Source: Bacteroidota bacterium
GTDB taxonomy: Bacteria; Bacteroidota; Bacteroidia; Bacteroidales; PUMT01
Assembly (NCBI GenBank): GCA_003554865.1
Contig: PWHJ01000201.1
Location: forward strand, 1 to 56,640
Direction: 5' to 3'
Length of the DNA stretch: 56,640 nucleotides
Under the pieces are notes generated by a model. That model made no database searches, was not told where the DNA came from, and was given only the letters and a program-made list of their open reading frames with translations. This document shows, piece by piece, positions 1 to 56,640 of this stretch; the first letter of the stretch is position 1; every line of letters begins with the position of its first letter. A program made the position numbers and the translations under genes.

Positions 1-1038
1 GCCCTTGCCGATAAGATTGGAAACCGGATCAGTCGTCAGGCGCTGCATAAATATGAGAAGGGTGAAGCACAGCCTGATAGCGAGATGATTGGATTGCTTT
101 GCGATGCGCTTGACGTGCGACCTGATTTCTTTTCACGAGAAATAACTATTGAATTGGATCCTGTTGAGTTCAGGAAGATGTCAAAACTGACCGTCAAGGA
201 GAAAAATCGTATTCTTGAAATATGCAAAGATGTTTTATCACGCTATATTGAAATAGAGGAGATCCTCGGCATAAAAAATAGATTTGTCAACCCACTAAAA
301 GGAATCAAAGAAATTGGTTCGGTGGAGGAAATTGAGGATTTTTCCGAAAAAGTAAGAAAAAATTGGCATTTGGGTGAAGAACCAATTGCTAATGTTTTAG
401 AATTACTGGAAAATAATAATATTAAGGTGTTGGAGATAGATGCAGATGATCAGTTTGATGGGTTGTTTTCATTTATCAGCGGAAGGAATATACCTGTTAT
501 TGTGTTGAATTCCGCAAAACTTAAATCTGTTGACAGAAAGAGGTTCACCGCATTTCATGAATTAGGCCACCTTTTACTTCCTTTAACCGGCTTACATGAA
601 AATCTTGCAGAAAAATATTGTCACCGGTTCGCGGGAGCAATGTTGTTGCCCAAAAGATTATTGTCAAAAGAATTAGGAAAAAAACGGAGTAAAATTTCAT
701 TACAGGAACTGGGATTGCTTAAGCAGAAATACGGAATTTCAATTCAGGCTATTATATACAGATGCAAAGACCTTGGGATAATTTCAGCTAACTATATGGC
801 TAATCTTTTCTTTCTTATCAGGCAGTTAAACTGGAAAGTTCAGGAACCATATGAATTTGCTGGAAAAGAAACCTCAAGTCGCTTTGATCAGCTTCTGTTC
901 AGGGCTCTTTCAGAGGAAATCATTTCAATGAGCAAAGCTGCATCGCTAAAAAACCAGAAACTTGCTGAGTTCCGTACTAAAAGCTTAATTCCAGAATGTT
1001 GTATATCAGAACAATATCGAACTGACTGCTGGTATTGA
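1..1038 (+). CDS. XRE-HTH / ImmA-IrrE family metallopeptidase, 5' truncated by window edge
   Basis: The reading frame is open from base 1, so the gene starts outside the window. The first ~38 residues resemble the second half of an XRE helix-turn-helix (ISRQALHKYEKGEAQPD). An ImmA/IrrE peptidase domain follows, with the zinc motif HELGH at bases 556-570 (F-H-E-L-G-H). In known members such as ImmA, the enzyme cleaves a cognate repressor to induce a mobile element or stress genes. The C-terminal ~100 residues match nothing I recognise. The gene is followed by a possible tiny ORF and a tRNA, which fits mobile-element or defence cargo at a tRNA site. Family call is strong from the motif; the substrate is unknown. 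Confidence 0.85.
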   Translation, partial: ALADKIGNRISRQALHKYEKGEAQPDSEMIGLLCDALDVRPDFFSREITIELDPVEFRKMSKLTVKEKNRILEICKDVLSRYIEIEEILGIKNRFVNPLKGIKEIGSVEEIEDFSEKVRKNWHLGEEPIANVLELLENNNIKVLEIDADDQFDGLFSFISGRNIPVIVLNSAKLKSVDRKRFTAFHELGHLLLPLTGLHENLAEKYCHRFAGAMLLPKRLLSKELGKKRSKISLQELGLLKQKYGISIQAIIYRCKDLGIISANYMANLFFLIRQLNWKVQEPYEFAGKETSSRFDQLLFRALSEEIISMSKAASLKNQKLAEFRTKSLIPECCISEQYRTDCWY

Positions 1039-1053
1039 TAGGAGAATTCGCCA

Positions 1054-1134
1054 ATGGAGCAAATTATAGCAGAGACAATTATTGCCTCATATGTAAAATT
1101 TTTATTTGTGTGTATTCAGGCGTGTATAAAATAA
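1054..1134 (+). CDS. Possible 26-aa ORF after the ImmA gene
   Basis: An ATG lies 15 bases after the ImmA stop, preceded by GGAG about 9 bases upstream, and reads 26 codons (MEQIIAETIIASYVKFLF...) to a TAA that overlaps the base of the following terminator hairpin. ImmA/IrrE genes are often followed by a small toxin or partner gene, so this may be the start of a truncated partner. It is equally likely to be non-coding. I do not recognise the peptide. Confidence 0.25.
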   Translation: MEQIIAETIIASYVKFLFVCIQACIK

Positions 1135-1171
1135 AAAACCACCTACAGCATGATTTCTGTAAGTGGTTTTT
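1133..1171. terminator. Bidirectional intrinsic terminator
   Basis: The arms AAAAACCACCTACAG and CTGTAAGTGGTTTTT are near-perfect complements around an 8-base loop and have T or A runs on both sides. The hairpin can stop the minus-strand tRNA transcript and the plus-strand ImmA transcript. Confidence 0.8.
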
Positions 1172-1179
1172 GGTCAGCG

Positions 1180-1253
1180 TAGCGAGAGGCGGGCTTGAAC
1201 CGCCGACCTCATGATTATGAATCATGCGCTCTAACCACCTGAGCTACCTCGCC
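1180..1253 (-). tRNA. tRNA-Met (anticodon CAT)
   Basis: The minus strand folds as a cloverleaf: acceptor GGCGAGG/TCTCGCT with two G-U pairs, D arm GCTC...GAGC, anticodon arm CATGA-TTCATAA-TCATG with anticodon CAT, and T arm GGCGG-TTCAAGC-CCGCC. CCA is not encoded after discriminator A (next bases CGC). CAT could also be the lysidine-modified tRNA-Ile2, but the arm sequences look like elongator tRNA-Met of Bacteroidota. The 3' end points toward the ImmA gene and terminator. Confidence 0.93.
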
Positions 1254-1317
1254 ATTTTATCTGACATGCCTGCTTTTAAAATACTGTGCAGGCAATGTCT
1301 GCTTTCGTTTGCGGGTG

Positions 1318-1325
1318 CAAATATA
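1318..1325 (-). promoter_or_regulatory. Bacteroidota-type -7 box for the tRNA gene
   Basis: The minus strand reads TATATTTG, matching the TAnnTTTG -7 element of the Bacteroidota primary sigma factor, about 65 bases upstream of the tRNA 5' end. No clear -33 TTTG was seen. Confidence 0.5.
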
Positions 1326-1410
1326 ATATTTTTTATTTTTTTTGAGGGACTATTTTTTGCTCTTTTTCCCCTTTAGTTTGTACGTCTCTGTGCTCCTTTT
1401 ATTTTGCCGG

Positions 1411-3600
1411 TCACTGATCATTTTTGTTGAGGTGTTTGTCATACCAGCCGAATATTCTCTCCCAGTGGTCATGAAAATCGCTTTCACCGCTTGCAGCTCC
1501 TGCCCCGTGTCCGCCGTTATGGTAGTTAACCCATACAACGTCTTCTCCCAGCCTCCGCAAGGCGTAGTATAGCTCACGGGTATTGCCGGCGGGGACATTC
1601 CAGTCGCCTTCCCCTGTCAAAAGAAGGTGGGGGGTGGTTATCCTGTCGGCATGCAGCACTGCTGACGTGGCAAAATATTTCATGGGTGCTTCCCATAATG
1701 TCTCACCGATCCTGTCCTGTCCTCTTTCGGCTGCCCTGTAGTTTCTTGTCCCGATTTTGGGACTGTCACCGAGGAAGCTGATAATGTTGACTTTCCCGCT
1801 GATATTTATTGCTGCCGCAAACCTGTCAGTTTGTGTAATGAGCAGCGATGCGGCATACCCCCCGTAGCTGGTTCCGTGAACACCTATCCTGTCCTCATCT
1901 ACCAGTCCGTCGTCAATGAGCTTGTTGATCCCTGAGGTTATCCCCTTTATCCAGGCTTCATCGGGGTAGCCGCGGGTGAAGCTTACCGAAGGTCTGAATG
2001 CAAAGTATCCTTCATTTGCCAGCAGCTGCATTGACATTCTGTATCCGTTTCTGAAGAAGCTTTCATAAATCTCACAAACCAGGGGGTATTTCTTTCCCGG
2101 CTCGTAGTCAACGGGGTAGTAGAGTATACCCCACAGCTCGTTTCCGTCTGCATCGCGATAGTTTACAAGCTGGCTTTTTGAGATCTTTTTGTCACGCATC
2201 CAAGGGTTTAGGTCGGTTAGCCTTTTTATATTGTTCAGCTCGCTGTCTGCAATGTAATAGTCGCCGGGCAGGTCGCCGTCCGACATCTGATAAATAAACC
2301 TGTCACCCTGCTCGGTCAGATGCCATTGTGAGTATAGGTTGCTGTCAATTAAAAGCCTTGTCATCTCCTGGCTTTCGAGATCATACTTTACAAGCCCTCT
2401 TTCCCACTTGTCCCTGGCCGACCAGGTCATATAAAGAAGCCTGCCGTCCGGACTCCAGTCGGTTACCCTGATGGCGGGAGCCTCGTCACGGTCTTCAGGG
2501 AAACGGTAAACATTCTCCAACTCCCCGCTTTCAACATCTGCCAGCCAGTAGCCTCCCTCGGATGAGGCAAGTATTTTGCTGCCGTCCGGGCTCCACCTGT
2601 TAATGCTCAGCTCCACCTGAGTGGTGTCATCGCCGATTACCTCCACGGTGTCGCTTGTGAGAACCTGCGGCTCCTTTTCGTACAGGGAACGCAGGACTAT
2701 CCTTGCCGTGTCAACTGAGGCGTAGATATCATTATCGGGATTCCAGGTGACATTCACCCGCTCCTGGCTTCTTTCAATCAACTCTTCCTTCTTTTCGGCC
2801 TCATCAATTCTGATAAACTGCATCTCGTATTCAGCACCGGGGGTGTTGTCATATGATGTCTTTTGGGGGTAAGTTGAAATGAACGACAGCAGCTCACCAT
2901 TATCTGACAAACGAATGCCGCTGTAGTTGTTTTCTTCCAGCAGCCATGCAACCTCGCTGTTTGCGGTGTCAACCAGACCAACCATATTGAGCGAGTTGTA
3001 GTTTCTTATTTCATCCCATTTGAGAAATGGCCTTTTTGAATCATAAACGGTTATGGGACCGGCGGTTGCTTCGGTATACATTGAATCTGCCTTTTCCTGC
3101 CACCCTTTGTCGCGGAAGGATAGGATTATGCCTTCACTGTCGGGTGTCCATATTAATATGGAGTTTGAGGCGATCTCCCTTTCGGTTTTGAGGTTAAGCC
3201 GGCGAACGCTGTTTCGCTCAATATCATAGATGTTGAGACGGAACCTGCCGTTTTCATATTTGAGGAAGGCAAGGCTTTTGCCGTCAGGCGACCATTTGAT
3301 ATTGCGAAAGATACCCGGCCGGTCAAAAACAGGGGTTTTCTCGCCGGTGTTGGTGTCCAGTAGTATTAACCTGGCAGTTGATGGACTGACATATGAGGGG
3401 TCTCTGAATCTCGAGTGGTCAACATCAAATCTGTCGCGCCTTGTTGAGGAAAGACCTGCAATAATATCTCCGTCACAGGTAATATCGCTCACGGAAAAGG
3501 AGAGGACGTTTATTGCATCAGCGGGGGTAAAGGATGTTTTCTGGGCAGTGATCACCAAGGTCATAGCTGTACAAACAGCAAATAAGAGTAATTTTTTCAT
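1411..3600 (-). CDS. S9 family peptidase (prolyl oligopeptidase / dipeptidyl-peptidase type), secreted
   Basis: 729 residues. A Sec signal peptide (about 1-19, MKKLLLFAVCTAMTLVITA) is followed by a beta-propeller region (about 25-470) with repeated WSPDG blades at 103, 336 and 383. An alpha/beta hydrolase domain follows (about 475-725). The catalytic triad is readable: nucleophile S578 in GTSYGG, D666 in GEGDWN and H698 in GGHG. The family cleaves short peptides in the periplasm, often from the N-terminus. The gene stands alone between the tRNA and a divergent START-like gene, with a repeat array upstream. Exact substrate specificity cannot be told from the sequence. Confidence 0.93.
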   Translation of the reverse strand: MKKLLLFAVCTAMTLVITAQKTSFTPADAINVLSFSVSDITCDGDIIAGLSSTRRDRFDVDHSRFRDPSYVSPSTARLILLDTNTGEKTPVFDRPGIFRNIKWSPDGKSLAFLKYENGRFRLNIYDIERNSVRRLNLKTEREIASNSILIWTPDSEGIILSFRDKGWQEKADSMYTEATAGPITVYDSKRPFLKWDEIRNYNSLNMVGLVDTANSEVAWLLEENNYSGIRLSDNGELLSFISTYPQKTSYDNTPGAEYEMQFIRIDEAEKKEELIERSQERVNVTWNPDNDIYASVDTARIVLRSLYEKEPQVLTSDTVEVIGDDTTQVELSINRWSPDGSKILASSEGGYWLADVESGELENVYRFPEDRDEAPAIRVTDWSPDGRLLYMTWSARDKWERGLVKYDLESQEMTRLLIDSNLYSQWHLTEQGDRFIYQMSDGDLPGDYYIADSELNNIKRLTDLNPWMRDKKISKSQLVNYRDADGNELWGILYYPVDYEPGKKYPLVCEIYESFFRNGYRMSMQLLANEGYFAFRPSVSFTRGYPDEAWIKGITSGINKLIDDGLVDEDRIGVHGTSYGGYAASLLITQTDRFAAAINISGKVNIISFLGDSPKIGTRNYRAAERGQDRIGETLWEAPMKYFATSAVLHADRITTPHLLLTGEGDWNVPAGNTRELYYALRRLGEDVVWVNYHNGGHGAGAASGESDFHDHWERIFGWYDKHLNKNDQ

Positions 3601-3715
3601 ATCGTTTTATCGTAAAATTATATACAGGCAATATGACAAAATTTTTTCAGAAAACCTTCTCAGTCGCAAAATGATATATCCAAACTTGTTTCCTGAGAAG
3701 GGTGAGGTAATATGT

Positions 3716-3830
3716 GGTGTATGGAATGAGGTGAGCTGGGCGATATAATAAAAGGGGCACGGAATGAACGTGGCAGGATGACATAAAACGAGGTACATGG
3801 AATGAACCGGGCACTGTTACATATTATACC
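3716..3830. repeat. Three degenerate 38-bp tandem repeats in a divergent intergenic region
   Basis: Units at 3716-3753, 3754-3791 and 3792-3830 (38, 38 and 39 bp) share the core GGAATGA about 8 bases from their start, and each ends in an A/T-rich stretch. They lie in the 366-bp gap between the S9 peptidase start (minus) and the START-like gene (plus). The rest of that gap (3601-3715, 3831-3966) is A/T-rich, with no further gene or clear promoter box that I can support. Confidence 0.75.
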
Positions 3831-3966
3831 AAACAGAGCGCGAAAGTTTTAAAAAGAATATTTTTGCATGTTATTTTTTTGATTATATTGCATTTGGAAT
3901 GCCGGGGATATTTTAATACCCATTATTGGGCAACAGTTTTTTTAATTGATTAACACTTGTAAGATA

Positions 3967-4341
3967 ATGCAAAAACTCAAGCTGGAATACACTATTAACT
4001 CCTCTCCCTCGGTTTTGTTCAAGCAACTGAGCACACCTTCGGGCCTTTCCGAATGGTTTGCCGATGATGTGAACGTGAAAGCAAATATTTTTACTTTTAT
4101 ATGGGAAGGTGTGGAGGAACAGGCTGAAATGGTAAGCAGCAAAGAAAACAAGTATATACGGTTCCGCTGGTTGAACGGTGAACAGGAAGACTCTTTCTTT
4201 GAATTCAAAATAAATCAGCATGAGCTCACCGGTGATGTGGCACTTGAGATTACCGATTTTGCAAATGAAGAGGATGTTGAAGACTCAAAGGAGCTATGGG
4301 ATTCACAGGTTGCCAAACTGAAGCATGTAATGGGCCTGTGA
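3967..4341 (+). CDS. START-like (SRPBCC) domain protein
   Basis: 124 residues from the ATG at 3967; an in-frame TTG at 3946 would add seven residues but is less likely. The pattern MQKLKLEYTINSSPSVLFKQ, then LSEWFADDV, an IWEG strand, KYIRFRWL and a C-terminal helix ending near WDSQVAKLKHVMG is that of the Bacteroidota START-like family related to SRPBCC/AHSA1 ligand-binding folds. It is cytoplasmic with no signal peptide. It precedes the LptF/LptG permease gene by 86 bases on the same strand and may be co-transcribed. The ligand is unknown. Confidence 0.8.
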   Translation: MQKLKLEYTINSSPSVLFKQLSTPSGLSEWFADDVNVKANIFTFIWEGVEEQAEMVSSKENKYIRFRWLNGEQEDSFFEFKINQHELTGDVALEITDFANEEDVEDSKELWDSQVAKLKHVMGL

Positions 4342-4427
4342 TCCGCTTTCCCCTTTCTTTCTAAATAATAACATGGTGGTTTAAGCGTTTTTAATAACGC
4401 CTGTGAAACAAGTAAATATTTTTCGAA

Positions 4428-6092
4428 GTGAAGAAGTTACATTTATTTGTAATTAAGTCATATATCGCCCCCATGGCGGCGACTTTTTGTATTACCCTTT
4501 TCCTGCTTCTGATGCAGTTTCTGTGGAAATACATAGATGATTTGGTGGGGAAAGGGCTGGAGTTTACCGTTATTGCCGAATTGCTTATATATACGACAGC
4601 CGGACTTGTTCCCATGGCTCTTCCGCTTGCAATATTGCTTGCTTCGATTATGACATTCGGGAACATGGGCGAATATTCCGAACTTACAGCACTTAAGTCT
4701 GCCGGTATTCCTCTTCACAAAATAATGATGCCCCTTATTATACTGATAATAATTATCAGTGGCAGCGCCTTTTTCTTTTCCAATAATGTATTGCCACATG
4801 CAAACCTCAAAATGCGATCGCTTCTTTATGATATTCAGCAGAAGAGGCCTGAGTTGCAGATCCGCGAAGGGGTGTTTTACAATGATATAGATGGTTACAG
4901 CATTAAAATATCCGAGAGGAATTACCATACAAATATGCTATACGATGTTATGATATATGACCATACCTCGGAGGATGGTAATAAGCATGTGACTGTTGCC
5001 GACTCGGGCCTGATGAGAATGACCGAAGATAAATCGCACCTTGTGACCACCTTATACAATGGGCACAATTATATTGAGATGGAGGATATGCAATCACTCG
5101 GCCCGGATCCTACCTTTCCGCACCGTAGAGATGAGTTTGATGAGCAGGTTATTATAATGGACCTAAGCGGATTTGCTCTCGAACGAACTGACGAGGATCT
5201 CTTCAGGCAGAATTATCAGATGATGAACCTGAGCCAGCTGGAGTATTACAGAGATTCATTGTATAATCATATATCAAGGCTGGCTGACAGTTATGTAACC
5301 CGGATGCTTCGTACTAACATTATAAGGCATGAACCTGGCTATTCGGGAAGTACTGACCCTGAAAAGCTGGGAAAAAGGGAGCCTTTTGATATTGTGGCAG
5401 TCGAGGATACCATACCCGAATATCAAAAGGCGGGTGCGTATGAACATGCTCTGACCCAGGCCCGGAGTGCGCGCAGCCAGATAAGCTCAAGCAGGACCAG
5501 CATTGACTGGAATATAAGATATATGAGGCGTCATGAAATGGAATGGCAGCGTAAGTTTACATTGTCCTTTGCCTGCTTTATTTTCTTTTTTATCGGAGCG
5601 CCCCTGGGGGCAATTATAAGGAAAGGGGGACTGGGAATGCCTGTTGTTGTCTCTGTACTCTTTTTCATTTTTTACTATGTCATTGATGTTTCGGCAGAAA
5701 AATTTATAAGGGAAAATGTAATCCTCGCGTTTCCCGGAATGTGGATATCAAGCATTATACTCCTGCCGATAGGGATATTTTTGACTTATAAAGCTGTCAA
5801 TGATTCTTCTATAATGAATATCGACACTTACATAAATGGCGTAAAGAAATTGTTTAACATGGCAGTGAATAACAATAAGAAAGAGCCGGAACTTGTCGGT
5901 TCTTCCGATGAAAATCCTTTTGAAGACCCTTCCGGAGAAAATCCATCTGAGACCCTTTCAGGTAAAAATACTAGTGGAACCTCTTATGGTGAAAACCCTC
6001 CTGAAAATTCTTCCGGTGAAAACCCTGAGGCCCGATCAGGGGAAGATCCCCCTGAAGACCCTTCCGGTGAAAATCCCCCTGATAACCAGTAG
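4428..6092 (+). CDS. LptF/LptG family LPS export permease with repetitive C-terminal tail
   Basis: 554 residues from a GTG start. Three N-terminal membrane segments (about 11-33, 52-77, 101-117) carry the conserved ELTALKSAGIPLHKIM coupling-helix region. A periplasmic beta-jellyroll-like domain (about 120-370) and three more membrane segments (about 376-397, 402-424, 431-453) follow. This is the LptF/LptG topology; the permease pair with LptB2 extracts LPS from the inner membrane. The cytoplasmic tail after residue ~493 is seven 9-residue SGENPPEDP-like repeats, unusual for the family. Which paralogue (F or G) it is cannot be settled here. Confidence 0.88.
   Translation: MKKLHLFVIKSYIAPMAATFCITLFLLLMQFLWKYIDDLVGKGLEFTVIAELLIYTTAGLVPMALPLAILLASIMTFGNMGEYSELTALKSAGIPLHKIMMPLIILIIIISGSAFFFSNNVLPHANLKMRSLLYDIQQKRPELQIREGVFYNDIDGYSIKISERNYHTNMLYDVMIYDHTSEDGNKHVTVADSGLMRMTEDKSHLVTTLYNGHNYIEMEDMQSLGPDPTFPHRRDEFDEQVIIMDLSGFALERTDEDLFRQNYQMMNLSQLEYYRDSLYNHISRLADSYVTRMLRTNIIRHEPGYSGSTDPEKLGKREPFDIVAVEDTIPEYQKAGAYEHALTQARSARSQISSSRTSIDWNIRYMRRHEMEWQRKFTLSFACFIFFFIGAPLGAIIRKGGLGMPVVVSVLFFIFYYVIDVSAEKFIRENVILAFPGMWISSIILLPIGIFLTYKAVNDSSIMNIDTYINGVKKLFNMAVNNNKKEPELVGSSDENPFEDPSGENPSETLSGKNTSGTSYGENPPENSSGENPEARSGEDPPEDPSGENPPDNQ
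5904..6089 (+). repeat. In-frame 27-bp tandem repeats in the LptF/LptG tail
   Basis: Seven degenerate units encode SDENPFEDP, SGENPSETL, SGKNTSGTS, YGENPPENS, SGENPEAR (24 bp), SGEDPPEDP and SGENPPDNQ, running right up to the stop codon. All unit lengths are multiples of three, so the frame is kept. The tail is acidic and Pro-rich and is predicted to be disordered in the cytoplasm. Confidence 0.9.
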
Positions 6093-6183
6093 GTTATCGT
6101 TGCACCCGGGGTGGAGGGGTCTGTGTCTGCTCAGGTGACTGGTACAGGGTTTTGTAGTGTTTTTGGCATTAATTGACAACTTA

Positions 6184-6216
6184 TTGGAAAAATGTAAAAT
6201 ACATATTATAACTTTG
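6184..6216 (+). promoter_or_regulatory. Candidate primary sigma promoter for ribBA
   Basis: TAACTTTG at 6209-6216 fits the TAnnTTTG -7 box, and a TTG at 6184-6186 lies 22 bases upstream as a possible -33 element. Transcription would start near 6223, giving a leader of about 75 bases that contains the hairpin at 6243-6279. Confidence 0.5.
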
Positions 6217-6242
6217 CATTTTGTTAACTGTTTTATTATGTT

Positions 6243-6280
6243 AAATATCCTTGCCTTTTTGGCAGGGCAGGATATTTTTT
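6243..6280 (+). promoter_or_regulatory. Terminator-like leader hairpin before ribBA
   Basis: Outer arms AAATATCCT (6243-6251) and AGGATATTT (6269-6277) enclose inner arms TGCC and GGCA around a TTTTT loop. A run of T to 6280 follows. An alternative pairing, CCTTGCC with GGCAGGG, uses the same bases. The ribosome-binding sequence GAAAGGAG begins at 6281, directly after it. It could be an attenuator or the terminator of the upstream permease transcript. It does not resemble an FMN riboswitch. Confidence 0.6.
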
Positions 6281-6297
6281 GAAAGGAGTAAATACAA

Positions 6298-7620
6298 ATG
6301 TCTGGCAACCAACAAGAAGAAATAAAAAGGAACCTCAACACCATTGAGGAAGCATTGGATGATATAAGGGAGGGGAAGCTTGTCATTGTAGTTGATGATG
6401 AAGACCGCGAAAATGAAGGAGATTTTATCGCGGCGTCAGAACTTACAACTGATAAGACAGTGAATTTCATGGCAACCCATGGCAGGGGACTAATATGTGC
6501 CGCACTTCCCGAGGAGCGTTGTGATGAGCTTGAGCTGGATTTGATGGTAGGGAAAAATACCTCGCTTCATGAAACTCCTTTTACCGTTTCAGTTGATTTG
6601 ATAGGTAAAGGATGTACAACGGGTATTTCAGCTTCAGACAGGGCTAAAACCATAAGAGCCCTGGTTAACCCTTCCACCAAACCGGAAGATCTGGGCCGTC
6701 CCGGGCACATTTTCCCGCTTAAGGCAAAATCCAAGGGTGTTCTGCGACGGGCCGGCCACACTGAAGCGGCAGTTGATCTTTCACGTATGGCAGGTCTTAA
6801 CCCTGGCGGAACACTGGTTGAGATAATGAACCCCGACGGTACCATGGCGCGCCTTCCTGAGCTTATGAAGATTGCCGATAAGTTTGACCTTAAGATCATA
6901 TCTATCGAGAATCTTATCTCTTACCGGCTAAGATATGAAAGTATAGTTGAAAAAGGCGTGGAGGTGAAACTTCCCACAAAGTTCGGGGATTTTCATATTG
7001 TCCCCTTCAGGCAGGTTTCGAGCGGAATAGAACATATGGCACTGATAAAAGGTAAATGGTCAAAAGATGAGCCTGTTATGGTCAGGGTCCATTCCTCCTG
7101 TGTTACAGGTGATATATTCGGCTCTATGCGTTGTGACTGCGGTTCGCAGCTCCATGAAGCAATGGAGCTTATCAACCGTGAAGGCCGGGGTGTTATTGTT
7201 TATCTGAGCCAGGAGGGACGCGGAATAGGTCTTTTCAATAAGGCTGCTACTTACAAGTTGCAGGAACAGGGAAGGGATACGGTGCAGGCTAATCTGGAAC
7301 TCGGATTCAATGAAGATGAGCGCGATTACGGCGTGGGGGCCAATATCCTCCATAAATTGGGTATAGGGAAAATAAGGCTGATAGCTAACAATCCTTTTAA
7401 GCGTAAAGGCCTTGAAGGATATGGCATAAAAATAGTCGAGACCATACATTTAAAGGTGAATGTCAATGAATACAACTATGATTACCTGAAGGCCAAACGC
7501 GATAAAATGGGCCATTTTCTCGACCTGGTACCGCCCGGTGAGGCTGCCGGAAGAATTGAGGATGATACTGAAAAGGCCGGTGATGGAAGCGAAAGCAAAA
7601 AGGGGGAAAGTGAAAAATAA
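6298..7620 (+). CDS. ribBA: Bifunctional 3,4-dihydroxy-2-butanone-4-phosphate synthase / GTP cyclohydrolase II
   Basis: 440 residues. The N-terminal RibB domain (about 12-210) has the [10 protein letters not shown] metal/substrate motif at 33-42. The C-terminal RibA domain (about 215-410) has the zinc cysteines C268, C279 and C281 in HSSCVTGD and MRCDCGSQ, followed by SQEGRGIG. It makes both riboflavin precursors, from ribulose 5-phosphate and from GTP. The last ~25 residues are a charged tail. ATG at 6298 has a good AAAGGAG site. It heads a run with the C_GCAxxG_C_C gene (14-base gap) and fmt. Confidence 0.97.
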
Positions 7621-7634
7621 CAAATGTTCGGCTG

Positions 7635-8108
7635 ATGGAGACGACCACCGCCAAGGCAATTGAACTTTTTCGAAGCGGAAATAACTGTGCCCAGTCTGTT
7701 CTCAAAGCCTTCGCACCTTTAATAAATTTTAGCGAATATGATGCCCTGAGGACGGCTTCCGCATTTGGTGGCGGAATGGGAAGGCTTCAGCTAACCTGCG
7801 GGGTGCTCACCGGAGCATATATGGCAATCGGTATAAGGTTTGGGAAAACTACCCCTGAAGATACCGAATCGAATGATCTTACAATTTCACTTGTAAAAAA
7901 GCTTACCAAAGAATTTAAACAAAAGCACGGTTGTACCGGATGCAGAGAACTGCTTGAGGCTGATATGAACACCGAAGAGGGCAGAAGATTCATTGAGATA
8001 AACGACCTTAAGTTCCAAAGATGTGAGAGATATGTCGAGACCGCCTGTAATGTATTATCGGAAATTCTCCAGACAACCCCTATAGAAGATAAAAAGAGAA
8101 ATGGCTGA
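7635..8108 (+). CDS. C_GCAxxG_C_C family protein (putative redox / metal-binding)
   Basis: 157 residues. It carries the cysteine pattern that names the family: NNCAQSV near residue 18, the Gly-rich GGGMGRLQLTCGVLTGA segment, CTGC near 97-100 and a late C near 127, followed by a C-terminal helix with ACNVL. Members are small and soluble, often near redox or metal genes; their biochemical role is not established. It follows ribBA by 14 bases and overlaps fmt by 8 bases, so it is probably co-transcribed. Confidence 0.85.
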   Translation: METTTAKAIELFRSGNNCAQSVLKAFAPLINFSEYDALRTASAFGGGMGRLQLTCGVLTGAYMAIGIRFGKTTPEDTESNDLTISLVKKLTKEFKQKHGCTGCRELLEADMNTEEGRRFIEINDLKFQRCERYVETACNVLSEILQTTPIEDKKRNG

Positions 8109-9063
8109 TACGCGCGTTATATTTATGGGCACTCCCCAGTTTGCGGTTCCTTCACTCGAGAGGATAATCGCGAAAGGGTTTTCGGTGCCCGCGGTGGTTA
8201 CTGCACCTGATAAGGGTGCAGGAAGGGGCAGGGTTTTAAGAGAGTCGCCGGTGAAAAAATTTGCGGTTGAAAAGGGTCTTTACCTGATGCAGCCGGATAA
8301 TCTTAAGGATCCGGCTTTTATTTCCAAAATTAAGGAGCTGGAGCCGGATATTATTGCGGTTGTAGCTTTTCGGGTCCTCCCCGGGGAAGTGTGGTCCCTG
8401 CCGCCTCTTGGAACGGTTAATCTTCATGCGTCCCTTTTGCCCCGTTACCGGGGTGCCGCACCTATTAACCACGCCATTATTAATGGAGAGGAAGTTACCG
8501 GGGTAACCACATTTTTAATTGAAAAACAAATAGATCATGGTCAGATACTTATGCAGCGTGAAGTGCCGATAGGTCCCTCCGAAACCGCCGGAGAGCTGCA
8601 TGACCGCCTCATGCTTGTGGGTGCCGGCTTGCTGGAGGAGACAATTGAGCGTTTAAGGGAAGGTTCTCTCACTCCGGTTCCTCAGGATGAAGCAGGGGGG
8701 GATGATTTGCCTCTCGCTCCAAAGATAAGTAAAAGTGACTGCCGGATTGACTGGACAATGGGAAGGCGCAGTGTGTTTGATTTTATTAGGGGACTCAGTC
8801 CCAGTCCGGCTTCCTGGACTATACTCCATGGAAAAGGGGGAGAGAAAACCACGGTGAAAATTTTTTTCGCAGAGATTCCTGACAGAGATGTTTCTTTAAA
8901 ACCTGGTGAAGTGCTCTCCGATAACTGTAATTATATTTGTGTTGGCTGCGGGGATGGTCCGATTGAAATTAAATCCCTCCAATTGCCGGGCAAAAAGCGC
9001 CTTGCTGTAAAGGAGTTTTTGAAGGGTTTTGACTTTGATGAAGACTCATTTATGGATGACTGA
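8101..9063 (+). CDS. fmt: Methionyl-tRNA formyltransferase
   Basis: 320 residues. The N-terminal formyltransferase domain begins VIFMGTPQFAVPSLE. It has the tetrahydrofolate-binding SLLPRYRGAAPI loop with the preceding NLHAS, and the active-site Asp in IEKQIDHGQIL. The OB-fold C-terminal domain starts near 205. It formylates initiator Met-tRNA using 10-formyl-tetrahydrofolate. ATG at 8101 overlaps the upstream stop by 8 bases. The last ten codons (DFDEDSFMDD) form the first unit of a tandem repeat that continues beyond the stop. Confidence 0.96.
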   Translation: MADTRVIFMGTPQFAVPSLERIIAKGFSVPAVVTAPDKGAGRGRVLRESPVKKFAVEKGLYLMQPDNLKDPAFISKIKELEPDIIAVVAFRVLPGEVWSLPPLGTVNLHASLLPRYRGAAPINHAIINGEEVTGVTTFLIEKQIDHGQILMQREVPIGPSETAGELHDRLMLVGAGLLEETIERLREGSLTPVPQDEAGGDDLPLAPKISKSDCRIDWTMGRRSVFDFIRGLSPSPASWTILHGKGGEKTTVKIFFAEIPDRDVSLKPGEVLSDNCNYICVGCGDGPIEIKSLQLPGKKRLAVKEFLKGFDFDEDSFMDD

Positions 9064-9260
9064 AGAGGGTAAGAAGTTTAGTCTGTATGTTCCGGCTTTG
9101 ATGAAAACTCATTTATGGGCAACTGAGGACGGCAGGATCTTTAGTCTGAATGTTTTCGGTATTGCTTAAGGCTCATTTATGGGTGACAGCCGGGGGCGGG
9201 AAGCTTGGCCTGTATGGTTCCGGCTTTGCTGAAGGCTCATCTCTGGCACCAGAGGAGTGG
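9031..9260 (+). repeat. 63/64-bp tandem repeat starting in the fmt 3' end
   Basis: Units at 9031-9093, 9094-9157 and 9158-9221 plus a partial unit to about 9260 begin with GACTTTGATGAAGACTC-like sequence and share TCATTTATGG and TTTAGTCTG blocks. Unit 1 holds the last ten fmt codons and its stop. Unit 2 would encode GFDENSFMGN followed by a stop in the same phase. Units 3-4 have drifted further. The array fills the convergent gap to the LysM lipoprotein gene. Confidence 0.88.
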
Positions 9261-9269
9261 TTAAAAATT

Positions 9270-10202
9270 CTATCTCAGCTTTATTACTGTACCCGGTTCT
9301 ACCTTCTTGTCCGAATCCATCCCGTTTCGCCTTAACAGTCTTCCGAGCCTGACCCCGTAAAGCTGTGATATGCAGTGCATGGTTTCTCCCTGTCCCACAA
9401 TGTGCTCCTCAATGCCTCTTTCGGCACGGAACCGCTTTGGCTGCAGATATAGTATATCACCGGTTTGTACTTCGTATTCCCGTGGCAGGTCGTTGTAAAG
9501 GTAAAATTCCCATGGCTTCATGTCCAGCTCCCGGGCAAGGCTTTCAATAGTGTCCCCTTCGCCGGCGACAATGTAGTTTATACGGTTTCTTGTGAATATT
9601 TCAATACGCTGCTCTTCTTCAGGGTATTCAATGGTTGACTTTCTTTCCGGCGGACTCATGGGATCTTCAGAATAGCGCTCTCCTTTTTGGTCGAACTTGT
9701 ATAACCCATTTTCCTCTATCAGCCGGATCAGAAGATTTGCATAATTTGGGTTGGTTGCGTACCCAGCTTCCTGAAGTCCACGTGCCCATGCTTCGTAATC
9801 ATAAGGGTCAAGATCGAAAAGGAAGCCGTAACGGGGACGGCCGGTTAAAAACTCTGAGTGGTCCAGAAAAGATTCTTCGGGGTCGCTGTAGCGTCTGAAG
9901 CATTCATTGGGCTCGTCGTCGTCCCGGTAGATCCTTTTACCTGTCCAGTCATGACATTTTATCCCGAAATGGTTGTTTCCCATCTTTGCAAGATTGCTGC
10001 TTCCGTTACCTGACTCAAGTATTGCCTGTGCCAGCTTTATGCTGGCCGGAATACCGGTGCGCTCCATTTCACTAACAGCTATATCGCTGTATTTTTCAAT
10101 GTACTCCTGGCGGCTGGCAGGGACCGGCGCAGGTGTCTGACGAAATATACTGCAAGATGAAACTATTAATGTGAAAAGAAGTAAAATGATCGTGATCCTC
10201 AT
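9270..10202 (-). CDS. Peptidoglycan-hydrolase lipoprotein (GH73 glucosaminidase with two LysM domains)
   Basis: 310 residues. A lipoprotein signal ends at VSSC (C17). The glucosaminidase domain (about 31-175) has the catalytic Glu region ILESGNGSS (E63), then NNHFGIKC and YATNPNYA. Two LysM-like modules follow (about 205-258 and 265-310), each with a YIVAGEGDT or HIVGQGET start. It likely cleaves septal or wall glycan from the outer-membrane face. It is transcribed toward fmt. A TATTTTTG -7 box lies just upstream at 10232-10239. Confidence 0.92.
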   Translation of the reverse strand: MRITIILLLFTLIVSSCSIFRQTPAPVPASRQEYIEKYSDIAVSEMERTGIPASIKLAQAILESGNGSSNLAKMGNNHFGIKCHDWTGKRIYRDDDEPNECFRRYSDPEESFLDHSEFLTGRPRYGFLFDLDPYDYEAWARGLQEAGYATNPNYANLLIRLIEENGLYKFDQKGERYSEDPMSPPERKSTIEYPEEEQRIEIFTRNRINYIVAGEGDTIESLARELDMKPWEFYLYNDLPREYEVQTGDILYLQPKRFRAERGIEEHIVGQGETMHCISQLYGVRLGRLLRRNGMDSDKKVEPGTVIKLR

Positions 10203-10231
10203 CGTTGGCGACTTTATTTACCCAGCTCCAG

Positions 10232-10239
10232 CAAAAATA
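10232..10239 (-). promoter_or_regulatory. -7 box upstream of the glucosaminidase gene
   Basis: The minus strand reads TATTTTTG, a match to TAnnTTTG, about 30 bases before the start codon in the short gap after the cyclase stop. No confident -33 box. Confidence 0.4.
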
Positions 10240-10258
10240 ATATTTTTTTGGGTTGCAC

Positions 10259-11857
10259 CTAATACTCGGTGAGTATTTTCTTAAATGCGTTGTTGGGTTT
10301 AAAGCCGTTTTGGTCAGCTGAGTATTTTGGTTTCAGTCCCTCTACAAAATACATGTCAACCGGGCTTTGATGTTTCACACTGATCTTGCCCCTGTATGTG
10401 CAATCGAAAAATTCTTTAATTTGATTGTATGTGCTTTCTGAAATATTGATCTTGCCGGTTTCTCCGTTTGATTCCATTTGGCTTGCTGTATTTACGGTTT
10501 TGCCCCATATATCGTATGCCATTTTTTGTTTACCTATCACCCCGGCAATAACTTCGCCCGTGTGAATACCTATCCTGATCCTCCACAAGGGGATTCCGGA
10601 TTTGCTTTTTTGAGTGTTCAGACTGTTTACAAAATTTTGAATTTCCATGGCAGCAAGCACCGTGTCAATTGGATTGCTGCGGTTTCGAAGCGGAATTCCG
10701 CCGGCGCACATATATGAATCTCCTATTGTTTTTATTTTTTCGATAAAATGCCTTTTTATTATTTCATCGAACGATTCAAAGTAGATGTTCAGCTCTTTTA
10801 TCAGCTCATGGACGGGTGTTATTTCTGTAAGTTCGGAAAAACCTACAAAATCGGTGAACATTACAGATACTATCCTGTAGTGCTTGGGTGTGGCGGTTCC
10901 TTTTACTTTTAGCTGTTCGGCAATCTCATAAGGGAAAAGGTTTAAAAGCAGATTATCCGATGTTTTTTTCTGCCTTTCGATCTCCTTGTTTTGCTCCTGG
11001 ATCTCCTGTCTTTGCTCTGCCAGTTTTTTATTGGTCTGCTCGAGGTTGACAGAGAGCTTTATCAGTTCGTTGTTTTGTTTTTTAAGTCTTGTTTCTGCCA
11101 GCTTAAGCTTTGTTATTTCGGTTTCTACGGCAATGAAGTTTTCAATTTTACCCGATTCGTTCAAAACAGGCGTCAGGGATGTGTGGATCCACTTTTTTTC
11201 CCCGTCCTTACCGGTTAAACAATGTTCGTAGGCTACCCATTTGCTCTCTTCCCTGCATTTTGATAAAGCATTTAATAATTTCTCCTCACTCCCGGCCAGG
11301 TCCGGCGTGGATGGGTTTTGCCCGCAACCGGGCCTGTACCCGTAGATCTTTTCAAATGCATCGTTTACCCATTCTACTTTTCCGTTAACATCGTAAATAA
11401 TTATCGAATTATCTGACCTGTCTGCAACAAGTGATAATTTTCTGAGTTTGTCACTCTGCTGTATATTCTCCTGAAGCAAATGGCTGTGCTTGATGACAGT
11501 TTTTATCTTAATAAGCAATTCGGATCTTTCAACAGGTCTGCGAATAAAATCTATGATACCGGCATCTATGGCTTTCTGAATGTTTTTCGAGGAGGTGAAG
11601 TCGGTTGTCATTATAACGGGGATCCCTTTTGTCAGTCTGTGTTGCTTTATCAAACCGGCAATGGCGATCGCTTCGGGGTCCATTTTAGTGTAATCAAGCA
11701 ATATTACATCGGGTGTTTTTTGCCTGACAAGCCCCAGCAGTGATTTAAAATCGCCGGCAGTTTCAACGGCGAATTCATTTTCAAATGCCTCAAATGTTTT
11801 TTTTAAAACAAGCAGGGATTTGCAATTGTTGCCCGCAATTAACAGATGCTTTTTCAT
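10259..11857 (-). CDS. Receiver-PAS-class III nucleotidyl cyclase with atypical active site
   Basis: 532 residues. A receiver-like domain (1-120) keeps the phospho-acceptor D55 (VILLDY), but the usual acidic pair is N10-N11 (IAGNNC) and the conserved Lys is R107. A PAS domain follows (about 140-250), then a coiled coil (255-310). The class III cyclase domain (about 325-510) has metal-binding D336 (MFTDFVGFS) and D380 (KTIGDSY), and adenine-selecting K376 and D449. Asn456 is present, but the transition-state Arg is Q460 (VNTASQM). It is predicted to act on ATP, with possibly low activity. It is soluble, with no membrane segment. Confidence 0.9.
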   Translation of the reverse strand: MKKHLLIAGNNCKSLLVLKKTFEAFENEFAVETAGDFKSLLGLVRQKTPDVILLDYTKMDPEAIAIAGLIKQHRLTKGIPVIMTTDFTSSKNIQKAIDAGIIDFIRRPVERSELLIKIKTVIKHSHLLQENIQQSDKLRKLSLVADRSDNSIIIYDVNGKVEWVNDAFEKIYGYRPGCGQNPSTPDLAGSEEKLLNALSKCREESKWVAYEHCLTGKDGEKKWIHTSLTPVLNESGKIENFIAVETEITKLKLAETRLKKQNNELIKLSVNLEQTNKKLAEQRQEIQEQNKEIERQKKTSDNLLLNLFPYEIAEQLKVKGTATPKHYRIVSVMFTDFVGFSELTEITPVHELIKELNIYFESFDEIIKRHFIEKIKTIGDSYMCAGGIPLRNRSNPIDTVLAAMEIQNFVNSLNTQKSKSGIPLWRIRIGIHTGEVIAGVIGKQKMAYDIWGKTVNTASQMESNGETGKINISESTYNQIKEFFDCTYRGKISVKHQSPVDMYFVEGLKPKYSADQNGFKPNNAFKKILTEY

Positions 11858-11924
11858 GATCGCCGGCTCTTAAGACGTAGACAACATCTGTATACGAACC
11901 TGAGAGTGTAATGTTTGGCTTACT

Positions 11925-12677
11925 TTAACTTTTTTTATTATTTTTATCTGGCTTGCCGGCATCTGTCTGGTAATCTGTTTGTTCGGCAAAGACTTTCCAT
12001 AAATTCTCGTCTGGAGGGGGAGCTGTTATAATGACAGTGTTTTTTTTAACCGGGTGCTCAAAGACCATTTGTCTTGAATGCAGACTGATGCCGCCGCCGG
12101 GATTGGACCGGGGGAACCCGTATTTCAGGTCGCCTTTTACAGGTGAGTTCATTTTGGCAAGCTGGCAGCGGATCTGGTGATGCCTGCCGGTGATCAGGTC
12201 AATCTCCAGCAGGAAATAGTTTTCAAAACGGTATATCAGCCTGTATGAAAGCTTTGCCTCTTTACTTCCAGCCACCGGCTTGTTATAGGCATACGACTTG
12301 TTCTGCTTTGTGTTGCGCTTCAGGTAATGTGTTGCAAATCCGGATTCACCGGGCGGGGAGTTTTTTGTTATTGCCCAGTAGGTTTTTTTTATTTTTCCTT
12401 CTTTGAATAAATTATTCAGCCGGGCCAGGCTTTTGCTTGTTTTGGCAAACAGGGTGACACCGCTTACCGGCCTGTCAATTCTGTGAACCACGCCCAGAAA
12501 TACCCTGCCGGGCTTGTTGTATTTTTCTTTCAGGAATTTTTTAATTGTATCATCCAGTGAAGTATCACCTGTTTTATCTCCCTGCACAAGCTGGGAAGCC
12601 TTTTTGTTTACCGCCAGTATATGGTTGTCCTCATATAAGATCTGTGGCAGGTTTATATCAGTATTGCTCACGCTCAT
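11925..12677 (-). CDS. RluA-family pseudouridine synthase
   Basis: 250 residues. It has the family catalytic motif HRIDRPVSG (catalytic Asp within), the following [12 protein letters not shown] helix and the C-terminal [11 protein letters not shown] motif. There is no N-terminal S4 domain, so it is a short RluA-type enzyme that isomerises uridine in rRNA or tRNA; the target site cannot be told. The start overlaps the panB stop by 20 bases, so the two are translationally linked. Confidence 0.92.
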
Positions 12678-13479
12678 TCGGGAAATCCAGGTTTTTCACG
12701 TCTTCAGAATAAGCCTTCACAGCACCTTGTATCTCTTCATAAAGGTTGTGATACCTTCTGAGAAACCGGGGGGAGAATTTTTGTGTTATGCCAAGCATGT
12801 CATGCAAAACCAGAACCTGACCGTCCACTTCCCTGCCGGCACCTATGCCGATTATGGGGATCTTTAAAGCTGATGCCACCTTAGAGGCAAGCTTTGCCGG
12901 CACTTTTTCAAGGACAAGGCCGAAGCAGCCTGCTTCTTCAAGTAAGTGAGCATCTTTTATCAGTTTATTGGCTTCATCCTCCTCGGTTGCACGTACCACA
13001 TAAGTGCCGAATTTGTGGATCGACTGGGGGGTCAGACCTAAATGTCCCATAACCGGGATACCGGCAGACAAAATTCGCTCAACCGATTCGATGATCTCGG
13101 CACCGCCTTCTATCTTAATAGCCTGCGCCCCTGTTTCTTTCATAATACGTACAGCAGAAGAAAGCGCCTCCATGGAGTTGCCCTGGTATGATCCGAAAGG
13201 CAGATCCACTATCACCATTGCACGCTTAACACCTCTAACAACAGATGATGCATGATAAATCATCTGATCAAGCGTTATTGGCAGGGGGGATTGATGCCCC
13301 GCCATTACATTTGAAGCTGAATCACCAACAAGCACCACATCTATACCTGCCGAATCAATTATTTTTGCCATGGAGTAGTCATAGGCAGTAAGCATTGTTA
13401 TCTTGTTGCCGTGAAGCTTCATTTTGTGAAGCACGTGTGTTGTAACCTTACGTACTTTTGAGTTTTCGCTTGTTGACAT
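12658..13479 (-). CDS. panB: 3-methyl-2-oxobutanoate hydroxymethyltransferase
   Basis: 273 residues from the ATG at 13479. It reads [19 protein letters not shown], then [13 protein letters not shown] (metal and substrate loop), IKIEGG and the GIGAG segment typical of PanB, which makes ketopantoate for pantothenate and CoA. An in-frame ATG at 13524 would add 15 residues, but a TATATTTG promoter box at 13501-13508 lies between the two starts, so I chose the inner one. Confidence 0.95.
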
Positions 13480-13500
13480 GTCGGATTGATTTTTGTATTG

Positions 13501-13508
13501 CAAATATA
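13501..13508 (-). promoter_or_regulatory. -7 box of the panB promoter
   Basis: The minus strand reads TATATTTG, an exact TAnnTTTG match, 22 bases before the panB ATG. Transcription would start near 13494. A perfect inverted repeat ATGAAAA-N7-TTTTCAT lies upstream at 13536-13556 and could be an operator. Confidence 0.55.
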
Positions 13509-13560
13509 TATCATTTCCATCCAATAAACTAAACCATGAAAATATATGGTTTTCATGCGA

Positions 13561-13600
13561 ATATTATTTTGTCTGCAACAGGCTGATGGGGGTTCATGAA
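13561..13600 (-). repeat. Dispersed element, copy A (upstream of dnaK)
   Basis: The minus strand reads ATGAACCCCCATCAGC, then a short spacer and GCAGACAAAATAAT. The same two blocks occur on the plus strand at 15946-15980 with about three changes, so dnaK is flanked by inverted copies. Confidence 0.75.
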
Positions 13601-13621
13601 AAATAGACGCCAGTGAGTTAT

Positions 13622-13652
13622 AAAAAAATGTGAGGGATATTTTTCCCTCACA
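13622..13652 (-). terminator. Perfect terminator hairpin in the panB-dnaK gap
   Basis: TGTGAGGGA (13629-13637) pairs perfectly with TCCCTCACA (13644-13652). On the minus strand it is followed by seven T. No annotated minus-strand gene precedes it, so it hints at an unannotated short minus-strand transcript. Confidence 0.65.
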
Positions 13653-13666
13653 CTTCTTAAAAGGGC

Positions 13667-13709
13667 AGGCAGGGATGAATCAATGTCAGATTGATATCCC
13701 TGCCTTTTT
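13667..13709 (+). terminator. Second hairpin with T tract, plus strand, upstream of dnaK
   Basis: AGGCAGGGAT (13667-13676) pairs with ATCCCTGCCT (13696-13705), and an inner ATCAAT/ATTGAT stem extends it. A T tract (13705-13709) follows. It lies 145 bases before dnaK and would stop plus-strand transcription entering the dnaK promoter region, or end a small RNA. Confidence 0.7.
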
Positions 13710-13754
13710 GTCACCCGGATTAAAAATAAATTCCGGCTGATGCCTTAAAAATAG

Positions 13755-13806
13755 TGCCAATATTGCATGATATTGGCACATTTCCAACAGTGGCACAATC
13801 ATTGTA
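13755..13806 (+). promoter_or_regulatory. Palindrome and sigma-54-like -24/-12 element before dnaK
   Basis: A perfect 9-bp inverted repeat (TGCCAATAT at 13755-13763, ATATTGGCA at 13770-13778) is followed by TGGCACAATCATTGTA at 13791-13806. The latter has the GG-N10-G spacing of sigma-54 promoters (GG 13792-13793), with GT instead of GC at -12. A TAATTTAG close to the primary -7 box overlaps the end, so dual control is possible. No CIRCE/HrcA repeat was seen. Confidence 0.5.
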
Positions 13807-13853
13807 ATTTAGTTCGTCAAAAAAAGTAATAATGTTAAATAAATGAGAAGATC

Positions 13854-15779
13854 ATGGGAAAAATTATTGGAATAGACTTAGGAACAACTAACTCATGTGT
13901 GTCCGTAATGGAGGGGAATGAACCTACAGTGATAGCCAACAGTGAAGGTAAGCGTACCACACCTTCAATGGTTGCATTTGTAGAGAACGGTGAGAGAAAA
14001 GTTGGTGATCCTGCAAAAAGACAGGCAATAACCAATGCGGAGAAGACTGTGTATGCCGTTAAACGGTTCATGGGTGAAAAATACAGTAATCTGAAGAATG
14101 AAATATCAAGGGTATCATACAATGTTGTCGAGGGAGAGAATGATCAGCCGCGTGTTGTGATTGATGACCGCAAGTATTCTCCGCAGGAGCTTTCGGCCAT
14201 GATAGTGCAGAAAATGAAAAAGACGGCCGAAGATTATCTTGGTCAGGAGGTTAGCGAGGCGGTTATTACCGTACCGGCACATTTTGACGATTCTCAGCGT
14301 CAGGCAACCAAAGAAGCAGGTGAAATAGCCGGCCTGGAGGTTAAAAGAATAATTAACGAGCCTACGGCCGCTTCGCTTGCATACGGACTTGATAAAAAAT
14401 CTCAGGATATAAAGGTTGCAGTTTATGACCTTGGAGGAGGTACGTTTGACATTTCGATACTTGAGCTCGGTGACGGTGTGTTTGAGGTTAAGTCAACACA
14501 CGGTAATTCGCACCTTGGCGGTGATGATTTTGACCAGGCCATAATAGAATGGCTTGCTGAAGAATTCAAAAAAGATGAGGGAATTGACCTGAAAAGGGAT
14601 CCCATGGCTTTGCAGAGATTGAAAGAAGCAGCCGAAAAAGCCAAGATCGAATTGTCCAGCTCAACCAGCACCGAGATCAATCTCCCTTATATAATGCCGG
14701 TTGACGGGATACCCAAACACCTTGTTAAAACTCTCAACAGATCACATTTTGAAAAACTTGTTGATAATCTTATACAGCAAACCATAGAACCCTGCAAAAA
14801 GGCATTAAATGATGCGGGGATGTCGAGCTCGGATATTAACGAGGTTATTCTCGTGGGCGGATCAACAAGGATACCGGCTGTGCAAAAGGTTGTAGAGGAA
14901 TTTTTCGGAAGGCAGCCGTCTAAAGGTGTAAACCCTGATGAGGTTGTTGCCATCGGAGCTGCTATTCAGGGCGGTGTCCTTACCGGAGACGTCAAGGATG
15001 TCCTGCTGCTGGATGTTACCCCGTTGTCGCTGGGTATTGAAACGATGGGAGGTGTGATGACGAAGCTGATTGAAGCAAATACCACCATCCCGACCAAGAA
15101 AACAGAAGTGTTTACAACAGCCGCCGACAATCAGCCTTCGGTAGAGATTCACGTCCTCCAGGGAGAGCGTCCTATGGCCAAAGACAACAAAACAATCGGA
15201 AGATTTCACCTTGACGGAATACCGCCTGCACCAAGAGGTGTTCCCCAGATTGAGGTTACATTTGACATAGACGCTAACGGTATTCTTAATGTTTCGGCAA
15301 AGGACAAGGCTACCGGCAAGCATCAGAGCATAAGGATAGAAGCATCTTCCGGACTCAGTGAGGAGGAGATCAACAAGATGAAGGAAGAGGCCAAAGCTCA
15401 TGCCGAAGAGGATAAAAAAGCCCGCGAGAAGGTTGACAAGCTCAATACTGCCGATAGTCTGATATTCCAGACTGAAAAGCAGATGAAAGAGTTTGGCGAC
15501 AAGTTGCCGGCCGACAAGAAAGAGCCTATACAAAAGGCACTTGATAAGCTTAAGGAAGCTTACAAGAATGAAGACCTTGAAGGAATAGATCAGGCTTCTT
15601 CGGAGCTTAACAACTTGTGGCAGTCTGCTTCAGAGGATCTTTACAAGGCCGGTCAGAGTCAGGGAGAATCTTCCGAAACCTCACAGGAGACCGGAAGCCA
15701 GGAGCAAAAACAGGACAAGAGCGATAATGATTCCGATGAAGGAGATGTAACTGATGTCGATTATGAGGAGGTCAAGTAA
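13854..15779 (+). CDS. dnaK: Molecular chaperone DnaK (Hsp70)
   Basis: 641 residues, full family length. The nucleotide-binding domain starts [18 protein letters not shown] and has the [11 protein letters not shown] phosphate motif. The substrate-binding domain (about 390-505) and helical lid follow. The acidic tail ends [11 protein letters not shown] like typical bacterial DnaK (EEVK end). It folds and refolds proteins with DnaJ/GrpE, which are not in this window. It stands as a single gene with its own terminator, flanked by inverted copies of a dispersed repeat. Confidence 0.98.
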
Positions 15780-15800
15780 ACTTTGATATTCAATTAAGGA

Positions 15801-15838
15801 AAAAAACCTTGCAGCACATGCAAGGTTTTTTTTTACCT
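15801..15838 (+). terminator. dnaK terminator
   Basis: AAAAAACCTTGCA (15801-15813) and TGCAAGGTTTTTT (15819-15831) form a perfect stem with a 5-base loop and a long T tract, 22 bases after the dnaK stop. Confidence 0.92.
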
Positions 15839-15942
15839 TTTTATCTGATTTAATTTATGTAAATTTCTCCTGTAACAACAAGAGTCAAAATTTCGTAGAG
15901 TAGTTACAAGATTTTAACTGACAGCAGGAGCCGCTTAGCTTT

Positions 15943-16020
15943 AAAATGAACCCTCATCAGCTTTTGGCAGACAAAATAAGATGAAAAAAATATGGGGGTC
16001 CATTCATAAAAAAGAAATGA
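15943..16020 (+). repeat. Dispersed element, copy B (downstream of dnaK)
   Basis: ATGAACCCTCATCAGC (15946) and GGCAGACAAAATAAGAT (15966) repeat copy A. The following ATATGGGGGTCCATTC...GAAATG block matches the repeat units at 30114-30234. The rest of the 415-bp gap to the next start (15839-15942, 16021-16136) is A/T-rich with no gene seen. Confidence 0.75.
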
Positions 16021-16136
16021 ATTTAATCGACATCCTATAATAACTCATTGATTATTAGCTTGATTAAGCTGATTTGTGCGAATAAAAAATTTTTCATTTT
16101 GCCCGCGTGGTAGTTTAGCTGAAAAAAAATTTCATG

Positions 16137-16144
16137 TATATTTG
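16137..16144 (+). promoter_or_regulatory. -7 box upstream of the MORN-like gene
   Basis: TATATTTG matches TAnnTTTG exactly, 50 bases before the chosen start codon. The -33 element is not clear. Confidence 0.5.
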
Positions 16145-16193
16145 AGCATGTGCAAGCTTTTCAAGCAAGCAAATGCAAATTAAATCATTAACT

Positions 16194-16979
16194 ATGAGAG
16201 GAATTTTGTTTTTCATTACCCTGTTTTCTGTCTGCTCTTTTTCCCTTGAGGCACAGGAGAAAACCAATCAAACTGACGAAGAGGGTCTCAGGCAGGGGTA
16301 CTGGGAGCAGAGGTACCCAAACGGTAATCTACGCTATAAAGGTCATTTTGTTGACGGAAAACCTGTCGGCGAGCTTATAAGGTATTTTGAAAGCGGGGAT
16401 AAGATGGCCATTATGGATTTTGATAAAACTGGAACTGTTGCAAGAGCCACCCTGTTTTATGAAAACGGCTATCCGGCGGCAGAGGGAAAGTATGTAAATG
16501 AGAAAAGAGACAGTGTTTGGAAGTTTTTCTCCCGGCACCAGGACAGCCTGTTAACGGCCAAAGAGATGTACAATATGGGGGAGAGAGACGGGGTGAGTAA
16601 AACATTTTATCCCGGCGGTGAAGTCTCCCAGACTCTCGCTTATAAAAACGGCCTTCGCCATGGGCAGTGGAAACAGTTTTACGAAGGGGGGCGCCTTAAA
16701 CTTGAGGGGAATTATTATGAGGACAAACGTGAGGGAAGTTTTAAAATGTACAACTCACAAGGTATCAAGGAGGTAGAGGGGAAATATGAGGATAATCTGA
16801 TGCATGGTGACTGGAAATTTTTTAACGAGAGGGGAGATCATCTTTATACTGTCGAGTATAACAGAGGCAATCCGGAGAATGAAGATGAGCTGATAAAAGG
16901 TGAGCAGGAACTTTTCAGGTTCATTGAGGAACAGCAGGGGAAAATACCAGAACCCGATGAAACCGAAAGATTTTTTTAA
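16194..16979 (+). CDS. Secreted MORN-like (YwqK-type) repeat protein
   Basis: 261 residues from the ATG at 16194, chosen because it begins a clean signal peptide (MRGILFFITLFSVCSFSLEA); an ATG at 16173 adds seven residues. About nine 20-25-residue repeats of the type G-x-W-x-x-[FY]-x-x-G-x-L/x-x-x-G-x-Y follow (RQGYWEQRYPNGNLRYKG, RHGQWKQFYEGGRLKLEG and others). This is the MORN_2/YwqK pattern common in Bacteroidota. Exported; partner unknown. The last codons form the first unit of the repeat array at 16952-17047. Confidence 0.85.
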   Translation: MRGILFFITLFSVCSFSLEAQEKTNQTDEEGLRQGYWEQRYPNGNLRYKGHFVDGKPVGELIRYFESGDKMAIMDFDKTGTVARATLFYENGYPAAEGKYVNEKRDSVWKFFSRHQDSLLTAKEMYNMGERDGVSKTFYPGGEVSQTLAYKNGLRHGQWKQFYEGGRLKLEGNYYEDKREGSFKMYNSQGIKEVEGKYEDNLMHGDWKFFNERGDHLYTVEYNRGNPENEDELIKGEQELFRFIEEQQGKIPEPDETERFF

Positions 16980-17047
16980 CCGCACCCGGTGAAACCGTAA
17001 GGTTTTTTAACCGCACCCGGATGAAACCGGAAGTTTTTTTAAAACCG
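16952..17047 (+). repeat. 31-33-bp tandem repeats starting in the MORN-like gene 3' end
   Basis: Three units (about 16952-16983, 16984-17014, 17015-17047) have the form ACCCGGATGAAACCGNAAGG, then a T run and AACCGC. The first contains the last codons and stop of the MORN-like gene. Unit 2 can fold as AAACC-GTAA-GGTTT, a GNRA-type tetraloop with a T tract, like a minimal terminator. The array ends 15 bases before xseA. Confidence 0.85.
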
Positions 17048-17062
17048 TCCCAAAGGAAGCCG

Positions 17063-18457
17063 ATGCAAAGTAAAACCTTTTCATTACTTGAGCTGACATC
17101 TGAGGTAAAAGAGACTCTTTCCAGGAGTTTTCCTCAAACTCTATGGGTTAAAGGCGAAATAAACGAAATAAGGCAAAGTGTCTCAGGGCATTGTTATATC
17201 GAGCTGGTTGAAAAGGATGAGGCTACCGACAATATAGTCGCCAAAGCAAGGGCGACAATATGGGCATATATTTTCAGGATGCTTAAACCTTATTTTGAAA
17301 TGTCAACCGGCCAGCAGCTGGAGAGCGGAATAAGTGTAATGCTTGCTGTAAATATTGAATTTCACAATGTTTACGGATTCAGCCTTGATGTAAAAGATAT
17401 TGATCCTGCATATACTCTGGGCGATATTGAGAAAAAACGGCTTGAAACAATAAAAAAACTGGAAGAGGACGGTGTTTTCGATATGAACAGAAAACTTCAA
17501 ATCCCCGATCTTCCCAAACATATAGCGGTTATCTCCTCTTCCACGGCAGCCGGTTACCAGGACTTCCTTCACCAGCTGGAGAACAATGAAAAAAAATTTG
17601 TTTTTAATGTCAAGCTGTTCCCTGCTTTGATGCAGGGGAACAATGCAGCTGATTCTGTTGTTGAAGCCCTTGAGTCTGTATATGAAAGGCAGCATGAATT
17701 TGATGTTGTTGCAATTATCAGGGGAGGAGGTGCTACCTCGGATCTGAATGCCTACAATTCATATCATCTTGCATCTCATATAGCTCAGTTTCCTGTGCCG
17801 GTGTTAACCGGCATAGGCCATGAAAGGGATACTACCGTTGCCGATATGGTTGCCTGCAGAAGCTTTAAGACTCCAACGGCTGTCAGCGCCTTTCTGGTTG
17901 ATATTTTTGCCGGAGTCGACAATTACATTTTTGAGATTTCAGAAAAGCTTGCCGGCCGGGTTACATCAATGGTCAGTCACCACAAAAATCAAATTGACGG
18001 GATAAATCAGAGAATCGCCCCGGTTTTAAGATTTGCCAGGGAAAGGGCTTTCCGCGAAAGTGCCAACCTTCAGGAAAGAATTGATGATGCTGCAAAAGCG
18101 TATATTAAAAATAAAAAACAAAGATTTGGGTTTGCCGTATCTCAATTTTCATACCTTTCCATGAGCTCTTATATAAAACCTGAAAGGGTGAGGCTCGAAA
18201 ATCTCGGGGATTCCCTTTACAAAAGAGTGATTTATTACCGTAAAAGATTGCATGAGAGGCTTTTAGTCGTTGAAAATAATATTTCCCTTTCGGATCCTGC
18301 CAATTTGCTGAAAAAAGGGTATGCAATGGTTATTCAGGATCAGCGGGTGGTAAAAAGTGTGAAAGCACTGAAAATGAATGATAATATGGAAACTATAATG
18401 AAGGACGGCCGTATATTAAGTAGGGTGAAAGAAATTTTTCCTGACAATAATAAATAG
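17063..18457 (+). CDS. xseA: Exodeoxyribonuclease VII large subunit
   Basis: 464 residues from the ATG at 17063. An upstream in-frame ATG at 17021 lies inside the tandem repeat and is rejected. The N-terminal OB fold (SLLELTSEVKETL, LWVKGEI) is followed by the catalytic core IAVISSSTAAGYQDF, IIRGGGATSDLNAYN and GIGHERDTTVADMVA, a coiled-coil region (about 290-400) and a C-terminal KKGYAMV segment. With XseB it degrades single-stranded DNA. xseB is not next to it: two sensor kinase genes lie between (18480-22213). Confidence 0.95.
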   Translation: MQSKTFSLLELTSEVKETLSRSFPQTLWVKGEINEIRQSVSGHCYIELVEKDEATDNIVAKARATIWAYIFRMLKPYFEMSTGQQLESGISVMLAVNIEFHNVYGFSLDVKDIDPAYTLGDIEKKRLETIKKLEEDGVFDMNRKLQIPDLPKHIAVISSSTAAGYQDFLHQLENNEKKFVFNVKLFPALMQGNNAADSVVEALESVYERQHEFDVVAIIRGGGATSDLNAYNSYHLASHIAQFPVPVLTGIGHERDTTVADMVACRSFKTPTAVSAFLVDIFAGVDNYIFEISEKLAGRVTSMVSHHKNQIDGINQRIAPVLRFARERAFRESANLQERIDDAAKAYIKNKKQRFGFAVSQFSYLSMSSYIKPERVRLENLGDSLYKRVIYYRKRLHERLLVVENNISLSDPANLLKKGYAMVIQDQRVVKSVKALKMNDNMETIMKDGRILSRVKEIFPDNNK

Positions 18458-18479
18458 TATGTTCTGATTGACTCATTTA

Positions 18480-20774
18480 ATGGTAAAGTTTAATTGTAAA
18501 ATATTTTTACTTCTTTTATTTGCCACCTCAACTTTACTCAAATCACAGCAAGCTGAGAGAGACAGTCTTGAGATATTACTGAAGCAGGTTTCAGATCCGG
18601 AAAGGATCCACGTTTTAAACGATCTCTCAAGGGCTTACTGGGACATATCCCTGGAAAAAAGCTTAGAATATGCCCAGGAAGCCTATAGCCTCTCCCTGGA
18701 GCTCAACAGCACAATAGGTGAGGCCGATGCGCTTAACAGGATAGGGAATGCAAAACATTTGGGCGGCGATCCTGAAAGCGCTGTCGATTATTATTACCGC
18801 TCCCTTTCAATCAGACAAGAGATACATGATCTGGAAGGGGTGCTGAGCTCTCATAATAATCTTGTGATTGCCTACTCCCTTATGGGGGAAGATCAGCATC
18901 AGCTCGAACACTTGAAAAATGCTTATGAGGTTAGCAATGAGAGTGATAATGAAGAAAATGTTGCAGTTTATGCCCGCAGGCTCGGTTTGTTTAAATCTTC
19001 CCGCCATGAGTTTAAAAAAGCTGTTGAGTATTTCGATGTAGCTTATGAGAAATACCGCTCTGCCGGAAACAGCCGGGGAATTGCATCCGTTTACAACGGG
19101 CGGGGAACTATGTATAATAACATGGCACTTTATTATCTTGCCCTGGAAAATTATCTTAACTCACTTAGAATTTATAAAGAAGAAGAAGCCAAGAGGAGTA
19201 TTGCTGCACTTTTGATCAATATCGGAAATATTCACAAAAAACTTGATAATCTTGATCTTGCACTGGAGTATTATCTTAATTCGCTTGATCTTTACGGGGA
19301 GAGTGAAACCGACAGATCAAGATTTTCGGCTGCCTACAACAATATAGGGGTAATTTACTTCGGGCGGGAAGATTATGAAATGAGCCTCAAATTTTACAAT
19401 AAGGCTTTGGAGATAAATGAAGATGCCGAAAACCATTCAGGTATTGCTGCTGCTACAAACAACATCGGACTTGTCGAGACCAGGCTTGAAAACTATGATA
19501 TTGCCCTTGATTCCTACCACAGGTCAGCCGAAATAAACAAAAAATACCACAGAAGGCACCATCTGGCAAACAATTATAATAATTTTGGTGAGCTTTTTAT
19601 TTTAACGCGCGATTTTGACCAGTCTGAGAAGTATCTTGATCATGCCCTGGATATTGCCCTTGAGCTGAATGCAAGGGAGGTTATAAAGGAGAATTACCTG
19701 TTTAGGGCCGAGCTGTTATCCCTTCAGGAAGATTATTCCGAAGCGCTTCACTACCGTAAATTGTTTGATGAATACAGGGACAGCATTTATACAAGTGAAT
19801 CAAACGAGATTATAGCAGAACTGCATGTAGGATACGAATCTGAAAACCGCCTCAAGGAACTGGAGATATTAAAAAAGGAGAATGAGCTTCATCAACTTAA
19901 GCTACTGCAGCAGCAAAACTCGCTTTATCATTATGCAGCGATCATGCTGCTGGTAGTAATTTTGATTTTTTTAATTTACAGTTTTTACAAATTCAAGAAA
20001 AGGTCCAATATCACCCTGGAGGAGAAAAACAAAGAGCTTGAAAAAATAAACAGAAAGCTTTACCAATCTGAACAGGAGCTGAAAAAGCTGAGCTACAGCA
20101 AGGATAAATTTTTTTCAATTATTGCCCATGATCTGAAAAACCCTTTCAACGCCCTTTTGGGGTTTTCCCAGATGCTTTCAGACAACCTTAATGAATTGAA
20201 AAAACAGGAGATAAGAACTTATGTTGACATAATATTCAAATCTGCCGAAAATCTATATCTGTTGCTTGAGAATCTTCTTAACTGGTCAAAGAGCCAAACC
20301 GGCAGCATGCAATTTAATCCTGAAAAGTTTAATCTGAAAGAAGTGACACAGGAGGTTGCCGATGCTTTACAAATACATTCGGACAAAAAAAATATAAGGG
20401 TATTAAACAAAATTGATCCTGACCATAAAGTATTTGCCGACAAAAATATTTATTCAACAATTGTAAGGAATCTTCTAGGCAATTCAATTAAGTTTACAGA
20501 TACCGGTGGTCAAATTACTTTATCGTCAACCGAAAAAGATGATTTTGTAGAAGTTTCAGTTAGCGACAATGGTACAGGCATTGATCCTGAACAACTGAAA
20601 AAACTCTTTACCATTGAATACAATGTTTCCAAAGAGGGAACGCATAATGAAAAGGGAACCGGACTGGGTCTGGCATTATCAAAAGAATTTGCGGAAATAA
20701 ACGGAGGTGAGATATTTGCGGTAAGCACTCCCGGGGAAGGAAGCACTTTTAAATTTACTGTGCCCAAAAAATGA
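18480..20774 (+). CDS. TPR-repeat sensor histidine kinase
   Basis: 764 residues from the ATG at 18480 (a TTG at 18468 is in frame). Signal-like N-terminus, a periplasmic tetratricopeptide region of about eight repeats (about 40-450), a coiled coil, one membrane segment (about 484-500), a HisKA dimerisation helix with H550 in IIAHDLKNPF, then an HATPase domain with the N, G1 (DNGTGI) and G2 (KGTGLGLALS) boxes. No receiver domain is fused and no response regulator gene is near. Its stop overlaps the next gene's start (ATGA). Confidence 0.93.
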   Translation: MVKFNCKIFLLLLFATSTLLKSQQAERDSLEILLKQVSDPERIHVLNDLSRAYWDISLEKSLEYAQEAYSLSLELNSTIGEADALNRIGNAKHLGGDPESAVDYYYRSLSIRQEIHDLEGVLSSHNNLVIAYSLMGEDQHQLEHLKNAYEVSNESDNEENVAVYARRLGLFKSSRHEFKKAVEYFDVAYEKYRSAGNSRGIASVYNGRGTMYNNMALYYLALENYLNSLRIYKEEEAKRSIAALLINIGNIHKKLDNLDLALEYYLNSLDLYGESETDRSRFSAAYNNIGVIYFGREDYEMSLKFYNKALEINEDAENHSGIAAATNNIGLVETRLENYDIALDSYHRSAEINKKYHRRHHLANNYNNFGELFILTRDFDQSEKYLDHALDIALELNAREVIKENYLFRAELLSLQEDYSEALHYRKLFDEYRDSIYTSESNEIIAELHVGYESENRLKELEILKKENELHQLKLLQQQNSLYHYAAIMLLVVILIFLIYSFYKFKKRSNITLEEKNKELEKINRKLYQSEQELKKLSYSKDKFFSIIAHDLKNPFNALLGFSQMLSDNLNELKKQEIRTYVDIIFKSAENLYLLLENLLNWSKSQTGSMQFNPEKFNLKEVTQEVADALQIHSDKKNIRVLNKIDPDHKVFADKNIYSTIVRNLLGNSIKFTDTGGQITLSSTEKDDFVEVSVSDNGTGIDPEQLKKLFTIEYNVSKEGTHNEKGTGLGLALSKEFAEINGGEIFAVSTPGEGSTFKFTVPKK

Positions 20775-22213
20775 GTAAAAGATTAAATAGAGCCGTTTTT
20801 GCCTCAGCACTGATCAGTTTTTTGCTTTTGTGCTGCGTTAAGATGCCTGCAATAACTTTTCAGGATATACCCGGAGTGGCTGATGCAATGAACAGAAACG
20901 GAAATTCCAGTAATTACCCCGAGAATTTTGAAAAAGAGCTTGAAAACTATAAATCCGATTATGAAATTGTAGAAGGTAAGGGGGAATATCACAGAGAAGC
21001 ACGTTTGTTAAACAAAATCGGTGAGGTTTACCTCAGATCTGATAACTATTCAAAGGCGTATGAATATTTAAATAAGAGTTATCAAATAAGTGAGAGACTG
21101 GAACTTGACGAGCTGAGATGTGAAAATTACAAGTATCTTTCCAGATATTATGAAAAAATGGGTGATGCAAAGCTGGCACATGACTATTTTGTCGATTATA
21201 TAGATTTGAAGGAGTATTTATACAAGGCAGAATCGGAGGCCAACCTTGAAAACTTGAAAAAAGTATTCGAAACCGAGGGACAAAAAAAAGAGATAGAGCT
21301 TCTTCAAAAGCAGTTTGAGGTACAGGAGATGGAATTTCGTAAACAGAAGACATTGCAATATTTTATGATAGTTATATTATTCATGTCGGTCGGTATCATG
21401 TTTATGCTTATTTGGAGGTTCAGGGCGGGCTATAATACATATCTTATCCTGAGGAATAAGAACAGGGAGCTGGAAAATATTAACGAAAAGCTTAAGATTT
21501 CCGAGCTATCTCTCCATGAAATGAACGCAACCAAAGACCGGTTTTTTTCAATTATCGCCAACGATCTTAAGATCCCCTTTAATAAGTTGCTTGATTTTTC
21601 AAAAAGGGTGGCAAAAGATTTAAACCACTTATCTGATGAGGAATTAAGAGAGAATGTAAGCTATATCAACGAATCTTCAAAAAAGTTCTTCGGGTTGCTT
21701 GAAAATTTGTTGCAGTGGTCGGCTGTTCAGACAAAAACGCTGCATATGGCCCCGGAGGTATTTGATCTGGCAATTGTTGTTAAAATTGAAGCCGATCAGA
21801 TAAGAAAAAAAGCGTCCAAAAAGAATATAACTGTAAGCTGCCAATCTGAATACAGCGAAATACCTGTTTATGCAGACAAAACTCTTGTTTTCACAACATT
21901 AAAGAACCTTCTTGACAATGCCTTGAAATTCACATACCAAGACGGTGAGATTAAAATTAAAACAGGTGTAAGCAAGGATTATGCTGAGGTTTGTGTTATT
22001 GATACAGGGATGGGAATTGAAAAGGAAAAGCTGGAAAAATTGTTCCGTATTGACCCTGACAATCCAAACTCAGGTAAGGGGCATGAGAAGGGTAGTGGAC
22101 TGGGTCTGGTCCTTTGCAGGGAATTTGTCGAGTTGAACGGGGGAAGTATAAAGGCCGAAAGTGAGTATGGCAAGGGAAGCCGTTTTTGTTTTACAATTCC
22201 ACGTGCCGGTTGA
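20771..22213 (+). CDS. TPR sensor kinase paralogue lacking the phospho-acceptor His
   Basis: 480 residues, starting in the ATGA overlap with the previous gene. Signal-like N-terminus, about two TPR units (80-145), a coiled coil, one membrane segment (about 196-215) and a HisKA-like helix. Where the partner has IIAHDLKNPF this gene has IIANDLKIPF: the codon is AAC, so N264 replaces His. The ATP-binding domain looks intact (N383 in LLDNALKF, DTGMGI, KGSGLGL). It is probably a shortened duplicate that cannot autophosphorylate in the usual way and may form a heterodimer with its neighbour. Confidence 0.92.
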   Translation: MSKRLNRAVFASALISFLLLCCVKMPAITFQDIPGVADAMNRNGNSSNYPENFEKELENYKSDYEIVEGKGEYHREARLLNKIGEVYLRSDNYSKAYEYLNKSYQISERLELDELRCENYKYLSRYYEKMGDAKLAHDYFVDYIDLKEYLYKAESEANLENLKKVFETEGQKKEIELLQKQFEVQEMEFRKQKTLQYFMIVILFMSVGIMFMLIWRFRAGYNTYLILRNKNRELENINEKLKISELSLHEMNATKDRFFSIIANDLKIPFNKLLDFSKRVAKDLNHLSDEELRENVSYINESSKKFFGLLENLLQWSAVQTKTLHMAPEVFDLAIVVKIEADQIRKKASKKNITVSCQSEYSEIPVYADKTLVFTTLKNLLDNALKFTYQDGEIKIKTGVSKDYAEVCVIDTGMGIEKEKLEKLFRIDPDNPNSGKGHEKGSGLGLVLCREFVELNGGSIKAESEYGKGSRFCFTIPRAG

Positions 22214-22305
22214 GACTTTTATTTACCTGAGCGGAAAGGTTGAATTTTTTGCATTCTTGTTTATCTTTACTGAAAAGAAATATTTTATTTAGAACGGTTA
22301 AGTAT

Positions 22306-22512
22306 ATGGCAAAGAAAAACCCCTCCTATAAGGAAGCTATCGCTGAAATAGAAGAGATCCTGCGGGAAATTGAGAATGAGGAAACAGATGTTGATCATTT
22401 GGCCGAAAAGGTAAAAAGGGCTTATTCGCTTTTGAAGCTATGCAGGGAAAAACTCTACAAAACCGAAAAGGAAATAGATAATATTATGAAAGAGATGAGA
22501 GATGAGGAGTGA
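22306..22512 (+). CDS. xseB: Exodeoxyribonuclease VII small subunit
   Basis: 68 residues from the ATG at 22306; an earlier in-frame start at 22240 would add a poorly fitting leader. The two-helix pattern YKEAIAEIEEILREIE...DVDHLAEKVKRAYSLL and KLCREKLYKTEKEID is that of XseB. It partners XseA (17063-18457) and is separated from it by the kinase pair. Confidence 0.9.
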   Translation: MAKKNPSYKEAIAEIEEILREIENEETDVDHLAEKVKRAYSLLKLCREKLYKTEKEIDNIMKEMRDEE

Positions 22513-22524
22513 AGTTAAATAATA

Positions 22525-23349
22525 TTATCTTCCGTTGCGGGAAGAGAACTGGCTGTTGTGATGATATTTTTTAAAAAACCTTGTAACCTCTCTTGATGGA
22601 ATGGCAAGAGCGTTGTGTGCATAAGCTGAATTATGCATTTCCCTTGCCAGGTTTTTGACAATATTCTGATTGGCGATAAATACCTGAACAGGATCAATTT
22701 CACAAATATTTATTTTTCCTTTGGCCTTTTCAAGTGTCTGAATGTTGTCGTTGATAATAGTTTTCAGCCTGCTGAATTTTTTTGCAACTGAGCTCATAGA
22801 ACAACCTACAATACCCACTACTTCATAACTTAACGGATCAATAAGAGGAGATCCCGGAATCCCTCTCTTTATTGATGATTCGAATTCTATGTACCTGTGG
22901 GTTGCTCCCTCTAGGTAAAACGAAGATATTATACCGGTTTTCAGTGAGAGATTGTTAAAATCTTTCTGGTAGCCTATTATTGCAACTTTTGTTCCAATTT
23001 CCAGCCTCTTTGAGCATCCAAATTGCAATGAAGGTATATTTTCCAGCTCACCCCCCCAGAGTCTTATTATCAGGAATTTTTCATAATAACCATTTGCCTT
23101 TGTTATTAAACGGGACTCAAATTCTTTGATGCTCATCTGCAATGTCTCTTTTTTTTCATTGCCGTCGGGCCCGAAAAAAGTGATATTTATTCTTTTCACA
23201 TGGGGGAAAGAGAAAACGGTGTCTTCGGAGATTATGTAATTTTTATATTTAAAACCGCTTAATGAATAAATTTTGATCCCCTCTTTACTTGACAATGTTA
23301 TATTGCACACGGAACCATGAAGAGATTTCCAAACATTTGAGTAATACAT
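22525..23349 (-). CDS. Trypsin-like fold protein with degenerate catalytic triad
   Basis: 274 residues, no signal peptide. The layout resembles HtrA-like trypsin folds: a strand NYIISEDTVF where active enzymes have an A-H-V segment, a central VAIIGYQ, then GIPGSPLIDP where active enzymes have GNSGGP, and VVGIVGCS. The triad His position is D43 and the Ser position is P165 (codon CCG), so no usual serine-protease activity is expected. The C-terminal ~80 residues are helical and basic and unfamiliar. It converges with xseB, 12 bases away. A binding or structural role is an inference. Confidence 0.6.
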   Translation of the reverse strand: MYYSNVWKSLHGSVCNITLSSKEGIKIYSLSGFKYKNYIISEDTVFSFPHVKRINITFFGPDGNEKKETLQMSIKEFESRLITKANGYYEKFLIIRLWGGELENIPSLQFGCSKRLEIGTKVAIIGYQKDFNNLSLKTGIISSFYLEGATHRYIEFESSIKRGIPGSPLIDPLSYEVVGIVGCSMSSVAKKFSRLKTIINDNIQTLEKAKGKINICEIDPVQVFIANQNIVKNLAREMHNSAYAHNALAIPSREVTRFFKKYHHNSQFSSRNGR

Positions 23350-23741
23350 TCAAGTTAAGTTTAAAGTAAAATGGCTGAACAGCCAAAATATATGCCTCCT
23401 TGTGGCTCCCTTTAATATAGTCCCGCTTTTTCCAGAAAGTGACATGGGTTTTAACGGAAACAACCCTTCTTTATTTAGAATAAGGTGTATTTATTTGATA
23501 TAAAAAAACTGCCGGTCAGCGAAATAACAGGAAGCCCCAATTTAGATTGGGATATAATGACTTATGCAAGAAAAAAAGGAAAGTTTTCAAAAAGAGGTGA
23601 GTTTGAGATTGTTAAAAGTGGTTAATTGATCGGGCAAAATAGGTTTAAATAAATCCCTTTTCTGCCCGAGTGAATTACGTTTCCCCGTAGTAAATCCCGT
23701 TTTCCCCGCACCACCGGTTTGCCTGAAATGCATGGGCACAG
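23350..23741. other. Intergenic stretch with little recognisable content
   Basis: About 390 bases between the trypsin-like gene start and the symporter terminator. Apart from a short possible ORF (23485-23625) I see no gene, promoter box, RNA fold or repeat that I can support. Confidence 0.6.
23485..23625 (+). CDS. Possible 46-aa ORF or gene remnant
   Basis: An open frame from GTG runs 46 codons with a protein-like composition (FDIKKLPVSEITGSPNLDWD then IMTYARKKGKF) and a TAA stop. It has no ribosome site of note and no family I recognise. It could be the tail of a decayed gene. Confidence 0.25.
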   Translation: MYLFDIKKLPVSEITGSPNLDWDIMTYARKKGKFSKRGEFEIVKSG

Positions 23742-23780
23742 AAAAAATGCCGCAGGGCTGACTTGATAGCCACTGCGGCA
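23742..23780 (-). terminator. Terminator of the symporter gene
   Basis: TGCCGCAG (23748-23755) and CTGCGGCA (23773-23780) are perfect complements. On the minus strand the hairpin is followed by TTTTTT, 27 bases after the symporter stop. Confidence 0.88.
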
Positions 23781-23807
23781 TGTAAAAATAATAGGTGTTT
23801 TATAATT

Positions 23808-25319
23808 CTACTCTTCAGATTTTACCTCTTTCATTGCTTCCGCAAGCGAAGTGTCTTTGGTGTAGAATTTTTGCCATTTTTCCGGAGGATCCGGCGGTGT
23901 ACAAAGTGATACGATGATCAGTGCAAGTATGGATGCCGAGGCGGCCGGCAGAATTATATATTCCTCTATTAAAAGCGGTTCCCCCGAGAGGCTTGTCATT
24001 ATTGAGTTGATAATTGTTATTAGCAGAGTTACTCCCATGCCTGTTGCAATTGATGCCACTCCTCCTTTGACAGTTACACGCTTCCAGAGGAAGGCGGCCA
24101 AAAGGGCAGGGGTAAGGCCGGCTCCCACCATTGTGTATGCTGTAAGTGCCATTGCCAGTATGGTTTCAAACTGCGTTAAAAGCAGATATGCCAGCAGGCC
24201 AAGCAAAACTACCATTGAACGCTGAAAAGCGACAATAAACATCCCTTTCGCCTCGGGATTAATGAATCTTTGGTATATATCTCTTGTAAGATTGGTTGAA
24301 GGTGTAAGCAAAAAGCTGTTTCCTGTTGATGTTATAATTGCAACAGATGCGCAAATGAGCAAAAGACCTCCCCACAGCGGCACCCCGACCTCGGAGCTGT
24401 AACGTGCAGTATGCAGTATAATTCGTTCCGAATTTGCTTCCGAGAGGAAAAATTCTGATACAGCCGGCAATGCGTTGAAATGACTGAAAGCAAAAATAGC
24501 AAGGGATGCAAGTGCGGTTTCAACTACTATTGTTCCGATCACCCATATCAGAACAGCTGACTTGGCGGATTTTTCATTTTTGGCGGAGAAAAATTTCTGG
24601 TACATGTTTGATTCTCCAAGTAACAGGAAAAATGTGGGCAAAAAGATCCCCATCGCCCAGAAGAAGTTATGTTCGCCAAAAATTTCAAAATGGGAGGGAT
24701 CAAGTGTGGCTGTTAGGTGTTCGGCTCCCCCAATTGTAGTGTAAACAAGCGGAACGGCTATAAGTACTGCAATTGTGATTACCGCTCCGTTAATAATGTC
24801 AACCGAAACAATTGACATCATGCCTGCAAAAGCGGTGAAAATCACTATAAAACCGGCTGTCAGCAATACTCCCTGCCATTCGGGGATACCGGCCACCAAA
24901 TCAAGTATGAAGCCTCCGGCTCTGAACTGGTAGCCGACTATTGTGGTGTATGCAATTACAATTACAATCGTTCCAAGTATTCTGGCCCACTTGTTGTAAC
25001 GGAGCTCAAGGATATCCGGCACTGTGTATTCGGCTATACGCCTTACTCTTGCTGCAAGGAAAAAAACGATAATGATCGCCACCCAGGCGCCGGCGGCCAT
25101 CCATAACTCGGAAAAACCGACCCTGGCTGCCAGTCCCGCACCGGCCAGCAAGCTGCCGGAGCCCATCCATGTACAAAGAAGAGTCCCGACAAGGCGGTAA
25201 GTGGGAACGGAACGGCCTGCTACCATAAAATCATCCTGTCCTTTGACAACGAAGCTTTTCCATACTGAAATCGACATGAGAAGAACAAGATAGCCAATGA
25301 CAATAATTAAAAAAATCAT
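23808..25319 (-). CDS. Sodium:solute symporter (SSS family)
   Basis: 503 residues with about 13 hydrophobic segments starting at the N-terminus (MIFLIIVIGYLVLLMSISVW). It has the SSS features: an early DDFMVAGR segment, GSLLAGAGLAARVGF in the sodium-site helix, then MVGAGLTPALLAAFLWKR. It imports a small organic solute with sodium across the inner membrane; the solute (amino acid, sugar or vitamin) is not readable. A promoter box and palindrome lie upstream at 25345-25363. The AbgT transporter gene is the neighbour on the same strand. Confidence 0.9.
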   Translation of the reverse strand: MIFLIIVIGYLVLLMSISVWKSFVVKGQDDFMVAGRSVPTYRLVGTLLCTWMGSGSLLAGAGLAARVGFSELWMAAGAWVAIIIVFFLAARVRRIAEYTVPDILELRYNKWARILGTIVIVIAYTTIVGYQFRAGGFILDLVAGIPEWQGVLLTAGFIVIFTAFAGMMSIVSVDIINGAVITIAVLIAVPLVYTTIGGAEHLTATLDPSHFEIFGEHNFFWAMGIFLPTFFLLLGESNMYQKFFSAKNEKSAKSAVLIWVIGTIVVETALASLAIFAFSHFNALPAVSEFFLSEANSERIILHTARYSSEVGVPLWGGLLLICASVAIITSTGNSFLLTPSTNLTRDIYQRFINPEAKGMFIVAFQRSMVVLLGLLAYLLLTQFETILAMALTAYTMVGAGLTPALLAAFLWKRVTVKGGVASIATGMGVTLLITIINSIMTSLSGEPLLIEEYIILPAASASILALIIVSLCTPPDPPEKWQKFYTKDTSLAEAMKEVKSEE

Positions 25320-25344
25320 AGCATTTTTTTTAAATTCAAAAGAG

Positions 25345-25363
25345 CAAATCTAACCAGCTGGTT
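25345..25363 (-). promoter_or_regulatory. -7 box and overlapping palindrome for the symporter gene
   Basis: The minus strand reads TAGATTTG at 25345-25352, an exact TAnnTTTG match. The 12-bp perfect palindrome AACCAGCTGGTT at 25352-25363 abuts the box on its upstream side, a position suited to an operator. Confidence 0.45.
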
Positions 25364-25462
25364 TTAAGCACTTTTTGAAAGGTTTCACATTTTGTTAAAT
25401 TCTTGTTGCCGTTTAAGTTGCTACTGTGTGACAGGATATTTTAAAATTATTTGCATATTATT

Positions 25463-27031
25463 TTAAACCTGGTAAAATAATTCCGCGCCGGGACCTATTG
25501 GAATATCCAGCAGGATCCATGCAATCAGCATGGCCAGCCACACCAGTAAAAATGTTATGGAATATGGCAGCATTGTTGCGATAACCGTACCTATACCCGT
25601 CTTTGGTTCGTACTTTTCCATAAATGCCACTATCAAAGCAAAATATGACATCATGGGAGCTACTATGTTTGTTACACTGTCTCCTACCCTGTAGGCCAGC
25701 TGAGTAAATTCAGGGGAATAACCCAGCAGCATGAACATCGGAATAAACACCGGGGCCATAATAGCCCACTTGGCCGATGCACTGCCGATCATAAGGTTGA
25801 TAAAACCTGTTATTAAAACAAGACTTATCATCAGCGGGATCCTTCCCATTCCAACCGAACCTATGAATTCTGCACCCTGAATTGCAAAGATAAGGCCAAG
25901 GTTTGTCCAGTTAAAATATGCAACAAACTGGGCTGCGAAAAAGACGAGCACTATGTAGGTGCTCAATGTGGACATTGACTTGCCCATTCCTTTAATCACG
26001 TCTTCGCTATTCTGCAAAGTTTTTGCACCTATTCCGTATGCTATACCCAAAATGCCTGCTATCAAAAAGATCATTGCAACTATTCCCGACATGAAAGGCG
26101 AGCGAAGCAGGTCACCTGTTTCGGGGTCGCGCAAAAAGCCTGTACCTGGTATTGAGCTCCAGATGCCTCCTTCAATTGGCACGGTCGACCAAAGTATAAT
26201 TACAAGCAGTACCAGGAAAGTGTAAAAGGTGTATCTCAATCCTTTCTTTTCATCTGAAGTAAGCTGCTCTATCTTTTCGGCTTTTGCTTCACCGGAATAT
26301 TCACCAAGCCGGGGGACAATCACCTTTTCTGTCAGCCATGTTCCCGCTGCTGCAATAACAAAAGTCGAGGCGATCATGAAATAGTAGTTGGCAGTGGGAT
26401 TAACCTCATAGGTGGGGTCAATTATCCGGGCCGCTTCTTCGGAAAGGCCTGCAAGCAAGGGGTCAATCGTGCCGAGGATAAGATTTGCACTGTAACCACC
26501 TGAAACACCTGCAAATGCCGCGGCCAGACCGGCTATCGGGTGCCTTCCGACAGCCAGGAATATCATCGCCCCCAATGGCACAAGTACTACATACCCTACC
26601 TCGCTTGCCGCATTTGATAATATGCCCGCAAAAACTATTGCAAAAGTCAGCATTTTTTCGGGAGCTGAGGTAACAATCATGCGCAGTCCGGTCGACATCA
26701 GTCCGCTTGAATCCATTATTCCTATACCGAGCATGGAAACAAGAACTGTCCCGAGCGGGGCAAACCCGGTGAAATTGTCAACCATATTCTTAAGGATCAT
26801 ATGCAGACCTTCTTTTGAAAGAAGACTGAAGGGTTCGATACTTTCCCCGGTGCCGGGGTGTTCCACCGAAATATTAAATACACTTATAATGCCTGATAGA
26901 ATTATGACCCCAAGTGCAAAGATCGCGAAAAGTGCAGCAGGGTGCGGAAGCTTGTTGCCAACTCTTTCTATTCCTCCCAGAACTTTTTCTACAACACTTT
27001 TTTTCTCCTTCTTCTTTTTATTATCTGACAT
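25463..27031 (-). CDS. AbgT family transporter
   Basis: 522 residues with a charged N-terminus (DNKKKKEKK) and about 12 membrane helices. The start [51 protein letters not shown] and late segments [16 protein letters not shown] and [18 protein letters not shown] match the AbgT family. Members take up p-aminobenzoyl-glutamate or export sulfonamide-like drugs. Which of these applies here is not decided by the sequence. Confidence 0.93.
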
Positions 27032-27349
27032 ATTTAAAATTTTGTAAATTGAGCATTAGTTTCATTATTAGTCATTTACCGCTGAAATTTAAAACCGGAA
27101 TATCTGCGATACATTTCAACATACTTTTACCGACTTTAAAAATGCAATTATAATATATCTTGAAAAACTAAACAATTAATTAAAGCATATTTACAAAAGC
27201 TGCCTTGCTTAACCCGTTAAAAACAGTTGCACCGGGAAATTCCCCGGCTCTGGAATATTGCATAATGATGCAATTTTTAATCTGTGATAAATTGAAAAGT
27301 TTAGCATTTTGCTTAGCTTAGCAATCTGAAAGAATTAATTTCACTTTTT
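27032..27349. other. AbgT-nnr divergent intergenic region
   Basis: About 320 A/T-rich bases. One clear hairpin, ATTGCAT (27257-27263) with ATGCAAT (27268-27274) followed by TTTT, could be a weak terminator or operator. No gene and no confident TAnnTTTG box was found. Confidence 0.5.
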
Positions 27350-27384
27350 TAATGAACCCCCGTGAGCTAAAGCTCACAAAATAA
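27350..27384 (+). repeat. Dispersed element, copy C (leader of nnr)
   Basis: ATGAACCCCCGTGAGC matches the core of copies A and B. Here it continues as a perfect hairpin GTGAGCTAAAGCTCAC and then ACAAAATAATA. It ends about 8 bases before the nnr start codon and so lies in the mRNA leader. Confidence 0.7.
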
Positions 27385-27391
27385 TATACTA

Positions 27392-28927
27392 ATGAAGGTC
27401 CTCACCGTAAAGCAGATTCGTCAGGCTGATGCCTACACGATTGAGCACGAGCCTGTAAAATCGATAGATTTGATGGAGCGTGCCTCAGCTGCGGCATCAG
27501 ATTGGATATTCAATACTTTCGGAAAAAGCAAAAAACTATGCTTTTTTGCCGGTCCCGGCAACAATGGGGGAGATGGACTGGCTATGGCACGCATACTTTC
27601 TGAAAGGGATATTGAGGTTGCCGTCTTTATGCTGAGCCCTGCTTCGAGGTTATCTGAGGATGCATCTGTTAACCTTCAAAGACTTGGCGATACAGGAAGG
27701 GTAGAGGTCAAATGGCTGGCCGGTGAGGAGGATTTCCCGGCTGAATGCAAAAATTGCATTATTGTTGACGCTATGTTCGGCTCCGGTCTAACAAGACCGA
27801 TTGAGGGAAAACCTGCAGGGATAGTAAAAAAGATCAATGATTCTCAGGCGATTGTCGTTTCTGTTGACATTCCTTCGGGTTTATTTGGTGAGGACAACAG
27901 AGATAACACTCCCGAAACAATTGTAAGGGCCGATTATACCCTCTCTTTTCAGTTTCCCAAGCTTGCTTTCTTTTTCCCCGAGAACAACCCCTATACAGGA
28001 GAGTGGCATGTTTTGCCGATAGGGTTGCATCCGAATTTTATTGAAAGTGTTGAGACTCCTTATTATTTTGTCACTGCCGGTTTTTTCTCAGGGCAAATTA
28101 AATGCAGAAACAAGTTTGCCCATAAGGGAGATTTTGGTCATTCTCTTATTATTTCCGGCAGTTACGGGAAGATGGGTGCGGCTGTTTTAGCGGTAAAAGC
28201 CTGTCTTAGAGCAGGCTCCGGACTTGTTACCGCCCATGTACCTCAAAAAGGAATTGAAATAATACAAACCTCTGTACCTGAGGCGATGACCAGTGCAGAT
28301 AAATCACCTGTCGTTTTTACCGGAATTACCGATCCGGCCGGATATACATCAATTGCAGCAGGTCCGGGGATAGGTCAATCAAAGGACACCTGCGATGGAC
28401 TGAGATCGTTGCTGAAGGGGTACGATCGACCGATGGTGCTTGATGCCGATGCACTTAATATTCTCTCGGCAAATAAAGAATTGTTGAAAATGCTTCCGCC
28501 CGCCAGTATCCTGACACCACACCCGAAAGAGTTTGACAGGATGGCAGGCAACAGTGGCACCGGTTATGAAAGACATCTTAAACAAATCGATTTTTCCCGG
28601 CGTTACGGAGTTTACATTGTCCTGAAAGGAGGTTATACCTCTGTTTCCACCCCGGAGGGGCATTGTTACTTTAATTCAACCGGAAATCCCGGTATGGCAA
28701 CAGCAGGAAGCGGTGATGTATTAACGGGAATTATTGTATCTTTGCTGAGTCAGGGTTACTCTCCCGATATTGCTGCCAAGTTGGGAGTGTATATTCATGG
28801 GCTTGCCGGAGATATCGCAGCCGGCAGCTTGTCGCAGGAGTCTATGATTGCCGGGGATATTATAGATGAGATAGGGTGTGGGTTTAAAAAAATAAAAAAT
28901 TATTTAAGCCATGATAAGATCTTTTAA
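27392..28927 (+). CDS. nnr: Bifunctional NAD(P)H-hydrate repair enzyme (epimerase / ADP-dependent dehydratase)
   Basis: 511 residues. The N-terminal YjeF/NnrE epimerase domain (about 1-215) has AGPGNNGGDGLAMARIL and IVVSVDIPSGL. The C-terminal NnrD dehydratase domain (about 225-505) has AAGPGIGQS, LDADALNIL, LTPHPKEFDRM and NPGMATAGSGDVLTGI. It repairs hydrated NADH and NADPH. Its 3' end overlaps the DUF4831 gene by 17 bases, so the two are co-transcribed. Confidence 0.96.
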   Translation: MKVLTVKQIRQADAYTIEHEPVKSIDLMERASAAASDWIFNTFGKSKKLCFFAGPGNNGGDGLAMARILSERDIEVAVFMLSPASRLSEDASVNLQRLGDTGRVEVKWLAGEEDFPAECKNCIIVDAMFGSGLTRPIEGKPAGIVKKINDSQAIVVSVDIPSGLFGEDNRDNTPETIVRADYTLSFQFPKLAFFFPENNPYTGEWHVLPIGLHPNFIESVETPYYFVTAGFFSGQIKCRNKFAHKGDFGHSLIISGSYGKMGAAVLAVKACLRAGSGLVTAHVPQKGIEIIQTSVPEAMTSADKSPVVFTGITDPAGYTSIAAGPGIGQSKDTCDGLRSLLKGYDRPMVLDADALNILSANKELLKMLPPASILTPHPKEFDRMAGNSGTGYERHLKQIDFSRRYGVYIVLKGGYTSVSTPEGHCYFNSTGNPGMATAGSGDVLTGIIVSLLSQGYSPDIAAKLGVYIHGLAGDIAAGSLSQESMIAGDIIDEIGCGFKKIKNYLSHDKIF

Positions 28928-30053
28928 TTTTCTGATTGTAGCGGGATTGATCCTTGCATACGGATGTGCAGCTCCCAAGGAAGTTGAGCGTTTTACCTCA
29001 ACCGAAAGAGTTGACACAGCAGATAAGCCCGATGAATATACATTGGTTTACTGGCTGCCGAGAACCACTGTCAGGGTTCACATAACGGCGAAGGAGGTTA
29101 TTACCAAAAGCGGTCCCTACAGCCAGTACGCCGGAGAATATCTTGGACTTGAAGATGTTCCCCGGGAGGACGTTAGTAAATGGTACATTGAAAACGCGGA
29201 ACTCAAATATTATCAGGAATCTGATCCCGATCATTGTTATATGCTGCATACAAATCAGGAACATGTTAAATCTTATTTTCACCTTACCGGGGAAGGCTTT
29301 ATTCTGCCTATGACAAGTAATCATACTCCGTCACTGGAACCGGGAGGGTTTATCGAAAAGGCGGAAAAGCCTGAATTTTATTTTACGGATCGGTCGATGG
29401 AGATGGACATTGTTGAGGAAACCCGTAAAGTGATGAAAATGGAACAAAGGGATACGGCTTTTGTTAATGTACCGGTAATTGAAACTTATACAGTTACAAG
29501 AACTCCTCAGGAAAAAGCAGAAAGTGCCGCGGAATTTATAATGGACTTAAGGGAAAAACGGTATGATCTGATTTCAGGTTATCTTGAAATGTTTCCCGAG
29601 GGTAAGGCAATGGAGTCTGCCCTTGATGAGTTTGCCAGGCTGGAGGAGGAATATATATCTTTGTTTACCGGAAAATCTTTTACCCGCACGCACGAATATG
29701 TTTTTGAATTTACACCGGCCGGACCCGAAGAAGACGAGGAGGTTGAAAGAAAGATCCTGTTCCGTCTTTCCGATTCCGGCAAAATACTCCCTGCCGAAGA
29801 TATGAGCGGTAATCCCGTTGTACTTGAACTTGAGCCGGAGGGGAAAACAGATGCACTTGATTTCCTGGGTATGCGCGAAGGTAAAGACAGGTTTATTCAC
29901 AGGGTCCCCGATGCGGCTACCGTAAGACTGATGGATGGTGATAAACCCCTGCTCAAAAAGAGAATACTTGTGGGACAATACGGCAGGATCATATCTGTTC
30001 CCCCGGATTTTTTATTTAATGCAACTCCAGCCAATCATCGGCAGACAAAATAA
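28911..30053 (+). CDS. DUF4831 family lipoprotein
   Basis: 380 residues. Lipoprotein signal with lipobox AYGC (C19), so exported and lipid-anchored. The body matches the DUF4831 family of Bacteroidota: TLVYWLPRTTVRVHITAKE, then GPYSQYAGEYLGL, RDTAFVNVPVI and a helical EKAESAAEFIMDLREKRYDL. Function unknown. The last codons (NHRQTK and stop) fall in the first unit of the repeat array at 30040-30234. Confidence 0.85.
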   Translation: MIRSFNFLIVAGLILAYGCAAPKEVERFTSTERVDTADKPDEYTLVYWLPRTTVRVHITAKEVITKSGPYSQYAGEYLGLEDVPREDVSKWYIENAELKYYQESDPDHCYMLHTNQEHVKSYFHLTGEGFILPMTSNHTPSLEPGGFIEKAEKPEFYFTDRSMEMDIVEETRKVMKMEQRDTAFVNVPVIETYTVTRTPQEKAESAAEFIMDLREKRYDLISGYLEMFPEGKAMESALDEFARLEEEYISLFTGKSFTRTHEYVFEFTPAGPEEDEEVERKILFRLSDSGKILPAEDMSGNPVVLELEPEGKTDALDFLGMREGKDRFIHRVPDAATVRLMDGDKPLLKKRILVGQYGRIISVPPDFLFNATPANHRQTK

Positions 30054-30234
30054 AGTATCAGGGCTGAACCCTCAGATATAGAGCTATTATTCAGCCTGAA
30101 ATGGCCGGATGCCCGCAGACCCGATAAGATAAAAAATACGGGAGTCCCATTCTGCAGGAAATGGTCTTGTGCCGGCAGGCCTTATAAAAGAAAAAAATAT
30201 GAGGGTTCCATACTGCAGGGGATGGCCGGTCACC
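30040..30234 (+). repeat. About 60-bp repeats starting in the DUF4831 gene 3' end
   Basis: Units at 30040-30113 (longer), 30114-30173 and 30174-30234 begin GGCAGAC, CGCAGAC and GGCAGGC, and the last two share AAAAATA, GGGAGTCCCATTCTGCAGG and ATGGTC/ATGGCC blocks. Unit 1 contains the gene's stop. The same start block (GGCAGACAAAATAA) is in the dispersed elements around dnaK, linking the two repeat classes. The array fills the convergent gap to lpxA. Confidence 0.82.
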
Positions 30235-30251
30235 TGTAAGCCTGAGGTTTT

Positions 30252-31058
30252 CTAGAGTTCATCTTCCTCTTCTTCTGATCCTACTGCGCAACTTTTTATT
30301 ATACCTCTCTCGGATGTGCGTATGAAGTTAATTATTTTGTCCCTTTCGGGTGAGGCGGGGATTGCTTCCTCCACTTTTTTAATTGCATTTGTAGTGTTCA
30401 GCCCCTTTTGGTATATTATACGGTAAGTGTCATTTATGTTGTAGATTATATCTGCAGAAAAATTACGCCGCCTCAGTCCTACCGAATTTATACCAATATA
30501 GGAGAGAGGATCCTTTGAGGCTTTTATGTAAGGCGGCACATCTTTTCGTATTTTTGATGTACCCCCTATCATAGAATGTGCCCCTATTTTGGAAAACTGA
30601 TGAACTGCCGTCATACCTCCGATTATAACATGCTCCTCAACTTCAACTTCCCCGGCCAGTCCCACATAGTTTACCAGTATGCAGTAGTCGCCTATAAAAC
30701 AATCATGAGCTACATGTACATACGCCATCAGAAGGCAATTGTTTCCAACCTGGGTTTTACCCCTGGAAGCGGTACCCCTGTTTACTGTTACACATTCGCG
30801 AATAATTGTGTTGTCTCCTATCTGGGCTATTGAATTTTCTCCTTTGAATTTAAGATCCTGAGGTACTGCAGAAATTACAGCGCCGGGGAATATTTTGCAA
30901 TTTTTTCCTATGCGCGCGCCATCCATAATCGTCACATTTGGTCCTACCCAGGTTCCTTCCCCGATTTCAACATCGGCAGAGATGGTTGAAAAAGGTTCTA
31001 CAATGACATTTTTCCCCAGTTTAGCATCTGGATGTATTGATTTTAATTCTTTATGCAT
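30252..31058 (-). CDS. lpxA: UDP-N-acetylglucosamine acyltransferase
   Basis: 268 residues of left-handed beta-helix hexapeptides (VIVEPFSTISADVEIG, AQIGDNTIIRECVTV and others), with the catalytic His in YVHVAHDCFIGDY and a C-terminal helical domain (YRIIYQKGLNTTNAI...). It adds the first acyl chain of lipid A. It lies 54 bases after lpxC-fabZ on the same strand and ends in an acidic SEEEEDEL tail. Confidence 0.96.
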   Translation of the reverse strand: MHKELKSIHPDAKLGKNVIVEPFSTISADVEIGEGTWVGPNVTIMDGARIGKNCKIFPGAVISAVPQDLKFKGENSIAQIGDNTIIRECVTVNRGTASRGKTQVGNNCLLMAYVHVAHDCFIGDYCILVNYVGLAGEVEVEEHVIIGGMTAVHQFSKIGAHSMIGGTSKIRKDVPPYIKASKDPLSYIGINSVGLRRRNFSADIIYNINDTYRIIYQKGLNTTNAIKKVEEAIPASPERDKIINFIRTSERGIIKSCAVGSEEEEDEL

Positions 31059-31112
31059 GAACTGAATTATTATAAATTGCTTATTTTAAGCCGGGTTAAG
31101 CCGGTTTTTGTT

Positions 31113-32540
31113 TTATTTTACACCTTTTTTGGTTGAAGTGGATGCAGTCTCGTTCTTTACAATACGTGCCATGAGCTCGCCTTCCATAACTACTTTGTTT
31201 CCGACAAAAGCCTGGCCGAACATGTGCACAATACCCCTGCGTATAGGGGTTATACTTTCAAGATGGAATATAATGGTGTCGCCTGGTACCACCTTGTGCT
31301 TGAATTTAACCTTGTCAATTTTTAAAAAATAGGTTGAATAATTCTCAGGGTCACTAACTGAATTTAGAGCAAGTATACCCCCAGCCTGAGCCATTGCCTC
31401 GACCTGGAGAACTCCCGGCATAATCGGCTCTTTTGGAAAATGACCGCTAAAAAAGTCTTCGTTCATGGTCACATTTTTCAACCCTACTATACTCTTGTCG
31501 TTCATCTCTATGATTTTGTCTATCAACAGAAAAGGTGGCCGGTGAGGCAGGCAGTTCATTATATCGTTTACATCGTAAAGGGGCGGGTTGTTGGGGTCAA
31601 AGGAAGGTATTGATAATTTGGACTCCTCATGCTTGATCATTTCTTTAACCAGACTGGAAAACTCCGCGTTGGCATAATGACCGGGTCGGGTGGCAAGGAC
31701 TTTCCCTTTAATTGGGCGCCCTATGAGGGCAAGGTCTCCCACCAGGTCAAGAAGTTTGTGGCGGGCCGGTTCATTGCTGAAGTAAAGCTCGAGGTTGTTG
31801 AGTACACCTTCGGGTTTTCTGCGTATACGGGGCTTTTTAAATAAATCGGCTATTCTGTCAAGCTCTTCCTGGGGCACTTCTTTTTCCAGTATTACAATGG
31901 CATTGTCAAGATCCCCGCCTTTTATAAGATTGTTTTTCAAAAGGAATTCAAGCTCGTGGAAGAATACAAAGGTGCGGCATGCGGCAATCTCTTCTTCAAA
32001 ATCCGTAAGTTTGTGAAGAGTTGCATATTGATTTCCAAGCACTTTTGAATTATAGTCGATCAGCACATTTACTGAAAGCTTGTCATCGGGAAATGCAACT
32101 ATTTCGACTCCTTTCTTTTCATCTGTGTAGCAGATCTTTTCCTTGATTTCAAAATACTGCTTTTCCTCTTTCTGCTCCTGCAAGCCTGCTTCCCTGAGAG
32201 CTTTTACCATGAATTTGGAGCTGCCGTCAATAATGGGAGTTTCCTCACGGTTTATATCCATTATAACGTTGTCTATTCCCAGTCCGTATAGGGCTGCCAA
32301 AACATGCTCCACAGTTCCTATTTTTACTCCGTTCTCTGACAAGGTGGTACCCCTTGAGGTGTCGGAGACATTTTCTGCGGCGGCGTTTACTGTCGGACTG
32401 CCTTCCAGGTCTATACGCTTAAACTTGTAGCCGGAATTTTCGGGGGCGGGCCTGAATGTAAGCTCAACCTGCTGCCCGGTATGAAGCCCTTTGCCGCTGA
32501 GGGTTATCGGCTTCTTTATAGTTTTTTGATTATCTGACAT
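31113..32540 (-). CDS. lpxC-fabZ: Fused UDP-3-O-acyl-N-acetylglucosamine deacetylase / 3-hydroxyacyl-ACP dehydratase
   Basis: 475 residues. The LpxC part (about 1-300) has zinc/active-site motifs TVEHVLAALYGLGID, then HKLLDLVGDLALIG and RPGH. The FabZ part (about 320-470) has LPHRPPFLLID and GHFPKEPIMPGVLQVEAMAQ with the catalytic His and Glu. The fusion, typical of Bacteroidota, couples lipid A deacetylation with the dehydratase that competes for hydroxyacyl-ACP. It lies between lpxD and lpxA. Confidence 0.97.
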   Translation of the reverse strand: MSDNQKTIKKPITLSGKGLHTGQQVELTFRPAPENSGYKFKRIDLEGSPTVNAAAENVSDTSRGTTLSENGVKIGTVEHVLAALYGLGIDNVIMDINREETPIIDGSSKFMVKALREAGLQEQKEEKQYFEIKEKICYTDEKKGVEIVAFPDDKLSVNVLIDYNSKVLGNQYATLHKLTDFEEEIAACRTFVFFHELEFLLKNNLIKGGDLDNAIVILEKEVPQEELDRIADLFKKPRIRRKPEGVLNNLELYFSNEPARHKLLDLVGDLALIGRPIKGKVLATRPGHYANAEFSSLVKEMIKHEESKLSIPSFDPNNPPLYDVNDIMNCLPHRPPFLLIDKIIEMNDKSIVGLKNVTMNEDFFSGHFPKEPIMPGVLQVEAMAQAGGILALNSVSDPENYSTYFLKIDKVKFKHKVVPGDTIIFHLESITPIRRGIVHMFGQAFVGNKVVMEGELMARIVKNETASTSTKKGVK

Positions 32541-32758
32541 AATATAGATAAGATAACTTTATAAAATAAATTGCCGCAATATACAAAAAATAGAAAAAAA
32601 CAGACAGGCTTTTTTAACGATTTGAAAAATCCTGATAGTTAGCCCGCTGATTATCAGTCGAAAATTGGAAAGGCAAAAAGAATATGGATTGCCTCAAGCT
32701 CAGTTGTCAGCTTGTTTAAACCGGAATAAATTATGAGCAAGTGATTTTTAAATATGTG

Positions 32759-33799
32759 TCATATTTTTTTTTTCAGCTCAGCAATTTCTTTTTCCAGGTT
32801 TTTTATGTAATTGAACATTTCGGGGAGTTTTTTGAACAATACATAAGACCGCTTGTATTCTCCTGCATTCAAACTGGGTGACCCCTGTATTGCTTCTCCC
32901 TCTTTGGTGACATTGGAAGCTATGCCCGATTGGGCGGCTGCCTTAACACCGCCGGCTACGCATAAATGCCCGGATACACCCACCTGGCCCCCGAACATGC
33001 AATTACTGCCTATTTTGGTTGACCCTGCAACTCCGCTTTGAGCCGCCAAAACCGAATTTTCTCCGATTTCAACATTATGGGCTACCTGTATGAGATTGTC
33101 AAGCTTTGCCCCCCGGCGGACCACTGTTGATCCCATCATTGCCCTGTCAATCGAGGTGTTTGCCCCTATTTCCACATTTTCTTCAATAATTACATTCCCC
33201 ACCTGCGGTATCTTTTTGTATTTTTTGTCATTCATGGGAACAAAGCCAAATCCGTCGCTTCCAATTACACAGCCTGCATGAATAATGCAATCTTCTCCAA
33301 TCTTGCAGTCGTGATATATTTTAACACCTGGATGAATTATTGTATTTTTTCCCACAATTACATTTTCGCCGATATAGCACTGTGGATAAATTTTTACATT
33401 GTCCCCGATCACGGAGTTTTCCGAAATCACTGAAAAATGACCTACATAGATGTCTTTACCGACCTTTGCGGCGGGATCAATGAAAGCGGACTTGTCAACA
33501 CCTTTTTTTGAAGGTTTTTGCTGTTCCTTCATCTCCAGCAGCTCCGCTATTGCCTGGTAAGAATTGTCAACTTTAATAAGGGTGCATTTGACTGGTTTTG
33601 CAGGCTCGAAATCTCGATTGACAATAACGACCGATGCATCTGTCTCGTAGATATGTTTTTCATATTTTGGATTTGCAAGAAATGCAAGTGAACCTGGTCC
33701 GCCTTCTTCAATTCTGGATACCTTTGATACCTTTGCTTTGGGATCGCCCACAACTTCTCCATTCAGGTATTCAGCGATCTTTTTAGCAGTAAATTCCAT
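32759..33799 (-). CDS. lpxD: UDP-3-O-(3-hydroxyacyl)glucosamine N-acyltransferase
   Basis: 346 residues from the ATG at 33799, matching the family's usual MEF start; another ATG at 33805 adds two. An N-terminal uridine-binding domain (1-95) is followed by hexapeptide repeats with catalytic-type His residues ([23 protein letters not shown]), VGVSGHLCV and a C-terminal coiled helix. It adds the N-linked acyl chain of lipid A. A TAGCTTTG -7 box is at 33832-33839; 218 non-coding bases separate it from lpxC-fabZ. Confidence 0.96.
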
Positions 33800-33831
33800 T
33801 TGCATGATATATTATTATTAAAAATTTAATG

Positions 33832-33839
33832 CAAAGCTA
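33832..33839 (-). promoter_or_regulatory. -7 box of the lpxD promoter
   Basis: The minus strand reads TAGCTTTG, an exact TAnnTTTG match, 33 bases before lpxD and just past the HD gene stop. It suggests the lpx genes have their own promoter. Confidence 0.5.
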
Positions 33840-33844
33840 ATACT

Positions 33845-35101
33845 TTAAAATATTTCAATCTCCTTTGGAAAGCAAATAAAATGTTTTTTAACTTTTTTAG
33901 ATAACATCGAAATATTCATCATATCTGATGCTTCCGTTATGTCAGCCAGCTTGCCGTTTTTTTGCAATATACAGATTTTTTCATCCATTCCGCTGTAGGC
34001 ATGATTTGAAATTTCGTCGGAAAACACAAAATAGGATGCTTCATACCTGTCAAAACCCTCTTTTTCCATTACTTTTTTCCTTATCAGCTCAATCTCATCT
34101 TCAGGGAAAGGCTCTTTTTGTATTTTAATTCTGAAAAGCTGCCTGTTTACAAGGTTGCCTGCCAGCTTTGAGAGAACCTTGTCGCTGTGATTTGTCCATG
34201 TTTTAGCCGATGACATTATATCGTCATCGTCAAGCAATGTGTAGAAATGGACAATATCATCGAGGCGTTCAGAATTTTTATTGAGGTGGCTTCGCTCAAT
34301 GCGATTTTTCAGAAAGAACTCCAGCGGGGGCGTTGAAAACAGATGCTCACCGGCCAGTGCCAGCTCCCTGGCTCTTTTAAGTACCATCATAAGCAAATAC
34401 TCGGCTGCCACAACGGTTTTGTGAAAATAGACCTGCCAGTACATGAGGCGTCTTGCGATCAGGAATTTTTCAATCGAATAGATCCCTTTTGCGTCTACCA
34501 CAAGTTTGTCATCATATACATTTAGCATCTTAATAATGCGGTCTGAACCGATAACTCCCTCGGTCACCCCGGTAAAAAAGCTGTCGCGCTTGAGATAATC
34601 AAGCCTGTCCATATCAAGTTGCCCCGATACAAGCTGATGGAGGAATTTCTTGTTGCAGTTGCCATTGAACACCTTCAGGGCCGTATCAAGTGCACCTTTG
34701 TACTGGCGGTTGAGCTTATCCAAAAAAACCGAGGACATATCTTCATGGGTGATACCACGAATAATAGAAAATTCAAGGGCGTGGGAAAACGGACTGTGAC
34801 CTATATCGTGCAGCAAAATAGCAAGTAAAGCGGCTTCTGATTCCTCTTTGCTTATTTCATGACCTTTTTGCCTTATAATTTCGATACCTGATTTCATCAG
34901 GTGAGTGGCTCCCAATGCATGCTGAAAACGGTTATGCGTTGCTCCGGGATATACAAAGTTGGTAAGCCCGAGCTGCTTGATACGCCTTAAGCGTTGAAAG
35001 GCGGGATGCTCAATCAGGTCAAATATAAGTTCGGATGCTATTTCAATAAACCCGTGAACAGGATCATTGATAATTTTTCTTTTATTGGTAAGTTTGTTGC
35101 T
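33845..35101 (-). CDS. HD-domain phosphohydrolase (dGTPase-like)
   Basis: 418 residues from the GTG at 35101; a TTG at 35131 is in frame but gives an unlikely leader. It begins KIINDPVHGFIEI, and has RLRRIKQLG, THNRFQHALGATHLM and the HD pair H99-D100 in LLHDIGHSPFSHALE, the Bacteroidota HD/SAMHD1-like type. Such proteins hydrolyse dNTPs or related phosphates with a metal; the substrate is not known. Divergent from rimP. Confidence 0.9.
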   Translation of the reverse strand, partial: SNKLTNKRKIINDPVHGFIEIASELIFDLIEHPAFQRLRRIKQLGLTNFVYPGATHNRFQHALGATHLMKSGIEIIRQKGHEISKEESEAALLAILLHDIGHSPFSHALEFSIIRGITHEDMSSVFLDKLNRQYKGALDTALKVFNGNCNKKFLHQLVSGQLDMDRLDYLKRDSFFTGVTEGVIGSDRIIKMLNVYDDKLVVDAKGIYSIEKFLIARRLMYWQVYFHKTVVAAEYLLMMVLKRARELALAGEHLFSTPPLEFFLKNRIERSHLNKNSERLDDIVHFYTLLDDDDIMSSAKTWTNHSDKVLSKLAGNLVNRQLFRIKIQKEPFPEDEIELIRKKVMEKEGFDRYEASYFVFSDEISNHAYSGMDEKICILQKNGKLADITEASDMMNISMLSKKVKKHFICFPKEIEIF

Positions 35102-35295
35102 CACAAAAAATAATGGTGTTAGGGTCAGCAAATATTTTCTTAAAACTGGAAACCATATTTAAAGTTTGATGACATTATTGCCCTTAAAGCCAGTTTTTAA
35201 AAAAAGCAAGAATGCCTGTTTCTCAGGCAAAAGTAATGAAGTTTTACCGTTTGAGCACAATATGACAATAAAACTGCTAATTTTCAGCCAAATAT

Positions 35296-35327
35296 TTTGT
35301 GTTTTAAACTATAATTTATTAGTTTTG
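35296..35327 (+). promoter_or_regulatory. Promoter of rimP-nusA-infB
   Basis: TTTG at 35296-35299 and TAGTTTTG at 35320-35327 are spaced by 20 bases, an excellent fit to the Bacteroidota -33/-7 consensus. Transcription would begin near 35334, about 60 bases before rimP. Confidence 0.7.
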
Positions 35328-35354
35328 CAAGTGATTTTAGTGAAGGTGTACATT

Positions 35355-35380
35355 ATAGGGGACCCAAGTCCCCTATTTTT
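35355..35380 (+). promoter_or_regulatory. Perfect hairpin with T tract in the rimP leader
   Basis: ATAGGGGAC (35355-35363) and GTCCCCTAT (35368-35376) pair perfectly around CCAA, followed by TTTT. It lies between the promoter and the rimP start, 18 bases before the ATG, so it can act as an attenuator or as translational control. The rimP-nusA-infB leader in E. coli is also attenuated. Confidence 0.7.
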
Positions 35381-35393
35381 GATTTGATTTTTT

Positions 35394-35852
35394 ATGATTG
35401 ACGAGGGAAAAGTCAGGGAAATTGTTGGAAATCACATTTGTAGCGATATGTTCGTTGTAGATGTGAGGGTTTCCTCCTCTAACAAGATCACGGTCCTTAT
35501 TGACAGGGAAGAGGGTGTAACCATTGATGATTGTGCAAGACTGAACAGGCTGGTTGAAGAAAATCTGGACAGGGATGCTGAAGATTTTGAGCTGGAAATT
35601 TCCTCACCGGGATTGAACGAGCCTTTCAGGGTTGTCCGTCAATACCTTAAGAACAGGGGTGAAGAGGTGGAAGTTCTCACAAAAGAGGGCAAAAAACACA
35701 AGGGAGTACTCAAGGATGTACTCGATAACGGATTTGTTATAGATGAAAAAATAAAAGTAAAAGGCAGCGGTAAGCGTCCTGACACAAAAATAAAAGAAAG
35801 GGAATTTCAGTTTGAATATGTAAAGGCCACCAGGCTTTTTATTGATTTTTGA
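35394..35852 (+). CDS. rimP: Ribosome maturation factor RimP
   Basis: 152 residues. N-terminal domain with VRVSSSNKITVLIDREEGV, the conserved ISSPGLNEPFRV motif, and a C-terminal SH3-like domain. It helps mature the 30S subunit. First gene of rimP-nusA-infB, 30 bases before nusA. Confidence 0.94.
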   Translation: MIDEGKVREIVGNHICSDMFVVDVRVSSSNKITVLIDREEGVTIDDCARLNRLVEENLDRDAEDFELEISSPGLNEPFRVVRQYLKNRGEEVEVLTKEGKKHKGVLKDVLDNGFVIDEKIKVKGSGKRPDTKIKEREFQFEYVKATRLFIDF

Positions 35853-35882
35853 AAGAAAATAAACACATTACATAGGTATAAG

Positions 35883-37121
35883 ATGGAAAACCTGAATTTG
35901 ACGGATACATTTTCAGAATTTAAAGAACTGAAAAACATTGACCGTGCCACAATGATGAGCGTGCTGGAAGATGTCTTCAGGAATATGCTCATAAAAAAAT
36001 ATGGCACGGATGAAAACTTTGATGTTATTATCAATATAGACAAGGGTGATTTTGAAATATGGCGTAATCGTGAAGTGGTGGCCGACGGGGAGGTTGAAGA
36101 TCCTAATTTGCAAATATCCCTCTCGCAGGCAAAAAAAATCGATCCTGATTATGAAATAGGTGAAGAGGTTACAGATGAGGTTAAGTTAGTCGATTTCGGG
36201 AGAAGAGCTATACTGGCACTTCGCCAAAATCTCACCTCCAGGATAATGGAGCTTGAGAAGAACAATATATACATGAAGTATAAAGACAGAATAGGTGAGG
36301 TTGTTACCGGCGATGTTTACCAGGTTTGGAAAAGGGAAATACTGGTTCTTGATGACGAGGGAAATGAATTGATAATGCCGAAGGCGGAACAGATACCTAC
36401 TGATTATTTTCGCAAGGGTGATACGATAAGAGCGGTGGTAGTAAGAGTGGAAATGAAAAACAATGTTCCCCTCATAATTTTATCCCGTACTTCTCCCGTT
36501 TTTCTCGAGCGGTTATTTGAGCTTGAAGTACCTGAAATTTTTGACGGGCTTATAACAATAAAAAAAATTGTACGGATGCCCGGTGAACGTGCCAAAGTGG
36601 CTGTTGAATCTTATGATGACAGGATAGATCCGGTAGGTGCATGTGTCGGAATGAAAGGCTCCCGAATCCACGGCATAGTTCGCGAATTAAAGAATGAAAA
36701 TATTGATGTGATTAATTATACCAATAATACACAACTTTATATTACCAGGGCACTAAGCCCTGCCAAAATATCCTCGATCAAAATAAACGAGGAGGAAAAA
36801 CAAGCTGAAGTTTATCTTAAACCGGATGAAGTTTCGCTTGCCATAGGGAAAGGCGGATTAAACATTAAGCTGGCAAGTCAGTTGACGGGCTACGAAATAG
36901 ATGTTTTCAGGGAAAGCGGTGCAGAAGATGAAGAAGATGTCAATCTTGACGAGTTTTCAGACGAAATTGAATCTTGGGTGATTGATGTGTTGAAGGGTAT
37001 TGGATGTGACACTGCAAAAAGTGTACTAGAGCTGACAGCCGATGACCTTATGCAGCGAACAGACCTGGAAGAGGAAACCGTTCAGGAAGTTTTAAGGGTG
37101 CTTAAAGCCGAGTTTGAATGA
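35883..37121 (+). CDS. nusA: Transcription termination/antitermination factor NusA
   Basis: 412 residues. N-terminal RNA polymerase-binding domain, S1 domain (about 130-200), two KH domains with GACVGMKGSRIHGIVREL and SLAIGKGGLNIKLASQLTG, and a short acidic C-terminal helix-hairpin-helix region instead of long repeats. It controls pausing, termination and antitermination. Second gene of the operon. Confidence 0.97.
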   Translation: MENLNLTDTFSEFKELKNIDRATMMSVLEDVFRNMLIKKYGTDENFDVIINIDKGDFEIWRNREVVADGEVEDPNLQISLSQAKKIDPDYEIGEEVTDEVKLVDFGRRAILALRQNLTSRIMELEKNNIYMKYKDRIGEVVTGDVYQVWKREILVLDDEGNELIMPKAEQIPTDYFRKGDTIRAVVVRVEMKNNVPLIILSRTSPVFLERLFELEVPEIFDGLITIKKIVRMPGERAKVAVESYDDRIDPVGACVGMKGSRIHGIVRELKNENIDVINYTNNTQLYITRALSPAKISSIKINEEEKQAEVYLKPDEVSLAIGKGGLNIKLASQLTGYEIDVFRESGAEDEEDVNLDEFSDEIESWVIDVLKGIGCDTAKSVLELTADDLMQRTDLEEETVQEVLRVLKAEFE

Positions 37122-37168
37122 TCTAATATAGGATCAAAAAGAAGGCAATAAAATTTTGAGGGTTGTTT

Positions 37169-40100
37169 ATGTCAGAAGTCACAAAAAAAACAAAACGTCT
37201 CAGTAAAGTCGCAAGGGAGTTTAACCTGGGAATCCAGACAATAGTTGATTACCTTAAAAAAAAGGGTTATGTAGTTGATGCAAACCCCAATACTAAGGTA
37301 AGTGAGGAACAGTATACCCTTTTATTAAAGGAGTACAGCTCAGAGATAAAAGTAAAGAAGGAGTCTGAAAAAGTCAGTTCCCGAATTTCCAGGGAAAGAA
37401 AAGAGGCGTTGTCGATTGACGATGTGCGCAAGGAAAGTGATGAGGGCGACTATGAGGCAGGTGACAGTGAAGACCAGGTGCTGATAAAGGAAACTTCCGG
37501 CAAAAAACCGGCATCTCCTGAAAAATCTCCTGAAAAAGCTGAAAAGCCGGAAGAAGAAAAAGAGAAGCCAACAGGTAAGAGGGAGGCTGATGAAGAAAAA
37601 GAGGTTCAGGCAGAGGAGAAGCAAAAAGAAGAGGAGAGTACTTCAAATATAAAAATTGTGGGCTCCATAGATCTTGAGTCTGTTCAAAAAAAACCTGCCA
37701 GGCAGAAAAAAGAAGCTAAAGAGGAGCCCGCCGCTGGGTCCGGGGAGGAAGAACCAGTCCCGGAGAAGAAGGCTGAAAAGCCTGAGAAGAAGGCTGAAAA
37801 GCCTGCCCCTGAGAAGAAGACTGAAAAATCTGAGAAGAAGGCTGAAAAGCCTGTTTCTGAAACAAAGAAGGAGAAACCTTCTGAAGAAGAGACTAAAAAG
37901 CAAAAATCAGATACTGTTTCCGCTGCCACAGATCAGGGTGTCGATGAGAAGAAAAAATCACCTGAAAAACCTTCAGAAGAGAAAAAAGAATCACCTGAAA
38001 AAACAGTGGAGGAGAAGAAAAAAACACCTGAGAAGACCCCGGAAGATGTTTATAAGCCCGAAATAGAAAAGCTTAGCGGGGTAAGGGTGGTTGGCAAAAT
38101 TGACCTGCCTTCACAGGAGGAAAAGAAAAAAGGTGAGACTTCCGGTCAGGAGCAATCTAAACCCAAAAAGAAAAGAAGGAAACGGATCCGTAAGGATGAC
38201 CGTAAAGTCTCAGTAGAAGGTAAGGAGCAGAAAAAAGAGCAGCAGAAGAAAACACGGGATGAGGCTCCCAAGAAGAAAAGCAAAAAGAAAAGCAAACCGG
38301 TCAGACCTGAGATAAGCGAAGAGGACGTTCAGAAACAGATCAAGGACACTCTTTCAAGGCTTACATCCAAGGGAAAATCAAAAGGGTCCAAATACAGAAA
38401 GGAAAAACGTGAACAGATCAGTGAAAAACAGCGTGAAGATGCACAAAAACAGGAAAAGGAAAAGAATGTACTGAAAGTCACAGAATTTGTCACTGTTAAC
38501 GAACTTGCCAACATGATGGATGTTCAGGCAACCGATGTTATTTCCTCTTGTATGAGCCTTGGCTTGTTTGTTTCAATCAATCAGAGGCTGGACGCGGAAA
38601 CAATTTCTCTTGTAGCCGAAGAATATGGGTATAAGACTGAATTTATAAGTGTTGAGCTGCAGGATGACGTTGTTGAGGAAGAAGACGATCCCGAAAACCT
38701 CGAGCCTCGTCCCCCGATTGTTACCGTTATGGGTCATGTTGACCACGGGAAAACCTCTCTTCTCGATTTCATAAGGCATGCTAATGTAATTGGCGGAGAG
38801 GCGGGAGGTATAACCCAGCATATAGGCGCATACGGTGTAACTATTGAAAACGGGAAGAATATTACTTTTCTTGATACTCCCGGTCACGAAGCCTTTACAG
38901 CAATGCGTGCCCGCGGCGCAAAAATAACAGATGTGGCGATTATTGTGATTGCCGCCGATGACAGTGTTATGCCCCAAACCGTCGAGGCAATAAACCATGC
39001 CCATGCTGCCGGTGTTCCTATTGTTTTTGCCATAAACAAGATAGACAAACCCAATGCCAGCACCGATAAGATCAGGGAACAGCTGGCCAACATGAACTTC
39101 CTTACAGAAGACTGGGGAGGGAAATATCAGGTTCAGGAAATTTCTGCCAAGCAGGGGAAAAATATTGAGGAGCTGCTTGAGAAAGTATTGCTTGAGGCGG
39201 AGATGCTTGAACTGAAAGCAAATCCCAACAGGAAAGCCAGCGGAACGATTGTTGAGTCTTCACTTGACAAGGGAAGAGGTTATGTTGCCACCGTATTGGT
39301 TCAGAATGGAACATTAAAGGTTGGCGATCTTGTACTTTCGGGCAAATACTATGGTCATGTTAAAGCAATGTACAATGAGCGGGGGAAACGTATTTCCGAA
39401 GTAGGACCTTCATCGCCTGCACTTATACTTGGGTTGAACGGAGCACCCCAGGCAGGTGAGAACTTCAATGTTATGACAAGTGACCGTGAGGTCAAGGAGC
39501 TTGCCAATAAAAGGGAGCAACTGGAAAGAGAGCAGGGATTGCGTGCACAAAAACATATAACCCTTGATGAGATTGGACGCCGTATAGCAATAGGAAACTT
39601 CCAGGAGTTGAATATTATAATTAAGGGAGATGTTGACGGCTCGGTCGAAGCTCTTGCGGATGCAATAAGTAAGCTTTCAACAGAGCAGATACAGGTAAGG
39701 ATAATTCACAAAGCTGTCGGCCAGATATCCGAATCGGACATTCTTCTGGCTGCCGCTTCGAACGCAGTAGTTCTCGGGTTCCAGGTAAGACCCTCTATGA
39801 GTGCAAGGAAGCTGGCTGAAAAGGAGGAGATCGATATCCGTATTTACTCAATTATATATGATGCAGTCAACGAGATAAAATCGGCCATGGAGGGAATGCT
39901 CAAGCCCGAAATAAAAGAGGAGGTTGTTGCAACTCTTGAAATTAGGGAGGTGTTTAAAATATCAAAAGTAGGCCGGGTTGCCGGTTGCTTTGTCAAAGAC
40001 GGGAAGATAGACCGCAATTCCAAGGTAAGGGTTATCCGTGACGGGATTGTTGTTTACACAGGCAAGCTGGGTTCTCTCAAAAGGTTCAAGGAGGATGTAA

Positions 40101-40216
40101 GGGAAGTTTCTGCCGGGTATGAGTGCGGCCTCAACATCGAAAACTTCAATGATATAAAAGTTGGGGATATAATTGAAGCCTGCAAGGAAGTAGAGGTCAA
40201 AAAGACCCTTGAGTGA
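37169..40216 (+). CDS. infB: Translation initiation factor IF-2
   Basis: 1015 residues from the ATG at 37169 (an in-frame TTG two codons upstream is ignored). An N-terminal helix, then a very long Lys/Glu/Pro-rich region (about 75-430) with EKKAEKP-type repeats, a second IF2-N element, the G domain with GHVDHGKTS starting near residue 522, DTPGHEAF and NKIDKP, and domains II-IV. It positions initiator tRNA on the 30S subunit. The final codons (VKKTLE, stop) form the first unit of a repeat array that runs to thiL. Confidence 0.97.
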
Positions 40217-40350
40217 TCGCCCGGGAATTTTCCAAAAAAACCTGGAAGTGGTGATCAAGCAGTGAATTTTCCAAAAAAGACCCTGGAGGTGGTCATCAAG
40301 CCGGGATTTTTCCAAAAAAGACCATTTAATGATTATCCTGGATTTTTTCC
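40199..40350. repeat. About 40-bp repeats joining the infB and thiL 3' ends
   Basis: Units at 40199-40233, 40234-40272, 40273-40313 and 40314-40350 share AAAAAAGACCCTGGAGGTGG, then GATCAAGC and GGAATTTTCC. Unit 1 includes the infB stop and unit 4 encodes the last residues of thiL on the other strand (LGKNPG). The whole convergent gap is therefore built from one repeat. Confidence 0.88.
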
Positions 40351-41382
40351 AAGAGGATTCCATCCTTTCGAGGATAGCTGAATAATAGAACCGTCAGGTG
40401 TTACCAGGTTTAACCCCGATCCTTTGGCGGTAATGTGTCCTATCGGTTTTATAAAGGGAACATCCTGGAGTTTTTCAAAATCCTCCTGGGAGACTGTAAA
40501 AAGCAGCTCATAATCCTCACCACCGTCAAGTGCAGCAGTCAGGGGTTCGATCTTGAGTTCCTCCCCAACCTCTTCAGTTTCCTTGTGAAAGGGAATATGC
40601 CCGGCGAAAAGCTTGCACCCTTTCTCCGACTGGGAGCAAATATGGTTTATCTCGGAAGACAACCCGTCGGAAATATCAATCATAGCTGTAGGCAAAACTT
40701 TTTTTTCCCTTAACACGTCAATAACCTCTTTTCTTGCCTCGGGTTTCAATTGTCTTTCCAGTACGTACTCGTAACCTTCGAGTCCGGGCCTGATCCCGGG
40801 GTCATCAAGGAACAGCTTTTTTTCTCTTTCCAGAATCTGAAGACCCAAATAGGAAGCTCCCAGGTCTCCCGATACACAAATGATGTCGTTTTCCCGGGCT
40901 CCGTTTCTGTAAACAATCTCTTCCTTTGAGATCTCACCCAATGCTGTTATGCTTATTGCCATGCCTGTTAGCGAGGTGGTAGTATCACCTCCTGCAATGT
41001 CGACACCATATTTTTCACATGCCAGCTTTATTCCATCATAAAGTTCATCAATCTGTTCAAGTGAAAATTTTGAGGATATGGCTATTGAGATTATCACCTG
41101 CATGGGATACCCGTTCATGGCAAAAATATCTGAAAGATTAACTGTAACGGCTTTGTAGCCGAGGTGTTTTAACGGACTGTAAACCAGGTTAAAATGGATT
41201 CCCTCCATTAATATATCGCTTGTGGCAACTACCAGTTTGTTCCGGTAATCCAGAATGGCGGCATCATCGCCTACCCCTTTCATTGTCTCTTTGTGTTTTA
41301 TCTTAATATCACCTGTAAGATGACTTATAAGTCCGAATTCCCCGAGCTCCGACAGTTCCGTTTTTTTTTCCTTATCTCCCAT
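40333..41382 (-). CDS. thiL: Thiamine-monophosphate kinase
   Basis: 349 residues. It has GVGDDAAILDY, ATSDILMEGIHFNL, IAGGDTTTS, CVSGDLGASYLGLQIL and DGGEDYELLFTV, the ATP/metal and substrate motifs of ThiL, which makes thiamine diphosphate. The C-terminal residues LGKNPG are encoded within the repeat array shared with infB. It diverges from the suf operon. No TPP riboswitch was seen. Confidence 0.95.
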   Translation of the reverse strand: MGDKEKKTELSELGEFGLISHLTGDIKIKHKETMKGVGDDAAILDYRNKLVVATSDILMEGIHFNLVYSPLKHLGYKAVTVNLSDIFAMNGYPMQVIISIAISSKFSLEQIDELYDGIKLACEKYGVDIAGGDTTTSLTGMAISITALGEISKEEIVYRNGARENDIICVSGDLGASYLGLQILEREKKLFLDDPGIRPGLEGYEYVLERQLKPEARKEVIDVLREKKVLPTAMIDISDGLSSEINHICSQSEKGCKLFAGHIPFHKETEEVGEELKIEPLTAALDGGEDYELLFTVSQEDFEKLQDVPFIKPIGHITAKGSGLNLVTPDGSIIQLSSKGWNPLGKNPG

Positions 41383-41437
41383 TTTATTTGATTCTGAGTT
41401 ATTAAACTTTTGGGTTTATATTTTGTTAATATTTCGC

Positions 41438-41469
41438 TATATTTGTGCTTAATTAGATTAATTCTAATT
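41438..41469 (+). promoter_or_regulatory. suf promoter -7 box and overlapping operator-like palindrome
   Basis: TATATTTG at 41438-41445 fits the -7 box. Directly after it, AATTAGATTAATTCTAATT (41451-41469) is a perfect 7-bp inverted repeat with a 5-base centre that would cover the transcription start. An Rrf2-type (IscR-like) or other repressor could bind here; that identity is an inference. Confidence 0.6.
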
Positions 41470-41482
41470 TATTTTTAAAAAA

Positions 41483-41498
41483 CCTCTGATTTTAGAGG
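41483..41498 (+). promoter_or_regulatory. Hairpin covering the sufB ribosome-binding site
   Basis: CCTCT (41483-41487) can pair with AGAGG (41494-41498), and AGAGG is the ribosome-binding sequence 7 bases before the sufB ATG. The hairpin could reduce translation until it opens. Confidence 0.45.
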
Positions 41499-41505
41499 CA
41501 AAGTT

Positions 41506-42954
41506 ATGAAAAAAGATAAGGATAAAATATTAGGTAAAGTTACAGGGGATGAATATAAGTTCGGGTTTTACACCGATATTGAGCAGGACAGCATTGGCAG
41601 GGGGCTTAATGAAGATGTAATAAGAAAAATCTCCGAGAAAAAAAACGAGCCGGAGTTTATGCTGGAGTACCGTCTGAAAGCATACCGTCACTGGCTCAAT
41701 ATGGAAATGCCCGGGTGGGCCAATTTAAATATTCCCCCGATAGATTACCAGGATCTGATATATTATTCGGCACCTAAACAGAAAACAAAACCGGGAAGTC
41801 TCGATGAGGTGGATCCCGAGCTTATTGAAACCTTCAACAAACTGGGCATACCTCTGGAAGAGCAAAAACATCTTGCAGGGGTTGCCGTTGATGCGGTGAT
41901 GGACAGTGTTTCGGTAAAGACTACCTTTAAGGAGACACTTGCAGACCTGGGCATTATTTTTTGCTCATTCAGTGAAGCTGTACGCGAACACCCGGATCTT
42001 GTGAAAAAATATCTCGGTTCAGTGGTCCCCTATGCTGACAATTTTTTTGCCGCGCTTAATTCGGCAGTTTTCAGTGACGGCTCCTTCTGCTATATCCCCA
42101 AGGATGTTCACTGTCCCATGGAGCTGTCAACTTATTTCCGGATAAATGCTGCAAACACGGGACAATTTGAGAGGACGCTGGTGGTTGCGGAAAAAGGCAG
42201 TTATGTCAGCTATATGGAAGGATGTACCGCCCCGCAAAGGGATGAAAACCAGCTTCATGCTGCGGTGGTTGAAATTGTGGCACTCGATGATGCACATGTC
42301 AAATATGCTACTGTTCAAAACTGGTATCCCGGAGACAAAGAGGGTAAGGGAGGAATATACAACTTTGTAACCAAAAGGGGTATATGCAAAGGGGATAATT
42401 CAAAAATTTCCTGGGCGCAGGTTGAAACCGGTTCTTCGATTACATGGAAATACCCCGGTACCGTACTGAAAGGCAATAATTCAAAAAGTGAATTTTATTC
42501 GGTGGCGGTAACCAATAACCATCAGCAGGCCGATACCGGAACGAAAATGATACATTTGGGCAAAAATACCAGCAGCATTATTGTCTCCAAGGGCATATCT
42601 GCAGGTTACAGCAACAACAGCTACAGAGGCCTTGTAAAGGTGGCCAGGGGTGCCGGGAATGCCCGGAATTTCAGTCAGTGTGATTCACTGCTTCTGGGTG
42701 ACAAATGCGGCGCCCATACATTTCCCTATATTGAAACGGACAACAAAAGCGCAGTAGTTGAACATGAAGCCACTACTTCAAAAATAGGCGAAGATCAGAT
42801 ATTTTACTGCAACCAGCGTGGAATATCAACCGAGGATGCGGTCGGGCTGATAGTTAACGGTTATGCAAAAGAGGTTCTCAATAAGCTGCCTATGGAGTTT
42901 GCAGTTGAAGCACAAAAACTTCTTCAGGTCAGCCTTGAAGGTAGTGTCGGGTAA
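41506..42954 (+). CDS. sufB: Fe-S cluster assembly scaffold SufB
   Basis: 482 residues. It has [55 protein letters not shown] and the C-terminal [19 protein letters not shown] of SufB. With SufC and SufD it forms the SufBC2D scaffold that builds Fe-S clusters. First gene of the suf operon, 27 bases before sufC. Confidence 0.97.
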
Positions 42955-42981
42955 TAAATTAATTTTAAGGAGACTTTTTCT

Positions 42982-43737
42982 ATGCAAATGTTAAAAATAA
43001 AAGACCTGAGGGTAACAATAGAAGATCAGGAAATTCTGAAAGGTTTTAATCTTGAGGTAAATGCAGGTGAAGTTCATGCGATAATGGGACCGAACGGTTC
43101 CGGCAAAAGCACGCTGGCTGCAGTTCTTGCCGGCCGGGATTTGACGGTTACCGGAGGAAAAGTGCTTTACAACGGGGAGGATCTGCTGGAAAAATCACCT
43201 GAGCAGAGGGCCAAAGAGGGTATTTTTCTCGGATTCCAGTATCCCATAGAGATCCCCGGTGTCAGTATGGTTAACTTTCTTAAAACCGCCGTTAATGAAC
43301 TTCGCGAATCAAGGGGGGAAAAACCCTTGTCTGCTTCGGATTTTCTTAAACTTATGAGGGAGAAAAAAGAGCTTGTAGAGATTGATTCAACTCTCACCAA
43401 CCGGTCGGTTAACGAAGGTTTTTCGGGAGGGGAAAAGAAAAAGAATGAAATTTTCCAGATGGCAATGCTTGAACCAAAGCTTGCCATACTTGACGAAACT
43501 GATTCGGGACTCGATATTGATGCCCTGCGTATTGTTGCAAACGGGGTTAACAAGCTTAAGTCAAAAGAGAGGGCAAGCATTGTTATAACTCATTATCAGC
43601 GTCTGCTTGATTATATTGTGCCGGATTTTGTCCATGTGCTTTACGACGGGCGAATTGTCAAGTCAGGGGACAAGGATCTGGCGCTTTTGCTTGAAGAAAA
43701 AGGCTATGAGTGGATCAAAGAGGAGGCAGGAGCATGA
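42982..43737 (+). CDS. sufC: Fe-S cluster assembly ATPase SufC
   Basis: 251 residues, an ABC ATPase: Walker A GPNGSGKST, signature FSGGEKKKNE and Walker B LAILDETDSGLD. A strong AAGGAG lies 10 bases before the start. Its stop overlaps the sufD ATG (ATGA). Confidence 0.97.
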   Translation: MQMLKIKDLRVTIEDQEILKGFNLEVNAGEVHAIMGPNGSGKSTLAAVLAGRDLTVTGGKVLYNGEDLLEKSPEQRAKEGIFLGFQYPIEIPGVSMVNFLKTAVNELRESRGEKPLSASDFLKLMREKKELVEIDSTLTNRSVNEGFSGGEKKKNEIFQMAMLEPKLAILDETDSGLDIDALRIVANGVNKLKSKERASIVITHYQRLLDYIVPDFVHVLYDGRIVKSGDKDLALLLEEKGYEWIKEEAGA

Positions 43738-45101
43738 GTACGGTAAAACAAGAATATGATGTTAAAAAGCACTTCCTGGAACTGTTCCGAGAAAACCGCT
43801 CTGTTATAGATTCGGGGTCGGCACCGTTGATGAACAAACAAAGGGAAGGTGCGATTGAGGAGTTTGAACGGCTGGGGATCCCTTCACAAAAGAGTGAAAA
43901 ATACCGCTATGCAGACATAAATGGAGTTTTTAATCCCAATTTGAGCAAATCCTTCGGAGTTCAAAAGGTTTCATTCAACATACACGATATTTTTGAATGT
44001 GATATCCCCGATCTTGACACCAATCTTATACTGCTTGTAAACGGAAGATATTTCAATAAAGAAGAGCCGCTGAGGGAATTGCAGGGAGGGATAATCACAG
44101 GAAGCCTTGCCCGGGCTTCAAAGGATATGCCCCAAATTGTTGAAAAATACTACAATTCTGCCGCATCAACCGAGGATGATAGCTTGGTTGCACTGAACAC
44201 TGCTTTTGCCCAGGACGGTGTTTTTATATACCTGCCAAAAGATGCTGTTCTTGAAAAACCCCTGCAAATAGTAAATATAATGATCCATGAGACGGATCTG
44301 ATGGCTCAGCACAGAAATCTTTTTATCGCCGAAGAGAACAGCAGCGCAAAAGTTGTGGTGTGTGACCATACCCTTTCGCCAAATAAGTTCCTCACCAACG
44401 GTGTAACGGAGATATATGCAGCATCAAACTCAAATTTTGATCTCTCCAAAATACAAAATGAGCACAATGGTTCGGCACAGTTGTCACATACATTTTTGGA
44501 GCAGGAGAGTGAAAGCACTGTTTTTACAAATACTGTCTCACTACACGGAGGCTTTGTCAGAAACAACATGTTTGTAAGGCTTAACGGCGAAGGCAGTGAG
44601 AACCACACACTTGGTCTTTACCTTGCCGATAAAACCCAGTATATTGACAATTATGTTAAAATAGATCACGCCAGTCCGGGTTGCTCCAGCAGGCAGCTGT
44701 TCAAGGGGGTAATGGATGATCAGGCTTCCGGATCATTCAACGGTACAATAGTGGCCAGAAAAGATGCACAAAAAACCAATGCCTACCAGGCAAACAACAA
44801 TATTTTGCTTACAGATGACGCAAGGATCAACTCCCGTCCGCAACTCGAGATCTATGCGGATGATGTAAAGTGCAGCCACGGCTCCACTACCGGGCAACTC
44901 GATGAAAATGCCATGTTTTACATGCGCTCCAGGGGTATTCCCGAACGTGAAGCCCGTCTTTTGCTTATGTATGCCTTTGCTTATGAGGTGGTTAACCAGA
45001 TTCATGTCAAACCCCTGCGTCTCAGGATTGATGATCTGGTAAACAAGCGTTTGCGCGGGGAGCTTTCAAGATGCAATAACTGCGCCATGAACTGCGAGTA
45101 A
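43734..45101 (+). CDS. sufD: Fe-S cluster assembly protein SufD
   Basis: 455 residues from the ATG in the sufC stop overlap. Beta-helix protein with EKYRYADINGVF, NTAFAQDGVFIYLPKD and the C-terminal KCSHGSTTGQLDENAMFYMR and GIPEREARLLLMYAFA. Partner of SufB in the scaffold; its late NNCAMNC end is rich in cysteine. Confidence 0.96.
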   Translation: MSTVKQEYDVKKHFLELFRENRSVIDSGSAPLMNKQREGAIEEFERLGIPSQKSEKYRYADINGVFNPNLSKSFGVQKVSFNIHDIFECDIPDLDTNLILLVNGRYFNKEEPLRELQGGIITGSLARASKDMPQIVEKYYNSAASTEDDSLVALNTAFAQDGVFIYLPKDAVLEKPLQIVNIMIHETDLMAQHRNLFIAEENSSAKVVVCDHTLSPNKFLTNGVTEIYAASNSNFDLSKIQNEHNGSAQLSHTFLEQESESTVFTNTVSLHGGFVRNNMFVRLNGEGSENHTLGLYLADKTQYIDNYVKIDHASPGCSSRQLFKGVMDDQASGSFNGTIVARKDAQKTNAYQANNNILLTDDARINSRPQLEIYADDVKCSHGSTTGQLDENAMFYMRSRGIPEREARLLLMYAFAYEVVNQIHVKPLRLRIDDLVNKRLRGELSRCNNCAMNCE

Positions 45102-45131
45102 TTTTTTATTTAACTCTTAAAAATTGAAATT

Positions 45132-46352
45132 TTGAGCTTTGATGTTAAAAAAATAAGAGAGGATTTTCCTATTCTCCAGAGGGAGATATATAACAAACCG
45201 CTGGTATATTTTGACAATGCCGCTACCACCCAGAAGCCCAGGCAGGTCATTGAAGCTATGGAGCATGTGTATAGCCGTATAAACAGCAATATTCACAGGG
45301 GTGTACATTTTTTGAGCGACCGGTGTACAGAAGAGTTTGAAAGATCCCGGGAGATGGTTGCCGGATTCATAAATGCGGCTCATTCCCATGAGGTTATTTT
45401 TACTGCCGGTACAACGGCTTCAATAAATCTGGCCGCATTCTCTTTCGGTGAGACTTTTGTGGGGGAAGGTGACGAGATAATTGTTTCGGCTATGGAGCAC
45501 CACTCCAACCTTGTTCCATGGCAGATGCTCTGCGGGCGTAAAAAGGCAAAACTTAAGATAATCCCCCTGAATGAAAAGGGCGAGCTGCTTGTTGAGGAGT
45601 TTGAGAAGCTTATCTCCGCGAGAACCAAACTGGTAACACTCTCTCATGTTTCCAATGCAATTGGTACCCGTCATCCCGTTGAAAAGGTGATCGAGCTTGC
45701 ACATAAAAAAGATATACCGGTTTTGATTGACGGAGCACAATCCATTCAGCATGAGGTTATTGATGTTCAAAAGATGGACGCCGATTTTTTTGTTTTTTCC
45801 GGACACAAGGTTTATGGCCCTACCGGCATTGGTGTCTTTTACGGAAAGGAGAAGTGGCTGGAAAAAATGATGCCGTACCAGGGTGGGGGTGAAATGATAA
45901 GCCGGGTAACTTTGGAAAAAACCTCATACAACCGCCTTCCTTTCAAGTTTGAAGCGGGCACCCCCAATTATGTTGGGGCGATCGGACTTGCTGCGGCACT
46001 GCAATATCTGCGGGAAACAGGAATGGAAAATATAATTGCCTACGAAAGGGAGCTTACAGACTACGGGGTATCAAAATTGTCGGAAATAGATAACCTCCGG
46101 CTTGTGGGTACGCCCCGGGAGAGAACCAGCGTGCTCTCTTTTTTGATAGATGATATACACCCCTACGATGCTGGCATGGTTATAGACAAAATGGGAGTGG
46201 CGGTAAGGACGGGAAATCATTGTGCGGAACCTTTGATGGATTTTTTCAAGATAAGGGGAACCATAAGAGCCTCGGTTGTATTTTATAATACAAAAAAAGA
46301 GATAGACATACTTTGTGATGCAATAGAAAAAGTAAAACAGATGTTTTACTGA
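45132..46352 (+). CDS. sufS: Cysteine desulfurase SufS
   Basis: 406 residues from a TTG start; the first residues (MSFDVKKIREDFPIL) fit SufS and no nearer ATG is in frame. PLP lysine K226 in FSGHKVYGPTG and catalytic cysteine C364 in RTGNHCAEP. It delivers sulfur from cysteine to SufE. Good match to family length. Confidence 0.96.
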   Translation: MSFDVKKIREDFPILQREIYNKPLVYFDNAATTQKPRQVIEAMEHVYSRINSNIHRGVHFLSDRCTEEFERSREMVAGFINAAHSHEVIFTAGTTASINLAAFSFGETFVGEGDEIIVSAMEHHSNLVPWQMLCGRKKAKLKIIPLNEKGELLVEEFEKLISARTKLVTLSHVSNAIGTRHPVEKVIELAHKKDIPVLIDGAQSIQHEVIDVQKMDADFFVFSGHKVYGPTGIGVFYGKEKWLEKMMPYQGGGEMISRVTLEKTSYNRLPFKFEAGTPNYVGAIGLAAALQYLRETGMENIIAYERELTDYGVSKLSEIDNLRLVGTPRERTSVLSFLIDDIHPYDAGMVIDKMGVAVRTGNHCAEPLMDFFKIRGTIRASVVFYNTKKEIDILCDAIEKVKQMFY

Positions 46353-46461
46353 TGCACCAAACTTTTAAAAGATAAGATTAGTCTGACCGGCTTCATAACA
46401 AGGTGTTCTGAGTGTGTAATCTTCTAAAGGACTTAACAATAAGCCATAAAAAAGGGTAATT

Positions 46462-46896
46462 ATGACAATAGACCAGGTACAGAGGGAAATAATAGAGGAG
46501 TTCACTCTTTTCGACGACTGGATGGATAAATACAATCACCTCATTGATTTGAGCAAGACACTTCCTGAAATTGACAGCAAATATAAAACCGAAGATAACC
46601 TTATAAAGGGATGCCAGTCTAAAGTTTGGCTCCATTCCGAATACAGTGATGGAAAAGTATATTTCTATGCCGACAGTGATGCAATAATAACAAAGGGAAT
46701 AATAGCTATCCTGATCAGGGTTATGTCCGGGCGGAGACCCGAAGAGCTTGTAAATGCCGATCTTTTTTTCATTGACGAGATAGGACTCAGGGAAAATCTC
46801 TCGCCTACGAGGGCTAACGGACTGGCTGCTATGGTGAAGCAAATGAAAATGTACGCTTTAGCTTATCAAACAAAAGAACAAAAAAAGAGTAAGTGA
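46462..46896 (+). CDS. sufE: Sulfur acceptor SufE
   Basis: 144 residues. The catalytic cysteine C51 is in IKGCQSKVWLHSE, with the family's following AIITKGIIAILIR helix. It takes persulfide sulfur from SufS and passes it to SufB. It is one base from the next gene. Confidence 0.95.
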   Translation: MTIDQVQREIIEEFTLFDDWMDKYNHLIDLSKTLPEIDSKYKTEDNLIKGCQSKVWLHSEYSDGKVYFYADSDAIITKGIIAILIRVMSGRRPEELVNADLFFIDEIGLRENLSPTRANGLAAMVKQMKMYALAYQTKEQKKSK

Positions 46897-46897
46897 T

Positions 46898-47221
46898 ATG
46901 GCTTCCAAAAAGAGTGGTGAGGAACTTGAAAACAAAATAACCGCGGCTCTCAAAGAGGTTTATGATCCTGAACTTCCGGTTAACATTTATGATCTGGGAC
47001 TTATATATGAGATCAATATTGACGATGGCAATAATGTGGAACTTGTTATGACTCTTACTGCTCCCAATTGTCCGATGGCCGATGCTCTTGTAAAGGAAAC
47101 CGGGGAGAGGCTCAGGGAAATACCAGGAACCGGGGAAGTAAACATCAAACTTGTCTTTGACCCTCCCTGGGATAAAAGCATGATGAGCGAAGAGGCAAAG
47201 CTTGAGCTGGGTCTTTTCTGA
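46898..47221 (+). CDS. SUF system DUF59 (MIP18-like) protein
   Basis: 107 residues. It has ALKEVYDPELPVNIYDLGLIY and MTLTAPNCPMADALVKE, the DUF59 signature with its conserved Asp-Pro-Glu and Cys. Members such as SufT aid Fe-S insertion. It sits at the 3' end of sufBCDSE and reads directly into queG. Confidence 0.9.
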   Translation: MASKKSGEELENKITAALKEVYDPELPVNIYDLGLIYEINIDDGNNVELVMTLTAPNCPMADALVKETGERLREIPGTGEVNIKLVFDPPWDKSMMSEEAKLELGLF

Positions 47222-47238
47222 TTATACATTTGTTGTCA

Positions 47239-48165
47239 ATGAAAGGAAAAGGAGCCGAATATGCAGCCTGCATTAAAACTCATGCACGCAGGCTTGGATT
47301 TTCCGGTTGCGGCATTTCTTCAGCAACATTTTTGGAAAATGATGCCCGCGTGCTGGAGAGCTGGATAAAGTCCGGGATGCATGGCAGTATGCGTTTCATG
47401 GAGAACCATTTTGAAAAAAGGGTGGATCCCCGCAAACTGCTTAAAGGAGCCAGGTCTGTTATTTCTGTTTTACATAATTATTATCCCCCCGTCAGACAAA
47501 AGAATCCTGATGCACCGGTGTTGTCAAAATATTCCTACGGGAGAGACTATCACTTTATACTCAAGGATAAGCTAAAGCGTTTGCTGGGGTTTATCAAAGA
47601 TCATATTGGAGATGTCAATGGCCGTGCTTTTGTGGATTCTGCACCCGTGCTGGAAAGAGCATGGGCTGTTCGCTCCGGTTTGGGGTGGAGGGGCAGGAAC
47701 ACCAATCTTTTGACCAGAGAGGGGTCTTTTTTTTTCATAGGAGAACTTATTGTTGATATTGAACTGCCGCCTGACACACCGGTCAGGGAGCAATGCGGGG
47801 ACTGCCGGCTATGCCTGGACGCCTGTCCGACAGGGGCACTTGTTGCACCATATACTCTTGATGCAGGGAAGTGCATTTCTTATTTAACAGTCGAATACAA
47901 AGGTGAATTGCCTTCAGAAATTAAGGGGAAGATGTTTAACAGGGTTTTTGGCTGTGATATTTGCCAGGATGTCTGTCCATGGAACAAAAAAACCGCAGCT
48001 CACAACGACCCCCTGCTGGAGCCCGACCCAAGGGTTATTGAGATGACATCGGAAGACTGGTACGGGATGGGTGAGGAATTTTTCAACCGGGTTTTTCGCA
48101 ATTCAACGCTGCAAAGATGCGGATACCAACACCTGAAAAGGAACCTGCAATTTTTACGCAAATAA
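47239..48165 (+). CDS. queG: Epoxyqueuosine reductase
   Basis: 308 residues from the ATG at 47239 (TTG at 47230 also in frame). It has LGFSGCGIS, NYYPPV, FVDSAPVLERAWAVRSGLGWRG and two 4Fe-4S clusters, CGDCRLCLDACPTGAL and CDICQDVCPW. It performs the last step of queuosine tRNA modification with cobalamin. Its place after suf fits its need for Fe-S clusters. Confidence 0.94.
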   Translation: MKGKGAEYAACIKTHARRLGFSGCGISSATFLENDARVLESWIKSGMHGSMRFMENHFEKRVDPRKLLKGARSVISVLHNYYPPVRQKNPDAPVLSKYSYGRDYHFILKDKLKRLLGFIKDHIGDVNGRAFVDSAPVLERAWAVRSGLGWRGRNTNLLTREGSFFFIGELIVDIELPPDTPVREQCGDCRLCLDACPTGALVAPYTLDAGKCISYLTVEYKGELPSEIKGKMFNRVFGCDICQDVCPWNKKTAAHNDPLLEPDPRVIEMTSEDWYGMGEEFFNRVFRNSTLQRCGYQHLKRNLQFLRK

Positions 48166-48173
48166 GTGCTTCA

Positions 48174-48578
48174 TTATTCCCCGATTACTGTCACGGCGAT
48201 TTTTCGTATGTTTCTTGGCCCGTCAAATTCGCAGAAAAATATATTCTGCCATGTTGACAATCCCATTTTCCCTCCTGTTATGGGGATGGTTTCTGAAGGG
48301 CCTACAATACCGGCTTTAAGATGGGAGTCCCCGTTGTTGTCGTGTGCATCGTGCTCCCATACTCCTCTGGGTATAAGCTTGTTCAGCAGGGCTATAACAT
48401 CATTTTGAACGGAATCGTCCCAGCTTTCCTGGATCATAATGGCGGCTGTCGCTCCCTGTGCATATACACATGCGATACCGCCGGTTATTCCGCTGCGGGC
48501 AACAATTCCCCCTACCATTTCCGTAATGTCAAACAAACCGTTTCGTTTGCCGGTTTTTATTTTTATAATTTCCTGCAT
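48174..48578 (-). CDS. YjbQ family protein (UPF0047)
   Basis: 134 residues from the ATG at 48578 (a GTG two codons upstream is in frame). It has GLFDITEMVGGIVARSGI, VYAQGATAAIMIQE, WEHDAHDNNGDSHLKAGIVG and GLSTWQNIFFCEFDGPR, as in YjbQ. Some members have thiamine-phosphate synthase side activity; the role is not established. Its stop is 8 bases from the queG stop. Confidence 0.9.
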   Translation of the reverse strand: MQEIIKIKTGKRNGLFDITEMVGGIVARSGITGGIACVYAQGATAAIMIQESWDDSVQNDVIALLNKLIPRGVWEHDAHDNNGDSHLKAGIVGPSETIPITGGKMGLSTWQNIFFCEFDGPRNIRKIAVTVIGE

Positions 48579-48675
48579 TTGCACCGTAATTAATGTTTAT
48601 TTTTATTATTTGTTAAAGTCCTTAAATTCATAAATATTTTTTGAGCCTTTAAATTTAAAAGATAAATTGCATAAA

Positions 48676-49674
48676 ATGAATACTTTCAGAACAGTCGTGG
48701 AAATTTCCCCGTGGGAGAACAAGATTGGTTATGACGACCCTTCTGTGTGGATGGGATCGTGTTTTACCGAAAATATCGGCAACAAGATGAAAAGGCTGAA
48801 ATTTCCTGTTCAGGTCAACCCATTTGGAGTTATATACAATCCTGTTTCTGTTAAAAACAGTCTTGAGGTTTTAATTGAGATAAAATTCTTAGGTTATGAT
48901 GATCTGAAGTGGCATAACAATATGTGGCACAGTTTTTATCACCATTCTTCATTTTCACATCCCGAAAAAGATGAATGCCTGGATATGATCAACAGCTCAA
49001 TTAAGGAGGCTTCCTCCCTTTTGAGAGAAGCCCGTTTTCTCTTTATAACATTCGGAACAGCAAGAGTTTACGAATATATTGAAACCGGCCGGATCGTATC
49101 AAACTGTCATAAAATACCTGCTGCAAATTTCAGGCATTATCTTTTGGAGGTTGATTATATAGTTGAGGTATTCAAAGAAGTACTGAATAAATTAAGTTAT
49201 TTAAACCCCGCCGTGAACGTGGTTTTCACCATCAGTCCTGTCAGGCACTGGAAAGACGGACCGGTTGGCAACCAGCTAAGCAAATCTTCACTGATAGTTG
49301 CAGTTCAACGGCTTGTGGAATTGTTTTCATTTGCATATTACTTCCCGGCCTATGAAATAGTTATGGATGATTTAAGAGATTACCGTTTCTATGAAAAGGA
49401 TATGCTCCACGTTGGTTCGCAGGCGGTGGATTATATATGGGAAAAATTTTCCGGAGCTTTTATCAGCCATAATTCTGCTTTGATAATGAGGGAGGTGGAA
49501 AAGATATGCCAGGCCCTTTCTCACAAACCTTTTAATCCTGCTTCCCCGCAACACAGGAGTTTTTTACAAAAGGTTAAGCTGCAGATTGGGGAGCTGGAAA
49601 AAAAATATCCTTTTCTGAATTTCAGGGAAGAGCTGAATATGATAGAAGACCGCTTAAAAAAAGCAGACGGATGA
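48676..49674 (+). CDS. GSCFA domain protein
   Basis: 332 residues. The family motif GSCF appears as WMGSCFTENIG (S28), followed by the expected NPFGVIYNP, FITFGTARVY, FTISPVRHWKDG and YFPAYEIVMDDLRDYRFY. It resembles SGNH-type hydrolases. Common in Bacteroidota; substrate unknown. A TTG at 48667 is in frame. Confidence 0.88.
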   Translation: MNTFRTVVEISPWENKIGYDDPSVWMGSCFTENIGNKMKRLKFPVQVNPFGVIYNPVSVKNSLEVLIEIKFLGYDDLKWHNNMWHSFYHHSSFSHPEKDECLDMINSSIKEASSLLREARFLFITFGTARVYEYIETGRIVSNCHKIPAANFRHYLLEVDYIVEVFKEVLNKLSYLNPAVNVVFTISPVRHWKDGPVGNQLSKSSLIVAVQRLVELFSFAYYFPAYEIVMDDLRDYRFYEKDMLHVGSQAVDYIWEKFSGAFISHNSALIMREVEKICQALSHKPFNPASPQHRSFLQKVKLQIGELEKKYPFLNFREELNMIEDRLKKADG

Positions 49675-49872
49675 TCCCCATAAGCAAAAGCTTACAAAAA
49701 AACATGTATAAAATATGTGGCCTGACCTGCGGTCAACTTTAACATGTAAACATATCATCTTTTAGGGGGCAGACCACAGGCGAGAAGAAAAAACGACCAG
49801 AATAACCGGTGTTAGAAAACAGTTTATGAAGATCCGGAAATTTTTAAAACCGGTTGCAATTGGGAAGCAGGG
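49675..49872. other. GSCFA-kdsB convergent gap with hairpins
   Basis: 198 bases. A perfect hairpin TAAGC-AAAA-GCTTA lies next to ATGATCCCC (49673-49696), resembling the dispersed element of copies A-C in a degenerate form. A second hairpin TGACC-TGC-GGTCA lies at 49723-49735. No gene. Confidence 0.5.
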
Positions 49873-50613
49873 TTACATTTTATTAACTCTTTCAAGATCT
49901 TCCGGTGTGTCGACTGAAACTGTGTCATGCCGGGTTACAATAACCTTAATGTTGTAACCGTTCTCTAACCACCTGTTCTGCTCGAGTGATTCGGCGCTTT
50001 CAAGCGGAGAAGGAGTCAGTTGTGCAAGTTCAAGCAGTGTGTTTGTGCGGTATCCGTACATGCCAATGTGCCTGTAAAAAAAGGATTTTTCTGTCCAGGA
50101 GTTTTTTTCCGCATCACGAAGGTACGGAATGGGTGAACGGCTGAAGTAGAGGGCTTCTTTTTTCAGACTGAATACCACTTTTGGCAGATCGGGGTTGAAA
50201 AGTTCATCACTGACTTTTATTTGCTTTATCAGTGTTGCAATATTTGTTTTGTTATCCGAAAAGGCTGCTGAAAGTTGCCTTATTTGATCGGGACTGACAA
50301 AAGGTTCATCTCCCTGGATGTTGATAATAACATCCGGAAATTTTCCGCTGCAGTTGCGAAGTTTTTCGGCCGCTTCAGCACACCGGTCGGTTCCGCTGCG
50401 GTGAGCAGCAGAGGTCATTACCGCCCTGCCGCCGAATTTTTCCACCGCCCCGGCGACCCGCTTATCGTCAGTTGCAACGATTACACAGTCGAGTACTTCG
50501 CATGAGCGTTCGTAAACATGGCGGATCATCGGTTTACCTTTAATAAGTGCCAGCGGCTTTCCCGGCAGGCGGGTTGATGCATAACGTGCTGGGATTATTC
50601 CGGCAATTTGCAT
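49873..50613 (-). CDS. kdsB: 3-deoxy-manno-octulosonate cytidylyltransferase
   Basis: 246 residues. It has IIPARYASTRLPGKPLALIKGKPMIRHVYE, VIVATDDKRV, NIQGDEPFVSPDQI and YFSRSPIPY, plus the late QNRWLENGY. It activates Kdo for LPS inner-core assembly. Stands on the minus strand between the GSCFA gene and the divergent sigma-54 activator. Confidence 0.96.
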   Translation of the reverse strand: MQIAGIIPARYASTRLPGKPLALIKGKPMIRHVYERSCEVLDCVIVATDDKRVAGAVEKFGGRAVMTSAAHRSGTDRCAEAAEKLRNCSGKFPDVIINIQGDEPFVSPDQIRQLSAAFSDNKTNIATLIKQIKVSDELFNPDLPKVVFSLKKEALYFSRSPIPYLRDAEKNSWTEKSFFYRHIGMYGYRTNTLLELAQLTPSPLESAESLEQNRWLENGYNIKVIVTRHDTVSVDTPEDLERVNKM

Positions 50614-50683
50614 ATTTAATGATTCGATTAGATTAATATTAAATATTTTAGCGTTGTAAAATAATAAAAAACCATATAAGTTG

Positions 50684-50691
50684 TAATTTTG
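50684..50691 (+). promoter_or_regulatory. -7 box upstream of the sigma-54 activator gene
   Basis: TAATTTTG fits TAnnTTTG, 32 bases before the start codon. No well spaced -33 TTTG seen. Confidence 0.45.
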
Positions 50692-50722
50692 TCATATAAT
50701 TGTAAATTATTTTTTATTCAGC

Positions 50723-51952
50723 ATGGATATTAACTCAATAAAAAGAAGATTTGGAATAATAGGTGATTCCCCTGCTTTAAACAGGGCAATAGAGGTTGCG
50801 TACAGAGTGGCACCTACTGATTTGTCCGTGCTTATATCAGGTGAAAGCGGAACAGGAAAGGAAGTTTTTCCCAAAATAATACACCAGTACAGTGCAAGAA
50901 AACATGGGCCTTATATTGCAGTTAACTGCGGGGCCATACCCGAGGGGACTATAGATTCCGAACTGTTCGGGCATGAAAAAGGTTCTTTCACCGGAGCTTA
51001 CGAAAGTCGTAAAGGTTATTTTGAGGTAGCCGACAAGGGAACTATTTTTCTTGATGAAGTATCTGAGCTGCCACTTTCAACTCAGGTAAGGCTTTTAAGG
51101 GTTCTTGAATCTGGAGAATACATCAGGGTAGGCTCTTCAAAAGTTCATAAGACCGATGTAAGGGTGATTGCAGCAACAAATGTGAATATACTGGACGCTA
51201 TAGCTGAAAACAAGTTCCGCGAAGATCTTTATTACAGGCTGAATACCGTACCCGTGGTTGTATCTCCCCTAAGGGAGCGGAAAGAGGATATTTTGATGTT
51301 ATTCAAAAAATTTTCACTTGATTTTGCCGAAAGATACAGGATGCCACAGATCAAGCTTACTGACGAGGCATTAAATATTCTGGAGAATTTTGAATGGCCG
51401 GGCAATGTCAGGCAGCTTAAAAACGTCACTGAGCAACTTTCCATTATTGAAAAAAAACGTGAAATAGATGCGGAAACATTGCGCAGGTACCTGCCCGATT
51501 ATATGGAAAACAAATTGCCTGCAATTATGAAGGGTGAAGAGGGCAGTACATTTGCATCAGACCGCGAGATCCTCTACAAGATCCTCTTCGATATGAAAAA
51601 CGATATGAGCGATCTTAAAAAGCTTGTATACGATATTATAAGAAAAAATCCCAATGATGAGGACTATGAAGATCATACGCGACTCCTTAAAAGGCTGAAC
51701 CCTTCCTCGGATCATTTTTATGCACAGCGGGAAAATGCCCATGAAATGAAACATCATTCAAAATCGGAGATTGAAGATACCGAGGAGCTGGTTGATGAGC
51801 CACTTTCACTTCAGGAAAAAGAGATTGAAATGATTAAAAAGGCGTTGCAAAAATATAACGGCAGGCGCAAGCTTGCTGCAGATGAGCTGGGTATATCGGA
51901 ACGCACACTTTACCGTAAAATAAAACAATATAATATTGATGATAAAGTTTAA
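50723..51952 (+). CDS. Sigma-54 dependent transcriptional activator without receiver domain
   Basis: 409 residues. It starts almost directly with the AAA+ domain: Walker A GESGTGKE (40-47), the sigma-54 contact loop GSFTGA (87-92, Ser in place of the usual Ala) and Walker B GTIFLDE (106-112). A variable, charged linker follows (about 265-345), then a Fis-type helix-turn-helix (about 365-405, LAADELGISERTLYRKI). With no N-terminal sensor it may be constitutively active or controlled by level. First of the run activator-lptE-TPR gene-secG. Confidence 0.95.
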   Translation: MDINSIKRRFGIIGDSPALNRAIEVAYRVAPTDLSVLISGESGTGKEVFPKIIHQYSARKHGPYIAVNCGAIPEGTIDSELFGHEKGSFTGAYESRKGYFEVADKGTIFLDEVSELPLSTQVRLLRVLESGEYIRVGSSKVHKTDVRVIAATNVNILDAIAENKFREDLYYRLNTVPVVVSPLRERKEDILMLFKKFSLDFAERYRMPQIKLTDEALNILENFEWPGNVRQLKNVTEQLSIIEKKREIDAETLRRYLPDYMENKLPAIMKGEEGSTFASDREILYKILFDMKNDMSDLKKLVYDIIRKNPNDEDYEDHTRLLKRLNPSSDHFYAQRENAHEMKHHSKSEIEDTEELVDEPLSLQEKEIEMIKKALQKYNGRRKLAADELGISERTLYRKIKQYNIDDKV

Positions 51953-51970
51953 CGGCTGAACTATAAACGT

Positions 51971-52501
51971 ATGTTGCCTATGATTGCTGGAATAAGAAGA
52001 AAGATAGCCCCGCTTGCCCTGATCGTTTCAGCGGCTTTAGCGGCAGGTTGCTCGGTTAACTATTCATTTACCGGTGCATCCATTTCTCCTGATGTGGAGA
52101 CTCTTTCTGTGCAGTATTTTGAAGATAATTCTTCCTCGGGCTTCCCCGGTCTCAGTCAGCAGCTTACAGAAACGATGCAGGACGAGTTTGAGGCCCGTAC
52201 CGGGCTGTCGCTTGTTGGTGATATGGGAGATGTGGACTTTGAGGGTGAAATAACTGATTACAAAACCGAGCCGGTATCTGTCAGAGCAGATGAAAGAGCT
52301 GACCAGGAACGTCTTACTATTACTGTAAGGGTAATATTTACAAATTCCGACGATCCGGATCAGGATTTTGAGAGAACCTTTTCAAGGCATGCGGATTATG
52401 ATGCCCAAACCGGACTTGAAGCCGTTGAAGGGGAGTTGATTGAAAAAATAATTGATGAGTTGATACAGGATATTTTCAATTATGCTTTTGTAAACTGGTA
52501 A
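51971..52501 (+). CDS. lptE: LPS assembly lipoprotein LptE
   Basis: 176 residues. Lipobox LAAGC (C27), followed by the LptE-like domain NYSFTGASISPDVETLSV, FPGLSQQLTETMQDEFEAR, GEITDYKTEPV and a C-terminal helix. It works with LptD in the outer membrane. 18 bases after the activator gene. Confidence 0.85.
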   Translation: MLPMIAGIRRKIAPLALIVSAALAAGCSVNYSFTGASISPDVETLSVQYFEDNSSSGFPGLSQQLTETMQDEFEARTGLSLVGDMGDVDFEGEITDYKTEPVSVRADERADQERLTITVRVIFTNSDDPDQDFERTFSRHADYDAQTGLEAVEGELIEKIIDELIQDIFNYAFVNW

Positions 52502-52519
52502 TATTTACTTTATAAGATT

Positions 52520-53764
52520 ATGATAAGGGAAGAGCTTATCGAATACATAAGAAAGCCTCAGTTGCTTGATGAAAACAGCTTAGGTAAGATAAAGGAGGTT
52601 GTACGGAGTTATCCGTATTTCCATACAGCTCATTTATTGATATTGAAGAACCTGAAAGACATTAATGACCGGTATTTTGCGGATCAACTGACTTTTTCCT
52701 CATTGTATACTGTTGACAGGGATAAGATGTTCAGGGTTGTTCACGGCTATGACCCGGGGGCGCCTGAACCGGAAAACCTCCAAAATGTTGAGGGAGAAAG
52801 TGATGATAAGGCAGTTGAAGATAATTATGGCGCGGAGACTCAATTTTCTCGGGAAAAGAGTTTTGTGGGAGAGTCCCGGGATTTTTTGGAAAAAAATGAG
52901 GAGTATTCCAAAGAGTTTGTAATTAAGGAAGAAAAGGGTCCTGAAGAGCAACCCGTTGATGAGGCTCATGAGGAAGAGCCAAAGGAGGCACAGCCATTGA
53001 GTGAGACTCATGCAGAAGAGCCAAAGGAGGAGCAACCCGTTGATAAGGCTCATGAGGAAGATACAAGGCGGGAGCAGTCCGGTGATAAAACTCATGAGGA
53101 AGAGACAAAGGCAGAGGAAATATCGGACAAGGAAGATGAAAAAGATGAAAAAACCGGAGCCGATTCTGAGGAGTCTCTGGCAGATAAGGTTCTCAGGGAA
53201 ATAGAGGACTACAGATTCAGAAAACTGGAAAAACCTTCATTATATCGTCAGGATGTTGGCAATAAAGATGACAACGAAGATCAATCTTTTTTGTTTGATG
53301 AGAGTGAGGAGATATATAACAAAGTGCAGCCTCAGTCAGTATCGGAGCAGGAGGATAAGGAAAAGGATACGGAGGGCGGGTTGCTTGAATTTGAAAGTGG
53401 CTCTTCACACCTGAACGAGCCCGGGCAAGAGTCCGGTGAGACAGCAGAAGCAGCGGAATCTGAAAGCGAAAATACCGAAAGTGAAACTGGTGATCTGATT
53501 GATAAGTTCCTGAAAAACAATCCGCGCATTGAGCCGCCTGCTGACCTTCCCAAAGAAGTGGAGCAGGTGGATATTTCGTCGGAAAGTGCCCGTGAGAGTG
53601 AGGAGTTTTTTACCGAAACTCTTGCTAAGGTTTATTTGCAGCAAAAACATTACAATAAAGCAATTTATGCGTATGAGAAATTAAGTTTGAAATATCCGGA
53701 AAAATATAGTTACTTTGCAAAACAAATTGAGGAGATTAAACGTATTATAAACGAACAAAAATAG
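52520..53764 (+). CDS. TPR-like protein with acidic repeat linker
   Basis: 414 residues, soluble, no signal peptide. The first ~75 residues (LIEYIRKPQLLDENSLGKIK, AHLLILKNLKDINDRYF) are a helical domain that I do not recognise by name. Residues 85-340 are very acidic and low complexity, with four 14-residue repeats of EEQPVDEAHEEEPK type. The C-terminus holds a TPR motif (AKVYLQQKHYNKAIYAYEKL). Genes of this type lie between lptE and secG in Bacteroidota; the role is not known. Confidence 0.8.
   Translation: MIREELIEYIRKPQLLDENSLGKIKEVVRSYPYFHTAHLLILKNLKDINDRYFADQLTFSSLYTVDRDKMFRVVHGYDPGAPEPENLQNVEGESDDKAVEDNYGAETQFSREKSFVGESRDFLEKNEEYSKEFVIKEEKGPEEQPVDEAHEEEPKEAQPLSETHAEEPKEEQPVDKAHEEDTRREQSGDKTHEEETKAEEISDKEDEKDEKTGADSEESLADKVLREIEDYRFRKLEKPSLYRQDVGNKDDNEDQSFLFDESEEIYNKVQPQSVSEQEDKEKDTEGGLLEFESGSSHLNEPGQESGETAEAAESESENTESETGDLIDKFLKNNPRIEPPADLPKEVEQVDISSESARESEEFFTETLAKVYLQQKHYNKAIYAYEKLSLKYPEKYSYFAKQIEEIKRIINEQK
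52943..53110 (+). repeat. In-frame 42-bp tandem repeats in the TPR-like gene
   Basis: Four 42-bp units (52943-52984, 52985-53026, 53027-53068, 53069-53110) encode EEQPVDEAHEEEPK, EAQPLSETHAEEPK, EEQPVDKAHEEDTR and REQSGDKTHEEETK. The frame is kept, as in the LptF/LptG tail. Confidence 0.9.
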
Positions 53765-53778
53765 AGAGTCCTAAAGCT

Positions 53779-54189
53779 ATGTTTACACTAATTTCAGTAT
53801 TGATATTCATTGCGGCAATTCTGCTGGTCATGATTGTTCTGGTGCAGAATTCCAAGGGAGGGGGATTGGCTGCAAATTTTTCATCCTCACAGCAGGTGAT
53901 GGGTGTAAGAAAAACAGCTGATTTTCTTGAAAAGGCCACGTGGACTCTTGCAGCCAGCCTTGTTGTTTTGAGTTTGCTGGCTTCGGCTGCGATACCGCGT
54001 GGGGAGGAAGAGATGCAAAGATCTGTTATTGAAGACCAAATGGATCGCAGAGTCGATCCTTCTCAGGGCCCTCCAAGCTTTCCTGTTGAAGAGCCCGAAG
54101 AGCCCGAAGAGCTGCCGGAAGAAGAACCCTCTGAAGATGCTCCCCCGTTGGAGTTTGAGCATGAGCCCCCTGTAGAGGACCAGTTTTAG
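53779..54189 (+). CDS. secG: Preprotein translocase subunit SecG
   Basis: 136 residues. Two membrane segments: LISVLIFIAAILLVMIVLVQ and WTLAASLVVLSLLASAA, with the conserved NSKGGGLAANF loop between them. A long acidic tail (EEPEEPEELPEEEPSE) makes it longer than the E. coli protein, as is usual in Bacteroidota. Part of SecYEG. Confidence 0.93.
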   Translation: MFTLISVLIFIAAILLVMIVLVQNSKGGGLAANFSSSQQVMGVRKTADFLEKATWTLAASLVVLSLLASAAIPRGEEEMQRSVIEDQMDRRVDPSQGPPSFPVEEPEEPEELPEEEPSEDAPPLEFEHEPPVEDQF

Positions 54190-54210
54190 CGGAATTTAAA
54201 GGAAACAGAT

Positions 54211-54249
54211 AAAAGTGTCAGTATGTCATTATGCTGACACTTTTTTTTT
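54211..54249 (+). terminator. secG operon terminator
   Basis: AAAAGTGTCAG (54211-54221) and CTGACACTTTT (54234-54244) pair perfectly and are followed by a T run to 54249, 21 bases after the secG stop. Confidence 0.93.
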
Positions 54250-54319
54250 ATCCATATATGTTGCAACACTCTTCCTGTCAGACTTTTTCGTTTTTTTCTG
54301 TTATTTCTCACCGCAATTC

Positions 54320-54386
54320 CGTCAGGTAAAACTGACGACAAAATGGGTAATAATCGGGTATATTGGTGTTTGGCACAAATTATGCT
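54320..54386 (+). promoter_or_regulatory. Palindrome and sigma-54-like -24/-12 element before groES
   Basis: The inverted repeat CGTCAG-N6-CTGACG (54320-54337) is followed 33 bases later by TGGCACAAATTATGCT (54371-54386), which has GG (54372-54373), a 10-base spacer and GC (54384-54385). This matches the sigma-54 consensus except ATGC for TTGC. The layout parallels dnaK. No CIRCE repeat was found. No strong TAnnTTTG box is near. Confidence 0.5.
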
Positions 54387-54443
54387 AATGTTGATGTAAA
54401 ATTTTTAACTAAATATGTTTAACCTATTAAATTATCAAAACAA

Positions 54444-54728
54444 ATGGCTGCTATAAAACAAAAACCGTTAAAGGACAGGGTTCTGGTAGAACCTCATGAA
54501 GCTGAAGTTAAAACCTCCGCTGGAATTTATATACCTGAGTCTGCACAGGAAAAACCTCAAAAAGGTACAGTTGTAGCTGTAGGAGAAGGAAAAAAAGATG
54601 AGCCGATGACTGTTAGTGCCGGTGATGTCGTACTGTACGGAAAGTACGCGGGTACAGAGGTTAAAATAGACGACAAGGATTACCTGATTATGCGCGAAGA
54701 TGATATTTTGCTGATAGATGAAAAATAA
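54444..54728 (+). CDS. groES: Co-chaperonin GroES
   Basis: 94 residues. It has [19 protein letters not shown], the mobile-loop region [16 protein letters not shown], then [10 protein letters not shown] and YGKYAGTEV. It caps the GroEL barrel. 50 bases before groEL. Confidence 0.97.
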
Positions 54729-54775
54729 CCACAATTAAGTAAACAAAATTGAAAAGAATAACCAAAAAACATTAA

Positions 54776-56416
<1,641 letters not shown>

Positions 56417-56443
56417 TGGTTTTCCCTGCAAACCATTGAAAAA

Positions 56444-56519
56444 AGGGTGCATAAAAAGTCAGCCGTGCAAAGTTTAAAGCAATTTGTTTGAGCTGCTTTT
56501 GATGCATCCTTTTTTTTTA
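56444..56519 (+). terminator. Likely groEL terminator
   Basis: AGGGTGCAT (from 56444) pairs with ATGCATCCT (to 56510) with one G-U pair, and inner AAAAGTCAGC/GCTGCTTTT arms extend it. A run of T follows to 56519. Confidence 0.7.
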
Positions 56520-56619
56520 TTACTTGAAAAAGTAAAATAAAAACAAGGAAAAGTGATGTATTTTGTTTATATTTAAGTCGTTACACAAATAACACAAACA
56601 AAAAAACACCACTTTTCAG

Positions 56620-56640
56620 ATGAAAAATACAAAGAAAAAA
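56620..56640 (+). CDS. Possible start of a further gene, cut by the window edge
   Basis: An ATG at 56620 opens MKNTKKK, which runs off the window. An A/T-rich region with TATATTTA, one base from the -7 consensus, lies about 50 bases upstream. Too short to identify. Confidence 0.3.

Follow-up and report, generated by a model that had tools for sequence, protein, structure and literature searches.

What are the repeated units that follow fmt in this Bacteroidota genome, and why does the end of a gene for methionyl-tRNA formyltransferase recur past its own stop codon? We addressed this question in a window of 56,640 nucleotides (the whole of the stretch analysed, contig PWHJ01000201.1), to which coordinates refer unless another contig is named. 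The initial annotation had described the 3' end of fmt as repeated past the stop in tandem units of 63/64 bp, about three and a half in number, the first being the end of fmt itself. Two repeat finders agree with this description. TRF reports an array at 9033-9240 (period 64, 3.3 copies, 73% matches, score 213). The second program places a 70-nt copy at three positions (9020, 9083, and 9147; 71% to the first) and a 30-nt core at four (9026, 9089, 9153, and 9217). The cores are spaced by 63, 64, and 64 nt and show 73-87% likeness to the reference copy. Overall, the 63/64-bp unit is present in ~3.3 to 3.5 copies of ~70% identity, spanning 9026 to ~9246-9265 (Table 1). The outcome that the initial annotation named as its refutation, units no more alike than shuffled sequence, did not occur: the best 120-nt stretch at one lag in 9020-9265 gives 70 matches, compared with a mean of 46.3 (sd 2.3) and a maximum of 55 in 1,000 dinucleotide shuffles. 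Likewise, the last 60 nt of fmt align to the gap behind them with a score of 52.5, equalled by none of 500 gap shuffles. The array is therefore a tandem repeat of the minisatellite-like class, in which units of ~10-100 bp lie head to tail.

Table 1. Positions in the window of the fmt array, its flanking genes, and two further gene-end arrays.
Feature	Position	Strand	Description
fmt, methionyl-tRNA formyltransferase	8101..9063	+	ORF; Pfam Formyl_trans_N 1e-36, Formyl_trans_C 3.4e-23
Unit 1, 63 nt	9026..9088	+	Last 38 nt of fmt with TGA, plus 25 nt beyond
Unit 2, 64 nt	9089..9152	+	In the fmt frame, GFDENSFMGN and stop; not translatable in its present form
Unit 3, 64 nt	9153..9216	+	Outside the fmt frame
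Unit 4, partial	9217..9265	+	Match clear to ~9246, then weak
Glucosaminidase/LysM gene, convergent	9270..10202	-	Pfam; tblastn match at 12/13 family fmt loci
MORN-repeat gene array	16945..17042	+	End of gene 16173..16979 (PDETERFF and stop), period 31-32, 2.9 copies
infB/AIR-synthase-like array	40199..40350 (by eye; TRF 40221-40323)		Period 41, between convergent genes

The same junction was compared in relatives. In the family sample, fmt was matched in 13 of 16 genomes, the other 3 showing no match. The convergent glucosaminidase/LysM neighbour is conserved at all of these loci except the 13th (L106), which is incomplete. The gap between the two stop codons measures 206 nt here, 123 nt in G001, and 4-71 nt in the other 10 family loci. 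Once three units (63 + 64 + 64 nt) are subtracted, 15 of the 206 nt remain, which is within the usual range of the family, so the spacer is the array and was made by duplicating the fmt end. The fmt C-termini finish near the same place (LRGFSFDESACFG in G002, RGCSFGNSAFLK in G001, and LKGFDFDEDSFMDD here, each followed by the stop). Unit 1 occupies the place of the relatives' C-terminus, which indicates that it is the original and that copying proceeded outward from the gene.

The array is absent from both other genomes of the genus that were compared, although G001 may carry a single weak copy of its own fmt end. More broadly, 110 fmt loci were submitted to ungapped repeat scoring (L009-L118, some genomes twice) and 105 could be scored. 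This locus ranked top with 35.2, the runner-up reached 18.0 with a repeat lying entirely behind its stop, and no comparable array was found at any other scored locus. In a gapped test, the weak copy of G001 lies 67 nt downstream of the fmt end, over its stop, with 21 of 29 positions identical (9 of 500 shuffles as good), and perhaps represents an independent, decayed event. The looser survey of gene ends described below flagged this copy as well. An ancestral array common to G001 and this genome was rejected, because the two gaps show no match to each other: 308 of 500 shuffles do equally well. We also rejected a unit that would hold the end of the convergent glucosaminidase gene as well: the ends from G000, G001, and G002 score 13.5, 18.0, and 16.0, with 737, 184, and 398 of 1,000 shuffles as good, respectively.

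Pairwise identity between units is 68-81% where they correspond to fmt coding sequence, falling to 37-71% elsewhere in the unit, and the duplication is therefore probably old. We then considered whether the copies encode anything. As the initial annotation had noted, unit 2 encodes GFDENSFMGN plus a stop in matching phase, which can be read directly from the sequence. The further suggestion that this represents a spare fmt C-terminus fails at the route by which a ribosome would reach it. Past the TGA, the fmt frame runs AGA GGG TAA and then GAA GTT TAG, placing two in-frame stops ahead of unit 2, and no ATG, GTG, or TTG start occurs in this frame between those stops and GFDENSF. Consequently, unit 2 cannot be translated as it stands. 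The 64-nt spacing after unit 2 breaks the phase, leaving units 3 and 4 outside the fmt frame. A related explanation is that the units are what remains, after decay, of an originally longer fmt or of a small independent gene built of 21-residue repeats. Units 1 and 2 lie 63 nt apart and yield similar 21-residue peptides in another frame too, as this explanation would require; however, no frame survives the subsequent 64-nt spacing, fmt stops at a similar position in relatives, and 10 family loci, with gaps of 4-71 nt, have no space for such a gene. We regard it as very improbable.

Alternatively, selection could be maintaining the units as a repeated element that acts as RNA or DNA, such as a terminator, a stabiliser of the 3' UTR, or a binding site for a protein in the space between convergent genes. 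The likeness of the four 30-nt cores, the better conservation of the core than of the rest of the unit, and the position of the array between two convergent stops all point in this direction. Among units 2-4, the part resembling fmt coding sequence is identical at 26/38, 25/31, and 24/31 positions and the rest of the unit at 13/24, 7/19, and 7/19, a comparison in which unit 4 is partial and may end there. This better-kept core is the sole result from the array that speaks against pure drift, which does not predict it. Structure, in contrast, speaks against it. Compared with 200 shuffles, the fold of the array has z-scores of 0.33 and 1.70 on the two strands, with 124 and 193 shuffles at least as stable, and the array contains no terminator-like site, no Rfam match at gathering score, and no inverted repeat detectable by the repeat finder. 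It thus shows neither the stable stem nor the known family expected of a structured RNA or terminator repeat, and the selection for a repeated RNA structure raised in the initial annotation finds no support here. Moreover, a whole-genome search with 9000-9290 recovered, besides the locus itself, only partial matches of at most 34 nt (the best 29 nt, E 0.018), so that the fmt unit does not belong to a MIRU-like dispersed family with related copies at many genome places. The lack of a comparable array at other scored fmt loci, with G001 having a weak one at most, further argues against a selected element. We consider this explanation unlikely, though less so than a decayed reading frame.

Two further arrays in the window lie at gene ends. 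In the MORN-repeat gene, the second unit retains the codons for PGETVRFF and the TTAA of the stop with one T fewer, which puts the stop out of phase. The G002 counterpart, located before xseA, ends in PDETERFFNMR and a stop with a 15-nt gap and carries no array. The other array fills the 116 nt between infB (37163..40216) and a convergent AIR-synthase-like gene (40333..41382, Pfam AIRS), which we take to be thiL, with 41-bp units. Among 15 other infB loci, an AIR-synthase-like neighbour was found in 2 (G001 and G002), where the stops abut with a gap of 0. The two inner units resemble both their own infB end (1 of 1,000 shuffles as good) and their own thiL-like end (3 of 1,000), although these shuffles preserved base composition only and the units contain A and T runs. 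A match of the inner units to the G001 and G002 junctions was not significant (295 and 506 of 1,000 shuffles as good).

Stop-spanning duplications also occur on other contigs of the genome, at L141 (Pfam Beta-lactamase) and L186 (MotA/ExbB). Over 907 kb with 718 ORFs, a script counted 6 stop-spanning cases; after reading, the count is 5 of 718, with infB, whose array the script had classed as intergenic, added by hand. L138 was removed as it looks by eye like two tRNA genes, and L142 as its array lies mostly between two genes. A possible sixth case, L134 (27 nt, AT-rich), is absent from the script's stop-spanning set. Relatives contain such arrays as well. In G001 (L238:14726-14870), the end of an SSF symporter gene (EVKSDT and stop) is present by eye in about three copies; in G002 (L230:4478-4671), a 21-bp array of EKFGSNR units runs through the stop of a nucleotidyltransferase-family gene into the gap; and G036 has one stop-spanning case at L183. 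The repeated duplication at gene ends, by slippage or a similar process, that the initial annotation had proposed is therefore supported, also at other genes of this genome.

Some related observations were made in passing. In this genome, the gene that shares Pfam family and length with the SSF symporter of G001 (23808..25319) has no such copies by eye, but a 21-bp array lies further downstream (23650-23708). In the LptF/LptG-family gene 4428..6092, ~6.8 in-frame units of 27 bp at 5902-6082 form the C-terminus almost to the stop. Outside predicted genes, L135:81-210 carries 2.8 copies of a 46-bp unit at 94%, an identity that makes this array younger than the one behind fmt. We set aside a CCGG motif noted in the arrays, as it comes from a short-word count only.

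Gene 3' ends serve some integrases as targets, and copies of these ends are left behind. The fmt units might accordingly be att-site scars of a mobile element that targeted and restored the fmt 3' end through repeated integration and loss. However, the whole unit repeats at an even spacing of 63/64 with no cargo room between units, and unit lengths and sequences differ at the other gene ends of this genome. We give this explanation almost no weight.

We next asked whether this genome is special. In the first test (score at least 34), 4 of 333 gene ends scored here, compared with none in any of five permutations and with 1 of 602 ends across six other genomes. A looser test on more sequence (p ~0.005) detected 16 of 615 ends, 7 of 599 starts, and 5 of 460 mid-gene places here, the infB and thiL-like ends among the 16 being one array; elsewhere, it detected 18 of 1,328 ends, 4 of 1,251 starts, and 3 of 996 mid-gene places. 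Ends exceed starts overall (34/1943 versus 11/1850, p 0.0013) and also outside this genome (p 0.0045), with end counts perhaps inflated by low-complexity sequence after genes, since the shuffles kept only base composition. A special status for gene-end copies in this genome is not firm (16/615 versus 18/1328, Fisher p 0.06) and is lost at scores of at least 40 (4/615 versus 5/1328, p 0.48). At that threshold, ends do not exceed starts here either, with 4 of each, and the start at 17021 is the MORN array seen from the other side. Arrays inside genes are more common here (20 in 907 kb versus 10 in 1767 kb elsewhere, p 0.0003). The comparison genomes were unevenly sampled and partly from other phyla, and 3 of the 5 stop-spanning cases come from the one chosen window; we therefore restrict the claim to a repeat-prone genome. 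A broader proposal is that this genus multiplies gene 3' ends through a lineage-specific process, perhaps a habit of repair or replication where transcription ends, with stops, and convergent junctions above all, as hot spots for coding-derived intergenic DNA. We regard this as doubtful.

The periods of the arrays differ by location. Of the within-gene arrays, 18 of 20 here and all 10 elsewhere have lags divisible by 3; at gene ends, the lags (63/64, 32, 41, 49, and 68) are mostly not multiples of 3. This pattern is as expected if frame filtering acts on coding arrays only.

The fmt array is most probably the product of neutral tandem duplication across the fmt stop codon, by slippage or unequal exchange, which left the protein intact and was followed by decay. 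A segment of ~64 bp across the stop codon would have been duplicated head to tail and have grown to ~3.5 units by replication slippage or unequal exchange. The extra copies would then have drifted to ~70% identity, and a conserved gap between convergent genes, originally some tens of bases long, would have widened to 206 bases. With translation ending in the first copy, fmt is unaffected, the extra copies are cheap, and a stop-spanning duplication is free in its unit length. The data establish the array, its source in the fmt end, the conservation of the neighbour, and the gap lengths of relatives. We infer the molecular step, slippage or recombination, and also neutrality, the latter from the lack of structure, the absence in relatives, and the divergence of the units.

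The fmt array belongs to a known kind, the intergenic minisatellite-like arrays. The nearest case that we found in the literature is the rnc-fpg1 repeat (VNTR3239) of the Mycobacterium tuberculosis complex, where the gap is 279-358 bp compared with 1-54 bp in other tabulated mycobacteria and the array starts 40 bp past the stop and varies between strains (PMC2734929). Both are lineage-specific arrays with units of tens of bases that swell a gap between conserved neighbours. Unlike the rnc-fpg1 array, for which the available text mentions no gene-end copying, unit 1 of the fmt array is the gene end with its stop; and whereas the former is strain-variable (PMC2734929), the fmt array is known from one genome and its units have already diverged. 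MIRU elements (40-100 bp, at 41 places in M. tuberculosis H37Rv) are similar in unit length and intergenic place (PMC2734929). However, they form one dispersed family (PMC2734929), whereas the fmt unit, which our genome-wide search covered, has no dispersed copies and the other gene-end arrays here have different units. Among the best matches of a literature search on tandem repeats and duplications associated with stop codons or with convergent genes, this very event was not found, which is no proof of its absence.

In scale, the finding is a small point of genome evolution rather than a new system, and the array bears no sign of function. Of the cases in this genome, the infB/thiL-like junction is the cleanest: the stops abut in both same-genus relatives (a gap of 0), whereas 116 nt separate them here, in units resembling both gene ends. 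A duplication that spans a stop codon leaves the protein intact and can therefore persist, and these loci provide a clear example of a compact bacterial genome gaining spacer DNA from the ends of its genes.
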